This document shows positions 1 through 64,000 of a stretch of DNA of 64,000 nucleotides, piece by piece; position 1 is the stretch's first letter, and the number at the start of each line of letters is the position of its first letter. Origin of the DNA: an uncultured Anaerolineae bacterium (lineage in GTDB: Bacteria; Chloroflexota; Anaerolineae; Anaerolineales; Villigracilaceae); contig CAIQVH010000031.1 in assembly GCA_903875215.1 (NCBI GenBank), forward strand, positions 186,001 to 250,000. The letters run 5' to 3'. The notes beneath the pieces were generated by a model. That model ran no database searches. It was not told where the DNA came from and worked only from the letters and a program-made list of their open reading frames with translations. The position numbers and the translations under genes were made by a program.

Positions 1-221
1 CTCAGGTGCCGGTCGCGTTCCTGGTAATATTCATCGAGTTTTTGGCGGAATTTGACAGGGAATGTCTCGGGGTTGACCATGACGCTGCTGGCATGCAATG
101 CATCCACAAGGGCCTGGCCGGCCCGCTGGAGATAGGGCGGCCAGGCGGAGGGAGAATAAATCAGGGTGTCCCCCAGGTCGAAGAGCACGGCCTGGATTTG
201 GCGGGGTGGGGCGTAAGACAT
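1..221 (-). CDS. HAD-superfamily hydrolase, N-terminal part (cut by window edge)
   Basis: Reading the minus strand from an ATG at 219-221 gives MSYAPPRQIQAVLFDLGDTL and about 50 more residues before the window ends. The LFDLGDTL segment is HAD motif I, with the nucleophile Asp in D-x-G-D-T. Such enzymes are usually cytosolic phosphatases or phosphonatase-like hydrolases; substrate cannot be told from this fragment. It lies 42 bp downstream of the hydroxyacid dehydrogenase on the same strand, so it is probably the distal gene of that operon. The remaining motifs (II-IV) are outside the window. Confidence 0.75.
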   Translation of the reverse strand, partial: MSYAPPRQIQAVLFDLGDTLIYSPSAWPPYLQRAGQALVDALHASSVMVNPETFPVKFRQKLDEYYQERDRHL

Positions 222-263
222 CGCTTCTAGAACTCAGTAAGGGTTAATGGATGGTTCGGTCGC

Positions 264-1286
264 TCAATAGCCTCGCTGCGGGTCGAACAGATTGTAAAGG
301 GGCAGGCCGGCCAGATAGCGGTGGATATTTTCGGAGAAAAGCAGAACGCCGCGTTCGTTGTAGTGCGGGCTGTTGCCGGAGATGTGCGGAGTGATGATCA
401 GGTTGGGCAGGGCCCAGAGCGGGCTGGAAGCAGGCAGGGGTTCCTCGGGGAAGACATCCAGCGCGGCGCCGGCCAGGTTTCCGTTTTTCAGGGCATTCAT
501 TAGCGCCGCCTGGTTGACCACTCCGCCGCGCGATACGTCGACCAGCAAGGCGCCTGGGCGCAGCGCGTTGAAGATGGATTCATCAATCAGTCCGCTGGTG
601 GATTCGGTTAAGGGGACAGTGATGATGATAAAGTCACATTCTCTAAGCATGGAACGGAGCGCGCGGGCCGGGTACAGCCGGTAAACCAGGTCGCCATCCG
701 GGTCGCCGAGGTTTTCGGGGGTGTAGCCCGTATCGGCGGGGTGCATGGCGTCGCGTTTGGTGGCCAGTACGTTGACACCGAACGGCTGCAGAAGGCGCGC
801 CACCTGGCGTCCGATGCTGCCGTAGCCGACGATGCCGGCGGTTTTTCCGCGCAGTTCAACAGGGGAGAAGCGCTCAAAGCGGTCTTTGGGCCATTCGGCT
901 TTTTTTTGGGAGGCCAGCACGGCTGGCAGGCGGTGGCTGAGTGCCAGAAGCATGGCGAGGATGTGTTCTCCCACCTGCGATGCGGCTGCACCGCTCAGGG
1001 TGGTGATTGAAAGCCCGCTTTTATTGAGGAGCGGTTCTTCGAGAAAGCGGTCTATCCCGGCGAAGTGGAACTGGACCCACTTCAGCGCTGGCACCTGGGA
1101 GGGTTCCGGCAGGATATAGGCGGTGTAGAGGATTTCGGTGCGCGCCCAGGTTTCTGCGGGGATGTCGATGGCGCGGGCGGCTGGAATGGCAGTGATGTTG
1201 ATGCGTGGTGATATTCCACGCAGCTGGTTGAGCAGGGAGTCGTTCAGGGCAAGCGTTATCAGGACTTCGATGGGAGCAGAGGTCAT
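264..1286 (-). CDS. D-isomer-specific 2-hydroxyacid dehydrogenase
   Basis: 340 residues, the normal size of the family. It catalyses NAD(P)-dependent interconversion of a 2-keto acid and a D-2-hydroxy acid in the cytosol. Visible features are the Rossmann motif GYGSIG (about residue 154), the catalytic Arg in SRGGVV (about 255), the Glu in EEPLP (about 281) and the His in TPHISG (about 299). The exact substrate (glyoxylate, hydroxypyruvate, phosphoglycerate) cannot be read from the motifs. There is no ACT or SerA C-terminal domain, so it is not a standard SerA. The ATG lies 3 bp after the stop of the CPBP gene, with no clear Shine-Dalgarno of its own, suggesting translational coupling. Confidence 0.9.
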   Translation of the reverse strand: MTSAPIEVLITLALNDSLLNQLRGISPRINITAIPAARAIDIPAETWARTEILYTAYILPEPSQVPALKWVQFHFAGIDRFLEEPLLNKSGLSITTLSGAAASQVGEHILAMLLALSHRLPAVLASQKKAEWPKDRFERFSPVELRGKTAGIVGYGSIGRQVARLLQPFGVNVLATKRDAMHPADTGYTPENLGDPDGDLVYRLYPARALRSMLRECDFIIITVPLTESTSGLIDESIFNALRPGALLVDVSRGGVVNQAALMNALKNGNLAGAALDVFPEEPLPASSPLWALPNLIITPHISGNSPHYNERGVLLFSENIHRYLAGLPLYNLFDPQRGY

Positions 1287-1289
1287 TGA

Positions 1290-2201
1290 TTATTCGATGG
1301 CAGTGAGCGGGTCGCGTCCGCGGGTGTAGAGATAGATCAGCACGGCGCCGAGCAGTAGGGCGGGTAGGACGATCAGACCGGCTTCCGGGCCAAAATCACC
1401 GCCAGTCCATAAGGCCGGGCCGCTGACGGTGATGCGAGCCAGATGGAAAGTGCTGATTCCGCTGACCGGGAATCCGAAAATGGGGCCTTCGAAAAAATTC
1501 CAGCCGATGTGCAGACCGATCGATAGCCAGAGTTGCCGGGTGCGCAGCAGGCCCAGAGCCAGGAAAAGCCCGGCAAAGAAAATCCCCGCCGCCCCGATCC
1601 AGGTGGCGTTGGGGTTGCCCAGGTGCAACAGGCCAAAAACGGACGAGGAGAGAATCACGCCCCAGGGCAGGCTGGTGCCGCTGGCCAGGGTTTGGAGATG
1701 GTAACCGCGTGAGAGTAACTCCTCATTCCAGCCGACGAAAATAAAAATACTGAAAGCGATCAGAAGCTCGAGCGCCAGGGTGCTCGCCGAGAGGGATTCC
1801 CAGGCGAATTCTTTGATCGTCAGCCACCCGAAGGCTTTTTCCGCAAAAAAAATCAACCCCATCAGCACAGCTGGGATCAGAATCCCCACCAGCAGGTCTG
1901 GCAGGGTATGGCGGGAGACCCTGAGGCCCAGGCTGACAAAAGAGCGGCGATCGAAAAAGCGGCGCGCCACCCAGATACTCCCGCCAATCACCAGCAGTTC
2001 GATCAGCTGGCTGAAAACCATGGAATTATCAAGAGCGGGAATCCCACTCGCGAAGACGTAACTCAACCAACCAGCCAGCGTTGCAATGAGAATCATCATC
2101 AAGGTTTGCAGCAGCAGCCGCCAGCCGGCGCGTAGGCGCGGTTCAGAAGACGAGAGAAACAGTCGGGCAAAGAAGTTACGTTTCGGGGTAGAATTTGTCA
2201 T
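1290..2201 (-). CDS. CPBP-family intramembrane metalloprotease
   Basis: A 303-residue multi-spanning membrane protein of the CAAX/Abi (CPBP) family. The signature EE-x3-R appears as NEELLSR, followed by the second motif around HLGNPN and a later conserved His in GLHIGWN. Known members are glutamic-type intramembrane proteases of the Rce1 fold; bacterial substrates are mostly unknown. The longest frame starts at 2210, but AGGAG would then touch the ATG directly. The ATG three codons on (2201) has AGGAG with 9-nt spacing, so I chose it. It sits between the CoA-transferase B gene and the hydroxyacid dehydrogenase on one strand. Confidence 0.85.
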   Translation of the reverse strand: MTNSTPKRNFFARLFLSSSEPRLRAGWRLLLQTLMMILIATLAGWLSYVFASGIPALDNSMVFSQLIELLVIGGSIWVARRFFDRRSFVSLGLRVSRHTLPDLLVGILIPAVLMGLIFFAEKAFGWLTIKEFAWESLSASTLALELLIAFSIFIFVGWNEELLSRGYHLQTLASGTSLPWGVILSSSVFGLLHLGNPNATWIGAAGIFFAGLFLALGLLRTRQLWLSIGLHIGWNFFEGPIFGFPVSGISTFHLARITVSGPALWTGGDFGPEAGLIVLPALLLGAVLIYLYTRGRDPLTAIE

Positions 2202-2278
2202 CCAGATCATCTCCTGATTGGATTTTACTCTTCAAAGACAGAACTGTGTATACAACCCGGCTGGGAAAGACAGGGAAT

Positions 2279-3058
2279 TCATCCCGCGCCTTTGAGATAA
2301 ATCCCGGTCGGGTCCAGTTCTTCATGCAGGATTTTTAACTCGCGAGCGGAGATGGGTTCCGTTATAGAGAGATGTTCCGCCACTTTGAGCGGCCAGCCGG
2401 TATTCTCTTTGGCCATTTCGAAGGTTTTTCCGGGGTGCAGGGCGGTCAGCATTAGCTCACCACTTTCATCCGGCTCCATGAACCCCAGGTCTGTTACCAC
2501 ACCGACCGGGCCTTTACCGCGCAGCCCGGCTTTTTGTCGTCCACCTGCGCCGTCCAGGTAACCGGCTGAAGTCAGGAAATCCACTTTATCGGGAAAGCGC
2601 CGCTTCTGGTGCGGGGTCATGATGTAGCAGCGGTTGGCCCAGGCGGCAATCTCTTGCGCCCCGCCGGAACCGGGCAGCCGGACTTTGGGATGTTCGTAAT
2701 CTGTGCCGACAATGGTGGCATTGATGTTTCCGTAGCGGTCAATCTGCGCGCCGCCCAGGAAGCCAACATCGACATTGCCGCGCTGGAGATAGTTGGAAAA
2801 AATATCGTACATGCTGACGACTGAGAGCGCGCCGCTGACCAGTGTTGGGTCGCCGATGGAGAGCGGCAGGCGTTGCGGCTCGGCGCCAATCACCCCGGCT
2901 TCATAGATCATCACCAGATTGGGGGCATGCGTCCGTTTGGCGAGGTTGCAGGCCAGGTTGGGCTGGCCGACGCCGACGAAGACCACATCGCCATCTTTGA
3001 GCAGTCGAGCGGCATTGACAATCATCAGTTCGGCAGAGGAAAAAGTTGATTCTGTCAT
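2279..3058 (-). CDS. CoA-transferase family I, subunit B (GctB/IpdB-like)
   Basis: 259 residues. The sequence matches the beta subunit of family I CoA-transferases: a glycine-rich start (DVVFVGVGQPN), the YEAG-V-IGAEP segment where transferases carry the catalytic Glu, and the conserved GGAQID and GSGGAQEIA stretches. Its partner is the subunit A gene at 3993-4895. Related pairs include glutaconate CoA-transferase and the IpdAB hydrolases of steroid-ring breakdown, so both transferase and ring-opening hydrolase roles are possible. The ATG overlaps the stop of the alpha/beta hydrolase (ATGA-type overlap) and has AAGGAG upstream, so the three genes are co-translated. Confidence 0.85.
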   Translation of the reverse strand: MTESTFSSAELMIVNAARLLKDGDVVFVGVGQPNLACNLAKRTHAPNLVMIYEAGVIGAEPQRLPLSIGDPTLVSGALSVVSMYDIFSNYLQRGNVDVGFLGGAQIDRYGNINATIVGTDYEHPKVRLPGSGGAQEIAAWANRCYIMTPHQKRRFPDKVDFLTSAGYLDGAGGRQKAGLRGKGPVGVVTDLGFMEPDESGELMLTALHPGKTFEMAKENTGWPLKVAEHLSITEPISARELKILHEELDPTGIYLKGAG

Positions 3059-3903
3059 TTGTTCTCCTTCAAGGCGGCCAGGAAGGCCAGCAAGGTTGCG
3101 CAGGTTTCTGTGGGTCTTTCAAGCGGCACCAGGTGGGTGGCTTTTTCCAGGCTGACAATTTGAGTGGCCGGGCGGATTTTCTCCACACGCCGGGCGGCGG
3201 CAGGCAGGAAAGTATCGGTTTCGGCACCGCGGATGATCAGGATGGGCAGTTTCAGCTTCGGCAGGTTCCACCATAAGTCCAGGTCACGCCAGACGCCAGT
3301 GTAATAAATTCGGGCTTCCCACTCCGGGGAGTAGGACAGTTCGTAGCCGCCCTCGGGGCGGGGCTGGCTGATGCCGTTGACGTACGTTTGTAGTTGTTCG
3401 TTGCTGAGATAGCGGAAGATGTGGCGGCGGCGGTAGCCCTTGTAGAGGGTTTCGAGATTGTCGAAGGTGCGGCGGCGTTTGCCGGCTGCGGCAATTAGCG
3501 GGTGCAGGCGTTTGGCCAGCCCGAGAGCTTTGATCAGGTTGTAAGAGGCGATGAAGCCGGGCGGAAAAAGCACGGGGTCAATCAGCACCAGGGCTGAAAA
3601 TCTTTCCGGCTCGCGCAGGGCGGCGCGCAGGGTGACAATCGCTCCGAGCGAATGCCCGACACCGATCACGGGCGGGTAGTTTTGTTCCCGGAAAAAGAGC
3701 AGCAGGTCTTCGCTGAGAGGGTGCCAGGCGCCAATCTCAGCCGGCCGCGACATGGGCCAGAGCGGGCGCAGATGCATGGCGCTGACGTGAAAGTGCGCGG
3801 CGAATTGCTCCATCAGCGGCAGATAACAGGCTGGTGGGTAGCCGTTGGCATGCAGGAAGTGAAGTTGCGGCCCGTTGCCGCCAAAGTCAGTGAATGGGAT
3901 CAT
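3055..3903 (-). CDS. alpha/beta-fold hydrolase
   Basis: 282 residues of an alpha/beta hydrolase. The nucleophile elbow is GHSLGA (about residue 108), an HG-like oxyanion region is replaced by LHANGYPP near residue 17, and a late Asp (AETDTF) and His (ATHLVP) complete a plausible Ser-Asp-His triad. Such proteins hydrolyse esters, thioesters or C-C bonds. Its position between the A and B subunits of a CoA-transferase, overlapping subunit B by 4 bp, suggests that it processes a substrate or product of the same acyl-CoA pathway. That link is inference. Confidence 0.82.
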   Translation of the reverse strand: MIPFTDFGGNGPQLHFLHANGYPPACYLPLMEQFAAHFHVSAMHLRPLWPMSRPAEIGAWHPLSEDLLLFFREQNYPPVIGVGHSLGAIVTLRAALREPERFSALVLIDPVLFPPGFIASYNLIKALGLAKRLHPLIAAAGKRRRTFDNLETLYKGYRRRHIFRYLSNEQLQTYVNGISQPRPEGGYELSYSPEWEARIYYTGVWRDLDLWWNLPKLKLPILIIRGAETDTFLPAAARRVEKIRPATQIVSLEKATHLVPLERPTETCATLLAFLAALKENK

Positions 3904-3926
3904 CCGGTTTTATCAGTGAAAATTTG

Positions 3927-3974
3927 GAGTCGAAAGTCTCCAGACTTTCGACTCTTCAACGTCAGGAGACGTTG
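3927..3974. repeat. Tandem hairpins: 13-bp perfect palindrome plus 7-bp palindrome
   Basis: Between the hydrolase and CoA-transferase A, GAGTCGAAAGTCT (3927-3939) pairs perfectly with AGACTTTCGACTC (3942-3954) over a 2-nt loop. CAACGTC (57-63) then pairs with GACGTTG (68-74). There is no T-tract, so it is not a classic terminator. The arm wording (AAAGTC/GAAAGTC units) resembles the repeat at 24775-24847. Confidence 0.75.
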
Positions 3975-3992
3975 GAGGCCAGAAGCCGCGGA

Positions 3993-4895
3993 TTAATACT
4001 TCCCGTAATTGACCGGCTCGCTCAGCAGCGGCGCGACTTTGAGCTTTTTCTGTTTCTCCGCGCCTAGTTTGGCCCAATAGGCTTCGCGATCGGTGACACC
4101 GTAGACCCATTCCTCGAGATACTGCTGGGTCAGTGCCGGGTCGGCGGAGATTTTGTCCCAATCCAGGTAGAACTCGTTGTCGCGGTCGTAATAGCCCTGG
4201 GCGTAGCTGGGATGCGCGGCGTGTGGTACATGACAGACGGCACTGACGATGAAGCCGGGGATCATCGTCCGGTTTGGGTCGGAGCGGATGACGCTCTCGT
4301 CGACGATTTCTTCAGCGGTCAGGATGACCTTTTTTGCGGCGAATGCAACTTCCTTCTGCTCCCCGACGATGCCCCATAAATGCGCGTTGCCCTGCGCGTC
4401 GGCGCGCTGGACGTGGACAATGGCCACATCCGGGTTGAGCGCCGGGACGGTGATGACTTCGACGCCCGAATATGGATCGGTAACGCGTTTAATCAGTGGG
4501 TTGTTGCGCTCCAGGTCGGTGGCGCCGGTCTGGTTCATTGGCAGGAAAGGCAGGCCGCTGGCGCCGGCTTGTAGGCGCGTGATCATGCCGAAGTGGGAAT
4601 ACTCTTCCCATTCGAGCTGGCCTTTTTCGATGGCGGTGCGTACAATGCGCAAACTGCCGACGCCGGGGTTGCCCATGTAGCTGAAAATCACCTTTTTGGC
4701 GCAGCCAGCCGCCACCAGCTGGTCATAGATCAGATCAGGCGTGGCGCGGGCCAGGGTCAGGTTTTTCCGTCCCTGCCGGATGATCTCATGCCCGGCTGCG
4801 AAGGGAATCAGGTGGGTGAACCCGGCGGCATAGACGGTATCGCCGTCGCTGACAAATTTTCCGATCGCGTTTTTCAGGGAGAGCAATTTTGCCAT
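3993..4895 (-). CDS. CoA-transferase family I, subunit A (GctA/IpdA-like)
   Basis: 300 residues, typical for the alpha subunit of glutaconate-type CoA-transferases and IpdA. Characteristic segments are the opening VSDGDTVYAAGFTH, the middle FSYMGNPGVGS and the later DVAIVHVQRADAQGNAHLWG. It forms a heteromer with the subunit B product encoded at 2279-3058. The gene precedes the alpha/beta hydrolase and subunit B on the minus strand, separated by a 90-bp spacer that holds a double hairpin. A GAAAGG element lies upstream of the ATG. Pathway is undefined; a short-chain or dicarboxylic acyl-CoA is likely. Confidence 0.85.
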   Translation of the reverse strand: MAKLLSLKNAIGKFVSDGDTVYAAGFTHLIPFAAGHEIIRQGRKNLTLARATPDLIYDQLVAAGCAKKVIFSYMGNPGVGSLRIVRTAIEKGQLEWEEYSHFGMITRLQAGASGLPFLPMNQTGATDLERNNPLIKRVTDPYSGVEVITVPALNPDVAIVHVQRADAQGNAHLWGIVGEQKEVAFAAKKVILTAEEIVDESVIRSDPNRTMIPGFIVSAVCHVPHAAHPSYAQGYYDRDNEFYLDWDKISADPALTQQYLEEWVYGVTDREAYWAKLGAEKQKKLKVAPLLSEPVNYGKY

Positions 4896-4925
4896 AAGAA
4901 TGCCTTTCGTTTTCTGGCGGTGAGG

Positions 4926-5504
4926 TTATTTTTTCTTTTGAGCGGCTTTTTCTTTTTGGGCAGCCTCGCGCCGTGCTTTGGCTTCGCGTCGTTTTTGTGC
5001 CCATTTGCGCAGGCCTTCGAAGCGGTTGCTGGTTTTGGCGGGCGGCGCAGTCATGCGGCGCAGAATCAGCCCGAGGGTGATTCCGATGGTGCCGAAGCAG
5101 AACAGGCTGAAATAAGAAATGGATTGGTCGCGCGCTACCAGCACTTCGGGAGGCACCAGAGTGGGTGTGGGCAGGTTGAGCAGCCGGGCCTGTTGGGCGC
5201 CTGCGTCGCGGGTTTGCAGGGACTGGACGCCGAAGATGACATAGTCTTGTGTGGCGCGCAGATTTTCCACCGGGACGAGTGTGGGGCTGGGTTGGTTGAG
5301 CGCCAGCGCCAGGGCAGCGCCTGCCTCACGGGTGGCGAGGGCGACACCCGCCAGGGCGGTATTTTGCAGATTTTTCTGCTGCATCTCGTTCGAACGGGAA
5401 ATATCCGACGAGATGAAAAGCAGGACCGCAAATAAACCGGTCAAGATGAAAAAGGTACCGATTCGACCAATAAATTCCTTGCGCTCTGAGAATTCTTCAC
5501 CCAT
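4926..5504 (-). CDS. Unrecognised two-pass membrane protein with lysine-rich tail
   Basis: 192 residues, family not recognised. A membrane helix lies near residues 16-33 (FFILTGLFAVLLFISSD) and another near 132-150 (LFCFGTIGITLGLIL). The segment between them would lie outside the membrane and contains two copies of a proline-rich motif: NQPSPTLVP (about 69) and NLPTPTLVP (about 109), each preceded by an Ala/Leu-rich stretch. The last 40 residues are strongly basic (KRREAKARREAAQ and following). It sits 30 bp upstream of CoA-transferase A on the same strand and may be in that operon. Confidence 0.65.
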   Translation of the reverse strand: MGEEFSERKEFIGRIGTFFILTGLFAVLLFISSDISRSNEMQQKNLQNTALAGVALATREAGAALALALNQPSPTLVPVENLRATQDYVIFGVQSLQTRDAGAQQARLLNLPTPTLVPPEVLVARDQSISYFSLFCFGTIGITLGLILRRMTAPPAKTSNRFEGLRKWAQKRREAKARREAAQKEKAAQKKK

Positions 5505-5559
5505 GGCTGCCTCGGCAGGCGGCGCTGAGGGGTGGTGCTATAGCGCCGCGCTGGTGAAA

Positions 5560-5597
5560 AATGACGAGTGACAAGGCAATTCCTGTCACTCGTCATT
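5560..5597. repeat. 16-bp palindromic repeat
   Basis: AATGACGAGTGACAAGG (5560-5576) pairs with CCTGTCACTCGTCATT (5582-5597) over a 5-nt loop, with a single bulged A. The arm is itself a stutter of GAC/GAGTGAC units. It lies between P5C dehydrogenase and the membrane protein gene. No T-run follows on either strand. Confidence 0.75.
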
Positions 5598-5621
5598 GGT
5601 TTAGTGGTGATTGGGCATGAC

Positions 5622-7202
5622 TTACTTCGGTTTGACGAGCGTGCGAATCTGCTCGTGCAGGTAGAGCTGGACGTAGTAGTAGCCGCCGGCATTCTTGCCG
5701 CTCGAGCCGGAGCCTTTCCAGCCGCCGAAGGGTTGGAAGCCAGGCCAGGCGCCGGTGGTCGCGCCCTGCGGGCGGTTGGCGTAGGTGACGCCGGCTTCGA
5801 TGCGGTCGAAGAAGTATTCGACCTCTTCGTCGCTGCCGTAGACGCCCGCCGTCAGGCCGTAATCGACATCGTTGGCCATGTCCATGGCTTCTTCCATGGT
5901 TTTGAACTTGCCGATGGTGGTGATGGGCAGGAACATTTCGTACTTCCACAGGCGGTGGCTGTAGGGCAGGTCAACGGCCAGGGTGGGCTGGCAGAAGTAG
6001 CCCTTGGCCATCTCGCCGTCGGTGATGATGCTGCCGCCGGTCAGGAATTTGCCGCCGCCAGCGACGATTTCTTTGCAGAAATCATGGAAGTCCTGGTAGC
6101 TGGATTTGTTGACGACCGGGCCGAGGAAGACTTTGCGATCGGTGGGGTCGCCGATGGCGAGTTTTTCGGTCAGTTCTTTGAGTTTGGCGACCAGTTCGTC
6201 GTAAACTTCTTCCTGCACATAGACGCGGCTGGCGGCGGAGCATTTCTGGCCCTGCAAGCCAAAGGCCGAGCGGATGATGCCGGCGGCGGCGTCTTCGAGG
6301 TTGGCGTTTTTGGTGACGATGGCCGGGTTTTTTCCGCCCAGTTCGAGCACCATCGGGCGCACGAATTTGCCGTTGGCGTAATCGCGGAACATCTTCATGC
6401 CGACATCATACGAGCCGGTGAAGGTGACGCCGTCGACTTCGGGGCTGTTGACCAGCGCCGCGCCGATGGTGCGTCCGGGGCCGGTGACGAAGTTAGCCAC
6501 GCCATCCGGCAGACCAGCATCGCGGAAGCATTCGGCCAGCAGGCGGACGATGAAGGGCGTATCGGTGGCGGGTTTCATCACGATGGTGTTGCCGGCCACG
6601 AGCGCCGCCCCGGCAGGGCCGCCGGTAAGCGCAAACGGGAAGTTGAATGGGCTGACGACCAGCCAGACGCCGTAGGGGCGCAGCACGCTGATGTTGGTGG
6701 CGGTATGGCTGGGCAGCGGGTCGACACCCATCGGCTTGACGAAGCCTTCGTTCTGTTCCATCATCTCGCACGAGTAGCGGATCAGGTCGGCAGTTTCGGC
6801 CACATCGCCGAGCGATTCCATGCGGTTTTTACCGACTTCCATGGCCATGGCCGCGCCGAGGGTGTACAGGCGCTCGTCGATGAGATCCGCCACACGGCGC
6901 AGCAGGCGCACACGTTCCTGCCAGGGGGTGTGGCTCCAGCCGTGGAAGGCTTTACGGGCAGCGGCCAGCGCCATTTCGGCGTGCTTTTCGTTGCCTTTTT
7001 GCATCACGGCCAGTTTCCAGGTCGTATTGATTGGGGAGTAGTCATCAAACTTTTCATCGGCGAATACGTCTTTGTTGTTGATGATCATGGCGTATTCTTT
7101 GCCTAGGTTGGCTTTTAGCGCGGCGATTGCCGAGTCAAAACCAGTATGAAGTTCTTCCGGCGGATTGTACATGGTGCCGTAAGTGAGTTTGAAACCTGCC
7201 AT
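5622..7202 (-). CDS. pruA: L-glutamate gamma-semialdehyde (1-pyrroline-5-carboxylate) dehydrogenase
   Basis: 526 residues, matching the roughly 515-residue RocA/PruA type. It oxidises glutamate semialdehyde to glutamate with NAD in proline and arginine breakdown, in the cytosol. Visible motifs are the NAD-fold FTGSYDVG (about 251), the general base Glu in MVLELGGKNP (about 280) and the nucleophile Cys in GLQGQKCSAASR (about 315). The C-terminal PFGGWKGSGSSGK is typical of the family. GGAGG precedes the ATG, and a strong promoter lies about 100 bp upstream. No proline dehydrogenase gene is present nearby. Confidence 0.93.
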   Translation of the reverse strand: MAGFKLTYGTMYNPPEELHTGFDSAIAALKANLGKEYAMIINNKDVFADEKFDDYSPINTTWKLAVMQKGNEKHAEMALAAARKAFHGWSHTPWQERVRLLRRVADLIDERLYTLGAAMAMEVGKNRMESLGDVAETADLIRYSCEMMEQNEGFVKPMGVDPLPSHTATNISVLRPYGVWLVVSPFNFPFALTGGPAGAALVAGNTIVMKPATDTPFIVRLLAECFRDAGLPDGVANFVTGPGRTIGAALVNSPEVDGVTFTGSYDVGMKMFRDYANGKFVRPMVLELGGKNPAIVTKNANLEDAAAGIIRSAFGLQGQKCSAASRVYVQEEVYDELVAKLKELTEKLAIGDPTDRKVFLGPVVNKSSYQDFHDFCKEIVAGGGKFLTGGSIITDGEMAKGYFCQPTLAVDLPYSHRLWKYEMFLPITTIGKFKTMEEAMDMANDVDYGLTAGVYGSDEEVEYFFDRIEAGVTYANRPQGATTGAWPGFQPFGGWKGSGSSGKNAGGYYYVQLYLHEQIRTLVKPK

Positions 7203-7299
7203 TCTAGAGCCTCCTGAATTTGGTTATGGGATATGTGCTGGTCTGAATGGGAAATTAAGCCTGAGTCCAACCGGACCGAGTGACGCGTTGGACAAATAT

Positions 7300-7328
7300 A
7301 GTATAGCGTAGGATTTGAGGCTAGTCAA
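7300..7328 (-). promoter_or_regulatory. Sigma-70-type promoter for P5C dehydrogenase
   Basis: On the minus strand TTGACT (7323-7328) and TATACT (7300-7305) are separated by exactly 17 nt. Each hexamer has one mismatch to consensus. It faces the pruA gene, with a leader of about 90 nt. Confidence 0.7.
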
Positions 7329-7361
7329 AGCATGACCTATATATAAATTGGGTGATTGATG

Positions 7362-8192
7362 TCACAACTCGCTGGCGATTTTTGCGCCTGGCTGAACGGG
7401 TGGGTAGGCTTGCATATAGGTATCGTACTCTCCGAGCAAGCGAAAAACCAGACCGAGGATTCCTCTTCGCATTTGCATCCCACCCTGGGAGGCATGACAG
7501 GCACTGGCAAGCGTTTTTTGTTCGCTGACAGACTTGTAATTGATGCGCGCGTGCGTGGGAAAATCGACCTCAGCCAGCGATGCCAGGTCGATATCTTTGT
7601 TGCGCCCCCATTTGGCCGGGTCGCCGCCAAACAGGCGGATCAACTTCACGGCAATTTTTAAGAATCCGCGCGGAATGGTGTGGAAGTAGAGCCGTGCCGG
7701 CTGGAACGGTTCCCCGGCTTCGGGCAGGTAGTTTGCGTCGGAGGCTTTTTCGAAAGCCAGGACGGTTGCTTTGTGGATGTGGATATGGTCGGGGTGCCGG
7801 TAGCCGCCAATCGGGTCGAAAGTTACAACCACTTCGGGTTTCAGGGCGCGCAGATGCCTGAGTACATCTGCTGCGACGGTTTCCAGCGGCTGGGCAATAT
7901 GGGCGCGCGGGTGGGTGTTGTCGGCAGAGCCGGCCATGCCGGAATCGCGGTAATTGAGAAAGATGATCCCCTGCAGGCCGAGGTGCCCGGCGGCGCAGCG
8001 CAACTCGCTTTCGCGCAGGTCTGCAATACTGGCATGGCCTTGCAGATGCTCGGGATCTACGGTGCCGGCTTCGCCGCGGGTGGCGCAGATCAGGTAAACC
8101 TGCCAGCCCTGGCGGGCATACAGGGCGAGTGTGCCGCCCATGCCAAAGGATTCGTCATCGGGGTGGGCAAGGACTGCCAAGAGAGTTTTCAA
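7362..8192 (-). CDS. PIG-L / LmbE-family deacetylase
   Basis: 276 residues. The zinc-binding motif AHPDDESFGMGG is at residues 9-20, and a second metal site, HPDHIHIH, is near residue 132. Family members remove an N-acetyl group from GlcNAc-containing lipids, mycothiol or bacillithiol precursors. A thiol-synthesis role is possible, but no BshA/MshA-type glycosyltransferase is adjacent. The ATG follows CAGGAG by a few bases. The gene is transcribed after the histidine kinase at 8233-9723 with a 40-bp gap. Confidence 0.88.
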   Translation of the reverse strand: MKTLLAVLAHPDDESFGMGGTLALYARQGWQVYLICATRGEAGTVDPEHLQGHASIADLRESELRCAAGHLGLQGIIFLNYRDSGMAGSADNTHPRAHIAQPLETVAADVLRHLRALKPEVVVTFDPIGGYRHPDHIHIHKATVLAFEKASDANYLPEAGEPFQPARLYFHTIPRGFLKIAVKLIRLFGGDPAKWGRNKDIDLASLAEVDFPTHARINYKSVSEQKTLASACHASQGGMQMRRGILGLVFRLLGEYDTYMQAYPPVQPGAKIASEL

Positions 8193-8232
8193 TGTAAGCT
8201 CCTGTTAATAGGGTTGTTCAGCCAGTTGTTGA

Positions 8233-9723
8233 TTAATCAGGCCGGTAGGGTGTGGCGCGTCGCTCCATTTGCCGGGAGGTGCTTTCGAGTGGAATTTTCA
8301 TGTCCACCTGGATTCCCGGCCGGTCGGGGCGGTTTCGCAGGCGTAGAGTTCCGCCTGCTTTCCAAATCAGCATGGCGACCATGGGGAAGCCCAGACCCAG
8401 CCCGGGAAGTTCGCCTGTGAAGTCTTTTTCGCCTTGCACATAGGGCAGCCAGGCCTGGCGCAATTGTTCGGCGGAGAGGTTGAGCCCATCGTCGATGACG
8501 CGCAGATTGATAAAACCTGGCAACGGCTGGGTGATGGAGATTTCGACACTGGGTGTGCGGGCGGGGTGGAATTTTCGCGCGTTGTCGAGTAACTCGTGGA
8601 AGATCATTTCTAGTGCGTAGGGGGTGAGTGCGATGGTGACCGGGCGCAGGCGTTCCGGCAGGAGCACAGCCACATGCTCCATATCCAGCAGCTTGCTGGT
8701 GGTGGCGACAATTTCGGGTAACTGTTCCAGCCGGGTGGGTTCGCCGAGATTAAGCGATAATGGGGCGTCGATATAATTCAAAATCTTGCGGATTTCATTT
8801 GCCAACCGGTCGGCTCCGTGGAAAGCTCCGCTGGTGGCTTCATGGATTTCCTCCGGCGTGAGTCTGTCGATCTTGTTTTTCAGCAGGCTCAGATTGCTGA
8901 CCATAATCGCCATGGGAGTGCGCAATTTATGGGCGACGACTGTGTGAAAGCGGCGCATGTCCTGGTAGATGGACATACGTTCGGTGACATCGCGCAGGCG
9001 CACGATGCGCTGGTAATCTGCGCCCATGTTCATTTCCAGGGCTTCCACAATCACCCAGGTGGCGCGGGCGGTGGGGCTTTCGGGTTGGACGAGAAAGCAG
9101 GGCTCCGGGTCAGTCAGCCAGGTGCTCCAGGCATCGGCTGGTTCGGGGATGTAGATGCTTTGGACGGCATTAACAAAGGGGATTCCGGTGAAATCGTCAG
9201 CCAGGTTGAGCAGTTCTATGGCGCGTTCGTTGGCGTACAGGATGGATCCGGCGCGGTCGAGCAGTAGATAGCCTTCCAGGGCGTGGTCGACCATCCAGGT
9301 AAAACGGGTCAGGTGTGTAAGCAGGAGGCGCTGTGTGTTGAGTCGGCTGAGCGTGCCGAGGCGCGCAATCAATTCCAGCCCATCCAGTGGTTTCTCGATG
9401 AAGTCATCTGCTCCGGCGCTCAAACCTGCGGCGCGTTCGTCGCGGCTTTCTCTTGAGAAGAGCATCACGATCGGGGTCTGGACGAGTAGTTTGCTAGAGC
9501 GCAGACGCCGGCAGGTTTCAAAGCTTTTCAGGGCGGGATCAATATCCAGCAAAATGGCAGTCGGGAGCAGGTCTTCTGCTTTTCTGAAGCCTTCCTCTGC
9601 CGAAGTGGCTGTCTCTGTTTTGAATGGGGTGCCGCGCAGCAAGCTTTCCATCTCCCGCCGCAGGGTTGGGTTGGCGAGAATGGTCAGGATCAGAACGTCG
9701 GATGAGGATTGAGCGAAAGCCAT
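8233..9723 (-). CDS. Cytosolic hybrid sensor histidine kinase (REC-PAS-HisKA-HATPase)
   Basis: 496 residues without membrane helices. Residues 9-130 are a receiver-like domain with the phosphoacceptor Asp candidate in AILLDIDP and a KPLDG lysine. A PAS-like sensor follows (about 140-260), then the H-box VAHKLRTP (His about 286). The N-box is HELLDNARK. The G1 box reads DDGLNLS rather than DxGxG, so nucleotide binding may be altered; G2 is GLGLGFP. The order REC-PAS-HK suggests that it is itself controlled by an upstream kinase. No cognate output regulator is adjacent. Confidence 0.85.
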   Translation of the reverse strand: MAFAQSSSDVLILTILANPTLRREMESLLRGTPFKTETATSAEEGFRKAEDLLPTAILLDIDPALKSFETCRRLRSSKLLVQTPIVMLFSRESRDERAAGLSAGADDFIEKPLDGLELIARLGTLSRLNTQRLLLTHLTRFTWMVDHALEGYLLLDRAGSILYANERAIELLNLADDFTGIPFVNAVQSIYIPEPADAWSTWLTDPEPCFLVQPESPTARATWVIVEALEMNMGADYQRIVRLRDVTERMSIYQDMRRFHTVVAHKLRTPMAIMVSNLSLLKNKIDRLTPEEIHEATSGAFHGADRLANEIRKILNYIDAPLSLNLGEPTRLEQLPEIVATTSKLLDMEHVAVLLPERLRPVTIALTPYALEMIFHELLDNARKFHPARTPSVEISITQPLPGFINLRVIDDGLNLSAEQLRQAWLPYVQGEKDFTGELPGLGLGFPMVAMLIWKAGGTLRLRNRPDRPGIQVDMKIPLESTSRQMERRATPYRPD

Positions 9724-9778
9724 GCGGGTATACAGTTACCGCGCCCGCTGATACATGCGGGCGGAATAGGGTAGTATA

Positions 9779-10933
9779 TCAGGCTGAAACGGTCGCATCC
9801 TGACCTGGAAGGGTTTTTCTTAAAATGGTGAAGATGGCCAATCCCAGCGTGACGAACAAGCCCATCACCAGATACAGGCCGCGACCAGTCAGTGCCTCTA
9901 CAAGCAAGCCGCCGAAGAAGCTGCCCAATCCCGCTCCGAAACCGAACAGCGCAGCGCCGAACAGCCCTTGTGCGGTGCTGCTCAACCCGGCCGGGGAATT
10001 TTCATCCGCATAGGTGACTCCGGCAATCCAGACCAGCGGGAAGGTTAAACCGTGCAAGACTTGAAGGATCAGGATGGCGACCGGGTAATTGAACGTGGAA
10101 TACAGAAGCAGACGCAGGCCGATAGCAGCGGTGCCCAGGATCAGCAAGCCTTGCGCGCCAAACCGTTTGAGCAGGCGGTGGCCAAAGAACATGGCGGGCA
10201 GTTCGGAGAGGGTGGAGAGAGTGAGGGAGAGGCCCATCTGGCTGTTGCTCGCGCCGATTTCGGCCATGTAGACGAACTGGAAGCTGTTTATCGTGGCGAT
10301 GCCCACCCCGGCGACAAAGGTCAGGGCGAGGAACAGGATCCAGCGTGGATTGACGAGTAGCCGGCTGATTCCTTTCCAGAATGGGGTGCGTTTTTCGATT
10401 GGGCCAAAGGTTAGGCCCTGGCCGGCAAGCAGGGTCAGGGTCATGCCTGCGGCGCAGATCCAAAAGATGGCGACCCGGCCATGTTGTTCGACGAACAGGC
10501 TGGTGAAATAAGCCATCAATCCCCAGCCCAGGGTGCCGCCCAGGCGGATGCGCCCATACATGGCGCGTTCCTCGCCCAGCATCGACATGGTTGCTGAATC
10601 TGCAAGGGACATGATTGGGGCAGAGACCAGGGCATAAAGCGAAACCAACAACAGCAGAAGTGGGAAAGAATGAATCAGAGGCATGACCAGGGCCCAAAGG
10701 ATGACACCGGCCAATGTCAGGCTGATCACCAGTTTATGTCGCCGGGTGGCATCTGCCAGACCGGTGAAGAGCGGTGCGCCGATCAGGGTGATCAGCGGTG
10801 AGAGCCCCAGCAGCAGGCCGATTTGCGCGCCTGAAAGTTGTAGGCCCTTGTAATAGAGTGCAGCGTAGGGAAATATGCCAGAAGCGGCGGCATAATAGAG
10901 AAAATAAAACGAAAACGGCCAAATTTTTTTCAT
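9779..10933 (-). CDS. MFS transporter (MFS_1-like / HcaT type)
   Basis: 384 residues with about 12 hydrophobic helices. The beginning, FYFLYYAAASGIFPYAALYY, and the loop LFTGLADATRRHK match the MFS_1-like (HcaT/nucleoside permease) subfamily of proton-coupled importers. Substrate is unknown. It follows a DeoR-type regulator on the same strand with a 116-bp gap, so it may be under that regulator's control and carry a sugar or nucleoside. Confidence 0.82.
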   Translation of the reverse strand: MKKIWPFSFYFLYYAAASGIFPYAALYYKGLQLSGAQIGLLLGLSPLITLIGAPLFTGLADATRRHKLVISLTLAGVILWALVMPLIHSFPLLLLLVSLYALVSAPIMSLADSATMSMLGEERAMYGRIRLGGTLGWGLMAYFTSLFVEQHGRVAIFWICAAGMTLTLLAGQGLTFGPIEKRTPFWKGISRLLVNPRWILFLALTFVAGVGIATINSFQFVYMAEIGASNSQMGLSLTLSTLSELPAMFFGHRLLKRFGAQGLLILGTAAIGLRLLLYSTFNYPVAILILQVLHGLTFPLVWIAGVTYADENSPAGLSSTAQGLFGAALFGFGAGLGSFFGGLLVEALTGRGLYLVMGLFVTLGLAIFTILRKTLPGQDATVSA

Positions 10934-11049
10934 CAGCGGGTCTTTTCAGGGAGAAAGACTGCATTGCCGGTGCGGTTGGAATGCAGTTTACGGATGTTTT
11001 CGGCTGCGCCCAGATGTTTATCTGGCTGCAGCAACAAGGTTGGCGGTCA

Positions 11050-11847
11050 TCAGGCGATGATCACCTGGACTCCGCGTGCGCCGAGTGCTACCAGTACCTG
11101 CATCGGGGTTTCGCTCCCGGTGACGATGGCCTGGATGGCGTCGATGGGAGCCAGGCGCGCCGCGGCCACCCGTCCAAACTTGGTATGATCTGCCACCACA
11201 ATTATTTCTCGCCCGGCTTTCAGGATGGCCCGGCCGGTGATTGTTTCGGGCAGATAGTGGTTGCTCAAGCCTTCATCCACATCAATGGCACGCGAGCCAA
11301 GGAACACCTTGTCGGCGCGGACTTCGGCCAGAGCTTGCTCGGCAATATGCCCGATGTAAGAAAGTTCACTGCGCTGGAACATGCCTCCCAGGCTGATGAC
11401 GGCGATGTCATCCGAAAAGTCAGCCATGAGCTTCATGACCGGCAGCGAATTGGTGATAACGGTCAGGTCGCGGTGCTTGCGCAGACTGCGCGCCACCTCG
11501 AGTACCGTGCTACCTGCTCCGAGGAAGATGGTTTCACCATCGTTAACCAGCGCCGCCGCGCGGACCCCAATCCGTCTTTTTTCTTCCAGCTGCTCCATGC
11601 TGTGCGCTGGCAGAGGAATTTCCTCCGGGGCAGTTTTTTGCTGCAAAGGTGTGGCCCCGCCATGGACACGGCGCACGCGCCCCTGCGAAGACAAGGATTC
11701 CAGATCGCGGCGGGCGGTGGCCTCGCTTACGCCGAAACGGACGCAAATCTCATCGGTCGAGATGCGTTCCTGGATGTCGAGTAGCTCTACAATTTTCTCC
11801 TGCCGTTCCACGCTGGAGTAATTGTGCGTATCTTTGACAATGATCAC
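11050..11847 (-). CDS. DeoR/GlpR-family transcriptional regulator
   Basis: 265 residues. An N-terminal helix-turn-helix (about 20-65) contains VRFGVSEATARRDLESL, the DeoR recognition helix. The C-terminal DeoRC sensor domain contains FLGAGSTVLEVARSL and VVADHTKFG, which bind phosphosugars in known members. The likely start is a GTG at 11845-11847, nine bases after GGAGG. It is divergent from gatC and is followed by the MFS transporter, its most likely target. DeoR proteins usually repress sugar or nucleoside operons and are released by a sugar phosphate. Confidence 0.88.
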   Translation of the reverse strand: MIIVKDTHNYSSVERQEKIVELLDIQERISTDEICVRFGVSEATARRDLESLSSQGRVRRVHGGATPLQQKTAPEEIPLPAHSMEQLEEKRRIGVRAAALVNDGETIFLGAGSTVLEVARSLRKHRDLTVITNSLPVMKLMADFSDDIAVISLGGMFQRSELSYIGHIAEQALAEVRADKVFLGSRAIDVDEGLSNHYLPETITGRAILKAGREIIVVADHTKFGRVAAARLAPIDAIQAIVTGSETPMQVLVALGARGVQVIIA

Positions 11848-11994
11848 CGTATCAGACCTCCAGCCCGAATGGTAGCATATATTCGCTCAAGTGCGACAAT
11901 ATTTAATGAAAAAATGATTGAATTTGCGCGTTTGAAAGCTGACCATTCCGCGACCCGGCCAAAAACCAGCCAGGAAGGGGACGACGCGGTACGG

Positions 11995-12000
11995 TATAAT
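11995..12000 (+). promoter_or_regulatory. -10 box upstream of gatC
   Basis: A perfect TATAAT at 11995-12000 lies 22 nt before the gatC ATG. The leader would contain AAAGGA as ribosome binding site. No good -35 is visible at 16-18 nt. Confidence 0.55.
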
Positions 12001-12022
12001 TTCTATCCAGAAAGGACTGACG

Positions 12023-12340
12023 ATGAGCGAAGAAATCACCCCCGCCTTGTTCAATCATCTTGTGGAACTGGCCGCGCTGGAACTCAGCCCGCTGGAAGCC
12101 GATTACCTGCGGCGCGAATTAAACAACCAGCTGAAAGCCATTCACGAACTGGAAGCCATGCCGCTCGACCCACAAACCCCGGTCGCTTCGCATGGCGTGC
12201 CCTACCCCCCGTCCCATTCGCCTGCCCTGCGCGCCGACCAGGTCGACCCATACCCCGACCCGGCGCGCCTGCTCCAGACTGCTCCGGAAATCGAAGACGG
12301 CTTCATCATCGTGCCCGAAATTCCGCACCAGAAAATTTAG
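12023..12340 (+). CDS. gatC: Asp/Glu-tRNA amidotransferase subunit C
   Basis: 105 residues. The opening LFNHLVELAALELSP and the later EDGFIIVPEIPHQKI match GatC, which wraps around GatA and stabilises the GatCAB complex that converts Glu-tRNA(Gln) and Asp-tRNA(Asn) to the amidated forms. AAAGGA lies before the ATG. It is the first gene of gatC-gatA-M55-gatB, which supports the call for such a small protein. Confidence 0.9.
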   Translation: MSEEITPALFNHLVELAALELSPLEADYLRRELNNQLKAIHELEAMPLDPQTPVASHGVPYPPSHSPALRADQVDPYPDPARLLQTAPEIEDGFIIVPEIPHQKI

Positions 12341-12440
12341 AGATCAGAGCCTGGAGAGTAGCGAGGAGAGAGTAGAAAACCGCCGTTTTTACACGCCTCC
12401 CACCTCTTTTTTCAGACCTCCAACCTCCCCATCCCACCCG
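12341..12440. repeat. Purine/pyrimidine-mirrored spacer between gatC and gatA
   Basis: The 107-bp gap has a purine-rich left half (CTGGAGAGTAGCGAGGAGAG) and a pyrimidine-rich right half that includes CCTCCAACCTCC (12417-12428). The halves can pair only imperfectly. The right half, read on the minus strand, has stuttered GGAGGTT units like those at 29400-29411. It is a weak member of the palindromic repeat class described in the findings. Confidence 0.4.
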
Positions 12441-12447
12441 AGGTTTT

Positions 12448-14034
12448 ATGGAATTATTTGAACTCACTGCCCTCGAAATAGCCCGTAAAGTACGCAACCG
12501 CGAAGTCAGCGCCGCCCAGGTACTCGAATCACATCTTCATCACATCACCGCAGTGGATGGCGTTCCCGGCACGCTTGGCGGAGATCAAAACACCGAACCT
12601 GATAAAGTCCATGCCTTCATCACGCTGACAGCCGATCGCGCCCGGCAGCAGGCTGCTGCCATCGACGCGCAAATCGCCGCCGGGCAGGATCCCGGCCCGC
12701 TGGCGGGTGTGCCTGTTTCGATTAAAGACATCTTCTGCGTGGCCGGTACCGCCTCGACTGCCGCCTCCAAAATTTTGGCCAACTTCACCGCTCCCTACAC
12801 CGCTACCGCTGTTGAACGCTGGGAACAGGCTGGCGCAGTTGTGCTGGGAAAAGTCAACCTGGATGAATTTACTTACGGTTCATCCAACGAATCATCCGCC
12901 TTTCAACCAGCCCCACGCAACCCGTGGAACACGGCTCATGTCCCGGGCGGTTCCTCGGGTGGCTCGGCGGCTGCCGTTGCCGCGCTCGAAGGCCCCATTT
13001 CACTTGGCACCGATACCGCCGGCTCGATTCGTCTGCCCGCCGCTTACTGCGGCGTGGTTGGCCTGAAGCCGACCTACGGGCGGGTCTCGCGTTACGGGTT
13101 GATCGCCTTTGGCTCCTCGCTCGATTGTCCCGGCCCGCTCACCCGCACTGTGGCCGATTCGGCCCTTGCCCTGGGCGCCATGGCCGGCGCTGATTCGCGC
13201 GATGCAACTGCCGCAACCGTCCCAGTCCCCAACTATCTCGCCGAACTGGAAAAGGATGTCCGCGGATTGAAAATTGGCCTTTCGCCAGACTATTTCCGCA
13301 TCACCTATTTTGACGCTGCCAGCGGGGATTTGATGGAGCAACCCGTGCCTGCCTCTGTCCGCCAGGCTGTCCTGGATGGTGCTCAAAAACTTGCCCAGCG
13401 TGGCGCAGAAATTGTTGAAAATATTCCCATGCCGCATACCAAATTCGGTATCCCGGCTTATTTTGTCATCTCGCGCGTCGAAGCCGCCTCCAACCTGCAT
13501 CGTTATGACGGAGTCAAGTACGGTTACCGCACCATCGGCCAGGTTGAAGACCTGCGTTCCCTTTATCGCCAATCGCGCGCCCAGGGCTTTGGCCTGCAGC
13601 CCAAGCTGCGCATTCTGATGGGCATGTACGTTTCAGCGGCGCAGTACAGCGAACAATATTACAATCGCGCACTGCGCATCCGCTCCCTCATCCGGCGCGA
13701 TTTTGACGAAGCCTTTCAGCGGGTGGATACGCTGCTGACGCCTTCCACGCCGGCCCCGGCTTTTGCCATTGGCGGCATCTACGGCGATTCGGTGCTGATG
13801 CAATACGCAGACCAGTTGCTCGTCACCGGCAACCATGCCGGGGTGCCGGGCATTTCTGTGCCCGCCGGGTTTGAAGAAAGCGGCCTGCCGTTGGGCATTC
13901 ACTTTTTTGCGCCAGATTTCCGCGAAGACCTGCTCTTCCGCGCCGGCGCAGCCTATGAAGCCGCCAGCGGCCCACGCAATCTGGCTCCTGCCTGGGTGCG
14001 GGGCGCCTCATCCAGCCTGGAGGTTCAATCATGA
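12448..14034 (+). CDS. gatA: Asp/Glu-tRNA amidotransferase subunit A (amidase)
   Basis: 528 residues, slightly longer than typical GatA (about 485). It releases ammonia from glutamine or asparagine for the amidation reaction. The Ser-cisSer-Lys triad is visible: the Lys in VSIKDIF (about 93), the cis-Ser in GGSSGGSAAAV (about 169) and the nucleophile Ser in DTAGSIR (about 192, DTGGSIR in many homologues). The YGRVSRYGLIAFGSSLD block is diagnostic of GatA. GAGG lies just before the ATG. Its stop overlaps the next gene by 4 bp. Confidence 0.93.
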   Translation: MELFELTALEIARKVRNREVSAAQVLESHLHHITAVDGVPGTLGGDQNTEPDKVHAFITLTADRARQQAAAIDAQIAAGQDPGPLAGVPVSIKDIFCVAGTASTAASKILANFTAPYTATAVERWEQAGAVVLGKVNLDEFTYGSSNESSAFQPAPRNPWNTAHVPGGSSGGSAAAVAALEGPISLGTDTAGSIRLPAAYCGVVGLKPTYGRVSRYGLIAFGSSLDCPGPLTRTVADSALALGAMAGADSRDATAATVPVPNYLAELEKDVRGLKIGLSPDYFRITYFDAASGDLMEQPVPASVRQAVLDGAQKLAQRGAEIVENIPMPHTKFGIPAYFVISRVEAASNLHRYDGVKYGYRTIGQVEDLRSLYRQSRAQGFGLQPKLRILMGMYVSAAQYSEQYYNRALRIRSLIRRDFDEAFQRVDTLLTPSTPAPAFAIGGIYGDSVLMQYADQLLVTGNHAGVPGISVPAGFEESGLPLGIHFFAPDFREDLLFRAGAAYEAASGPRNLAPAWVRGASSSLEVQS

Positions 14035-14852
14035 AGATATTAATCGCCTGCGATATGGAAGGAATTACCGGCGTCGTCAACTGGGATCAGGTCACGCCCG
14101 GACATGCTGAATATCCCCGCTTCCGCCGCCTGATGACCCAGGATGTGAATGCCGCCATCCGTGGCGCGGTGGAAGGCGGCGCTACGGATGTGATCATTTC
14201 CGATGGACATTGGAATGGCAGCAATATCCTGATCGAAGAGCTGGATCCGCGCGCCAGGTTGAATTCTGGCACTTCAGCGCCATTTTCCATGATGGAAGGA
14301 ATCAGCGAGGAGATCAGCGGGGTGATTTTTGTCGGCTATCATGCCCGGCAGGGCTCTCAAAATGGAGTACTCGATCACACTTGGTCGAGCAAATGCGTTG
14401 CCGGCGTCTGGTTGAATGAGATTTTAGTCGGTGAATTTGGCCTTAATGGCGCGCTGGCCGGTTATTTTGGCGCACCGGTCATCATGGTCACCGGTGACCA
14501 AACCGCATGCGCCCAGACGGTGGAGCTGCTCGGTGAGATGGTCAGCGTGGAAGTCAAACATGCCACCGGCCGGACTTCGGCGGAATGTTTTGCCCCAGAG
14601 ATCACCTCGCGCCTGATCGCTGAAGGGGCCAAACGTGCCGTTCAGAACCTGAAACGGCATAAAGCCCCCGACCCCTTCATCCTGGATACGCCTGTCCTCG
14701 TCACGGTCGATTTTATGACCTCCGACATGGCCGACCGCGCCGCGCGGGTGCCCGGCGCCCAACGTCAGGATAACCGCGTCTCCATCGAAGCGCCCGATAT
14801 GGCCCTGGCTTATACCGCCTTTCGCGCCCTGGTGGGGCTGGCGGCTGGCTGA
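14031..14852 (+). CDS. M55-family D-aminopeptidase (DppA-like)
   Basis: 273 residues. The zinc ligands of DppA peptidases are visible: D and E in CDMEGITG (residues 8-10), the His in ISDGHWNG (about 62) and the His in VGYHARQGS (about 104). Known family members cleave D-amino-acid-containing peptides and form decamers. The ATG overlaps the gatA stop (ATGA), and gatB follows 38 bp later, so it is translated together with the GatCAB subunits. Why a peptidase is locked into this operon is not evident. Confidence 0.9.
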   Translation: MKILIACDMEGITGVVNWDQVTPGHAEYPRFRRLMTQDVNAAIRGAVEGGATDVIISDGHWNGSNILIEELDPRARLNSGTSAPFSMMEGISEEISGVIFVGYHARQGSQNGVLDHTWSSKCVAGVWLNEILVGEFGLNGALAGYFGAPVIMVTGDQTACAQTVELLGEMVSVEVKHATGRTSAECFAPEITSRLIAEGAKRAVQNLKRHKAPDPFILDTPVLVTVDFMTSDMADRAARVPGAQRQDNRVSIEAPDMALAYTAFRALVGLAAG

Positions 14853-14890
14853 GCTTCAACCCCCGGCTTACTCACCTCGAAGGATACTTT

Positions 14891-16327
14891 ATGGAATACG
14901 AAGCTGTCATTGGCCTGGAAACGCACATTCAACTAAACACCGCGTCAAAAATATTTTGCTCCTGCAAAGCCGATTCCTGGAACGCCGCCCCCAATACCAA
15001 TATTTGCCCGGTCTGCACCGGGATGCCGGGCGTTCTGCCCGTCCTCAACCGCCGCGTGGTCGAGAAAGGCACCCTGCTGGCCGCCGCCATGCACGCCGAT
15101 CTTCAGCCCGTCTCGTTTTTTGACCGGAAAAACTACTTCTACCCCGACCTGCCCAAAGGCTACCAGATTTCACAATATGACCGGTCGCTGGCCAAAGGCG
15201 GTTATATGGATGTTCCCCAGGCCGATGGCACCCTGCGGCGCGTTACCATCTGGAAGCTGCACATGGAAGAGGACGCCGGGAAGACCAAAAATGACCTGAT
15301 CAGCGGCTCCCGCCGCATTGATTTCAACCGCTGCGGCGTTCCGCTGATCGAAATGGTCACCGGGCCGGATCTGCGTTCCGCTGATGAGGCCGCCAACTAC
15401 CTGACGCGCCTGCGCCAGCTCCTGCGCTGGATCGGTGTTTCAGAAGCGGATATGGAAAAGGGGCATCTCCGCTGCGATGCCAACGTCTCGCTGCGGCGCA
15501 AAGGCGAAACCATCCTGAACACCAAGACCGAGATCAAGAACGTCAACTCCATCGAAGCGGTGCGGACCGCCATCGTCAAGGAAATTGACCGGCAGAGTAG
15601 AGCCTACGAGCACGGAGAACGGATCGAGGCCTGGACGCTTGAATGGGACGAAGATTCGCAAACACTCAAGAAAATGCGCTCGAAGGAGACCGAAGCCGAC
15701 TATCGCTATTTTCGCGAACCTGATTTGCTGCCTGTCTACCTGACCGATGAGTGGCGGGCCGCGATTTTACAGGATTTCCCTGAACTGCCGCTGGCCCGGC
15801 GTGCCCGTTTTATGGCCGGATATGGCCTGCCGGAGTATGACGCTGAGTTGTTGACTGCCGAACGTTCGCTTTCCGATTATTTTGAGAAGGCGGTGCAAGC
15901 CTATGGCGGAGAGGCCAAGCGCGTCTCCAACTGGCTGATGAACGACGTGCTGCGCATGCTGAATGACAGCGGTAAAACCACTGCGCAGCTGGCCCTCACG
16001 CCAGCCTACCTGGCCGATATCATCAAGCTGGTTGAAGCGGGTACCATTAACACCAACACCGGGAAAGGCCTGCTCGAGAAGGTCAATGCCAGTGGAAAAT
16101 CGCCCGAGGAAATTGTCCGGGCCGAAGGGCTGGCCAAGGTCAGCGACGACGGCGCCATTCGCGCGGTGGTTGAACAGGTGTTAGCCGAATCTCCGGGTGA
16201 GGTGGCCGCCTATCGCGGTGGCAAAGTCGGATTGATCGGATTCTTCACCGGCCAGGTGATGAAAAAGATGCAGGGCAAGGCTGACGCCCAAAAGGCGCGT
16301 GCGCTGCTCGAAGAGATGTTGAGATAG
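14891..16327 (+). CDS. gatB: Asp/Glu-tRNA amidotransferase subunit B
   Basis: 478 residues, standard length. GatB is the kinase and tRNA-binding subunit of GatCAB. Visible features are IGLETHIQLNT at the N-terminus, the zinc-site pattern C-x-C ... C-x2-C (SKIFCSCKA and NICPVCTGMPG), HMEEDAGK for the phosphorylation site, and a C-terminal YqeY-like tail. AAGGA precedes the ATG. A strong terminator follows 7 bp after the stop. Confidence 0.95.
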   Translation: MEYEAVIGLETHIQLNTASKIFCSCKADSWNAAPNTNICPVCTGMPGVLPVLNRRVVEKGTLLAAAMHADLQPVSFFDRKNYFYPDLPKGYQISQYDRSLAKGGYMDVPQADGTLRRVTIWKLHMEEDAGKTKNDLISGSRRIDFNRCGVPLIEMVTGPDLRSADEAANYLTRLRQLLRWIGVSEADMEKGHLRCDANVSLRRKGETILNTKTEIKNVNSIEAVRTAIVKEIDRQSRAYEHGERIEAWTLEWDEDSQTLKKMRSKETEADYRYFREPDLLPVYLTDEWRAAILQDFPELPLARRARFMAGYGLPEYDAELLTAERSLSDYFEKAVQAYGGEAKRVSNWLMNDVLRMLNDSGKTTAQLALTPAYLADIIKLVEAGTINTNTGKGLLEKVNASGKSPEEIVRAEGLAKVSDDGAIRAVVEQVLAESPGEVAAYRGGKVGLIGFFTGQVMKKMQGKADAQKARALLEEMLR

Positions 16328-16333
16328 GCATGA

Positions 16334-16365
16334 AGCCGCTGCCGGATTTCGGCGGCGGCTTTTTT
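16334..16365 (+). terminator. Rho-independent terminator after gatB
   Basis: AGCCGCTGCCG (16334-16344) pairs with CGGCGGCGGCT (16350-16360), with a 5-nt loop and one mismatch, followed by a T-run to 16365. Confidence 0.9.
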
Positions 16366-16384
16366 CAGCTTTTTCTTCAAATGC

Positions 16385-16413
16385 TTGACAAAGAAAGTCG
16401 GTCATTGGATACT
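16385..16413 (+). promoter_or_regulatory. Promoter for the CPBP-GNAT-ComEA genes
   Basis: A perfect TTGACA (16385-16390), a 17-nt spacer and GATACT (16408-16413, four of six) lie about 65 bp upstream of the CPBP ATG and just after the gatB terminator. Confidence 0.6.
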
Positions 16414-16477
16414 ATTAAAGATTTCGGTCAGATTTCCGGTTGGTGATTGAAAACACCGAAAGTACCAACTGCGCCCC

Positions 16478-17101
16478 ATGCTGAAAAAACTGACACATCC
16501 CGCCCTGCAATTGGATTGGAAAATTGCCTTCCTGACGATCGCCAGCACCCTGTTGTTGACGGTCGGGCATTATCGCACCTTGAGCGGATCCAAACCGCTC
16601 GATGGCCTGATTCTGTTTCTGCTGATCCCGCTGGCCTGCCTGGTGCTGGTATTCCGCGAACATCCACGCGAATACGGCTTTCAACTGGGCGATTGGCGCG
16701 CCGGGTTGCTGCTGACGGCTGTTTCCCTTGGGATCATGCTCCCACTCCTGTGGTTTTTGGTGGCCCGGAATCAATCCATGCGCGATTATTATCTGCCGCT
16801 CAATGGAACCGGACTGCCCGTCTACACCTTTTTCGATCTTCTAGGCTGGGAATTTCTCTTTCGCGGCTGGTTGTTGTTCGGCTATGGACGCAAATTCGGC
16901 GCGGAAGCGCTCTGGCTGCAGGCGGTGCCCTTTGCCCTGGCGCATTTTGGCAAGCCGGAAATCGAAACCCTGTCAACGATTTTTGGCGGATTTGCCTTTG
17001 GCTGGATCGCCTGGCGCACCCGTTCTTTTCTCTATCCCTTTCTCATTCACTGGGGGATATTCACCTTCGTCGTGCTTGCCGCGGGAGGCCGTTTTGGCTG
17101 A
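16478..17101 (+). CDS. CPBP-family intramembrane protease (short form)
   Basis: 207 residues with about five to six hydrophobic helices. The motifs are compact: WEFLFRGWLL (E-x3-R; the usual double Glu is WE here), ALAHFGKPE (second motif with His) and LIHWG near the end. It probably shares the Rce1-like fold with the protein encoded at 1290-2201, but they are not close copies. No Shine-Dalgarno is obvious before the ATG. The last 8 bp overlap the acetyltransferase gene. Confidence 0.75.
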   Translation: MLKKLTHPALQLDWKIAFLTIASTLLLTVGHYRTLSGSKPLDGLILFLLIPLACLVLVFREHPREYGFQLGDWRAGLLLTAVSLGIMLPLLWFLVARNQSMRDYYLPLNGTGLPVYTFFDLLGWEFLFRGWLLFGYGRKFGAEALWLQAVPFALAHFGKPEIETLSTIFGGFAFGWIAWRTRSFLYPFLIHWGIFTFVVLAAGGRFG

Positions 17102-17537
17102 TTTCCGGCTGCGTCCCGCCACCCGGCAGGATTTCACCGCCATCCGTGCCTTGATTCGGGAGACGGGCATCAACCCGTTCGGGCTGGAGTGGTCGCGCTT
17201 CCTGGTTGCCGAATCGGCTGCCGGGGAGTTTATCGGTTGCGCGCAGCTGAAACCGCACAGCGATGGCTCGCTCGAACTGGCCTCCCTGGCGGTCATCCCG
17301 GCCTGGCGCGGCAGGGGCGTGGCCCGCGCCTTGATCGAAGCCCAGCTTTCTGCCGCCCCACGACCTCTCTACCTGACCTGCCGGGCCGAGCTTGGCCCTT
17401 TCTACGAGCAATTTGGTTTTCACCCTCTTCGCCGTGAGGCAATGCCGCCCTACTTTCAACGCCTCAGCCGCCTGGCGGAAATTATTGGAAAGCTGCTCCA
17501 GGAGCAGATGTTGGTCATGAAAACGGGGGAACCATGA
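17094..17537 (+). CDS. GNAT-family N-acetyltransferase
   Basis: 147 residues. The acetyl-CoA binding motif V-x-P-x-W-R-G-R-G-V-A is intact as VIPAWRGRGVARALIEA, followed by a late FYEQFGFHPLRR, which is typical of GNAT. The frame is open well upstream inside the CPBP gene, but GGGAGG (17083-17088) with 5-nt spacing points to a TTG start at 17094. That gives an 8-bp overlap with the preceding stop. Substrate unknown. Confidence 0.82.
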   Translation: MADFRLRPATRQDFTAIRALIRETGINPFGLEWSRFLVAESAAGEFIGCAQLKPHSDGSLELASLAVIPAWRGRGVARALIEAQLSAAPRPLYLTCRAELGPFYEQFGFHPLRREAMPPYFQRLSRLAEIIGKLLQEQMLVMKTGEP

Positions 17538-18118
17538 AACGATCCTACGAACTCGCTGTGGCAATCATCTTTGGCTCGCTGGTCAGCATGTTGCTGATCG
17601 GCCTGATTCTGCTCGCCTCCCGCACTCCCTCCGGATATCCGATTATGTTAATGCCTTCCTCCACGCCTGCGCCGATCAGCGTCTACATTACCGGCGCAGT
17701 GGCGCGGCCCGGAGTGTACAACGTCCCACGCGATTGCCGCATGGTTGAAGCGGTGGCGCTGGCAGGTGGGTTCCTGGAAGGGGCGGAAGTGGCGCGGCTG
17801 AACCTGGCAGAAAAACTGGATGACGGCCAGCACATCGATGTTCCGGGCGGAAGCGACCTGCCTACTCCGCAGTTGGTGATCGGCGGAAGCGGCCTGCTCG
17901 TTACCCCCACACCTCCGGGCGGCGTGGTGGTCAATCTCAACAGCGCGGATGCCGCCCTGCTCGAAAAGCTGCCCGGCATTGGCCCCACAACGGCGGAAAA
18001 GATCGTCCAGTATCGTGAAGAGAACGGCCCGTTTGAATATATCGAAGACCTGCTCAAGATTCCCGGAATTGGCCCTGAAACCATCAACGAAATCCGCGGA
18101 TTGGTGACGGTTGAGTAG
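17534..18118 (+). CDS. ComEA-like protein: membrane anchor, SLBB domain, helix-hairpin-helix
   Basis: 194 residues. One membrane helix (about 8-30) anchors the protein, followed by an SLBB domain (about 53-115, VYITGAVARPGVYNVP) and a double helix-hairpin-helix at the end (LEKLPGIGPTTAEKI and LLKIPGIGPETINEI). This order is that of ComEA, the DNA receptor for natural transformation. The ATG overlaps the GNAT stop by 4 bp. No comEC or pilus gene is nearby, so competence is not proven. Confidence 0.85.
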   Translation: MKRSYELAVAIIFGSLVSMLLIGLILLASRTPSGYPIMLMPSSTPAPISVYITGAVARPGVYNVPRDCRMVEAVALAGGFLEGAEVARLNLAEKLDDGQHIDVPGGSDLPTPQLVIGGSGLLVTPTPPGGVVVNLNSADAALLEKLPGIGPTTAEKIVQYREENGPFEYIEDLLKIPGIGPETINEIRGLVTVE

Positions 18119-18150
18119 CAATTATTTCTGGAAGGTGGATTACAACCTGC

Positions 18151-18711
18151 ATGCTGGATCACTTTGATTTGCTGGCCCCGCTCTACGATCGCGCCATTCC
18201 GTTTGCACGGTTGGATTTGATGCTCGAGTTTTTGAACCTGCCCGTTGATGGTCTGCTGCTCGATGCGGGCGGCGGCACTGGGCGGGTGGCTGCTGCCTTA
18301 AAACCGTACACCCGTCAGGTGGTGGTGGCGGATCTTTCGGCGGGGATGCTGGCGCAGAGCCGGAACAAGCAGTTAGCGGGGTTGATGGCTCCCGCGGAGC
18401 AGCTCCCTTTCGCGGCGGGGACGTTTTCGCGCGTCCTGATGGTTGATGCGTTGCATCACGTCATCAATCAGCGTGAGACGATTGCCGAGTTGTGGCGTGT
18501 GCTCCAGCCGGGCGGGCGGCTGGTGATTGAAGAGCCGGATATTCGCACTCTGACGGTCAAGCTCGTGGCGCTGGTCGAGAAGCTGGCGCTGATGCGCAGT
18601 CATTTTATCAGCCCGCCGGTGATTGCCGGTTATTTTCCGTCGCAAGCCAGGGTTTCTGTGGAGGTTCAGGGCTACAATGCCTGGGTGATTGTGGAAAAGT
18701 TGGGGGATTAG
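18151..18711 (+). CDS. Class I SAM-dependent methyltransferase
   Basis: 186 residues. Motif I is LLDAGGGTGRVAAAL (about 36-50), the post-I acidic residue is VVADLS, and the motif VLMVDALHHV is typical of UbiE-like methyltransferases. The protein is shorter than usual at the C-terminus. The tail converges with the pseudokinase gene, their stop codons sharing 4 bp. Substrate unknown; quinone or small-molecule methylation is possible. Confidence 0.8.
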   Translation: MLDHFDLLAPLYDRAIPFARLDLMLEFLNLPVDGLLLDAGGGTGRVAAALKPYTRQVVVADLSAGMLAQSRNKQLAGLMAPAEQLPFAAGTFSRVLMVDALHHVINQRETIAELWRVLQPGGRLVIEEPDIRTLTVKLVALVEKLALMRSHFISPPVIAGYFPSQARVSVEVQGYNAWVIVEKLGD

Positions 18712-20654
18712 CGTTCCCAGCGAGGCTGCCAATCGGGTTCGGGGTCTTTGGTCAGCTGGCGCAGGTTGCTGCCATCGGCGTTCATAATGTACAGATCGGC
18801 TTGATCGTTGGTGCGCAGAGAGTTGAAGACGATAAATTGCCCATCGGGGGAATAACTGCAGGCGGTGTTGTTGCCACCGTCGGTCAGCTGGGTGGCGCTG
18901 CCTGTTGCGATATCCAGCTGGAAGATGTCCTTGTCGCCGGGCGGGCCGGCAAAGATGAGCAGGTTTTTACCATCGGGCGACCAATCGAGGCTGCCGCCGA
19001 TACCGAGCAGCCCCTGGCTGATCTGACGCTGGTGGGTGCCATCGGCGTCCATCAGGAATATCTGGTATTCGTTAGGCTGGTCGATGGCCATGGCGTAGGC
19101 AATCGTCAGCCCATCGGGTGACCAGGCCGTGGCGACGATGGTATTCGGCCCGGCGTAGAGCAGCTGGGGGTTCAAGCCGTCCTTATCCACCACCCAGATG
19201 GAGGTGGGGCCTTCGGCGGCGCGGTTGGCAAAGACGATTTTTTGACCTTCGGGGGAAAAGCTGGGTGAAACAACATTCCCGATGTCGTGGGTGAGTTGGG
19301 AGAGGTTGCCGCTTTCCAGAATCAGCAGGTACAGGTCAAAGGAGCCGAGCCGGTTGGAGGCGAAGACGATCATCTGCCCGCCGGGGGCAAAGGTGGGGTA
19401 GTAGTTGTTTGCGGAGGCATTGGTTAGGAGCTGGAACTGGCTGCCATCCGCTTTGATCATGCAAAGCTGGTTGAAGTCACCGCGGGTGCAGGTGAATATG
19501 ATCCGGCCGCCGTGGATTTCGGTTGGGGCGGGTGGCAGGGTCAGCGTGGGGGCGGGACTGGGTAAATTGGTGGCAAGCAGGGTGGTGCGGGGCGGTATGA
19601 CCGGGGCCGTGGATGGAGGTTTAATTTGCCAGAGAGCGTAGCCCAGCCCACCGAGCAGGAGCAGGAGAAGCGCGGGCCGCAGCAGCCGGGTGAAGTCAAA
19701 TGTTGAGTGCGGTGGAGGTGGGGAGGAGGCGGTGATCTGGGCGGCTTTGAGCGGCCGGAGGGGTATGGGAACGCTGGTGAGGTTGGCGGGAGGAGGCAGG
19801 TAGTGCCAGCTGCCCAGCGCGGCGGCGCTAAGTGGGGCAGAATCTGCCCCGATTTTTTCGGCCACCGCTTCGGCTGCCAGACGGGCAGCGAGGCACAGGC
19901 TGAGAAAGAATTCATCCGCGCTGATAAAGCGTTCTTGCGGTCGGCGCGCCAGTCCTTGCAGAATAACGCGCGCGAAGAAATCGGGGATTTCGGGATTGAG
20001 TTTGCGTGGGTTGGTCAGTTCATCGCGCGGCGGTTGGCCGGTGACCAGTTCAAACAGGATGGCTGCCAGCGCGTACAGGTCGGTGGATGGCGAGAGCCGC
20101 GCCGGGTGTGCCTGCTCTGGCGCGGCGTAGGGATGGGTGGATGGGAGAAAATCCACCTCGCCGCTGCGTTTTGCGCTGCCCAGACCGCTCATGCGCAGGC
20201 TGCCGCGCTGGTCGATGTGGATGCGCTCCGGGCAGATTCCACTATGTACCCAGCCCTGGGCATGCAGGCTGCCCAGGGCAGAGCTTAAGGCGCGGGCGTA
20301 GATCAGCGCCTCCTGGACGCTGAAAGACTGGCCTGGGTGCGAGAGCAGGATATCGCGCAGGGATGGGCCGTCTACCCAGTCTTCCAGCAGGCAGGCTGAC
20401 TGGCCTTCCAGTTCCAACCCGAAGGAAGGCAGCAAGACCGGGTGGTTGATCTTTGTAAGCAACGCGGCACGCACCTCGAGCTGTTTGAGAGCCTCCGGGT
20501 CCGTGCTCAGCTCGGGCTGGCAGAGGGTCACGCCGAGCATCTTTCCGAGCTGCAGATCAAAGGCGCGGTACAGTTCCCCTTGCGGCGTCAGAGTGGAAAA
20601 CGCTTCGATACGGTAGCGACCTAGGAGTGTGTGGTTCAACAAATCACCGGGCAT
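18708..20654 (-). CDS. Pseudokinase fused to a TolB/PD40 beta-propeller, single-pass membrane protein
   Basis: 648 residues. Residues 1-265 have the layout of a Ser/Thr kinase: the fold markers APEQ, STDLYALA and RRPQERF are kept. The catalytic residues are missing: the glycine loop reads STLTPQG, the VAIK lysine position is VTLC, HRDLKPEN is HSGICPERI and DFG is SGLG. A membrane helix is near 328-345 (LLLLLLGGLGYALW). Residues 385-648 are TolB-like PD40 blades with repeated SPDG/FSPEG and MNADGS motifs. Probably a sensor or scaffold in which an outside propeller signals to an inactive kinase fold. Confidence 0.85.
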   Translation of the reverse strand: MPGDLLNHTLLGRYRIEAFSTLTPQGELYRAFDLQLGKMLGVTLCQPELSTDPEALKQLEVRAALLTKINHPVLLPSFGLELEGQSACLLEDWVDGPSLRDILLSHPGQSFSVQEALIYARALSSALGSLHAQGWVHSGICPERIHIDQRGSLRMSGLGSAKRSGEVDFLPSTHPYAAPEQAHPARLSPSTDLYALAAILFELVTGQPPRDELTNPRKLNPEIPDFFARVILQGLARRPQERFISADEFFLSLCLAARLAAEAVAEKIGADSAPLSAAALGSWHYLPPPANLTSVPIPLRPLKAAQITASSPPPPHSTFDFTRLLRPALLLLLLGGLGYALWQIKPPSTAPVIPPRTTLLATNLPSPAPTLTLPPAPTEIHGGRIIFTCTRGDFNQLCMIKADGSQFQLLTNASANNYYPTFAPGGQMIVFASNRLGSFDLYLLILESGNLSQLTHDIGNVVSPSFSPEGQKIVFANRAAEGPTSIWVVDKDGLNPQLLYAGPNTIVATAWSPDGLTIAYAMAIDQPNEYQIFLMDADGTHQRQISQGLLGIGGSLDWSPDGKNLLIFAGPPGDKDIFQLDIATGSATQLTDGGNNTACSYSPDGQFIVFNSLRTNDQADLYIMNADGSNLRQLTKDPEPDWQPRWER

Positions 20655-20660
20655 AGAAAA

Positions 20661-20666
20661 AGTATA
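20661..20666 (-). promoter_or_regulatory. -10 box directly before the pseudokinase start (leaderless candidate)
   Basis: On the minus strand TATACT is followed by 6 nt and then the ATG. Transcription would begin at or next to the start codon, and no Shine-Dalgarno is present. No clear -35 box is visible. Confidence 0.5.
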
Positions 20667-20856
20667 GCGTAGAAATGGATGGTCGAGAGGTAAATGACAA
20701 ATGAATCAGAGAACTCGTATTCGAGTCAATTCGGGTAATAAAAATCTAATTACATTTGCCAGTTTACAGTGATCCGATTTTTTCTTACAATAGGGTTGTT
20801 CCTGATTAGTGTAAATTCTGGTACATTTGCGTAAAACCTCGCGAGGAGATTGCCAA

Positions 20857-22194
20857 GTGATACCAGAAATTCGAGATGACCGTCAACAGCGAGCGTTGAC
20901 AGGCGTACCAGTTGACATGTTCCTGATCGATCCCGTCTCCGGCAACCGCGGTCCGGCCTTCTGGGTAATCGGCACCGACGGCGGCTACCTGGATAAGCCG
21001 GTCAGGGTTGCCCCTCCTGGTAACAACAGCAGCCTGGTGATGATGTCGGGCGAGCGCTACCTGGTCATCATCGACTTCGCCGGTTATCAGAAAGGCGCGA
21101 TCGGCCCCAACGGCCGGCCTTACTCGGGCAACTGGCTACTCAAGAACCAGGCTAAGACTCCCTTCCCGGGCGGCGCGGCGGTCATCGGCGGCACCACCGC
21201 CCAGATCATGCAGTTCCGCGTGAATGGAACAATGAGCAACGATACCAGCTTCAATCCGGCTGCCCCGGGCGCAACCCTGCGCAGCGGTCTGGTGGGAGGA
21301 ATCAATCCAGCGTTGGTTCGCCTGGTCAACCCGGCGACTGGCACACCTGCAGTAACAATCAACAAGACTCGCCAGCTCACTCTCAACGAAGTGATGGGTA
21401 TGCCGCAGAACGTCACCAACCCTGTAACAGGCCTGTTGACCGCTTACCCCGGCGGCCCGCTGGAGATCCTGGTCAATAACACCAAATGGAACGGTGAGCG
21501 TATCATCGGTGTTGATAATACAGATCTAAATATGCCGATGTACATCATGGAACCCATCCCGGGCTTCACCCTTGACGGCACCGGAAAGAACTGGCTCTCC
21601 GAACTGCCGAAGGAAGGCGAAACCGAAGTCTGGGAGATTGTCAACCTGACCGCCGATGCACACCCCATCCACTTCCACCTGGTGCAGGCGCAGTTGCTCA
21701 ATCGTCAGAACTTTGATACCAGGGCATACAACGCCGCTTATACGGCAGCCTTTCCAGGCGGCGGATACGACCACATGACCGGGCAACCCTATCCTGCTGG
21801 TGTTTTTATCCCGGCCTTTGGTCCGCCGCTGCCTTACGGAACTGGAACTGTGGTGGGCGGTAACCCGGATATCAACGCCCCAGGAGCGAAAAATAGGCCT
21901 TTGTATCTCAAAGGCACACCCATCCCGCCGCTTCCTCAGGAGGCTGGATGGAAGGATACTTTCGTCATGTACCCTGGACAGGTGACACGCGTGGTCATCC
22001 GCTGGGCGCCAACGGATCTCCCGGCAAATACACCCATAGCCGACGCGACCTTCCCCTTCGATCCGAATGGCGGACATGGTTATGTCTGGCACTGCCATAT
22101 CGTGGATCACGAAGACAACGAGATGATGCGTCCGGATGAAGTGATTCCCAATCCATCGGCAACCCGCAGTTTCGTTCAAGGCACAGATTACTAA
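20857..22194 (+). pseudogene. Multicopper oxidase lacking its first cupredoxin domain
   Basis: 445 residues from a GTG (20857), eight bases after GAGGAG. The sequence matches domains 2 and 3 of CotA/phenoxazinone-synthase-like multicopper oxidases: FWVIGTDGGYL near residue 40, HPIHFHLVQ (about 268) and HGYVWHCHIVDHEDNEMM at the C-terminus with the type 1 and trinuclear ligands. The first domain, which supplies the other four His ligands (two HxH motifs), is absent, as are any signal peptide and an upstream fragment in any frame. The upstream 200 bp are AT-rich and contain no gene. It is probably an N-terminally deleted, non-catalytic remnant, although the frame is intact for 1.3 kb. Confidence 0.75.
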
Positions 22195-22212
22195 ACCAAC
22201 CTGTTCCACCAG

Positions 22213-22247
22213 AGACCTTCCGGCAAAATTCACCGGAAGGTCTTTTA
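22213..22247 (+). terminator. Terminator after the multicopper oxidase gene
   Basis: AGACCTTCCGG (22213-22223) and CCGGAAGGTCT (22233-22243) form a perfect 11-bp stem with a 9-nt loop, followed by TTTT. Confidence 0.85.
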
Positions 22248-22301
22248 ACTTTCACACCTATAAAAGCAAAATTGTTATATACTTTTGCGATTGGAGTAAC
22301 T

Positions 22302-24023
22302 ATGTCGGATATAGACCTCGCCCCCCTTCAAGCAGAATTATCCCGCTTTGACCTGCAGGGCCGCTCCGGCCTGTTACCCGCTTTGCAAGCCGCGCAAAGA
22401 CTCTATGGCTGGCTGCCGCAGGAAGCCGCGGCCGAAGTCGCCAAAGCCCTGGGCGTTCCGCTGGCGGATGTGCATGGGGTGATCGAGTTTTACAGCCTGT
22501 TCTACAGCGAACCTGTCGGCAAGCGCATCGTTCGGGTTTGTACGGATGCCGCCTGCGGGCTGAAAGGTGGGGAGCAGATTTTGAGCGGACTCTGCGCCCG
22601 GCACGGAATCCAGCCAAATCAGACCACCCCTGACCTGTCCACCACAATCGAATCATCTCCCTGCCTCGGGCTGTGTGACCTGGCGCCTGCGACGCTGACC
22701 GTAGACGATGGACGCTGGACGATAGGCGACAACGAGCTACGCCCGCGGTCGATGGTTTATGGTCTGTCGTCTTTACTTACATCCAACTGCGGCAAAGGCC
22801 GCGCCGCCACGCTGGCCGAGTATGGTGCCTATCCGGCCTTGCGCCGCGCTTTGGAGTTGACTCCTGAAGCCGTCATCGCCGAAGTCAAAGCCGCGGGATT
22901 GGTGGGACGCGGCGGCGCGGCCTTCCCGACCGCCGTCAAATGGGAGGGCGCGGCCAAAGCCGAAAGTTTCCCCAAATACATCGTCTGCAACGCCGACGAA
23001 TCGGAGCCGGGGACGTTCAAGGATCGCGTGCTGCTGCTCGATGACCCGCACCGCGTCATCGAGGGGATGTGTATTGCCGCTCACGCCATTGGTGCCACAC
23101 GCGGCTACATTTACTTGCGCGGCGAGTATCCCTACATCCTGCCAGTGCTGGAAAATGCCCTGAGCGAAGCGCGCGCGGCTGGTTATCTCGGAAAGAAATT
23201 CGACATCGAAATCCGCCTCGGCGCGGGGGCTTATATCTGCGGCGAGGAAACCGCCCTGTTCGAGTCGATCGAGGGCAAACGCGGCTATCCACGCATCAAG
23301 CCGCCCTTCCCGACCACCAATGGCCTGTTCGACCAGCCAACGGTCATCAATAACGTTGAGACGCTCTGCAATGTGCCGTTGATTTTCGAAAAAGGCGCGG
23401 CGGGCTACCGTCAGATCGGCACCGAGAAATCTCCCGGCCCGAAGCTTTTCTGCGTCTCGGGCGATGTCGCCAAACCGGGCGTGTACGAAGTGCCGTTTGG
23501 GACGACTTTGCGCGAATTATTAACCATGGCCAATGGTTCTCCGGTTGACTGGTTATCCGGTTCTGCTGTTAACCAATCAACTGAACAACCGGATAGCCGG
23601 ATAACAGAAAAACTGGAAAACGGATTACAAGCTATTTTGTTTGGCGGCGCGGCTGGAGCATTTGCCACCCCCGCCCACCTGGATGTAAAACTGACCTTCG
23701 AGGATTTGCGCGCCGCCGGTCTGCCGCTCGGCTCGGGCGTAGTGATGGTTTTCGATCAATCCCGCGACCTGCGTCAGACCCTGGCGCGGCTCGGCAAGTT
23801 TTTCGCGCATGAATCGTGCGGGAAGTGCTATCCCTGCCAGTTGGGGACACAACGTCAGATGGAAATTTTGCAGCGATTGGCGAATGGTGAATGGCAAATG
23901 GGAGATTCCGAACGCTTGCAGGATGTCGGTTGGACGATGACCGATGCCAGCCTGTGCGGCTTGGGCCAGACGGCGGCGAGCGCGGTTCTTTCTGCCTTAA
24001 AGCTTGGATTGGTAAAGTTGTAA
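22302..24023 (+). CDS. NuoE-NuoF fusion, NADH-binding subunit of formate dehydrogenase
   Basis: 573 residues. Residues 1-135 are a NuoE-like thioredoxin fold with four Cys for a [2Fe-2S] cluster (CTDAAC and CLGLC). From about 165 it is Nuo[26 protein letters not shown] and [13 protein letters not shown] for FMN and NAD, and [12 protein letters not shown] for the [4Fe-4S] cluster. It passes electrons from formate oxidation to NAD. The chosen ATG has GGAG and a 5-nt spacer, like the other genes of this operon. Three stretches not expected in the family coincide with stuttered repeats: the NuoE/NuoF junction, about residues 411-440, and a short one near 527-534. FdsB-type subunits are also fused this way, so the fusion itself has precedent. 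Confidence 0.9.
22701..22777. repeat. Degenerate stuttered palindrome at the NuoE/NuoF junction
   Basis: The left arm GTAGACGATGGACGCTGGAC and following bases (from 22701) face a right arm ending GGTCTGTCGTCTTTAC (22761-22776). The arms are imperfect inverted copies made of GACGATG/GACGCTG units. In translation this is the linker between the last NuoE Cys motif and the first NuoF residues. Confidence 0.6.
23531..23622. repeat. In-frame stuttered palindrome inside the NuoF domain
   Basis: The left arm holds GGTTGACTGGTTATCCGG and the right arm CAACCGGATAGCCGGATAAC. The CCGGATAA unit is the same as in the intergenic repeat at 25706-25786. It encodes about 28 residues (including [14 protein letters not shown]) at a place where NuoF homologues run directly into the GG-rich loop. 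Confidence 0.65.
23878..23900 (+). repeat. Seven-nucleotide stutter near the NuoF C-terminus
   Basis: GCGAATG GTGAATG GCAAATG runs from 23880 to 23900 and encodes ANGEWQM. Only one arm is present. It lies between the [4Fe-4S] Cys motif and the last Cys of NuoF, a region of variable length. Confidence 0.45.
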
Positions 24024-24025
24024 AT

Positions 24026-24090
24026 TTCACCACAAAGGCACGAAGTCACCAAGAAAAACAAAACTTCGTGCCTTGTGTCTTCGTGGTAAA
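24026..24090. repeat. Intergenic stuttered palindrome between NuoEF and the ferredoxin gene
   Basis: The left arm ACCACAAAGGCACGAAGTCA and the right arm AAACTTCGTGCCTTGTGTCT, ending TTCGTGGTAAA, pair imperfectly. The arms differ by one inserted unit of about 6 nt (ACGAAG/ACACAAG wording). Confidence 0.65.
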
Positions 24091-24106
24091 GCTTTTTGGA
24101 GTTCAC

Positions 24107-24811
<705 letters not shown>

Positions 24812-24858
24812 CGACCTTCGACTTTCGACTTTTGACTTTTGACTTCTTTGGAGAATCG

Positions 24859-25698
24859 ATGAATTTTGGAATTATGCCAGTGGTTTACGGAATTCTCGCC
24901 GCCCTGACCTGGGGCGCGGGCGATTTCAGCGGTGGCGTTGCCACCAAACGTTCCAGCGCCTACGGCGTGGTGATTATCGCGCACATTTTCAGCATGATTT
25001 TGCTATTGGCGACCGCATTTGTGTTGCGCGAACCCGTCCCGCCGCTGGAGTCATGGCTGTGGGGCGGCGCGGCTGGGTTGGGCGGCGCGATTGGGCTGTT
25101 ACTGCTTTATACCGCGCTCGCCAATGGGCGGATGAGCGTCGCCGCGCCGGTCTCCGCGCTGGTGGCTGCCGGCGTGCCGGTGGTCTTTGCGGCGTTTACC
25201 GAACAGCTGCCACCCGCCCTGGTGATTGCCGGGTTTTTCCTGGCGCTGGCGGCCATCTGGCTGGTCTCCGGCGGCGGCAGCGTGGATTTCAATCTCGACG
25301 AATTGCGCCTGCCCGTCATCGCTGGCCTGGCTTTTGGCTTTTTCTTTACAACCCTGCATTTTGCCAGCTCTGAATCAGTGATTTACCCGCTTATCGCTGT
25401 TCGTATTGTCTCAATTTCCAGCCTGCTTTTGTATTCGTTGATCACCCGCCAGAATATCATTCCCAGCCGCGAGAGCATTTTCCCCATCCTGGCCAGCGGA
25501 CTGCTCGACACGCTCGGCAACGCCTTCTTCGCCCTGGCCGCCCAACTCGGGCGCGTGGATGTGGCCGCCGTGCTCAGCTCGCTGTATCCCGGTTCGACGG
25601 TGCTGCTGGCCTGGATTTTGCTCAAGGAGCACATCAGCCGCAGGCAAATGGTCGGTATCCTCGCAGCGCTGGCGGCGATTGTGTTGATAACGATATGA
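24859..25698 (+). CDS. EamA/DMT-family transporter
   Basis: 279 residues with ten hydrophobic segments in two EamA halves (AALTWGAGDFSGGVATKRS early; the second half begins near LPVIAGLAFGF). It exports or imports small metabolites; substrate not predictable. The ATG at 24859 has GGAG plus 5 nt. A longer reading from 24832 would translate the repeat arm and is unlikely. It sits between two subunits of formate dehydrogenase on one strand, so it may carry formate, a cofactor precursor or nothing related. Confidence 0.85.
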   Translation: MNFGIMPVVYGILAALTWGAGDFSGGVATKRSSAYGVVIIAHIFSMILLLATAFVLREPVPPLESWLWGGAAGLGGAIGLLLLYTALANGRMSVAAPVSALVAAGVPVVFAAFTEQLPPALVIAGFFLALAAIWLVSGGGSVDFNLDELRLPVIAGLAFGFFFTTLHFASSESVIYPLIAVRIVSISSLLLYSLITRQNIIPSRESIFPILASGLLDTLGNAFFALAAQLGRVDVAAVLSSLYPGSTVLLAWILLKEHISRRQMVGILAALAAIVLITI

Positions 25699-25705
25699 TG
25701 TATTT

Positions 25706-25786
25706 CGGTTGTCCAGTTGCCCGGTTACCCCGTTGAAGGCTAAACTGGACAACTGGAAAACCGGATAACCGGATAACCGGATAACG
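25706..25786. repeat. Stuttered palindrome with CCGGATAA units upstream of fdhA
   Basis: The right arm contains three tandem copies of CCGGATAA (25761-25784). The left arm has CCGGTTA and GTCCAGTTG; the latter pairs with AACTGGAC/CAACTGGA on the right. The fdhA ribosome binding site (GGAG) overlaps its end. It is of the same family as the in-gene copy at 23531-23622. Confidence 0.75.
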
Positions 25787-25794
25787 GAGTAATC

Positions 25795-28014
<2,220 letters not shown>

Positions 28015-28436
28015 ATAACAGCCCTGCAACCGGTAATTCCCCGGTCGCTTCTGATGTGCTCAAAGACGTTCGAAGCGCATCATGAAGATTTTCAGCGCTG
28101 GATTGCAGAATTTCTAACTCCAAACCGAGATGAACCCTTTCAGTTCCGGCTTCCCTCGGTCAGGGGCGCGGATCTCTCGGCCCTGTTCCTGGAGAGTGTG
28201 CCAGGGTGATTGTGGAAGAAGCCGGACAGTTCGTTTAATAGTTTGAAGAACGGCTGGCATGGCATAAGACAGATTATCGGTTAAAATTAAGACATCAGCC
28301 ACCACTGACCATTTGCGCAATCACCATACTGATTAACAGCCCACATGGATATTGATGGTTGTATTCATGACGGCTTGCTTTTGATCAAATGGATAGAAGG
28401 TTGTTGGATATTTTTGTTCTCAAGCAGTAATACCAA
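28015..28436. other. 422-bp region without a confident gene
   Basis: It lies between fdhA and the first HsdS remnant. Open frames are short and none carries a motif I recognise. Base composition drops toward the right. A 68-residue minus-strand frame (28114-28320) could be a degraded transposase piece, but this is a guess. Together with the broken hsdS ends it looks like a deletion scar. Confidence 0.5.
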
Positions 28437-28664
28437 ATGACACTTTATTTACGAAGTTTAGCACCAGTAGGTACTCAGCCTAATTTGAATACCAGAATTA
28501 TGAGAAATGGTTCGCTCATTTTGCCACCGCTGAGCCTGCAAGAAGAGTTTGCGGGCGTGGTGGCGTGGGTCGAGTCGCTGCGGGGGCGGATGGGCGAGTC
28601 CACGCGGCAGGTGGAGGGGCTGTTTGAGTCGTTGTTAAATCAAAGTTTTGGAGGGAAAGAATGA
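28437..28664 (+). pseudogene. Remnant of a type I restriction specificity subunit (HsdS C-terminus)
   Basis: 75 residues, including LAPVGTQPNLNTRIM, LPPLSLQEEFAGVVAWVESL and LFESLLNQSFGGKE. This is the end of a target-recognition domain plus the conserved coiled spacer of HsdS. A TAA two codons before the ATG stops the frame, and nothing upstream restores the missing 300 or more residues. No hsdM or hsdR is in the window. The stop overlaps the zinc-ribbon ATG by 4 bp, so the remnant may still serve translational coupling. Confidence 0.75.
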
Positions 28665-29086
28665 CAGAGAGCATTGATTTCAAAGTGTGCCCTTATTGCG
28701 GTAATTGGGTAAGAGGGAGAGCATATCGCTGCCGACACTGTAAACGATGGATCATTAGGCCAGTCAACCCTCCAATTACATGGAAGGTTGGTCCTGCAAT
28801 AATCTCCGGGGTTGGAACAGGCATTGTTGATAAAGATTATATTTGTCCAAAGTGTCAGGGTAGAAGCCCTAAAGGCTCGAGCCAGTGTGCTCGATGCAAA
28901 AAGTTTCGCTATTATTCCACGCCTGATACTGGCATACCCGGTCATGTTGTATTTTGGGATAAGCTTAAGAATCTTCCCGAATTGATCAATCAAAAAGCGC
29001 CTGAGTGCCCGTGGTGTGCAGAAGTGTTTTGGTCTGACGAACAGCCCGAGGTATGTCCTTCGTGCAATGTTCGACTGTCGGAATAA
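28661..29086 (+). CDS. Zinc-ribbon protein, function unknown
   Basis: 141 residues. Three zinc-binding modules are visible: CPYCGNWVRGRAYRCRHC (10-27), CPKCQGRSPKGSSQCARC (about 63-80) and CPWCAEVFW ... CPSCNV at the end. No catalytic domain is recognised. It could be a nucleic-acid or protein-interaction protein. GGAGGG precedes the ATG by 5 nt. It is bracketed by two HsdS tail remnants, which suggests that it arrived as cargo or through recombination in a restriction locus. Confidence 0.75.
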   Translation: MTESIDFKVCPYCGNWVRGRAYRCRHCKRWIIRPVNPPITWKVGPAIISGVGTGIVDKDYICPKCQGRSPKGSSQCARCKKFRYYSTPDTGIPGHVVFWDKLKNLPELINQKAPECPWCAEVFWSDEQPEVCPSCNVRLSE

Positions 29087-29088
29087 TT

Positions 29089-29274
29089 ACGGGTGTGGTG
29101 GCGCGGCCGGCTGTCGAGCCCAGTCGAGACATCGAGTCGCTCCCGCTCGTCGCAGAGCGGCTCGGGGACTTCGTGCGGGGGCGGATGGGGGAGTCCACGC
29201 GGCAGGCGCTGGGTCGAGTTTATCGAGACCTGGAGGGGTTGTTTGAGAGTCTGCTGGCGGAGGCGTTCAGTTAG
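29089..29274 (+). pseudogene. Second HsdS tail remnant with in-frame insertions
   Basis: The frame reads GVVARP ... RGRMGESTRQ ... LEGLFESLLAEAFS. It repeats the DNA of the first remnant (GGGGGCGGATGGG-GAGTCCACGCGGCAGG in both) but has about 22 extra residues after VVAR, and about 8 before LEGLF. It starts right after the zinc-ribbon stop and has no start of its own. Confidence 0.65.
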
Positions 29275-29326
29275 CCCCCTTCCCAGCCTTCCCCCATTTC
29301 CAAGTGCGGAAATAGGGGAAGGGGCT
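29273..29326. repeat. GC-rich hairpin with uneven arms
   Basis: AGCCCCCTTCCCAGCCTTCC and following CCCATTTCC (29273-29301) face GGAAATAGGGGAAGGGGCT (29308-29326). The right arm lacks one CCTTCCC unit. It lies directly at the stop of the second HsdS remnant. Confidence 0.7.
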
Positions 29327-29372
29327 GACGACTTGCAATAAATTTCTATTGCCCCATTCCGTGAGAAATTGT

Positions 29373-29403
29373 CTCCCCCATTTGTGTTCTTCAAATGGGG
29401 GAG
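29373..29403. repeat. Perfect 12-bp hairpin upstream of the DUF559 gene
   Basis: CTCCCCCATTTG (29373-29384) pairs perfectly with CAAATGGGGGAG (29392-29403) over a 7-nt loop, followed by GTTGGAGGGGGCTG. The core CCCCCATTT/AAATGGGGG wording matches the hairpin 70 bp upstream. Confidence 0.85.
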
Positions 29404-29440
29404 GTTGGAGGGGGCTGAATTGCGAATTACAATTTTTGCC

Positions 29441-29806
29441 ATGCCGAAATATAGATCAAACCCCAAAACCATGCACAAAGCAGGTCAACTCCGTAAGGAA
29501 CCTACGCCTGCGGAAGCAAAACTCTGGTCACGCATCCGCAACGACCAGTTGGGAGTTACATTCCGCAGGCAACATGCTATTGGAAACTATATCCCCGACT
29601 TTTGTTCTCCTAAAGCCAAACTCATCATCGAACTGGATGGAAGTCAGCATTTGGAACAGGAAGAATACGATGAGGAAAGAACAAAATACCTGAACTCGCT
29701 CGGCTACAAAGTGATCCGCTTTTGGAACAACGAAGTGACCAATCATATGGATGGCGTTATCCTCGCCATAGTTCACGCAATGGAAGGGGAAGCCGGTAAA
29801 GAATAG
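29441..29806 (+). CDS. DUF559 endonuclease-like protein (Vsr/PD-(D/E)XK fold)
   Basis: 121 residues. It contains the DUF559 signature: RKEPTPAEAKLWSRIRNDQLG, then FRRQHAIGNYIPDFC (Asp of the nuclease core), LIIELDGSQH (Glu-Leu-Asp-Gly) and a late VIRFWNNEV. The fold is that of very-short-patch repair nucleases; activity is mostly unstudied. The ATG at 29441 fits the family start; the longer frame from 29369 would translate the hairpin. No clear ribosome binding site is seen. Confidence 0.85.
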   Translation: MPKYRSNPKTMHKAGQLRKEPTPAEAKLWSRIRNDQLGVTFRRQHAIGNYIPDFCSPKAKLIIELDGSQHLEQEEYDEERTKYLNSLGYKVIRFWNNEVTNHMDGVILAIVHAMEGEAGKE

Positions 29807-29900
29807 ATTTCACCCTGGTGTTCCTGTGAGCCTGCCAGGAGAGAATGGCCGCTCTGTTCCGCCGCGGGGAAATTCGGCAGTTGAGAGTCTGTCGCCTGCA

Positions 29901-29929
29901 AACAAAAACTCCCCGCGCGGGGCGGGGAG
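29901..29929 (-). terminator. Rho-independent terminator of the 30.3-34.9 kb minus-strand operon
   Basis: On the minus strand a CTCCCCG ... CGGGGAG stem (29909-29929) is followed by TTTTTGTT (29908-29901). It lies 21 bp after the stop of the small membrane protein gene. Confidence 0.85.
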
Positions 29930-29950
29930 CTGGCATGAGAAACGCCGGGG

Positions 29951-30298
29951 CTATTCGGTTTTCAGGTCGATTTCCATCAACACATTCAGACCGATTGAAA
30001 CCCCCTGCAGCGTGAAGAACAGGGCAATGCCGATGAAAATCGGATTGCTGATGTTGGTCAGCAGGTAGGCGATCGCGGCGGGATCGGAAAGCAGATTCGT
30101 GAAGGTCATGCCTTGTTGGGCCAGCATGCTCTGGAGATTGATGATTTGAGCCACGAAATGGCCCAGAAAGGCAACCAAAAGGACCCAGGAAAAGACGTTG
30201 GTCAGGCTGGAGACCAGGCTGAGGGCTTTCGGGTTATACAGGACGGGGCCTTTTTCTTCTGTTTCTGCGGCGGCGGGTGCTACAACTTCATTTTCCAT
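29951..30298 (-). CDS. Small membrane protein, function unknown
   Basis: 115 residues. A charged N-terminus (about 1-22, rich in Ala/Glu/Val) is followed by two hydrophobic helices: FSWVLLVAFLGHFVAQII (about 37-54) and IFIGIALFFTLQGVSIGL (about 87-104). AAGGAG precedes the ATG. It is the last gene before the terminator of the epimerase operon, 45 bp after wecB. Family not recognised. Confidence 0.65.
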   Translation of the reverse strand: MENEVVAPAAAETEEKGPVLYNPKALSLVSSLTNVFSWVLLVAFLGHFVAQIINLQSMLAQQGMTFTNLLSDPAAIAYLLTNISNPIFIGIALFFTLQGVSIGLNVLMEIDLKTE

Positions 30299-30343
30299 TT
30301 TCTTCTTTGCTCCTTGGGTTGGTGGGTAACGCGACTGACTGAA

Positions 30344-31474
30344 TCACCCGCGCTGTTGAAGGGGATAGTGTATCAGATTTTTGACGATTCGTTCGGCGGC
30401 GTGTCCATCTCCGTAGGGATTGACCGCCCGGGACATTTTGGCGTGCTCCTGGGGGTGATCCAGCAGGTTGCGGGCTTCGCGCAGAATGGCGGCGCTTTCG
30501 GTACCGACCAGTTTCACCGTCCCGGCGGCCAGACCTTCCGGGCGTTCGGTGGCGGCGCGCAATACCAGCACCGGCACGCCAAAGCCAGGCGCTTCTTCCT
30601 GAATACCGCCTGAATCGGTTAGTACCAGGCTGGCGTGCTTGAGCAGGTGAACCAGCGGAAGATAATCCAGCGGCGGGAGCAGCGTCAGGTTGGGCAGGCC
30701 GGAAAGGCGCGGCAGCACGGTTTTCTGCACATTTGGGTTGAGATGCACCGGGTAGACGATTTCCACCTCGCCGCGATACTGTTTGGAGAGGGCTTTCAGC
30801 GCCGCGCAAATGTTTTCGAGCGGCTGGCCGAAGTTCTCGCGCCGGTGGGCGGTAACCAGGATCAGGCGGCGGTTTGCCAGCCGGGCAAGCAGGGCTTCGG
30901 CTTCTGCTGGGGCGGGCATCTCGGCCACCTGCCGCAGGGCGTCGATGACCGGGTTGCCGGTCACCACGATTGTTTCGTCCGGGATATTCTCGCGCAGCAG
31001 GTTCTGGCGCGACCATTCGGTGGGGGCAAAGTGCAGGTCGGCGGCGATTCCGGCCACCCGGCGGTTGATTTCCTCGGGGAAGGGCTGGAATTTATCGCCG
31101 GTGCGCAGGCCGGCTTCCACGTGACCGAAGCGGACGCGGTTGTAATAGGCCAGCAGCGCCGTCGCCATGACGGTGGTGGTATCGCCCTGGGCCAGGATCC
31201 AGTCTGGCTGCAGGGTTTTTATAACCGGGTCGAGGCGGGTGAAAATCGAGGCGGTGATCTGCGCCAGGCCCTGGTCGGGCTGCATCAAGTCTAGGTCAAC
31301 ATCTGGTTGAATATCGAACAGGCGCAGAACCTGGTCGAGCATCTGGCGATGCTGGGCGGTCAGGCACACCAGCGATTCAATGCCCGCTGTTTGACGCAGC
31401 GCCTGCACCACCGGAGCCATCTTGACGGCTTCGGGGCGCGTGCCAATCACCGATAAAACGCGCAGGCGGGTCAT
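30344..31474 (-). CDS. wecB: UDP-N-acetylglucosamine 2-epimerase (non-hydrolysing)
   Basis: 376 residues, standard size. It interconverts UDP-GlcNAc and UDP-ManNAc for cell-surface polysaccharides. Motifs are VIGTRPEAVKMAPV at the N-terminus, QGDTTTVMATALLAYY, HVEAGLRTGDKFQPFPEEINRR, VTAHRRENFG and LTDSGGIQEEAP near the end. The ATG overlaps the stop of the methyltransferase-glycosyltransferase fusion by 4 bp. This supports a shared role in building a surface glycan. Confidence 0.93.
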   Translation of the reverse strand: MTRLRVLSVIGTRPEAVKMAPVVQALRQTAGIESLVCLTAQHRQMLDQVLRLFDIQPDVDLDLMQPDQGLAQITASIFTRLDPVIKTLQPDWILAQGDTTTVMATALLAYYNRVRFGHVEAGLRTGDKFQPFPEEINRRVAGIAADLHFAPTEWSRQNLLRENIPDETIVVTGNPVIDALRQVAEMPAPAEAEALLARLANRRLILVTAHRRENFGQPLENICAALKALSKQYRGEVEIVYPVHLNPNVQKTVLPRLSGLPNLTLLPPLDYLPLVHLLKHASLVLTDSGGIQEEAPGFGVPVLVLRAATERPEGLAAGTVKLVGTESAAILREARNLLDHPQEHAKMSRAVNPYGDGHAAERIVKNLIHYPLQQRG

Positions 31475-32907
31475 ACAAATTTCAGGCGCAGGGCGGCGAT
31501 GCCCACCATGCGAAAGAGCAGCAGGCCGTGCCGCCAGCGGTCAATGTTGGTCTGGCCGTAGGTGCGTTCCTGGTAGCGGATGGGCAGGTCGACAATTTTC
31601 AGGTTCTGTTTGGCGGCGCCAAAAATCAGGTCATAATCGCCGAAGGGGTCAAATTCGCCAAAATAGGCGCGATTGGCCACGATGCGGTCATACGCCTGGC
31701 GGTAAAGCACTTTTGTTCCGCAAAGGGTATCCTTGATGGGTTGTCCGAGCAGCCACGAAAACGCCAGGCTGAAAAACTTGTTGCCGAGCAGGTTCAAAAA
31801 GCGCATGGCCTGTTCCTGCATGGGGTACACCAGGCGCACGCCGTTGATGAATTCGCCCTTGCCGTTGATGAGCGCCTCGTAAAAACGCGGCAGATCCTCC
31901 GGCCGCACGGTCAGGTCGGCGTCCAGGATCATCAGCACCTCGCCGCGCGCCTCGGCAAACCCCAGGCGCACGGCATCGGCCTTGCCCTTTCCGCTCTGGC
32001 GGAAGAGGCGCGCGTCCCAATTGGGGTGCGCGGCAATGGCGCTTTCGATGGCGGCATAGGTGTCATCCTTCGAATGGCCCTCGACGAAAACCAACTCGGT
32101 GTGACGACCCATTTTGGGGATGCGCTGGAAGGCAGCTTCGATATTCCCGGCCTCGTTGCGCGCCGGGATGATGACGCTGACGCTGGGGCGCGCTTCCGTT
32201 TCGGCAGGCGCATCCAGCGGCCGGGGGCGCGCCACGAGCACATTGGTCCATGCGAAGGGGCTGAATGGCCAGATTTTTACCAGGCCCTTGTTGAAAAAAC
32301 CGCGCATGAGCGGGATGGGCAGCGGAAGTAAGATCTCGCGCTGGGTGCGGATGATTTCGAACCCGGCCAGGTTCAGCAGGTTGGTGATATCTTCGGGCGG
32401 CAGCCAGTTCTGCGGCAGCAGGCGGCGCGCCAGCCCCAGCCCGGCGGCCAGTCCCAGCAAAGGCTGGTAGACGCGGCTGTAGGAATTCAGGATCAGGCGC
32501 GTGCCGGGATGGCAGAGCGGGCGCAGCCGCTCCAGGATGGTTTGCACGTCCCAGACATCGTTGACCAGGTCAGAAAGAATGATCGTGTCGAAGGGCCCTT
32601 CCACGCTCAGGGCGTGCGCGTCGGCCTCGACGAAATTTAACTGCGGATGTTTTTTGCGCGCCAGCTGGAGAATTTCTGCCGAAAAATCGACGCCGACTCC
32701 GCGGGCGGGCGCAACCTCGGCCAGCAGGTCGCCTGCGCCGCAGCCGAGTTCGAGCACATTTTGTCCCGGTGAAATCAACAGCCGGTAAATTTCCCGCAGG
32801 CGGCGGTGATATTCGCGGCTGAAGAAAGTTTCCGCCGGGTGCTGGCGGGCCAGGGTGTCCCAGTGGGATTGTCGTTGGTGGTTGTAATCAGTCAGGGTGG
32901 CGGGCAT
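31471..32907 (-). CDS. Fusion of SAM methyltransferase and family 2 glycosyltransferase
   Basis: 478 residues. Residues 1-225 are a class I methyltransferase (VLELGCGAGDLLAEV, then VGVDFSAEIL and a SDLVNDVW motif). Residues 240-478 are a GT2 domain: VSVIIPARNEAGNI, the acidic motif ILDADLTVRPEDL and a late GEFDPFGDYDLIFGA. The C-terminal LPIRYQERTYGQTNI resembles dolichol-phosphate-mannose synthase-like enzymes. Both halves seem complete, so one protein may modify and transfer a lipid-linked sugar. It is 19 bp downstream of the MFS gene and overlaps wecB. Confidence 0.85.
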   Translation of the reverse strand: MPATLTDYNHQRQSHWDTLARQHPAETFFSREYHRRLREIYRLLISPGQNVLELGCGAGDLLAEVAPARGVGVDFSAEILQLARKKHPQLNFVEADAHALSVEGPFDTIILSDLVNDVWDVQTILERLRPLCHPGTRLILNSYSRVYQPLLGLAAGLGLARRLLPQNWLPPEDITNLLNLAGFEIIRTQREILLPLPIPLMRGFFNKGLVKIWPFSPFAWTNVLVARPRPLDAPAETEARPSVSVIIPARNEAGNIEAAFQRIPKMGRHTELVFVEGHSKDDTYAAIESAIAAHPNWDARLFRQSGKGKADAVRLGFAEARGEVLMILDADLTVRPEDLPRFYEALINGKGEFINGVRLVYPMQEQAMRFLNLLGNKFFSLAFSWLLGQPIKDTLCGTKVLYRQAYDRIVANRAYFGEFDPFGDYDLIFGAAKQNLKIVDLPIRYQERTYGQTNIDRWRHGLLLFRMVGIAALRLKFV

Positions 32908-32926
32908 GGATTCCTCGGGAGCAGGC

Positions 32927-34096
32927 TCAGGCGGGCTGTTTTTGCTGCGGATGGGGTGCCAGCCGGAACAGGGTCAGGATGGCGAGCGTGGTCAGCACTG
33001 CGAAGCCGAGCGGCAGGCCGAATCCGATCCCGATCCCGAACCAGTGGCTGGCCAGGCCGACCAGCCACGGGCCAAGCATGCCGCCCAGCCCGGCGAAGGT
33101 GAAAAGCAGGCCGAGAATGGAGTTGGTGTTTTCTGTCAGGCCGTCGCTGACGCTGGCGGTGATGGTGGGGAAGACGATGGACAGGAAAAGTCCGCTCAGG
33201 GAGAGTGCCAGGGCCGGGCCAAACAGGCCGATGGCGATGGTCACGCAGGCGGCCAGCATGGCGACCAGGATTGATTTCAGGTGCCCGAGCCGGTCGATGA
33301 CAAAACTGCCCAGGAAGCGCCCGGCCATCATCAGCCCGAAATATTGCGAGAGCGCCTGGGTGCTTTGTTCCACGGATTGCAGGCGGATTTTTTGCAGGTA
33401 TTCCACCAGCCAGGAGGCCAGGCCGATTTCGGTGGCGACGTACAGGGCGATGGAGAGATAGAACCAGACCAGCCGCGGGGTAAAGGCAGCCCGGCCAAGA
33501 TGTTTGAAGTCGATTTTTTCGCTGGGGGCCGAGGCGCCGGCCGGATAGTGGTTCAGACTGACATACAGGATGAGAAAGGCTACGAAGATTAAATCCAGGC
33601 GGTAGACGGTGCGCCAGGAGTAACTGGCTGCCAGCAGCAGGCCGGTGGCAAGCGGCGCGGCCATCGAGCCCATGCCATGCATCAGGGCCATCAGGTTCAA
33701 ATAGCGGACTTTGTCGGTGGGGTGCAGTTCAACGATCAGGGCGTTGCAACCCAATTCCAGCGCACCCAACCCGAAACCAAGGATGGTCATGGAAAATCCA
33801 AGCGCCAGTGGGGCAGAAAAGCTGCTGTAGCCGCTGATGCCAAGGGTCAGGCAGGCTCCGGCGGTCAGTAGAACGGCTTTTTTCCCGAGCATGTCGGCGA
33901 TCAGGCCCGTGGTCAGCGTGGCGATCATAAAACCGACGTAGATTCCGAGCAGGATGGTGCCGCCCATGGCGTAATCGAAGTGCAGGTCGGCCAGCAGGGC
34001 TGGCATGATTGGGCCTTTCAGATTGTCTGAATAGCCGAAGACGAAGAAGGCGAAAAATGCAGCCAGGGTCCACAGCCAGATGGAAGATTTTTTCAT
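32927..34096 (-). CDS. MFS transporter, FucP-like
   Basis: 389 residues with about 12 helices. The opening FFVFGYSDNLKGPIMPALLAD and the loop ADMLGKKAVLL place it near the FucP/sugar branch of the MFS. Substrate unknown; a sugar fits the neighbouring phosphatase and glycan genes. The ATG overlaps the HAD stop by 4 bp, so the two are co-translated. Confidence 0.82.
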   Translation of the reverse strand: MKKSSIWLWTLAAFFAFFVFGYSDNLKGPIMPALLADLHFDYAMGGTILLGIYVGFMIATLTTGLIADMLGKKAVLLTAGACLTLGISGYSSFSAPLALGFSMTILGFGLGALELGCNALIVELHPTDKVRYLNLMALMHGMGSMAAPLATGLLLAASYSWRTVYRLDLIFVAFLILYVSLNHYPAGASAPSEKIDFKHLGRAAFTPRLVWFYLSIALYVATEIGLASWLVEYLQKIRLQSVEQSTQALSQYFGLMMAGRFLGSFVIDRLGHLKSILVAMLAACVTIAIGLFGPALALSLSGLFLSIVFPTITASVSDGLTENTNSILGLLFTFAGLGGMLGPWLVGLASHWFGIGIGFGLPLGFAVLTTLAILTLFRLAPHPQQKQPA

Positions 34097-34911
34097 TGTA
34101 GAGGGCCTTTATTTTGTGCAATGATCTTATCGATGAACCAGGCTACTCCGTCTTCGTCATTGGAGGGCGCGATCCATTGGGCGGCGGCTTTCAGGCTGGG
34201 GACAGCATTGGACATGGCGACCGGCAGCCCGGCAAACTGCAGCATGCTGAGATCGATGGCCTGGTCACCGATGGCGGCGATTTCGTCGGCGCGCAGGTGG
34301 AAGCGGGCCGCCAGCGCAGCCAGCGCACTGCCTTTGTTAACGCCTTCCGCGGTCAGATCAATGTATTGCGGCCCAGCGTAGGTGTAGTGCAGGGATGAAC
34401 ATTTCTCACGGAGCAGGCGCTCGTAAACCGGCATAATCTGCGGGTCGGAGGCAATGGTCACTTTGAGAAGCGGGCGATTAAAATCGGTCTCAGGTTCAAA
34501 AGTGCGGCGGGCAACGAAGGCTTCCTTGACTGTCAGGGGGTCCATGATTCCGCTCATCGAATCCGGGCCGTACCAGAGGGGTGTGCCCTCCGGTGTTTCG
34601 GCGATCAGCCCGGTGACAGGGTGTGCGCGGCACAGCTCGATGATGTGCGAGATTTCGCTGTGCGTCTGAAAAGTCCAGGCGTGCCAGGGTTCTCCCACGC
34701 GGCCGGGGCGTACCAGTGCGCCGGCTGCGCAGATATAGGGGAGGTCCATGCCCAGGGCATGGAGGGCATTTTCAGCGCCCTGCCGTCCGCGTCCGGTGAC
34801 GATGACGGGTTGCAGCCCGGCCTGGATGGCGCTATCCAGTGCGGCGCGTCCGCGCTGGGTAAGCTGGTGTTGTGAATTGTACAGGGTTCCATCGAGATCG
34901 ATGGCGATCAT
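34093..34911 (-). CDS. Cof-type HAD-IIB phosphatase
   Basis: 272 residues. Motif I IAIDLDGTLYNS stands at the very N-terminus, motif II is VIVTGRGRQG and motifs III/IV are KGSALAALA and AIGDQAIDLSML. These enzymes dephosphorylate sugar phosphates or FMN. The frame is open to a TTG at 34953, but the ATG at 34911 starts the family consensus. A TATGAT -10-like box (minus strand, 34953-34958) would give a leader of about 35 nt with a GAGG site. First gene of the minus operon. Confidence 0.88.
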   Translation of the reverse strand: MIAIDLDGTLYNSQHQLTQRGRAALDSAIQAGLQPVIVTGRGRQGAENALHALGMDLPYICAAGALVRPGRVGEPWHAWTFQTHSEISHIIELCRAHPVTGLIAETPEGTPLWYGPDSMSGIMDPLTVKEAFVARRTFEPETDFNRPLLKVTIASDPQIMPVYERLLREKCSSLHYTYAGPQYIDLTAEGVNKGSALAALAARFHLRADEIAAIGDQAIDLSMLQFAGLPVAMSNAVPSLKAAAQWIAPSNDEDGVAWFIDKIIAQNKGPLQ

Positions 34912-35092
34912 TTTTATCAAGCGTGCCTCATCATTAAAGCTGGAATCGCCCAATCATACCACCTTTCATGGCGCAACTTTCCTGCCCCTGCGACGGCGGG
35001 GGCACAGTCCTCCACGACTCGGCCCGGCTTTCTGCACATTTTCTGCAAATTTATCCGTTATGATATCCGTATTAATCAACCGGAGGAACTGC

Positions 35093-36517
35093 ATGCTGTT
35101 AGCACGGCTTCAAAAAAAAGGCACGAAAATCTGGCTGTTTGCCGGCGTGGTGCTGATATCGGCGGTGGCGTTTTTCGCCTGGCGGGTAAATTTCCCCGCG
35201 GCGCAGACGCCAGTCTATGAGACGCAGCCGGCGGAACGCGGCCAGCTGTCTGCCAGCGTGACCGGGACGGGCACATTGCGCGCCGGGCAGTCAGCGCTGA
35301 TTGCGTGGCAGATCAGCGGGAGAGTCGAAAATATCCAGGTAGGGTTGAATACAGTAGTCAGCCCGGGCCAGGAATTGGCCTCGCTGGCGACGGATTCGCT
35401 TCCAAAAAACACCTTGCTGGCCCAGACGGATCTGGTGACTGCGCAAAAAAATCTCGACCAATTGTTGAACACCAACCTGGCCCAGGCGCAGGCCCAGCTG
35501 GATCTGGCCAATGCCCGCCAGGCGGTCCAGGATGCGCAGGATCAATATGAGACCCTGCTGGCTCCGCGCGGTTCGCAGGAACTGCTGGACGATATCAAAG
35601 ATCAAATCACCCAGGCGCAGAACCAGGTCAAATCGCTGCAAAAAATCTACGACCGGTTTTTTGCCCATCGCCCCGCCGGCAACCCTGGCAAGGCCAATAT
35701 GCAACTTAATTTGACCAGGGCCAAGGATAATCTTACCAACCTGATCGCCCGTTACAACTGGTTTGTCGGCCACCCGAGCGAAATCGCAAAAGGCGAAGCC
35801 CTGGCCCGGATCCAAACCGCGGAGACCAGCCTGCAGGATGCCCAACGCGCCCTGGATGAATACTCCAATGGGATTGATCCGGCTGATCTGGCGGCTGCGC
35901 AGGCGCGTATCAAGGCCGCGCGGGCTGTTCTAGAGCAGGCCCGACTGCGGGCGACCTTTGCCGGAGTAATCAGCCAGGTTGATGTGCAACTGGGTGACCG
36001 GGTCACCGCCGGGCAGACCGCCTTCCGTGTTGATGACCTCTCCAGCCTGGTGCTCGATCTGCAAATTTCGGAAATGGACATTAATAATGTGACCTTGGGC
36101 CAGCCGGTGGAGGTGATATTTGAAGCGGTCCCGGAAAAAACCTACCACGGAACCGTGACCAGTGTGGATCTGGCCAGTGATGTCCAGCAGGGCGCAGTCA
36201 ATTTTGCTGTGGCGATCACCCTGACGGATGCAGATGGGCTGGTGAAACCGGGCATGAGCGCCGGTGCCACCATTACCGTCAAGTCTCTGGACGATGCTTT
36301 GATCGTGCCCAATCGCGCGGTGCGCATGCTCAACGGCAGGCATGTCGTGTATGTCTTGCGTTCGGGCCAGCCGGAGGCGGTGGAAATCCAGCTGGGCGCC
36401 ATGACGGATACCCTAAGCGAGGTGGCGGGCGGCAGTCTCCAGGCCGGCGACCTGGTGATCCTCAATCCACCCTCGGCCTCCAACCGGCTTACCCCCACGC
36501 CGGCCCCGCAACCCTGA
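35093..36517 (+). CDS. HlyD/MacA-type efflux adaptor 1
   Basis: 474 residues. An N-terminal membrane helix (about 13-30) is followed by a biotinyl-lipoyl-like half (GTLRAGQSALIAWQISG), a long coiled-coil hairpin rich in Ala/Gln (about 110-280) and the second lipoyl half (FAGVISQVDVQLGDRVTAG), then a beta-barrel domain. It connects an ABC exporter to the cell exterior. GGAGGA precedes the ATG at 35093. The open frame runs further upstream, but that part overlaps the divergent HAD gene. It begins the export operon. Confidence 0.9.
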   Translation: MLLARLQKKGTKIWLFAGVVLISAVAFFAWRVNFPAAQTPVYETQPAERGQLSASVTGTGTLRAGQSALIAWQISGRVENIQVGLNTVVSPGQELASLATDSLPKNTLLAQTDLVTAQKNLDQLLNTNLAQAQAQLDLANARQAVQDAQDQYETLLAPRGSQELLDDIKDQITQAQNQVKSLQKIYDRFFAHRPAGNPGKANMQLNLTRAKDNLTNLIARYNWFVGHPSEIAKGEALARIQTAETSLQDAQRALDEYSNGIDPADLAAAQARIKAARAVLEQARLRATFAGVISQVDVQLGDRVTAGQTAFRVDDLSSLVLDLQISEMDINNVTLGQPVEVIFEAVPEKTYHGTVTSVDLASDVQQGAVNFAVAITLTDADGLVKPGMSAGATITVKSLDDALIVPNRAVRMLNGRHVVYVLRSGQPEAVEIQLGAMTDTLSEVAGGSLQAGDLVILNPPSASNRLTPTPAPQP

Positions 36518-36589
36518 AAACCATCCCATTCATTATTCCATCTTTTCCCCGGGCCAACCGGGCCAGTCTACAAGTTCAGGAGAATATCC

Positions 36590-38008
36590 ATGAAGCGTGC
36601 AAGCTCCACACTTAAATTTATACTGATCGCCCTGGCGATCATCATCGTGCTCGGCGCAGCGTTTTATTTTTGGCGGGCGCAAAAGCAGGCAGCCAGCAGC
36701 ACCACATATCAAACCGCTGAAGCGGTGCGGGGCACGCTTACCGCCAGCGTTGGCGCCACCGGCACGGTGCGGGCCGGGCAATCGGCCAGCCTGACCTGGT
36801 TGACGAGCGGCCACATCAAAACGGTGGAAGCCAAAATCGGGCAGGTTGTCGCTGTTGACCAGGTGCTAGCCACACTCGATCAGGCTTCCATGAACCAGAG
36901 CATCATCCTGGCTGAAGCGGATCTCGTCAGCGCCGAGAAAGCCCTGAAAGACCTGCAAGAGTCTGGCACTGCCCTGGCCAAAGCCGAGCAGGCCCTGGCC
37001 GTTGCCCGGCAAGCCGTGGATGATGCCCAGGGCAAGGTCGATGGCCTGACCCAGGCGCGCGCCTCCGATAACCTGATTGCGCAGACCAAGGCCAATATAG
37101 ACCTGGCCCGCCAGCAGGTGCAGGATGCGGAGGATAACTTCAAGTTGTTCCAGAGCAAGCCGGATGGCGACACCGACAAAGCCCGCGCTTTGCTGACATT
37201 GACCACTGCCCGCCAAAATCTGACCACCCAGATCAGCAACTATAACTGGTACACCGCTACGGCCACGCCACTGGACGTGGAAAAATACCAGGCCGACCTG
37301 GCTCTGGCGCTGGCCCAGTTGGAGGATGCCCAGCGTGAAGTTGACCGCCTGAAAAATGGCCCCAATCAAGATGACATTGCCGCTGCTGAAGCCCGTATTG
37401 CCGCGGCCCAATCCACCCTGAATCAGGCGCGGATCACGGCTCCATTTTCCGGGACAATCACCCAGGGCAGCCTGCTGCCCGGCGATGTTGTCTCGTCCGG
37501 CACACAGGCTTTTCGCATCGACGATTTATCACACCTGCTGGTGGATCTGCAAATCTCCGAAGTGGACATCAACAATGTCAGTGTCGGGCAGACGGTGACC
37601 GTCAGCTTTGATGCCGTGCAGGGAAAGAACTACAGCGGGGTGGTCTCACAGATTGGCCAGGCTGGCAGTGTGACTGCCAACGGCGTCAACTTTATGGTGA
37701 CGGTGGAGCTGACCGAGGCGGATGAACTCGTCAAGCCCGGCATGACCGCCGCGGTGACGATCACCGTGCGCGAAGTCAAGGATGCGCTGCTCGTGCCCAA
37801 CCGCGCGGTTCGCCAGGTAAATGGCAAACGCGTGGTGTATGTGCTGAAGGATGGTCAGGCCGTGCAGGTGGAAATTCGTCTTGGCGCAACCTCCGATACC
37901 AATAGCGAAGTCGTCGGCGGGGATTTGAAAGAAGGTGATCTGATCATTCTCAATCCGCCTTCCAACTCGCAATTTGGCCCAGGCGGCGGCGGGCCGTTTG
38001 GTGGATAA
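36590..38008 (+). CDS. HlyD/MacA-type efflux adaptor 2
   Basis: 472 residues, a paralogue of the preceding gene with the same order: membrane helix (about 10-26), lipoyl half ([17 protein letters not shown]), coiled-coil hairpin, lipoyl half ([19 protein letters not shown]) and barrel ([20 protein letters not shown]). The tail ends in a Gly-rich [16 protein letters not shown] lies before the ATG. Two adaptors for one ABC pair suggests a mixed adaptor ring or specialised cargo. Confidence 0.9.
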
Positions 38009-38019
38009 GGAAGGGCATA

Positions 38020-38703
38020 ATGACAGAAGCTGTAATTGTGGCAGAAAACCTGGTCAAAACCTACAAAATGGGCGACGTGGAAGTCAACGCCCTGCGCGGT
38101 CTGACCATGAGTATCAATCGCGGTGAGGTCGTAGCGATCGTTGGGCCGTCTGGTTCGGGCAAGTCCACGTTGATGAATATCCTCGGCTGCCTGGATCGGC
38201 CCACCTCGGGCGACTATTCCCTGGATGGCGAGCCAGTATCGGGCCTGAATGACGATCAACTGGCCGATATTCGCAACCGCAAGGTTGGTTTCATCTTTCA
38301 ATCGTTCAACTTGTTGCCGCGCGCCACGGCCTTGGCCAATGTGGAATTGCCGTTGCGTTACGCCGGGAAAACCGAGGGGCGCAAGGAACGTGCCCGCCAA
38401 TCTTTGGTTGCCGTGGGGCTTGAAGACCGTGTTTTACACCGCCCGTATGAGCTTTCCGGCGGCCAACAGCAGCGCGTGGCGATCGCCCGCGCCCTGGTGA
38501 ATGATCCGGCCATCATCATGGCCGATGAACCAACCGGCAACCTCGATTCCAAGGTTGGGCAGGAAATCATGGATTTGTTGTTGAACTTAAACCGGCAGTC
38601 TGGAACAACCCTGATTATTGTCACCCACGACCCGAAGGTTGCCGCGCAAACCCAGCGCATTATCCGCATCCGCGATGGCATGGTAGACACGGAGACGCTA
38701 TGA
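38020..38703 (+). CDS. MacB/LolD-type ABC transporter ATP-binding protein
   Basis: 227 residues. Walker A is [12 protein letters not shown], the signature [15 protein letters not shown], and Walker [15 protein letters not shown], with the TGNLDS typical of the MacB/LolD branch. It powers the permease encoded by the next gene, whose ATG overlaps its stop by 4 bp. AAGGAAGGG lies upstream. Confidence 0.95.
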
Positions 38704-39950
38704 AACTGAGCCAGATTTTGTTCGAAGCCCTTGAGAGCTTGAATAGCAATAAGCTGCGTTCCGGGCTGACCATCCTGGGAATTGTGATCGGCGTGGCCGC
38801 AGTAATCGCCATGCTGGCGATCGGACAAGGCGCGCAAAACTCCATCTCTGGCTCGATCAATGGCATCGGGACGAATGTGCTGTTCGTTTTTTCGGGCAAC
38901 CGGCAGATGGGTCCCGGACGGAACAGCAGCGCGGTTAAAAATGTCCGCCCTCTGACGTTGGATGATGCCGCTGCGATTAATGATCCCTTTGCCGCGCCTT
39001 CCGTTTCTGCGGTTGCGCCGGTGCTGCAGGGTTCCACCGATGCTGCGGCGCAGGGCCAGACCTCCACTACGACTGTTTATGGTGCGACAGCGGAGTATGC
39101 CGTTGTCCGGAATGAAACCGTTACCGAAGGGGATTTTCTCAGCACCGAGCAGGTGTTGGGTCATGGCTCGGTGGCCGTCATTGGCCCCGATCTGGCGGAT
39201 ACCCTGTTTGGGCGCCATGAAGGGTTGGTAGGCGAAAGCATCCGCCTGGCGGGCCAGCCGTTCCGCATCATTGGCGTGCTGGCTTCCAAGGGCGGGTCTT
39301 CATTTGGGAATGCCGACAACCAGGTGATCGTGCCGCTGACCGCTGCGCAGGATCGCATTCTGCACCGCAGTGGAGAAAACGTCGATACAATTTTCGTCCA
39401 GGCAGTCAGCGCCGAATTGACTACACAGGCCAGCGATGAGATCAATCTAATTTTACAAACCCGGCACCAGATCCCGATTGGGGGTGAAAATGACTTTACC
39501 GTGTTTTCGCAGCAGGATATGCTCCAGACCGCTTCCTCCATCACCGGCATTTTTACGGTCTTCCTGGGCGGCGTGGCTGGAATCTCCCTGCTGGTCGGCG
39601 GAATTGGCATTATGAATATCATGCTGGTCTCGGTCGCTGAGCGCACCCGGGAAATTGGGCTGCGCAAGGCGCTTGGAGCGCGCAAGCGTGACATCCTGAC
39701 CCAGTTTCTGGCGGAGGCTTCGCTGCTGAGTTTGCTGGGTGGTCTGGTGGGCATCCTGCTCGGCTGGGTCATTTCCATCGTCATCGAACGGGTGGCAGTC
39801 GCAACCGGGAATGCTTTTAGCCCATCCATCACGCTCAGTTCAGTTCTGCTGGCGACAATTTTTTCTGCCGCGATTGGGATGTTCTTTGGGATTTATCCCG
39901 CCAACCGCGCCGCCAGTCTCCAGCCTGTTGAAGCGCTGCGTTACGAATAA
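38700..39950 (+). CDS. MacB-type ABC transporter permease
   Basis: 416 residues. It has the four-helix MacB topology: a first helix (about 20-42), a large extracytoplasmic MacB_PCD domain (about 45-270), then three helices around the FtsX domain ([30 protein letters not shown]). It works by mechanotransmission rather than as a channel. Its partners are the two adaptors and the ATPase. No TolC-like outer-membrane gene is near. Confidence 0.93.
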
Positions 39951-39978
39951 GACTCATCAGCCAGACCGGCGGTGAAGC

Positions 39979-40656
39979 ATGCCAAAGAAAATCCTGATCG
40001 TGGATGACGAACCCAAGATTGTAGAAATTTGCCGGGATTATTTGCGTGCTTCCGGGTTTGAGGTGCTGTCGGCTGGCGATGGGCCGACTGGGCTGGCCGC
40101 CGCGCGCCAGGAACACCCCGACTTGATCGTGCTTGACCTGATGCTGCCGGGGATGGATGGGCTGGATGTTTGCCGAACCCTGCGGCGTGAAAGCGAGACT
40201 CCCATCATTATGCTGACGGCGCGCGTTGAGGAAACGGACAAACTGGTCGGGATTGAATTAGGCGCAGATGATTACATCACCAAGCCCTTCAGTCCGCGTG
40301 AACTGGTGGCCCGCGTTCGCATGGTATTGCGCCGGGCTGGTGGTGAAACGCCCGCTGATCTGCTGCGGGTTGGCGGCGTTTCCCTTGATCGTTCCCGTTA
40401 CGAAATGACTCTGCCCGAGAAAGTCATCACCCTGACTCCGACTGAATTGGAGATCGTCGCCGCGTTGATGAGCCAGCCTGGCAGGATTTTTTCTCGCGCC
40501 CAATTGCTCAGCGCCGCCCGGGGCGTCTCCTTTGAAAGTTATGAACGCTCGATCGATTCACACATCCGCAATCTGCGCCGCAAGCTGGAAACCGACGATG
40601 GCCAGGCACGCTACATCATCACCGTGCACGGAGTCGGATACAAGTTTGAGTCATGA
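39979..40656 (+). CDS. OmpR-family response regulator
   Basis: 225 residues. The receiver domain has DDE (10-12), the phosphoacceptor Asp in VLDLMLPGMDG (about 53) and Lys in TKPFSPREL. The C-terminal winged helix has RIFSRAQLL and RSIDSHIRNLRRKLE. It probably controls the exporter operon upstream and is coupled to the kinase by a 4-bp overlap. Confidence 0.95.
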   Translation: MPKKILIVDDEPKIVEICRDYLRASGFEVLSAGDGPTGLAAARQEHPDLIVLDLMLPGMDGLDVCRTLRRESETPIIMLTARVEETDKLVGIELGADDYITKPFSPRELVARVRMVLRRAGGETPADLLRVGGVSLDRSRYEMTLPEKVITLTPTELEIVAALMSQPGRIFSRAQLLSAARGVSFESYERSIDSHIRNLRRKLETDDGQARYIITVHGVGYKFES

Positions 40657-42020
40657 AACCCGAGCCCAAAACCCGCTCCATTCAGGTGCGCCTCTTCATC
40701 CTTCTTCTGCGTGGCTTCACAGCCACAGTCTTGCTGACCTTGCTGACCGTATTTGGCGTGACTGCACTGTATTTGGCCTCTCCCGCCCAAACCGGAATGA
40801 TCGATCGCATTCCCATCGTCACCCGACTCGAAACCTTTTACCTCGTCAACGAATCCTGGGCTGGGATTGACCAACTCGCTTCAGCCCTTCCTGCCAGCGA
40901 GGCGGACAGTTTATGGACTCGTTCCATCCTGGTTGATGCCTCCAACCGCATCGTCATTTATCACGGCGACCTGTCTTCCACGCGCGTCGGCCAGCTTTAC
41001 CAGCTGGCCCCGGTGGACACCCGCATGCCCATCATCGTGCGGGATTTGGTGGTTGGCTGGCTGATCATCCCGTCCTCCTTCATGTTTCCACAGGGACGCG
41101 CCGCCCTGACCCTGCTGGCTCCCGTCTTCCTGATTTCCATCTTCCTGGCCCTGCTGACCATCATCATCGGATTACTGCTCCTGCGCCGGGTGGTGATGCC
41201 TCTCTCCGAAGTCATCGCCGCCGCACGAGCCCTCAGCCTGGGTGACCTTTCCACCCGCGTGCAGGTGACTGGCCCCGATGACTTGCGCGCCCTCTCCGAC
41301 AGCTTCAACCACATGGCAGGCTCACTGGAAGGCATGGTCAATGAACGCCGCAACATGCTCGCGGATATTGCCCACGAACTGCGCACACCACTGACCGTTA
41401 TCCGTGGCCGGCTGGAGGGCATCATCGACGGCATTTACTCGGCTGATTCCAGCCATGTTGCTCCCGTGCTTGAGGAAACTTACCTGCTGGAACGATTGGT
41501 GGAAGACCTGCGTCTGCTGACCCTGGCCGAAACGCGCCAGTTGCCCATCGAACGCCGCGCTGTTGACCTGAATGTCCTGGCTGCCCGTGTAATTGACCTG
41601 TTCCAGGCTGAAGCGGATGAAAAAGGCATCGGTCTGGGTCTGGCCTCCGAAGCCGAGCAGGCCTGGGCCAGCCTCGACCCGCAGCGAACCGGGCAGGTGC
41701 TGAGCAACCTGGTTTCCAACGCGCTGCGCTATACTCCCGGGGGCGGGAGGGTGCAGGTGCTTGTGAGCCAGGATCCGGGCCGGGTCAGTTTGATGGTTTC
41801 TGATAATGGCCCCGGAGTTCCGCCGGAAGACATTCCGCACCTGTTCGACCGTTTTTGGCGTGGAGAAAAATCCCGCTCGCGCGCCTCCGGCGGAGCCGGG
41901 CTCGGCCTGGCAATTGCCCGCCAGCTGGTGGAAGCGCAGGATGGTACGATTTCTGCCAATAATTGTCCCGGCTGCGGAATGGAAATCCGCCTGGAATTTC
42001 AAACCATTCCGCCGGCCTGA
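40653..42020 (+). CDS. Membrane sensor histidine kinase (HAMP-HisKA-HATPase)
   Basis: 455 residues. Two membrane helices (about 18-40 and 150-172) flank an extracytoplasmic sensor; HAMP is at about 172-225, the H-box DIAHELRTPLTVIRGRLEG follows (His about 237), then NLVSNALRYTP, SDNGPGVP and GAGLGLAIARQLV. It resembles BaeS, matching the BaeR-like regulator. Together they likely sense envelope stress or an exported compound for the MacAB-like system. Confidence 0.95.
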   Translation: MKPEPKTRSIQVRLFILLLRGFTATVLLTLLTVFGVTALYLASPAQTGMIDRIPIVTRLETFYLVNESWAGIDQLASALPASEADSLWTRSILVDASNRIVIYHGDLSSTRVGQLYQLAPVDTRMPIIVRDLVVGWLIIPSSFMFPQGRAALTLLAPVFLISIFLALLTIIIGLLLLRRVVMPLSEVIAAARALSLGDLSTRVQVTGPDDLRALSDSFNHMAGSLEGMVNERRNMLADIAHELRTPLTVIRGRLEGIIDGIYSADSSHVAPVLEETYLLERLVEDLRLLTLAETRQLPIERRAVDLNVLAARVIDLFQAEADEKGIGLGLASEAEQAWASLDPQRTGQVLSNLVSNALRYTPGGGRVQVLVSQDPGRVSLMVSDNGPGVPPEDIPHLFDRFWRGEKSRSRASGGAGLGLAIARQLVEAQDGTISANNCPGCGMEIRLEFQTIPPA

Positions 42021-42036
42021 TGGTTAGAAAATAATA

Positions 42037-42070
42037 GAAAAAAAAGCAACCGTTGCAGGTTGCCTTTTTT
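42037..42070. terminator. Bidirectional terminator between the exporter and sugar operons
   Basis: An A-run (42037-42045), GCAACC (42046-42051), a 6-nt loop, GGTTGC (42058-42063) and a T-run (42065-42070). It serves the two-component genes on the plus strand and the kinase gene on the minus strand. Confidence 0.8.
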
Positions 42071-42094
42071 GATGATTTCCCTAAGCCCGGTGGT

Positions 42095-43090
42095 TCAAGC
42101 TTCATCTGTGCCCTGAACCGCCAGGGCACGGGCGCTTTCGAGCAGTTTTTTACGCCGGTCGTAGGCAGAGCGCCCCAGGATGAGTTCCATGCCCATCAGG
42201 ACGCCTCCAACGACGGGCGGGGCTTCGAGCTGGATGAATTGTGCCAGCGGGGCGCAGGCCAGCACTGTTTCGCGCAGTGGGGAGATCAGCATTTCACCGG
42301 TTTTGTACAGACTGCCAGCCAGGACGACCTCGACGGGGTCGGTGGTCGCATCCACCTGGCGGATCAGTGCGCAGGCCAGCTCACCCAGCTCGCGGCCAGA
42401 CCAGGTCACGATCTCCTGGGCGGCCGGGTCTCCTTGCTGGGCGGCTTGCAGCACAAGCATGGCCCACGCGGAGGAGGGCTGGTAAATCCGCAGCGCCAGT
42501 CCGCGAACCAGGTCATATAAATCAGACGCCCCGGCTTTCTGGATGAAGAGTGGCGTGAGCGCGGTAGGCGGTGTCCGCTGGATCCATTCGTAATTGATGG
42601 CAATCACGGCGCGCTCGACGATTTCCCATGCGCCGCCATATTCCCCGAACCCTGATCCATGCCCGGTGATGCGGCCTTTGCGGCCGTCGCGGCCGCGGGC
42701 GCGGGCGTTGTTGCTCGATCCGGCCGAGACACACACACCCCAGCCGGCGCTGGCCCCGGCATACAGGCCGAGCGCGCTGTCGTTTTCAATCTGCATGGGG
42801 AGGGTCAGACCGATTTCAGCCAGGGCCTGGACGTGCGGTTCATGTTCGTCGTCCCAGTCGTACCCGGCCAGGCCCAGGCCGGCGGCGCTCAGATCGGCAA
42901 GCGAGATTCCGGCCTGAGTTAAGGCGCTGGTCATGGCAGTCTGGATGGCGAGTTTGAAACCTTCCCAGCCTGCGCCTTCGTGGTTGCCGGGGCCGCCCAG
43001 CCCGTAGCCGAGGGCGCGTCCCTGCTCATCGGCAATCAGCGCGGCAGTTTTGGTGCCCCCTACGTCAATTCCAAGAAAATATTGAGACAT
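42095..43090 (-). CDS. BadF/BadG/BcrA/BcrD ATPase-family sugar kinase (N-acetylglucosamine kinase-like)
   Basis: 331 residues of the ASKHA fold. LGIDVGGTKTAALIADE is the phosphate-1 motif, VSAGSSNNARARGRDGRKGR a further ATP site, and GSGFGEYGGAW a hallmark of GlcNAc kinase-like members. It phosphorylates a sugar released by the neighbouring glycosidases. AAGGAG precedes the ATG, 18 bp after the GH4 stop. Confidence 0.88.
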   Translation of the reverse strand: MSQYFLGIDVGGTKTAALIADEQGRALGYGLGGPGNHEGAGWEGFKLAIQTAMTSALTQAGISLADLSAAGLGLAGYDWDDEHEPHVQALAEIGLTLPMQIENDSALGLYAGASAGWGVCVSAGSSNNARARGRDGRKGRITGHGSGFGEYGGAWEIVERAVIAINYEWIQRTPPTALTPLFIQKAGASDLYDLVRGLALRIYQPSSAWAMLVLQAAQQGDPAAQEIVTWSGRELGELACALIRQVDATTDPVEVVLAGSLYKTGEMLISPLRETVLACAPLAQFIQLEAPPVVGGVLMGMELILGRSAYDRRKKLLESARALAVQGTDEA

Positions 43091-43108
43091 GCAGGACTTC
43101 TCCTTGAG

Positions 43109-44503
43109 TTATTTCCAGAATTGCGGCAGGTGGGCTTTGTACGTTACAAGATAATCATCCAGCACGCGTTGGGCGGTTTCCAGGTCAGTGATGATCGGGT
43201 CTAGCAGCAGGCATTGCAGCGCTTTTTGCCGGTCGCCGGTTACTGCGGCGTCAATGCCCAGTTGCGCGGTGAACAGTTCGCGGCGGCAGAGTTCGGCCAC
43301 TGGTTCGGGTAGCGCACCTACGTGCACGGGATGGATGCCATCTCCGTCGACAAATACAGGCGTCTCGACGATGGAATTCAGCGGCAGATTGGGAATTTGC
43401 CCCACATTGGGCAGGTTTGCCGCCATGTGATAGTGATTCCCTGCTGCGGCGACGTTTTCGATCATTTCCAGCGCTCCTTCGGAATCGGTCTCGAGCAGGG
43501 CGTCGACCGGCATGGTGCCCTCGGCCATGCTCTCCAGACGGTTCAGGCTGATGTCGCGCATGGCGGCGAAGGTGTCCCAGTCGTAGAGCGGGATGTGGTA
43601 TTTTTCCCAGGGCCGGGTTTGTGGGTCGCTGACCCAGGGCAGGTATTCGCACAGGTGCGAGTCGCCGGGGACGGGGAAAATGCCGAAGCTTTCATAAATG
43701 CGCCGGGTGAGCGGTTCAAAGTCCGGCGGATAGGCTTCCCAGCGTTGCCGGAAAAGAGGATAAAGGTCTTCGCCGGTGTCGCGCCTACGGATGGAGAGTA
43801 TCCACGAAAAATGGTTGGTACCGGCGGCGCGAATATCCACCAGCGGAAGAATGTGGTGAAGCACCTGGTCGCGGGCGGCATGTTCCTGGATGCTGGGATG
43901 CATGCCGGTGATGCCCGACGGGTTTTCAAAGCCCAGGTCTTTTGCAAGCATCATGCCGACGAAGACGTAGCCGATCATCAGCTGGTGGCACAGGCCGACG
44001 GCTTTGATGCTGCTGTAGCGGTTGACCAGGTCGCAAATGCGCACCATGGGGTTGGTGAAGTTGATGAACCAGGCGGTGGGGCAGGCCTGTTCCATGTCGC
44101 GGGCAATTTCCAGGACGGGCAGGACGTTGCGGGCGGCGTGGGCGAATCCGCCTGGCCCGCCGTTTTCGGCATAGGGCTGGCGCACGCCGTATTTGAGCGG
44201 GATTTCAAAGTCAGATTTCCAGAGTTCTTCGCGTGGCCCAACTTCGATGGCGCTGACGACGAAATCGGAGCCGGGCAGGGCGTCGCCATGGTGAGTGTGG
44301 CCGGTGATGGTGAAGCCGGCCTGCCATTCCTGGTTGAGACGTTCGGCCAGGCGCTGGACAATGCGCAGGCTCTGGGGGTTGCGATCCACCAGGGCCAGAG
44401 TGCTGCCGCGCAATTTTTTGCTGCGCAGAAGTGCGGAAAGTGTGTTTTCGCCAAAGCTGGCGCTGCCGGCGCCGATTACGGTGATTTTGGTGGGGAGGGG
44501 CAT
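43109..44503 (-). CDS. Glycoside hydrolase family 4
   Basis: 464 residues. GH4 enzymes use NAD and a divalent metal. KITVIGAGSASFGENTL is the NAD site, NFTNPMVRICDLV the substrate loop and GLCHQ the metal-binding Cys-His; GTNHFSWIL follows. The alpha-galactosidase/alpha-glucuronidase branch looks closest. The frame is open to 44557, but AGGAAG plus 5 nt supports the ATG at 44503. It follows GH1 by 46 bp. Confidence 0.9.
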   Translation of the reverse strand: MPLPTKITVIGAGSASFGENTLSALLRSKKLRGSTLALVDRNPQSLRIVQRLAERLNQEWQAGFTITGHTHHGDALPGSDFVVSAIEVGPREELWKSDFEIPLKYGVRQPYAENGGPGGFAHAARNVLPVLEIARDMEQACPTAWFINFTNPMVRICDLVNRYSSIKAVGLCHQLMIGYVFVGMMLAKDLGFENPSGITGMHPSIQEHAARDQVLHHILPLVDIRAAGTNHFSWILSIRRRDTGEDLYPLFRQRWEAYPPDFEPLTRRIYESFGIFPVPGDSHLCEYLPWVSDPQTRPWEKYHIPLYDWDTFAAMRDISLNRLESMAEGTMPVDALLETDSEGALEMIENVAAAGNHYHMAANLPNVGQIPNLPLNSIVETPVFVDGDGIHPVHVGALPEPVAELCRRELFTAQLGIDAAVTGDRQKALQCLLLDPIITDLETAQRVLDDYLVTYKAHLPQFWK

Positions 44504-44549
44504 GGTGGCTTCCTGTGGCCGGGGGTGGTTTGTTTTTGGGATGGAAGAT

Positions 44550-45908
<1,359 letters not shown>

Positions 45909-46040
45909 TTAGACTGCAGGCTGAAAACGAAGGTTCGTCTGCCGGAGAAGCTCTATCTTATCTCCAAATGCCCGAAAAAACCACACCGGATTGGAATTGA
46001 ATGCCCGGTGCGTGGGCAAGATCCTGGGGATGGCGGTTCG

Positions 46041-46060
46041 TGTGTGTGTGTGGGGGGGGG
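46041..46060. repeat. Simple-sequence tract: (TG)5 then G9
   Basis: TGTGTGTGTGT (46041-46051) is followed by nine G (46052-46060) and then AGGGG. It lies in the 280-bp gap between the GH1 and pseudouridine synthase starts. Apart from this tract, the palindrome at 46078 and the -10 box at 46140, I see nothing else in that gap. Confidence 0.85.
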
Positions 46061-46077
46061 AGGGGATGATTGTTTGA

Positions 46078-46089
46078 GAAAACGTTTTC
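46078..46089. promoter_or_regulatory. LacI-family-like operator
   Basis: GAAAACGTTTTC is a perfect 12-bp palindrome with the central CG of LacI/GalR operators. It lies upstream of the GH1 operon (minus) and 63 bp before the pseudouridine synthase gene (plus). No LacI gene is in the window. Confidence 0.5.
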
Positions 46090-46139
46090 ATAAATTTATC
46101 ACACTTGAATTTGCGCGTCAATCATGTTTTTATTACGGG

Positions 46140-46145
46140 TATAAT
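46140..46145 (+). promoter_or_regulatory. -10 box directly before the pseudouridine synthase start
   Basis: A perfect TATAAT is followed by 7 nt and ATG (46153). No Shine-Dalgarno lies between. A TTGCGC at 46111 is too far (23 nt) for a normal -35. Confidence 0.55.
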
Positions 46146-46152
46146 GTTTCTC

Positions 46153-47010
46153 ATGGAAGAACGCTTGCAAAAAATACTTGCCCAGGCCGGGGTAGGCTCC
46201 CGGCGCGATTGTGAAGAATTGATCAAGGCCGGGCGTGTGCGCGTCGATGGCCAGCCGGCGGTGATTGGTCAGAAGGCGGAAGCCGCCACTGCCAGAATCA
46301 CGGTGGATGGTCGCGCGATCAAGGCCCCCGAACAGAAGGTTTATGTCGCTTTGAACAAGCCCCGTTACGTGCTGACCACGGTCGAGCCGGAAGTCGGGGA
46401 TTCGCGCCAGACGGTGCGCGACCTGGTTCCGCTCGCTGAGCGCCTGTACCCGGTGGGGAGGCTCGATTTTGAAAGCGAAGGCCTGGTGTTGATGACCAAC
46501 GATGGCGAGTTGGCCCAGAAGCTGACGCACCCCTCCCACGGGCACGAGAAGGAATATCGGGTTCTGTTGGCGCGCCATCCGGATGATGAGCAACTGGCAA
46601 CCTGGCGGCGCGGCGTGGTGCTTGAGGATGGCTACAAAACGCAGCCAGCCATTGTGTATCCCGCCGATGAATCGGGCAAGGGGATGTGGGTGCGTGTGGT
46701 GATGAAGGAAGGCCGCAAACGCCAGATCCGCGAGATCGGCGCCCAACTGGGGCTGCCGGTGGTGAGGATTCTGCGTGTCCGCATTGGCACTCTGCGCCTG
46801 GGAACGCTCAAACCGGGCGAGTGGCGGCCATTAACCGCCGAAGAAATCTCCGCGTTGAAAGGCGATCTGCCCAGGCCTGCGCCACGCTCGCACTCTTCCC
46901 GGCGTGCTCCGGCGGCCCGTCCGCCTGTCCGCCCCGAAAAAGAAAAACGCCGTGGGCCGGAGCCGCCTCCCCAAAACGGCGGCAAAGCCCCGCTCCGCAA
47001 ATCCAGATAA
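46153..47010 (+). CDS. Ribosomal pseudouridine synthase, RsuA/RluB family
   Basis: 285 residues. An S4 domain (1-60; RLQKILAQAGVGSRRDCEELI) is followed by the RsuA/RluB catalytic domain with the Asp in GRLDFESEGLVLMTNDG (about 97) and KEYRVLL. The last 45 residues are a basic, proline-rich tail. It modifies 23S or 16S rRNA. The open frame extends to 46105, but ATG 46153 starts the S4 domain; another ATG overlaps the -10 box. Confidence 0.9.
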   Translation: MEERLQKILAQAGVGSRRDCEELIKAGRVRVDGQPAVIGQKAEAATARITVDGRAIKAPEQKVYVALNKPRYVLTTVEPEVGDSRQTVRDLVPLAERLYPVGRLDFESEGLVLMTNDGELAQKLTHPSHGHEKEYRVLLARHPDDEQLATWRRGVVLEDGYKTQPAIVYPADESGKGMWVRVVMKEGRKRQIREIGAQLGLPVVRILRVRIGTLRLGTLKPGEWRPLTAEEISALKGDLPRPAPRSHSSRRAPAARPPVRPEKEKRRGPEPPPQNGGKAPLRKSR

Positions 47011-47036
47011 AAAACGGCCCGTAAGGGCCGTTTTTT
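47009..47036. terminator. Bidirectional terminator
   Basis: AAAAAACGGCCC, GTAA loop and GGGCCGTTTTTT. It lies between the converging pseudouridine synthase and CBS-ACT genes. Confidence 0.9.
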
Positions 47037-47051
47037 ATCTTCTTCCCGTTT

Positions 47052-47690
47052 TTACGAGCGGATGTCGATGATTTCTTTGACCACCGGTTTAATGGCCTCG
47101 CGGACTTCGTCCTGGCTCATCCCCTTGATTTTGAAGGTGAGCAATTTGTTGCTGGGGTTTTCCCCGGTGAACTGCCCAAATGCCACGAAATTCCCTTTTT
47201 GGGAAGCGACCACTTCGGTGAGCCGGGCCAGCTGACCCAATTCATCATCGATCAGGGCCGTTACCCTTACCCCGCTTTCGCGTGCGCCAAGCAGTTCGAG
47301 AAAGATTTTGAACAGGTCGGTTTCGGTGATGATGCCGACTACGTAGCCTTCCCGCATTACCGGCAATCCGCCGATTTTGTTATCGACCATGATGCGCGCG
47401 GCTTGTTCGATGGGTGTATCTTCGGTAACGGTCAGGACGTTGCGGGTCATTACCTCGGCGACGGTGATTTTACTGAGCATGTAATTCATTTCCCAGATGC
47501 TCAGGGTCGTGACTGGCGAAGGGGAGGCATTGAGCAGGTCTTTGTCTGAGACGATGCCGGCTAGTTTGCCGTCCTTGACGACCGGCGCACGGCGGATGCG
47601 TTCCTTCTTCATCATGCTTAATGCGTCGGTGAGGGGCAAATCGGGGGTAATGGTGATGACTGGTCGGGACATTCTTTCGCCAACGAGCAT
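47052..47690 (-). CDS. CBS-pair and ACT-domain protein (AcuB-like)
   Basis: 212 residues. Two CBS motifs (about 1-60 and 75-135; PVITITPDLPLTDAL and VLTVTEDTPIEQA) form an adenosyl-ligand pocket, followed by an ACT domain (about 140-210). Such proteins sense adenylate or amino acids. GGAGG precedes the ATG, and TATAAT (minus, 47717-47722) is a likely -10. Target unknown. Confidence 0.88.
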   Translation of the reverse strand: MLVGERMSRPVITITPDLPLTDALSMMKKERIRRAPVVKDGKLAGIVSDKDLLNASPSPVTTLSIWEMNYMLSKITVAEVMTRNVLTVTEDTPIEQAARIMVDNKIGGLPVMREGYVVGIITETDLFKIFLELLGARESGVRVTALIDDELGQLARLTEVVASQKGNFVAFGQFTGENPSNKLLTFKIKGMSQDEVREAIKPVVKEIIDIRS

Positions 47691-47813
47691 AGGTGCCTCC
47701 TTAATTGAATGAACTAATTATATATCCGAATCGTTTTGTAGCCGGTTCAGTATTAACCCTGCCGGGGTAGACATCCTGTTAGGTGAGTCGTGCCTGGCCC
47801 GTTGAAGCCTGGG

Positions 47814-49175
47814 TTATCGGGCAAATTCCGTCAAAACACGGGCCATGTGCCGGGCGTGCTTGAGATACAAATCGAGACGGATGTTTTCATTGGGTGCATG
47901 GGCGCGTGTATCGGGGTAGCCCAGGCCGGCGGTCGCCACTGGCAGCTTCAACTCGTGGACAAAAGGATAATTGGGCCCGCTCCCGCCCACCATGGGGATC
48001 AATTCCATCTCGGATTCAAACACTTCGGCGGCGGTTCTCACCACCAGCTGGATGAACGGATCGTCCGGGTCGGTTTTTGCGGCCGGGCCGCCCCCCAGGA
48101 ACTCGATCTGAATATCCGAAAAGCCTTCGGTATCCAGGTGTTGGCGCAGGAGAGCCAGGCATTTTTCGATGGTTTGTCCCTGCACAATGCGAAAATCCAC
48201 CTTGGCTGAGGCTTTGGCAGGCAGGACAGTCTTGGAGCCTGCCCCCTGGTAGCCGCTGGTCAGCCCGCAAATAGTGCAGGTCGGTTCGAACACTTCTGCC
48301 AGGTACAGATCAGTACCGCCGGTCAGGCCTTTAAGAAAATTTTTGACGCCATACATCTTCAAATATTCCGGCGCGGCGTCGGGTTGCTGGTCGAACAGTT
48401 CGCGGTCGCGCCGGGTCGGTGGCAGGATATCCTCATACCAGCCGGGAATGCGGATTTTTTCATCCGGCCCTTTCAGGCTGTTCAGCGCCCAGACCAGCCG
48501 CCAGGCTGCATTGGGGAAAATGCTGCCGCCCTGGCCGCTGTGCACATCAATGGCAGCCGTCTCCACTGAAAGTTGGACGTAGCAGATGCCGCGCAGGCCG
48601 AGATATTGCATCGGGATTTCACGATGATCCACCCCGCCAAATTCCCAGATACAGGCGTCGGCGGAGAGTTTTTCCCTGTTGGCGGTGATGAACTGAGGCA
48701 GGTGCAGGCTGCCGGTCTCTTCTTCGCCTTCGATGATGAATTTCACGTTGCAGGGTAATTCCCCGGCGCTGTCGAGCAGAGCGTCGATGGCATACAGGCG
48801 CGCGGTGATGTGGCTTTTGTCGTCGCTGACGCCGCGCCCGTAGAGTTTTCCGTTGCGCAGGGCGGGTTCAAACGGCGGCGTTTCCCACAACTCCAGCGGT
48901 TCGGCGGGCTGAACATCGTAATGGTTGTAGAACAGCAGGGTTTTTGCGTTGTTCCGGCCCTTCCGCTCCCCGAAGACTACCGGCGCGCCGCCTGTGGGCA
49001 TGATTTCGACGTGAAATCCGCGCCGGGCCAGCAGATCTGCCACCAGGGCGGCGCATTTTTCCATGCCCAGGTTTTGCGCGCCGACGCTGGGCTGTGCCAC
49101 CAGCCGGGTGAGTTCGGCCAGGTTTTCGGTGAGGTGCGTTTGAAGGTAAGAGTCGATCGTTTCGTAGGGATTCAT
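47814..49175 (-). CDS. M20-family metallopeptidase (dipeptidase)
   Basis: 453 residues. Zinc ligands: the His and Asp in YNHYDVQPAEP (about 83), the Asp in GRGVSDDKSHI, the catalytic Glu in IEGEEETGS, and a late His. It hydrolyses dipeptides or acyl-amino acids. It ends the cyclophilin-VTT-M20 minus-strand group, 7 bp after the VTT gene. Confidence 0.9.
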   Translation of the reverse strand: MNPYETIDSYLQTHLTENLAELTRLVAQPSVGAQNLGMEKCAALVADLLARRGFHVEIMPTGGAPVVFGERKGRNNAKTLLFYNHYDVQPAEPLELWETPPFEPALRNGKLYGRGVSDDKSHITARLYAIDALLDSAGELPCNVKFIIEGEEETGSLHLPQFITANREKLSADACIWEFGGVDHREIPMQYLGLRGICYVQLSVETAAIDVHSGQGGSIFPNAAWRLVWALNSLKGPDEKIRIPGWYEDILPPTRRDRELFDQQPDAAPEYLKMYGVKNFLKGLTGGTDLYLAEVFEPTCTICGLTSGYQGAGSKTVLPAKASAKVDFRIVQGQTIEKCLALLRQHLDTEGFSDIQIEFLGGGPAAKTDPDDPFIQLVVRTAAEVFESEMELIPMVGGSGPNYPFVHELKLPVATAGLGYPDTRAHAPNENIRLDLYLKHARHMARVLTEFAR

Positions 49176-49182
49176 GGTGGTT

Positions 49183-49743
49183 TCAACCTGGGATTAATGT
49201 TAACATCCAGTCGACGGAATATGCACCGGCATACGCGAAGACTGCCATTTTGAGTATTTTCCCGAGTGCGCAGGCCAGCAGGAATTTCCAGGCAGGGATT
49301 CGCATGGCTCCGGCGGTCATCCCGGCCAGGTCAAAGAGTGGGTTGGGGATGAAGGCTAAAATCAGGATGGCCAGCAGGCTCAGGCGGGGATTTGCCTGCA
49401 TCCAGTTGATCAACCGCTGGTAAGAGGATGCCTGCTCGACAACTGCCTGGCCGCTGAATCCGGCCAGGTAGCCTGACAGTTCACCCAATGCTGCTCCCAG
49501 CCCGGCGGCGACTGCCACGCCCAGGGGGTTGAAAATGGCTCCCATGGCGGTGGTCAGCGCTACACCGGGCAGCGGGATGATGATGGTGGCGTTGGCGGCG
49601 ATGGAGATCAGGAAGATTCCAAGGTAGCCGAGGTGTTGCAGCTTTTGGACTTGTTCTCGAAACAGGAACAGCAGCCCGGTGAGGGTGATCACGCCAGCCA
49701 GGGCCAGGATGCGCAGCAGGGTGGTGCGCCGGTCAGCGGGCAT
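49183..49743 (-). CDS. VTT-domain (DedA/TVP38-like) membrane protein
   Basis: 186 residues with about five helices. The VTT pattern GVALTTAMGAIFNPLGVA, then LGAALGELSGYLAG and FIPNPLFDLAGMTAGA are typical; related proteins move lipids or maintain proton gradient. Its ATG overlaps the last base of the cyclophilin stop, and M20 follows 7 bp on. Confidence 0.85.
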   Translation of the reverse strand: MPADRRTTLLRILALAGVITLTGLLFLFREQVQKLQHLGYLGIFLISIAANATIIIPLPGVALTTAMGAIFNPLGVAVAAGLGAALGELSGYLAGFSGQAVVEQASSYQRLINWMQANPRLSLLAILILAFIPNPLFDLAGMTAGAMRIPAWKFLLACALGKILKMAVFAYAGAYSVDWMLTLIPG

Positions 49744-50252
49744 TATTCGCTTTCGGCAATTGTAATACTTTGAATCTGGATGCCGGGATATTCCGGGCGC
49801 ATCGGGTCGCGCGGTGGGATGGACATCAGCACATCCATGCCGCTGGTGATCTGGCCAAAGACGCTGTGCTTGCCATCCAGCCAGGGGGTGGGGATGTGGG
49901 TGATGAAGAACTGTGAGCCATTGGTGCCGGGTCCGGCGTTGGCCATGGAAAGGATGCCAGGTTTGCTGTGCTTGAGGCTGGGATGGAATTCATCGGGGAA
50001 GCGGTAGCCGGGGCCGCCGCGGCCGGTGCCGGTTGGGTCGCCGCCCTGGGCCATGAAGTCGGCAATGACGCGGTGAAAGATGGTGCCATCGTAGAAGCCT
50101 TCACGCGCAAGAAAGACGAAGTTATTGACGGTCTTGGGAGTTTTTTCGGCGAAGAGCTCCAGCACCATTTCTCCCTTGTCGGTGGCAAAGGTGGCGGTGT
50201 ATTTCTTCTTCGGGTCAATTTGCATGTTTGGTGGGGTGGGCCATTGTTTCAT
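49743..50252 (-). CDS. Cyclophilin-type peptidyl-prolyl isomerase
   Basis: 169 residues. [19 protein letters not shown] holds the catalytic Arg and [27 protein letters not shown] is the second core. No signal peptide, so cytosolic. TAGGAGA lies just before the ATG. It begins the cyclophilin-VTT-M20 group. Confidence 0.93.
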
Positions 50253-50330
50253 CAGATGTCTCCTAAAATGGGGGTGCTCTGCCAGCCGGGGGGCAGCTGG
50301 CAGGGCAGAGTTGGGGTGGGGGGAAAGAGG

Positions 50331-50957
50331 TCAGCGCAGCAAGGATTCGATGCGTGCAACGACCATTTCCAGTGCGGGGGCGTTAAAACCGCCTTCGGGG
50401 ATGATTACGTCGGCGTAGCGTTTGGAGGGTTCAACAAATTCCAGGTGCATCGGCCGCACGGTTTTTAGATATTGGGCAATGACGTTATCGGTGGTGCGGC
50501 CGCGTTCCGAAATATCGCGCTCCAGCCGGCGGATGAAGCGCAGGTCGGAATCGGTGTCGACGAAGATGCGCAGGTCGCACAGCTTGCGTAGTTCCGGCTC
50601 GGCGTAGATGAGAATGCCTTCGACGATGATGACGCGGCGCGGGGTGATGGTGAGGGTCTTTTCGGTGCGGCTGTGGATGGAAAAGTCATAAACGGGCAGT
50701 TCCACCGGCTGATATTCTTTCAATTGGCGCACGTGCTGGATGAGTAAATCCGTGTCGAGCGCGTCGGGGTGGTCAAAGTTGACCGCGGCGCGTTGGGCCG
50801 GCGGCAGACCGCTCAGGTCTTTGTAGTAGGCATCGTGTGGAATATAAGCTATTCGCGCCGGGCCGACCCGGTTGAGGATTTCCTGGGCAACAGTGGTCTT
50901 GCCCGAGCCGGAACCGCCGGCGATGCCGATGACGAGGGGGGTGGGTTGGGAAGCCAT
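50331..50957 (-). CDS. udk: Uridine kinase
   Basis: 208 residues. P-loop [15 protein letters not shown] (about 10-24), [11 protein letters not shown] and VEGILIY are uridine kinase marks; it salvages uridine and cytidine with ATP or GTP. The frame is open to 50981, but the ATG at 50957 starts the family consensus and lies 6 nt from a -10 box. Confidence 0.92.
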
Positions 50958-50963
50958 GCCTGA

Positions 50964-50969
50964 ATTATA
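50964..50969 (-). promoter_or_regulatory. -10 box directly before the uridine kinase start
   Basis: On the minus strand TATAAT, then 6 nt, then ATG. No Shine-Dalgarno is present. Predicts a leaderless transcript. Confidence 0.55.
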
Positions 50970-51010
50970 CCTGTTCCACACCCAACCGGCAGGCGCATCC
51001 GGTTTAAATA

Positions 51011-51045
51011 AAATAACGGCGGGGATTCCCCGCCGTTATTTTTGT
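51011..51045 (-). terminator. Terminator after the DegV gene
   Basis: AATAACGGCGGGG, AT loop, CCCCGCCGTTATT with an A/T flank on both sides. It lies just beyond the DegV stop, before the uridine kinase promoter. Confidence 0.9.
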
Positions 51046-51058
51046 GTGTATCGAGAGA

Positions 51059-51913
51059 TTACAGTCCCGCCATGTAGGCAATGCCGACCGTGCCCGGGCC
51101 GGTGTGCGCGCCGACGACCGGACTGACGCTGGTGAAGATTGATTCGCTCGCGCCGACGTGTTGCGCTGCGCGCGTCAGGGTTTCGCGGGCTTCCTCGGCT
51201 GCATTGGCATGCAGGGTGGCCAGGCGTACCGGGGTTTTCCCATGCGTCTGCTCGCCGATGATTTCGATCAGGCGATCCATGGCCTTGGCTTTGGTGCGGA
51301 TGCGCTCCATGGCTTCGACTTTGCCATCTTGCAGAGCCAGGATGGGTTTCAGGTTGAGGGCGGTGCCGAGCAGGCGCTGCGCGCCGCCGATGCGGCCGCC
51401 GCGGTGTAAAAACTCGAGGGTATCCACCACGAAGTAAACCCCGCTGTTCTGGCGGGCGTGGTCTGCCAGTGCTTTGCATTCTGCCAGCGAAGCGCCTGCT
51501 GCTGCGGCGCGGGCTGCGGCCAGCACCTGAAAGCCCATCGCCATGGCGGTGCTGTTGCTGTCCACGATATCCACTTTCTCGCGGCCTTTTTCCAGGGATT
51601 CGCGTCCCTGCAAGGCTGATTGGATTGTCCCGGAGAGTTTGGATGAGATGAAAATTCCCAGCACTTCATTGCCCTGTTCCACCTGGGTTTCGAAGGCTTT
51701 TTTCATGTTGCTGATTGAAACCTGCGAAGTGGTCGGCATGACTTTGGCGCTTTTCAACCGCTGGTAGAATTCATCGGGCTTTATGTCGATGCCATCTTCG
51801 TAGGTTTGTTCGCCCCAAATCAGCACCTGGGGGGTGACGGTGATGCCATACTGCTCGACATACTCGGCAGGCAGATACGCTGTGCTGTCGGTGACGATGG
51901 AAACTTTTCCCAT
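51059..51913 (-). CDS. DegV-family fatty-acid-binding protein
   Basis: 284 residues. VSIVTDSTAYLP at the N-terminus, a TSQVS motif and GAHTGPGTVGIAYM at the end are typical. DegV (FakB-like) proteins present a bound fatty acid to FakA kinase; FakA is not in the window. GGAGG with 7 nt precedes the ATG, and TATAGT (minus, 51949-51954) is a likely -10. Confidence 0.93.
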   Translation of the reverse strand: MGKVSIVTDSTAYLPAEYVEQYGITVTPQVLIWGEQTYEDGIDIKPDEFYQRLKSAKVMPTTSQVSISNMKKAFETQVEQGNEVLGIFISSKLSGTIQSALQGRESLEKGREKVDIVDSNSTAMAMGFQVLAAARAAAAGASLAECKALADHARQNSGVYFVVDTLEFLHRGGRIGGAQRLLGTALNLKPILALQDGKVEAMERIRTKAKAMDRLIEIIGEQTHGKTPVRLATLHANAAEEARETLTRAAQHVGASESIFTSVSPVVGAHTGPGTVGIAYMAGL

Positions 51914-52023
51914 TACACATCCTCCATAAATTGTGATTATTAGCCTTTACTATAACCCCGCTTCCTCCACCCGGATACGCCTGGAAAGCAGCAGGATTAT
52001 TTCAAGCAAAGAAACCAACATGG

Positions 52024-52029
52024 TATAAT
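52024..52029 (+). promoter_or_regulatory. -10 box of the mre operon
   Basis: A perfect TATAAT with a weak TTCAAG 17 nt upstream. The leader is about 42 nt and contains AGGAG (52068-52072). Confidence 0.5.
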
Positions 52030-52078
52030 CTTTTGATATATTTTAATAAATCAGACGCTATGCAATCAGGAGCGCATT

Positions 52079-53149
52079 TTGGCTTTCAATCCGATCAACT
52101 GGCTTCTTGGCCTTTTTTCACTCGACATCGGCATTGACCTGGGGACCGCGAATACACTTGTCTTTGTCAAGAATAAAGGAATTGTAATTAACGAACCTTC
52201 CTGGGTCACTATAGACAAACGCACGCGCGAACCGCTTGCGGTGGGTCAAAAAGCCAAGGAAATGATGGGTCGTACGGCTGGCAATATCATTGCCGTCCGG
52301 CCGGTGCGGGATGGCGTGATTTCAGAGTTTAATGTCACGCAGGAGATGTTGACCTATTTCATCGGTCAGGTGCATGAACAAAGTGTGGTGCCGCTGCCGC
52401 GGCCGCGCGTGGTCATCGGGATTCCCGCCGGGGTGACCGAAGTGGAAAAGCGCGCCGTCTATGATGCGGCCATGTCGGCGGGTGCGCGCGAAGCCCACCT
52501 GATTGAAGAACCGGTGGCGGCGGCGCTGGGTGCTGGTTTGCCGGTCGGTGATGTGAAAGGGTCGATGGTGGTGGACATTGGCGGCGGGACGACCGAAGTC
52601 GCAGTCATGTCGATGGGCGGGGTGGTTGTCTCGCGTTCGCTGCGCGTGGCTGGCGATGAAATGGATCAGGATGTTGTTCAATATATTCGCAACAAGTACA
52701 ACCTGCTGATCGGCGAAGGCGTGGCCGAGCAAATCAAGATGAAAATCGGGTCGGCCTACCCGCTGCCGCAGGAAAAGACAATCGAGGCGCGCGGCCGCAA
52801 CCTGGTGACGGGCCTGCCTGAATCAATCGAAGTTTCCTCCATCGAAATTCGTGATGCGCTTTCCGGATCGGTGCAGGTCATTGTGGATACCATCCGCGAT
52901 GCGTTGGATGAAATCCCGCCCGAGGTGATTGCCGATTTGATGGATACGGGCATCTGCCTGGCTGGTGGAGGCGCGCTCTTGCAGGGATTGGCGGACCGCC
53001 TGGCTGACGAGTTAAATCTGCGGGTCTGGCAGGCCGAAGATCCGCTGACCTGCGTGGCCCGCGGCACCGGGGTTGTGTTGAGCGATTTTGACATGATGCA
53101 GCATTACCTGGTCAGCCTGGAACGCGGTTCGACGCAGCACCGTTCTTGA
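52079..53149 (+). CDS. mreB: Rod shape-determining protein MreB
   Basis: 356 residues. DIGIDLGTANTLVF (phosphate 1), VVDIGGGTTEVAV (phosphate 2) and GICLAGGGALLQGL (adenosine motif) are complete. It forms membrane-bound filaments that direct side-wall synthesis. The start is TTG, six bases after AGGAG; no ATG fits. First gene of mreB-mreC-mreD-PBP2. Confidence 0.97.
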   Translation: MAFNPINWLLGLFSLDIGIDLGTANTLVFVKNKGIVINEPSWVTIDKRTREPLAVGQKAKEMMGRTAGNIIAVRPVRDGVISEFNVTQEMLTYFIGQVHEQSVVPLPRPRVVIGIPAGVTEVEKRAVYDAAMSAGAREAHLIEEPVAAALGAGLPVGDVKGSMVVDIGGGTTEVAVMSMGGVVVSRSLRVAGDEMDQDVVQYIRNKYNLLIGEGVAEQIKMKIGSAYPLPQEKTIEARGRNLVTGLPESIEVSSIEIRDALSGSVQVIVDTIRDALDEIPPEVIADLMDTGICLAGGGALLQGLADRLADELNLRVWQAEDPLTCVARGTGVVLSDFDMMQHYLVSLERGSTQHRS

Positions 53150-53204
53150 AGCCCGCTGCTGGCCGGTGTCTGGTCATGCTGGACCGGGTTTCCAAAAATT
53201 CCTT

Positions 53205-54044
53205 ATGAAAAAAATATTATCCGGCTCTTTGCAGACGACCATTTTGTTCCTGCTGGTGGCAGGTATCCTGGCCCTGGCGTTGAGCGGTTCGCTGGGATTT
53301 GTTTCCCTTGGCTTTAATTCATTTCTGCTTTCGGTGCAATCCTGGGTGTCCTCGCGGTTTGTGGCCATTCAGGATTTTTTGACCGTCTCGCCGGATGTGG
53401 TGGATTTGCGACGGCGGAACTCCGAGCTGGAGGCTGAAGTGGCCCGCCTGCAGGCGCAGGTGGTGCAGTTGAATAACCAGGTAGCCGATACGCGGGTGCT
53501 GGCCGCGCTGGTCAATTTTTCGCGCGCCAATCCGGATAATGCTTATACGGCGGCTTCCGTCATCGGGCGCGATCCGAGCCCATTTTTGCGTTACCTCATC
53601 ATTGACAAGGGTTCTAATGAGGGTCTGCGGCGCGGCATGCCGGTGGTGACCGACCAGGGCCTGGTTGGGCGGGTGGATGCGGTCATCAGCAGCGCGGCGC
53701 GCGTTCAACTGATCTCCAGCCTGACCTCGGCGGTCAACATTCGGCTTGAAAAGGCCGGTCGCGAAGCCATCCTGACTGGCTCCGTCGCCGGCGACCTGAC
53801 GCTGGACCTGGTACCCCAGGATGTGCCCCTGGAAGCTGGCGACCTGGTGCTAACCTCCGGGCTGGGCGGCGGCTACCCGGCCGATTTGATTGTCGGCCAG
53901 GTCTTGAGCGTGCGCAAACGTGATTCTGACCTGTTCCAGCAGGCGGTCATTCAGCCGGTGGTGGATTTTACCAAGCTCAAGATCGTCCTGGTCATCACCG
54001 ATTTTCGCCCGGTCAGTATTGACCCGCTGATTCCCACCCAGTAA
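53205..54044 (+). CDS. mreC: Rod shape-determining protein MreC
   Basis: 279 residues. An N-terminal helix (about 10-30) is followed by a coiled coil (VDLRRRNSELEAEVARLQAQ) and the beta-rich MreC core (IDKGSNEGLRRGMPVV, GLVGRV, TSGLGGGYPADLIVGQV). It bridges MreB and PBP2. The ATG at 53205 (MKKILSG) fits the family start; no strong ribosome binding site is seen. Confidence 0.93.
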   Translation: MKKILSGSLQTTILFLLVAGILALALSGSLGFVSLGFNSFLLSVQSWVSSRFVAIQDFLTVSPDVVDLRRRNSELEAEVARLQAQVVQLNNQVADTRVLAALVNFSRANPDNAYTAASVIGRDPSPFLRYLIIDKGSNEGLRRGMPVVTDQGLVGRVDAVISSAARVQLISSLTSAVNIRLEKAGREAILTGSVAGDLTLDLVPQDVPLEAGDLVLTSGLGGGYPADLIVGQVLSVRKRDSDLFQQAVIQPVVDFTKLKIVLVITDFRPVSIDPLIPTQ

Positions 54045-54046
54045 CG

Positions 54047-54547
54047 ATGAAAAATCTGATCGCTGTCCCGGTTTTGGGGCTGGCTTTTATCGTGCAAATG
54101 GCAATCCTGAGCCGGATGACGTTACAATCCGGTTCGATTGACCTGATCCTGCTGATTTTGGTCTCCTGGGCACTGCAGGAACAGGTGCGCTCGGCCTGGC
54201 ATTGGGCTGTTTTGGCCGGGCTACTGGCTGCTTTCGCATCCGGTCTCCCGCCCTATGTGCAGGTTGTGACCTACCTGCTGACCGTGGCCCTGGCGCGCTA
54301 CACCTTGCGCCAGATCTGGCAATGGCAGATCCTGGCCCTCTTCAGCGTGACCTTCTTTGCCACATTGCTCTCCAACCTGATCAGCTACCTGGGATTGTTT
54401 CTCAACGGCACGCTCCTGCCGGTGGGCGATGTCCTGGCGCTGATCACCCTGCCGGGCGTTTTTTTGAATTTACTGTTTGTTTTACCGGTTTACGCGCTCA
54501 TGCGTGACCTGGCTTTGTGGGTTTACCCGCAGGAGGAATTGGTATGA
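54047..54547 (+). CDS. mreD: Rod shape-determining protein MreD
   Basis: 166 residues, almost all hydrophobic (about five helices). Assignment rests mainly on position between mreC (2-bp gap) and PBP2 (4-bp overlap) and on size; sequence conservation in MreD is low. Confidence 0.85.
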   Translation: MKNLIAVPVLGLAFIVQMAILSRMTLQSGSIDLILLILVSWALQEQVRSAWHWAVLAGLLAAFASGLPPYVQVVTYLLTVALARYTLRQIWQWQILALFSVTFFATLLSNLISYLGLFLNGTLLPVGDVLALITLPGVFLNLLFVLPVYALMRDLALWVYPQEELV

Positions 54548-56730
54548 GTTCATCCGTTGCCCCGCGCGCCAATTTTGCGCCGTGGCGCGCTTTTTTCCTT
54601 TATGCCACATTTGGCGCGGCCTTCCTCGTCATTCTTTCGCGCCTGTTCATCCTGCAAGTGGTGGATTACCAGACCTGGTTCTCCCAGGCCGAGGAAAACC
54701 GCACCCGTGAAATTCGCGTGCCCCCCTCGCGCGGGATCATCTATGACCGTAATGGGTTGATCCTGGCCTCCAATGTGGCTTCCTACAATATTGTGATCAC
54801 TCCAGCCAATCTGCCCGACAGCGATGGCGACACTCAGGAGATTTACCGCCAGCTGTCCCAGCTGACTGGCGTCCCCGTCAGCAGCGGCACGCTGGAGGAG
54901 GCCAAGCTGGTATCGGCCTGCGTACCCGGCCCGGGCATCACCCAGCTGGTGGAACTACAGGATACCAATGCGCCATACAGCCCCATCCGTATCCAGTGCA
55001 ATGTCAGCGAGGAAAAAGCCCGTATCGTGCGCGAAAAAAACAGCGACTGGCCCGGTGTCAGCGTGGAAGTGGAACCGATCCGCAATTACCCAACCGGATC
55101 GTTAACCGCCAGCATCATCGGTTTCCTGGGGCCCATTCCGGCCTCGCTCGAAGAATTCTACCGTTCCCTGGGCTTTCTCCCCAACCGTGACAAAGTTGGT
55201 TATGCCGGCGTGGAAGTCTATTTTCAGGATATCCTCTCTGGCAAACCTGGCCGCCGGGTGGTGGAAGTGGATGTGGCCGGACAGGAACTGCGCAACATCG
55301 AACCGCCTGTAACGCCTGTCTCGGGCAACAACCTGATCCTGACCATCGATACCCGCCTGCAGAAGGTAGTCGAAGCCGCCCTGACCAGTGAAATTGATTA
55401 CTGGAACACATATTTTTACGGTGGCACAGGCCAGCAGCGCATTTCCAGCGGCGCAGTGATTGCCATGAACCCGAAAACTGGCGAGGTGCTGGCGATGTAC
55501 TCGTACCCGACCTTCGAGAACAATCGCTTTGCCCGCATTATTCCGGCTTATTATTACAACCAGCTGGCCACTGATCCGCGCAAACCGCTCCTGAACTTTG
55601 CCACCTCCAACGAATACCCGCCCGGCTCGGTTTTTAAGCTTTCGACGGCCACTGGCGCCCTGAATGAAGGCGTGGTGGATCTCAACCAGGTGATTGAAGC
55701 GCCCGGCGAACTGCGCCTGACCGAATCCTTTTCTCCTAACGACCCCGGCAATGAGCGCACCTTCGTGGATTGGAACGCGGCCGGGTTCGGAACCATCACC
55801 TTCCTGCGTTGCATTGCCTATTCCAGCAACGTTTGTTTCTATAAGCTGGGCGGCGGTTATAAGACCGAGATCAAGGAGGGGCTGGGAATTTTGCGGCTGC
55901 AGCAGTATGCTCAGGCTTTGGGCTATAACCAGGTCAGCGGTATTGAGTTGCCCGGCGAGGCCAAAGGCTTGATCCCCGATCCGCAGTGGAAACGGATCAA
56001 TCAGGGCGAAAACTGGAGCACTGGCGATACCTATATTGCCAGTGTGGGCCAGGGCTATGTGCTGGCCACTCCGTTGCAGGTGTTGATGTCTGCCGCGACG
56101 ATTGCCAATAACGGGAAACACATGCAGCCCACCGTCATTCGCGAAGTGACCGATAACAACGGCAAGGTGGTGCCCGTCTGGCGCGATGCGGAGGGGAATT
56201 TCTACTCCGAGGCGGGGCAGGGCCGCTGGCAGATTTCTCCCAATTCCGGGCACCAGCTTTGGGATATCACCGCTGACCCGCTCATCAAGGATTTCTTCTG
56301 CGAGAACAGCTATTGCACCGAAACCGGCGCCACCAAGACGGTTCAACCGTACGTGGTGCAGAAAATTCAGGAGGGGATGCGGTTGGCGGTGACTGACTCG
56401 CGGGGCACGCTGGATAAGATTTTTGTCCAGCCCACCAAGCAGTTCCCCAATCCCTTCCCGATTGCGGTGGCTGGTAAAACGGGGACTGCCGAATACTGCG
56501 ATGATATCGCCCGCCAGGCCCAGCGCTGCCGGTTTGGCGAGTGGCCCACACACTCATGGACGGTGGTGTACGCGCCGTATGACAATCCTGAAATTGTGGT
56601 GGTGGCCTTTGCTTATAATGGTGGAGAAGGCGCAAGTGTGGCCGCGCCGATTGTGCGGCGCGTGCTTGAATCCTATTTTTGTTTGAAAACGCTGGATGCA
56701 AATCCCGGCAGCCTGGCTGGTTGCGAGTAA
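54544..56730 (+). CDS. mrdA: Penicillin-binding protein 2 (elongation transpeptidase)
   Basis: 728 residues. A membrane helix (about 17-38) leads to a pedestal domain (RGIIYDRNGLILASN) and the transpeptidase domain with SxxK in PPGSVFKLS (about 370), SxN in YSSNVCFYK and KTG in VAGKTGTAEY. The protein has several insertions compared with E. coli PBP2. The ATG at 54544 overlaps the mreD stop. It makes peptide cross-links in side-wall growth, with MreBCD. Confidence 0.93.
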   Translation: MSSSVAPRANFAPWRAFFLYATFGAAFLVILSRLFILQVVDYQTWFSQAEENRTREIRVPPSRGIIYDRNGLILASNVASYNIVITPANLPDSDGDTQEIYRQLSQLTGVPVSSGTLEEAKLVSACVPGPGITQLVELQDTNAPYSPIRIQCNVSEEKARIVREKNSDWPGVSVEVEPIRNYPTGSLTASIIGFLGPIPASLEEFYRSLGFLPNRDKVGYAGVEVYFQDILSGKPGRRVVEVDVAGQELRNIEPPVTPVSGNNLILTIDTRLQKVVEAALTSEIDYWNTYFYGGTGQQRISSGAVIAMNPKTGEVLAMYSYPTFENNRFARIIPAYYYNQLATDPRKPLLNFATSNEYPPGSVFKLSTATGALNEGVVDLNQVIEAPGELRLTESFSPNDPGNERTFVDWNAAGFGTITFLRCIAYSSNVCFYKLGGGYKTEIKEGLGILRLQQYAQALGYNQVSGIELPGEAKGLIPDPQWKRINQGENWSTGDTYIASVGQGYVLATPLQVLMSAATIANNGKHMQPTVIREVTDNNGKVVPVWRDAEGNFYSEAGQGRWQISPNSGHQLWDITADPLIKDFFCENSYCTETGATKTVQPYVVQKIQEGMRLAVTDSRGTLDKIFVQPTKQFPNPFPIAVAGKTGTAEYCDDIARQAQRCRFGEWPTHSWTVVYAPYDNPEIVVVAFAYNGGEGASVAAPIVRRVLESYFCLKTLDANPGSLAGCE

Positions 56731-56750
56731 TTCTCCTCTCGCCCCGCTGA

Positions 56751-56795
56751 AAAGTGACCGGCGGCCAGTCGCAAAGACTGTCCGCCGGTCACTTT
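56751..56795. terminator. Large stem-loop between PBP2 and the hybrid kinase
   Basis: AAAGTGACCGGCGG (56751-56764) pairs with CCGCCGGTCACTTT (56782-56795) as a perfect 14-bp stem; the loop can form CAGTC/GACTG too. It covers the kinase stop codon. No long T-run, so efficiency is uncertain. Confidence 0.75.
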
Positions 56796-59700
56796 ATTGA
56801 TGTTGCAGGAATGTCTCGATCAGCTCCTGTAGAGCCGTCAGGCTGAAGGGTTTGCTCAGGTATTCGTTCATACCGGCCTCCAGGCAGCGTTCGCGGTCGC
56901 CGGCCATGGCCAGAGCGGTCAGCGCGATGATGGGGGTGGAGGCAAAGCGCGGTGAGGCGCGCAGGCGGCGCGTGGCTTCAAAACCGTCAATTCCAGGCAT
57001 CTGGATATCCATCAGGATCACGTCCGGATTGGTTTCCTCGGCTTTACTGAGCGCTTCCAAGCCGTTTTCGGCCAGTACCAGCTGGTACCCAAGGTTTGTC
57101 AAAAAGTCACTGATGGTCATGCTGTTAATTTCGTTATCCTCAGCCAGCAGGATGGTACCAAGCGAGCCGGTTGTGGCCGCGCCGTTGTTGTTTTCCTGAC
57201 TTTCGTCGGTCTTGCGGGGCTTGGAAGAAGCCGGGGTGGGCATTGTGATGCCGGGCTGCCAGGGCATGGACACCGTGAAGCAGCTGCCTTGGCCGGGTTC
57301 GCTGACTACAGAGACGCTGCCGCCGTGCATTTCGGCCAGCTGTTTGACCAGCACCAGTCCCAGGCCGGAGCCTTCGTGTTGGCGTGTCAGACTGCCATCC
57401 ACCTGGGTGAAGGGGGTGAATAACCGGTTGATATCCTGGGCTGATATGCCGATGCCGGTATCGCTGACGGAAAAATTCAGGCACTTCTTTTCGGCGTCGC
57501 TGCTGACTTCCAGCAAAATTCCGCCCTTGGCCGGGGTAAATTTGACGGCGTTGCTCAGCAGGTTGATCAGAATCTGCTTCAGGCGGCGCGGGTCGGCTCG
57601 CAGGGTGGTGATGCCAGGTTCGATCATGGAGCGCAGCGCCAATTCTTTTTTAATGGCCAGCTCCTTGACGAACGCCAGGCTGGACTGGCAAACTTCGTTA
57701 ACGGTGATGATTTCCGGGTGGACTTCCAGTTTGCCGGCTTCAATTTTGGCCAGGTCGAGGATGTCATTGATCAGGCTGAGCAGGTGCCGCCCGCTGGTGT
57801 CGATGGTGCGCACGAATTTTAGCTGGTGTTCGTTGAGAGGCCCGCGGTAGCCATCCAGCAGGATTTCGGACAGGCCGAGGATGCCGTTCAGCGGCGTGCG
57901 CAGTTCATGGCTCATGTTGACCAGGAATTCATCCTTGGCGCGCGAGGCGGTAGCCAGTGCGGCATAGGTGATGCCCAGCTCGTGGCGGCTCTGGCGCAGG
58001 TTGGCTTCGCTCTCGGCCAGCGCGATCTGAGCTTTTTTGGCCTCGTTGATGTTGATGGTGTACCCGATGATTTCCTGCGGTTGGTTCTTGTCGTCATAAA
58101 CCATCTTCATGCCGGTGGACATCCAGATGTACTCGCCGTTGGCGTGGAGGGTACGCGCCTCCCAGGTGCAGAAACCGTTCTCGAGCAGTTTTTCCAGCCC
58201 AAGTTTCGCGGCAGGGATGTCATCGGGGTGGAGCAGGTAATACCAGAAGCCATTATCATCGGTGTATTGGTGAGCTTGGTAGCCAAGAACCTGGTGGATG
58301 GAATCGCTGATAAAGGAAATGGGATAGTTGCTTGTCAGGGCGCAGGTGAATATGGTTGCCGGGGTTTGAGTCACCAGGAAGTTCAGGCGGGCTTCGCTGT
58401 TGCGCAGGGCGGTTTCAAAGCGTTTGCGTTCGGTATTATCGAGTGTGGTGGAGCGGGTGGTAAGCAGGTTGCCGGCAGCGTCGAAGATGGCGGTGGCATT
58501 GAGCAGGAGCGGGAGGCTGCTGCCATCCCGGCGCAGCATTTCGATTTCGATGTCGTTTATTACACCGGTTTTTTTAAGCTGGGGAAAAATTTCTTTGAAA
58601 GTGGCCAGGCTGGCTTCGTTGAGAAATTCAGTGATAGAGTGGCCGATAACTTCCTGCCGGGTGTATCCCAGCCAGTTCAGCTCGGTCTGATTCATGATTG
58701 TGATGATGCCTTCCGGGCTGAGCGAGTGGTAGCCGCAAGGCGCGTTGTCATAAAGATCCTGCACTTCGGCACTGCGTTCGTTGACGCGCTGTTCAAGGGT
58801 GCGGTTGAATTCCTGTAGCTCGGTCTGGGCTATTTTGATGTCATTAATGTCGGTGGAGTTGACCAGCACCTGGGTTACCAGCCCATTTTGATCGTGGATG
58901 GGTTGAATGGTGTGGCGATACCAGCGCAGCTGGCCCTGCCACTGCCCCTGGCTTTCAAAGGACAACGAGCGATCGGTGGAGGCCACCTCGCGCAGGGCAG
59001 CCATCTGGCGGGCGGCAACCTGCTCCGGGAAGGTTTCGAACATGCTTTTTCCCACCAACTCGGCGGGTGAGCTGCCAAACTGTCGCGCGGCCAGGTCGTT
59101 CAAGTAGAGGAAGCGGCCTTCCAGGTCGAAAGTGACGATCAGGCTGGAGAGGCTTTCCACCAACCCGCGAAATTGCTCTTCGCTGGCGCGCAGTTCGTTT
59201 TCGGCCAGTTTTCGCTCGGTGAAGTCGTTGAAGGTGGCGTAAACCTGGAAGGGCTGTTTCTCGCCGGGTTTGAATTGCGGAATGGCGGTGACGCTGATCC
59301 AGCGGTGCGTGCGGGTTTGCGGGTTGTAGATTCCCATTGTGCCCTGCTCGGGGCGGCCGGTTTTGAGCGCCAGCATACTGGGCAGGGTTTCGGCAGGGTA
59401 GGGGCTGCCATCTTCTTGCAGGGCGTCCCAGGTAGGATCCAGGGAGTTGCGTTTGAGTATATCTTCCCAGGTCAATCCCAGGATTTGTTCTGCGGCCGGG
59501 TTGGCGCTGGTAATTTTCCCGCTGGCGTCCTGGTAAACGATGCCCAACTGCATGGTTTCATACAGCGTCCGGTAGCGTTCTTCGCTGGTTTTGAGCTCCA
59601 TTTCGGCCCGCCGGCGGTCGGTGACATCGTGGATGATCGAAAAGAGCAGGATTCTCTCCTCGGTCTGGATTGGGCTGGAACGCACCTCGACGAAGCGAAT

Positions 59701-61257
59701 CTCACCGCTGGCCAGCCGGTGTGGAAAAATAAAGTAATTGCGTTCCTCGCGTTTGGCGTGCTGGCGTTCATTGGCAATTTCGTCGGGAGGCAGCTGGTTG
59801 ATCTCGGCGATGTTCATGTCCATCAGCTTTGCGCGGGGGTAGCCGTAAAAATGTTCTGCGGCGAGGTTGGCGTTCACAATCTGCCCCGAATCTGGTTCGA
59901 TCAACAGCATGATGGCATTGCTCGATTCAAAGGTGGAGCGGAAGCGGTCTTCGCTGAGCCGCAGGGCTTTTTCAGCATTTTTTCGCTCGGTGATATCGCG
60001 CAGAATGGCGGTGAAGTATTTTTCGCCGTTGTTTTCTGTAACCGAGAAGGTGGATTCGGCCGGGAATTCCTCCCCGTTGGCGCGCAGGCCGATGATGGAA
60101 AAGACTTTCCCGGCTGGATATTTCTGGGGATGTTCCCCGCTCATCCCAAACATCAATTTGCTGTGATGTCCGCGGAAACGTTCTGGCAGGAAGATGCCGA
60201 TCGGCTGACCAAGAGCCTGGTTGGCTGGCAGACCAAACAGGTTCTCGGCGGCCTGGTTAAATGTGACGATGCGCAGCCGGGAGTCTGTAGTGATGATGGC
60301 ATCCATGGCTGCATCAATCATGGTGCGGACGCGTTGTTCGCTGCTGGCCAGCGCGGCAGCGGCCTTGCTGCTGGCGCTGACATCGCGCCCCACACCTACC
60401 AAACCGAAAATCTTTCCTTGCTGGTCACGCTGGGGGGTCAACGAAGTCTCGTAATACTGGATGTCGGTGCCGTTGTTAAGCGTCCAGGCGTAGGTGACGT
60501 GTTCCCCCTGCAAGGCTCGCAGGTTGGCGGCTTCATGCACCTGAGAGTTCGCGTCGCCGAAAATCTCGCGCGAGGTCTTGCCGAGAAAAAAGTCCTCAGT
60601 CAGGCCGGCGCGCTGCACCCAGGGGCCGAAAACCCCGGTGTGGCGCTGCTCCAGGTCTAGGGTATAGACGATTTCTTCGAGATTGGAAACGAGGTGGTTG
60701 AAGCGTTCTTCGCTCCGGCGGATTGTCTCGGTGGCCTGCCGCAGGGCGGTGATGTCATCGAAGGTGGCGTAGACCATGTAGGGCCGGGTTTCATCGACCT
60801 TGAATAACGGCGTCGCGTTGACCAGGATCCAGCGGGTTTCTTCTTTGACCGGATGAAAAACCCCCATCACCACGCCGAGAACCGGCTGACCGGTTTTTAG
60901 GGCTACCATGGCCGGATGGGTCTCGCCGGGAAAATCTGTCCCATCTTCGTGAATGCTTTTCCAGCGCGGATCGAGCGAAGAGCGCCCTTGCAGTTGATCG
61001 AGCGAGAGTCCCAGGATTCGCTCGGCGGCCGGGTTGGCCAGGGTGATCATTCCATTGGCATCCTGCCAGACCACGCCTTGCGCCATGGTTTCAAACAAGG
61101 TATGAAACCGTCCGCTGCTTTCGGCCAGCATCTGTTCGGTGTATTGGCGCCCCGATACATTTTGCTGCAGCCTGGCCTCCAGGCTGTTGATTGTATTTTG
61201 AAGATCGGCGATTTGTTGCTTGAGTTCTGTCGCGCTAGCCTTGTGGTTTGTGCGCAC
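56794..61257 (-). CDS. Very large cytosolic hybrid histidine kinase with eight PAS modules
   Basis: 1487 residues, no membrane helices. After a short coiled coil (10-40), eight PAS/PAC modules follow at roughly 50, 180, 310, 435, 560, 690, 830 and 950. Then HisKA (FLVNMSHELRTPLNGILG, about 1125), HATPase (NLLSNAVKFTP, DTGIGIS, GSGLGLVLVKQL) and a receiver (AEDNE, Asp in VILMDIQMPG about 1415). No HPt domain is present. Modules 1 and 5 are near copies. The frame opens at 61269 with a TTG inside the GGAGG; I chose GTG at 61257, four to five bases after it. Confidence 0.92.
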   Translation of the reverse strand: MRTNHKASATELKQQIADLQNTINSLEARLQQNVSGRQYTEQMLAESSGRFHTLFETMAQGVVWQDANGMITLANPAAERILGLSLDQLQGRSSLDPRWKSIHEDGTDFPGETHPAMVALKTGQPVLGVVMGVFHPVKEETRWILVNATPLFKVDETRPYMVYATFDDITALRQATETIRRSEERFNHLVSNLEEIVYTLDLEQRHTGVFGPWVQRAGLTEDFFLGKTSREIFGDANSQVHEAANLRALQGEHVTYAWTLNNGTDIQYYETSLTPQRDQQGKIFGLVGVGRDVSASSKAAAALASSEQRVRTMIDAAMDAIITTDSRLRIVTFNQAAENLFGLPANQALGQPIGIFLPERFRGHHSKLMFGMSGEHPQKYPAGKVFSIIGLRANGEEFPAESTFSVTENNGEKYFTAILRDITERKNAEKALRLSEDRFRSTFESSNAIMLLIEPDSGQIVNANLAAEHFYGYPRAKLMDMNIAEINQLPPDEIANERQHAKREERNYFIFPHRLASGEIRFVEVRSSPIQTEERILLFSIIHDVTDRRRAEMELKTSEERYRTLYETMQLGIVYQDASGKITSANPAAEQILGLTWEDILKRNSLDPTWDALQEDGSPYPAETLPSMLALKTGRPEQGTMGIYNPQTRTHRWISVTAIPQFKPGEKQPFQVYATFNDFTERKLAENELRASEEQFRGLVESLSSLIVTFDLEGRFLYLNDLAARQFGSSPAELVGKSMFETFPEQVAARQMAALREVASTDRSLSFESQGQWQGQLRWYRHTIQPIHDQNGLVTQVLVNSTDINDIKIAQTELQEFNRTLEQRVNERSAEVQDLYDNAPCGYHSLSPEGIITIMNQTELNWLGYTRQEVIGHSITEFLNEASLATFKEIFPQLKKTGVINDIEIEMLRRDGSSLPLLLNATAIFDAAGNLLTTRSTTLDNTERKRFETALRNSEARLNFLVTQTPATIFTCALTSNYPISFISDSIHQVLGYQAHQYTDDNGFWYYLLHPDDIPAAKLGLEKLLENGFCTWEARTLHANGEYIWMSTGMKMVYDDKNQPQEIIGYTININEAKKAQIALAESEANLRQSRHELGITYAALATASRAKDEFLVNMSHELRTPLNGILGLSEILLDGYRGPLNEHQLKFVRTIDTSGRHLLSLINDILDLAKIEAGKLEVHPEIITVNEVCQSSLAFVKELAIKKELALRSMIEPGITTLRADPRRLKQILINLLSNAVKFTPAKGGILLEVSSDAEKKCLNFSVSDTGIGISAQDINRLFTPFTQVDGSLTRQHEGSGLGLVLVKQLAEMHGGSVSVVSEPGQGSCFTVSMPWQPGITMPTPASSKPRKTDESQENNNGAATTGSLGTILLAEDNEINSMTISDFLTNLGYQLVLAENGLEALSKAEETNPDVILMDIQMPGIDGFEATRRLRASPRFASTPIIALTALAMAGDRERCLEAGMNEYLSKPFSLTALQELIETFLQHQ

Positions 61258-61440
61258 AAAAACCTCCAATAAAGGTCATCATCCTATTATCCATCTACCG
61301 CGAACCAAACCAAGATTGATAAGAAAAAGGCAAGCCATGCTGGGACGTTATTTGTTATCCCGACGAAATTATTTAGGTTTAATTATAAAGCAAAACCTTG
61401 ACAGAAACTTGATAAAAGATGAATAATTTATTCCAAATTA

Positions 61441-61602
61441 ATCATTACACCGTAAAGTAAGTCTTGCGAGTTTTTAAACATGAGCTCGCGCAGACTTTCA
61501 CCCCTGCCCTCTCCCGGGGGGGAGGGGGGCAATCCCCTCCCCCTTTGGGGGAGGGTTAGGGTGAGGGAGTTTTACGGAACACTTAATTAACGCTGTAATC
61601 AT
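61441..61602. mobile_element. MITE-like element with 25-bp terminal inverted repeats
   Basis: ATCATTACACCGTAAAGTAA and following GTCTT (61441-61465) is an inverted copy, 20 of 25 identical, of 61578-61602. Between them is a GC-rich core with stuttered arms (CCCTCTCCCGGGGGGGAGG and GGGGGAGGGTTAGGGTGAGG). It is 162 bp, non-coding and AT-rich at the ends. No target-site duplication was found. A TTGACA at 61398 with AATAAT 18 nt on points into it. Confidence 0.65.
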
Positions 61603-61631
61603 TCTATCGACCAATTGATAAAAAAGATCCG

Positions 61632-61814
61632 TCATCTCCATTTAAGCTGATTGAATGTGTGTATTTCGGGGTGGTTGGCGTGCAGGGTGCGCAAATTGCT
61701 CAACATGCCGCGATACGCTTCCGGGTCGGGGAACAGGAAATTCGTCAGGCGGTGCGGCGGCACGATCACGATGGACACAAAGCTGCCTTGCCCTGTCATG
61801 GTAAAGGTTGGCAT
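61632..61814 (-). CDS. Possible small protein, unrecognised
   Basis: 60 residues from ATG (MPTFTMTGQGSFVSIVIVPP...), divergent from the aminotransferase. The composition looks protein-like (VPPHRLTNFLFPDPEAYRG), but there is no family, no ribosome binding site and no terminator. It could be a remnant displaced by the adjacent element. Confidence 0.35.
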   Translation of the reverse strand: MPTFTMTGQGSFVSIVIVPPHRLTNFLFPDPEAYRGMLSNLRTLHANHPEIHTFNQLKWR

Positions 61815-61832
61815 GGATTGATTGCACATTGC

Positions 61833-61838
61833 TATAAT
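61833..61838 (+). promoter_or_regulatory. -10 box directly before the aminotransferase start
   Basis: TGC-TATAAT is an extended -10, followed by 7 nt and ATG. No Shine-Dalgarno. TTGGCA lies 19 nt upstream. Confidence 0.55.
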
Positions 61839-61845
61839 AGACAGC

Positions 61846-62997
61846 ATGAACAACCTCAAACAACACTTCCTGCTTGACCCTGAAATTCATTTTCTCAATC
61901 ATGGCTCTTTTGGAGCCACTCCGAAACCTGTTTTCGATGCCTACCAGGGCTGGCAGCGCCGCCTGGAACGCCAGCCGGTGCTGTTCCTGGGCCGCGAGCA
62001 TGATGCACTGCTCAAAGAGTCACGCGCTGCCCTGGGGGATTATCTTAACGCTGACGCTGACGATCTGGTTTACATTCCCAACGCCACACATGGGGTCAAC
62101 ATTATTGCCCGCTCGCTGCAGCTCCAGCCTGGCGACGAAATCCTGACCACTGACCATGAGTATGGAGCCTGCGATTACACCTGGGACTTTCTCTGTGAGC
62201 GGGCCGGTGCCAGATATCTTCACCAGCCGGTGACTTTGCCTGCCCGATCTGAAGAAGCCATGCTCGAACAAATCTGGGCGGGCGTTACACCGCGCACGCG
62301 GCTCATATTCCTGAGTCACATCACCTCGCCGACTGCGCTGCGGCTGCCAGTGGAAGCGATCTGCCAGCGCGCGCGCCAGGCCGGAATCCTGACCCTGGTG
62401 GACGGCGCGCACGCTCCCGGGCAGATTCTGCTGGATTTGCAGGCCGTTGACGCTGATTTTTATACCGGTAACTGTCACAAATGGATGCTGGCCCCCAAGG
62501 GTGCCGCTTTTCTGCATGCCCGACCCTCCGCCCAGGCGCTGATCGAGCCGCTGGTGGTCAGCTGGGGCTATGGCGGCCAGCCGCAGTTTGGTACTGGCAA
62601 GCGCTTTATAGACTTATTGCAGTGGACTGGCACCAAGGATCCCGCGGCTGCGCTGGCTGTCCCCGCTGCGCTGGAATTTGCTCACGCTCATGACTGGGAG
62701 CGCGTCCGCCAGGATTGTCACCGCCTGCTGGGCCAGGCCATTCGCAGTGTCTGCGAACTGACTGGTCTCGAGCCGCTTTATGCGCCGGATTCAGATTTCT
62801 TTCGGCAGATGGGTATCGCGCCACTTCCTGCCTCTACCGACCTGGCGCAGCTGAAAACGCGCTTGTATGATGAATTTCGGGTCGAAGTGCCGCTTATCCA
62901 GTGGCAGGACAGGAAATTTGTGCGCATTTCGATCCAGGGGTACAACACGCCGCAGGATGTGGAGGCGTTGCTGGCGGGGCTGCGCGCGCTGTTATAA
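61846..62997 (+). CDS. Class V aminotransferase (isopenicillin N epimerase/cysteine desulfurase-like)
   Basis: 383 residues, PLP-dependent. FLNHGSFGATPKPV at the N-terminus, VDGAHAPGQILLDL (Asp and His of the cofactor site, about 195) and TGNCHKWMLAPKGAAFL with the PLP lysine (about 216) are clear. It resembles isopenicillin N epimerase-like proteins more than IscS (no IscS Cys loop). Substrate unknown. Its TAA shares TTATAA with the converging next gene. Confidence 0.9.
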   Translation: MNNLKQHFLLDPEIHFLNHGSFGATPKPVFDAYQGWQRRLERQPVLFLGREHDALLKESRAALGDYLNADADDLVYIPNATHGVNIIARSLQLQPGDEILTTDHEYGACDYTWDFLCERAGARYLHQPVTLPARSEEAMLEQIWAGVTPRTRLIFLSHITSPTALRLPVEAICQRARQAGILTLVDGAHAPGQILLDLQAVDADFYTGNCHKWMLAPKGAAFLHARPSAQALIEPLVVSWGYGGQPQFGTGKRFIDLLQWTGTKDPAAALAVPAALEFAHAHDWERVRQDCHRLLGQAIRSVCELTGLEPLYAPDSDFFRQMGIAPLPASTDLAQLKTRLYDEFRVEVPLIQWQDRKFVRISIQGYNTPQDVEALLAGLRALL

Positions 62998-64000
62998 CTG
63001 CTGCGCCAGGCTGAGCAGTTCCAGCGGCTCCAGGTGCTGGCGGATAGGTGCCGGATGATCGGCGGCCCACTGCCGCAGGGGGCGGCTCCATTCGATCAGG
63101 GCGCGGGCGTCAGCCGGGTAGTGGCTGGCGCGCGCGCCGCTGTTGATGAATGGGCGGTCTGCGAGAGCGGCGCGCCATTCGTCCCAGCCGGCCATATCTG
63201 GGGTCAGTGAAAAAGTTGCCAGCGGTGAGAAAAAGACAGGTTTCCCGCCTGGGAAGTGGGCGCTCATTTCTTGAAGATAGCGGGCGCTGTCGCGGGTGTT
63301 GAAAATCAACCAGAGCGGCAGCAGGCCGGCCTGGCGCGCGGCGGTGGCATCAAACTGGCTGAAACATTCGATGCTGACACCTTGCGGGGCGCGGCCTTCT
63401 TTTTCGAGCAGGCGCTGGGTGGCCTGGAAGGCCAGGCGGGAGAAATCATTGGGGTGCGGCAGCTGGATGCGCACAAAGCGAAAGCCTTCAGCCTCGCAAA
63501 ATGTTTCCAGCGCGGAAAAGAGTCCCGGCTCACTACCCCATTCCGATTCCGGGCCCCTTTCCAGGGCCCAACCTTCCAGCGCCCAGCGGGAGGACTTCAG
63601 TCCGGCGCTGCGCGCGTAGGTCTCCAGGCGCGGACTGCCCGACAGAAATTCCTCTGCCGGTAGATCGCCCCATCCGCCGACCTGAAAGACACTGCGCGGG
63701 CCGAGGCGGTAGCGCAGCCATTCTGCGCCGCCCTCCAGGCTGACGATTGTGCCGCTAGGCGCCAATCGCTGGCGGATGAAGGCCGCGTACTGCGCGGGTA
63801 GTTCGACCAATTTGAAGCGCAGGTGGTTGACGTGACGTGTCAGCCAGCCATCATGAACCGGGTCGTAGTGTTGAATGGTCATCAGGCGCGGATCGCTGGC
63901 GGCAAGATTCAGGGCGGCGGCGAGCGAGCGATGTAAATATTCGTTCACGTCACCGCGAGAACTCCCTTTTTTGAGCGTGATGACAAAAGCCTGGGGCAGG
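62992..64000 (-). CDS. Unrecognised protein, N-terminus beyond the window
   Basis: At least 336 residues. A GTG at 63946-63948 could be read as a start, but the frame stays open upstream to the edge (..AFVITLKKGSSRGDVNEY), so the gene probably begins outside. The protein is soluble, rich in Trp, Arg and Leu, with GGAEWLRYRLGPRSVFQVGG and PHPNDFSRLAFQATQ. No motif I can name. It ends 6 bp into the aminotransferase stop. Confidence 0.6.
   Translation of the reverse strand, partial: LPQAFVITLKKGSSRGDVNEYLHRSLAAALNLAASDPRLMTIQHYDPVHDGWLTRHVNHLRFKLVELPAQYAAFIRQRLAPSGTIVSLEGGAEWLRYRLGPRSVFQVGGWGDLPAEEFLSGSPRLETYARSAGLKSSRWALEGWALERGPESEWGSEPGLFSALETFCEAEGFRFVRIQLPHPNDFSRLAFQATQRLLEKEGRAPQGVSIECFSQFDATAARQAGLLPLWLIFNTRDSARYLQEMSAHFPGGKPVFFSPLATFSLTPDMAGWDEWRAALADRPFINSGARASHYPADARALIEWSRPLRQWAADHPAPIRQHLEPLELLSLAQQL

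Follow-up and report, generated by a model that had tools for sequence, protein, structure and literature searches.

Within the window (the whole stretch of DNA that was analysed, 64,000 nucleotides long), part of the SLBB domain of NuoF is encoded by an in-frame, palindromic array of octamers. The most probable reading, to which we assign a probability of roughly 0.7, is that a copy of a dispersed non-coding hairpin repeat entered a length-tolerant loop in an ancestor of the lineage and has persisted there as a tolerated passenger. Palindromic elements that lie in frame are familiar mainly from Rickettsia, alongside scattered cases of intragenic REPs. In this environmental lineage of the Chloroflexota, several unrelated families repeatedly enter one loop of a metabolic enzyme, and the relatives provide a natural before-and-after comparison. 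Both the spread of tiny repeats without an obvious transposase and the birth of protein segments from non-coding DNA become testable in this setting. There is also a warning for annotation: odd loops, linkers and C-termini in such genomes may be repeat DNA. The genes of the operon and its two octamer elements are:

22302-24023, + strand: fused NuoE-NuoF with 2Fe-2S thioredoxin-like, Complex1_51K, SLBB and NADH_4Fe-4S domains, NuoF being the C-terminal half
about 23533-23626, + strand: palindromic element made of octamers, in frame in the NuoF SLBB loop, with units GGTTNNCC / AACCGGAT, encoding about 31 residues
24107-24811, + strand: fdhB-like ferredoxin subunit
24859-25698, + strand: EamA-family transporter gene, within the operon
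25704-25787, no strand assigned: intergenic copy of the octamer family, in the spacer between the eamA stop and the fdhA start
25795-28014, + strand: fdhA, molybdopterin formate dehydrogenase-like subunit

The fused NuoE-NuoF is similar to the diaphorases found in bifurcating hydrogenases and in NAD-dependent formate dehydrogenases, and it probably forms the diaphorase module of one of the latter enzymes. The preliminary description had proposed that NuoF carries an in-frame copy of a spacer repeat. This was borne out, with CCGGATAGCCGGATAAC at 23589-23605 and the inverted TTATCCGG at 23553-23560, both inside NuoF and belonging to a hairpin array that lies beyond all shuffles. The two arms (23536-23570 and 23579-23613) are inverted octamer arrays with 71% complementarity, the left one reading GGTTCTCC GGTTGACT GGTTATCC GGTTCTGC and the right one AACCGGAT AGCCGGAT AACAGAAA AACTGGAA AACGGATT. 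The self-match at lag 8 is 0.60; none of 2000 shuffles came up to this value at lags of 5 to 12. The inverted-repeat score of 15 was equalled in none of 500. Among 18,439 windows of 96 nt, taken from the 442 kb of genome sampled for these statistics, only octamer elements otherwise came near on both measures. The element folds well as RNA (-32.1 kcal/mol, z -4.2) and also as DNA (z -2.8). The three tandem copies of CCGGATAA that had been described upstream of fdhA were found at 25761-25784, and a head-to-tail array of period 8 (5.4 copies in direct orientation) spans 25743-25785. In the window as a whole CCGGATAA occurs 8 times against 1.74 expected, a count that none of 100 shuffles attained, and five of the eight copies fall within the NuoF and fdhA-spacer elements. 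An Rfam search of 22000-28500 gave no match, and a literature search on the unit sequences themselves found no paper.

The NuoF stretch is a loop expansion and not a conserved NuoF element. The Pfam SLBB match ends at profile position 31 of 55, immediately ahead of the insert, and PDB homologues (solved NuoF, HydB and related chains) align on either side and break at query residues 411-439. In an AlphaFold model of NuoE-NuoF, built with no template (mean pLDDT 70) and matching the NuoEF/FdsBG/HydB folds, insert residues 412-435 have pLDDT below 50, flanked by a helix (402-409) and a strand (441-446). The loop seems to tolerate differences in length and is probably surface-exposed. It comprises 38 residues here compared with the usual 15. 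The excess is 23 over the canonical length and 27 relative to the sister, which comes near the "about 28" first estimated.

Alignment with homologues showed these residues to be missing from the sister genome, from most relatives and from the solved NuoF structures. Across 32 genomes the loop has 15 residues in 17, 11 in one (the sister, G006) and 20-38 in 14, frequencies that are biased by the return of loci through their best single alignment; L022/L091, L023/L207 and L025/L216 are apparently the same genomes, and each pair was counted once. G006 is 89% identical over residues 1-410 and is without the extra residues. In G001 (73% identical) the octamer family occupies the same point of the loop, as AATGGTTCTCCGGTTGAGCGG...AACTGGACAACCGGATAACTGGATAACA, with a fold z of -5.3, and by eye the loops of G237 and G005 may hold eroded versions. 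The copy found here is probably not recent, given that a diverged octamer copy stands at the same point in another species. As the sister lacks the insert and the more distant G001 has it, one has to assume a loss, a transfer or parallel insertions at the same point. In the tree this genome (G000) and G001 fall in different supported clades over an unresolved backbone, which leaves common origin with losses, parallel insertion and transfer as candidate origins of the two inserts.

Copies of the octamer family are dispersed over about nine places in this genome; most lie between a stop codon and the next start, and two are in frame within genes. When the 19-mer AACCGGATAACCGGATAAC was searched with up to 2 mismatches, there were 8+8 matches in G000, 27+36 in G001, 1 in G005 and none in the other 18 relatives, the reversed control pattern giving 0-1; a further 200 genomes of the phylum yielded one match, at one mismatch. 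The family is limited to part of one genus, and the two genomes rich in it are the two whose NuoF loop clearly holds an octamer element. The second in-frame copy is found where the two parts of a serine hydroxymethyltransferase-aminomethyltransferase fusion (SHMT-GCVT, L006) are linked; it was rejected as a clean insertion, the linker sequence having been replaced and being only about 2-3 residues longer. In G001 a copy lies in the frame of an ABC ATPase, its phase being judged from the open frame alone. Avoidance of stop codons by the coding copies was unsupported, since all six intergenic copies examined also keep at least one open frame. That the gene and spacer copies belong to one mobile family, as first suggested, held as far as the family goes, by virtue of a common octamer, the hairpin layout and the dispersal; its mobility we infer from that dispersal and from presence and absence between relatives. 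Also in G001, contig C2 (L168, about 4227-4493) has a long direct array of AAGCGGAT/AACTGGAT octamers of about 270 bp.

Several palindromic families with 7-mers or 8-mers as units exist here, the octamer family being one of them. The 442 kb of genome contain 30 places where short-period tandem and inverted repetition are combined, with period 7 in 12 and period 8 in 7 of them (1 and 0 in the Markov control). Such families fill all three operon spacers, the fdhA loop and probably the NuoE/NuoF linker. Besides the octamer elements, the following repeats were located in the operon, with no strand assigned:

22698-22771: probable 7-mer palindrome of the GACGATGG / GGTCTATGG family, coding for the linker between NuoE and NuoF (weak, z -1.9)
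23873-23901: GCGAATG 7-mer array in the NuoF coding sequence
24028-24090: CACGAAG-type palindrome filling the nuoF-fdhB spacer
24775-24845: CGACTTT 7-mer palindrome spanning the fdhB stop codon and the fdhB-eamA spacer (z -6.5)
26019-26106: AATCCCT-type 7-mer palindrome, in frame, in a variable loop of fdhA

The CGACTTT palindrome contains the fdhB stop codon, and its 5' arm encodes the C-terminal tail of FdhB (the last 11 residues, 24775-24811). The linker palindrome is strong in the orthologues L209 (z -7.7) and L215, and since the linker looks like a 7-mer palindrome the NuoE-NuoF fusion joint itself may be repeat-derived. The GCGAATG array was considered as a further insertion and rejected, its orthologues being equal in length.

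At orthologous positions the families are exchanged. In the NuoF loop, G000 and G001 have the octamer element, G310, G311 and G339 have palindromes of the CTTCGAC type, and others have derived or reverse forms. Matches to CTTCGACNNNGCTCAGG number 54 in G339, 21 in G099, 13 in G310 and 9 in G333, all four having CTTCGACNNNGCTCAGG or a derived palindrome in the loop, and 0-1 in each of G000, G001, G005 and G006 (control 0). The family in the loop therefore tracks the one that is abundant in the same genome. Being short, the CTTCGAC loops fold no better than shuffles (z about 0), and their assignment is based on the genome-wide family and not on the fold. The fdhA loop is built of AATCCCT units here, is GGTC-type in G006 (z -3.5) and CAGTGA-type in G005 (z -4.8), and in L023 consists of yet another palindromic or repeat sequence. 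The operon spacers swap families as well, some of these being assigned by unit words only, with folds no better than shuffles. With unrelated hairpin repeats in the same loop of relatives, the NuoF loop gives the impression of a permissive site at which small DNA of a seemingly selfish kind can land.

According to the passenger reading, the source would be a dispersed, non-coding, hairpin-forming family of tandem 8-mers in two inverted arms, and one copy would have entered the NuoF loop in the ancestry of this lineage. The dispersal suggests that it spread as a non-autonomous element, by means of a hairpin-acting activity or of template switching at microhomology. The arms would later have been altered by whole-octamer slippage and point mutation, and the copy would have been kept through the tolerance of the loop and one open frame of the element, not through any need of the protein. 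Unrelated palindromic families would have occupied the NuoF loop, the fdhA loop and the operon spacers repeatedly because selection would tolerate insertions at few other places. No transposase tied to the octamer family was found: the flanks of the three Y1_Tnp genes of the genome lack the octamer element. The empty sites compared come from other species only and none is precise, so that neither a junction nor a target-site duplication can be read from them.

In a rather unlikely extension of the exchange of families, certain loops and spacers would be seen as true landing pads whose palindromes are replaced by other families in a hairpin-to-hairpin fashion (through replication or an HUH-type process) while the positions are kept; the NuoE-NuoF fusion itself could have arisen from read-through of such a palindrome. 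It is unlikely that the hairpin is instead selected as an RNA or DNA structure, for mRNA stability or operon translation, with any palindromic family serving and families differing for that reason. Every spacer in the window does carry a hairpin between the stop codon and the Shine-Dalgarno region (z -3.1 to -6.5), and orthologous spacers and the fdhA loop often retain a strong hairpin of another family. However, there are orthologous positions without significant structure (the short spacers of L141, fdhB-eamA in L022 with z -0.35, nuoF-fdhB in L090 with z 0.8), the CTTCGAC loops show no fold beyond shuffles, and 17 of the 32 genomes lack the NuoF insert. A REP/RAYT system, in which the octamer hairpins would be REPs moved by a tyrosine (HUH) transposase, is quite unlikely. 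The copies are palindromic, dispersed, mostly intergenic and in some cases within ORFs, in line with a report on REPs (PMC3733652), and Y1_Tnp genes are present, but these are not flanked by the octamer element, the arms are tandem octamers and not a single stem, and the GTAG or CGTC tag is absent from both ends of the NuoF and fdhA-spacer copies and from the other octamer copies.

Growth by local slippage, whereby a chance 8-mer of nuoF would have become a tandem quasi-palindrome with no outside input, would account for the unequal number of octamers in the G000 and G001 inserts, and slippage typically gives rise to tandem 7- and 8-mers (a point discussed in PMC4679880). It is nonetheless very unlikely in view of one octamer consensus at about nine dispersed places here and at many in G001, missing from relatives, and of loop families that match the multicopy families of each genome. 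An adaptive protein loop of this enzyme lineage, for example in partner binding, whose DNA merely resembles a repeat, is most improbable: it has been kept in diverged form in G000 and G001, perhaps also in G237 and G005, yet its sequence is that of a genomic repeat, it is completely lost in the sister, unrelated sequences of 20-36 residues stand there in other species, and model confidence is low. Finally, the genome is a draft of 38 contigs, but an artefact of assembly or binning is hardly credible with a related insert at the same point in the independent genome G001 and frames open throughout.

The octamer element behaves like the Rickettsia palindromic elements (RPEs) and intragenic REPs. 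RPEs comprise several palindromic, hairpin-forming families with intergenic and in-frame genic copies (Ogata 2000, 2002, as reviewed in PMC10969869); they are about 150 bp long with a conserved peptide, and the host protein apparently remains functional (PMC10969869). The present system is likened to them by description: it shares the several hairpin families, the intergenic copies and the palindromic repeats in frame in genes of known function (NuoF and SHMT-GCVT; the ABC ATPase by open frame only), with a putatively still functional protein. It differs in being about 55-95 bp of tandem octamers, in having no conserved peptide beyond the octamer frame and in its occurrence in Chloroflexota. 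REPs tagged GTAG or CGTC are likewise short, dispersed palindromes, intergenic and in some ORFs (Di Nocera 2013, PMC3733652), as are the octamer copies, whereas the octamer element has octamer-repeat arms, no tag and no RAYT flanked by it. The sharing of a site is not wholly new, different REPs being on record at about the same recB site in two Xanthomonas species (PMC3733652). Short GTAGGGGCG...CGCCCCTAC palindromes starting with GTAG, possibly GTAG REPs, do occur in this same genome (L122:2944-2972, L132:18348-18375, L131:12170-12199).

Cyanobacterial STRRs are heptamer tandem repeats. With these and with the TAACTGA repeats the octamer family has in common a unit at the 7-mer scale, a mostly intergenic location, often close ahead of a start codon, a patchy distribution and, as in STRRs and LSSRs, head-to-tail direct units (25743-25785, the lag-8 periodicity of NuoF and the G001 arrays). 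TAACTGA heptamers form direct repeats and hardly any inverted sets (PMC4679880), whereas the octamer element has two inverted arms, a hairpin and clear in-frame coding copies. MITEs such as the QMITEs of Coxiella, for which in-frame fusions are described (PMC5896051), resemble it in being non-autonomous and hairpin-forming and in occasionally extending ORFs in frame. The octamer element is smaller and, although inverted overall, displays neither the terminal inverted repeats of an IS nor a target-site duplication in a comparison confined to inexact empty sites. What is new is the architecture of octamer arms, the lineage and the sharing of one enzyme loop and of operon spacers by several unrelated families.

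Elsewhere in the genome, the CCA-adding enzyme (L136:2012-2075; G000:C16:562012-562075) has a clean addition of 15 residues encoded by an in-frame GGGAATCGGGAATTGG palindrome, from a family other than the octamer one, that is absent from 7 of 7 orthologues. The G006 orthologue already reads CCCGAATTCCTTGACCTG where the element ends CCCGAATCCCTTGACCTG, which hints at microhomology with the empty site. Near the start of a CbiQ-type open frame (L119:9465-9509) there is a palindrome GATTGGTAGATTGGGA..TCCCAATCTACCAATC, which could lie in the upstream spacer and not be coding. In the window, a coding tile near the 3' end of fdhA (27916-27996) has an unusually good fold (z -3.8). A second FdhA homologue (L149; G000:C16:573787-575994) has one in-frame TGA, as in several relatives, which probably encodes selenocysteine.
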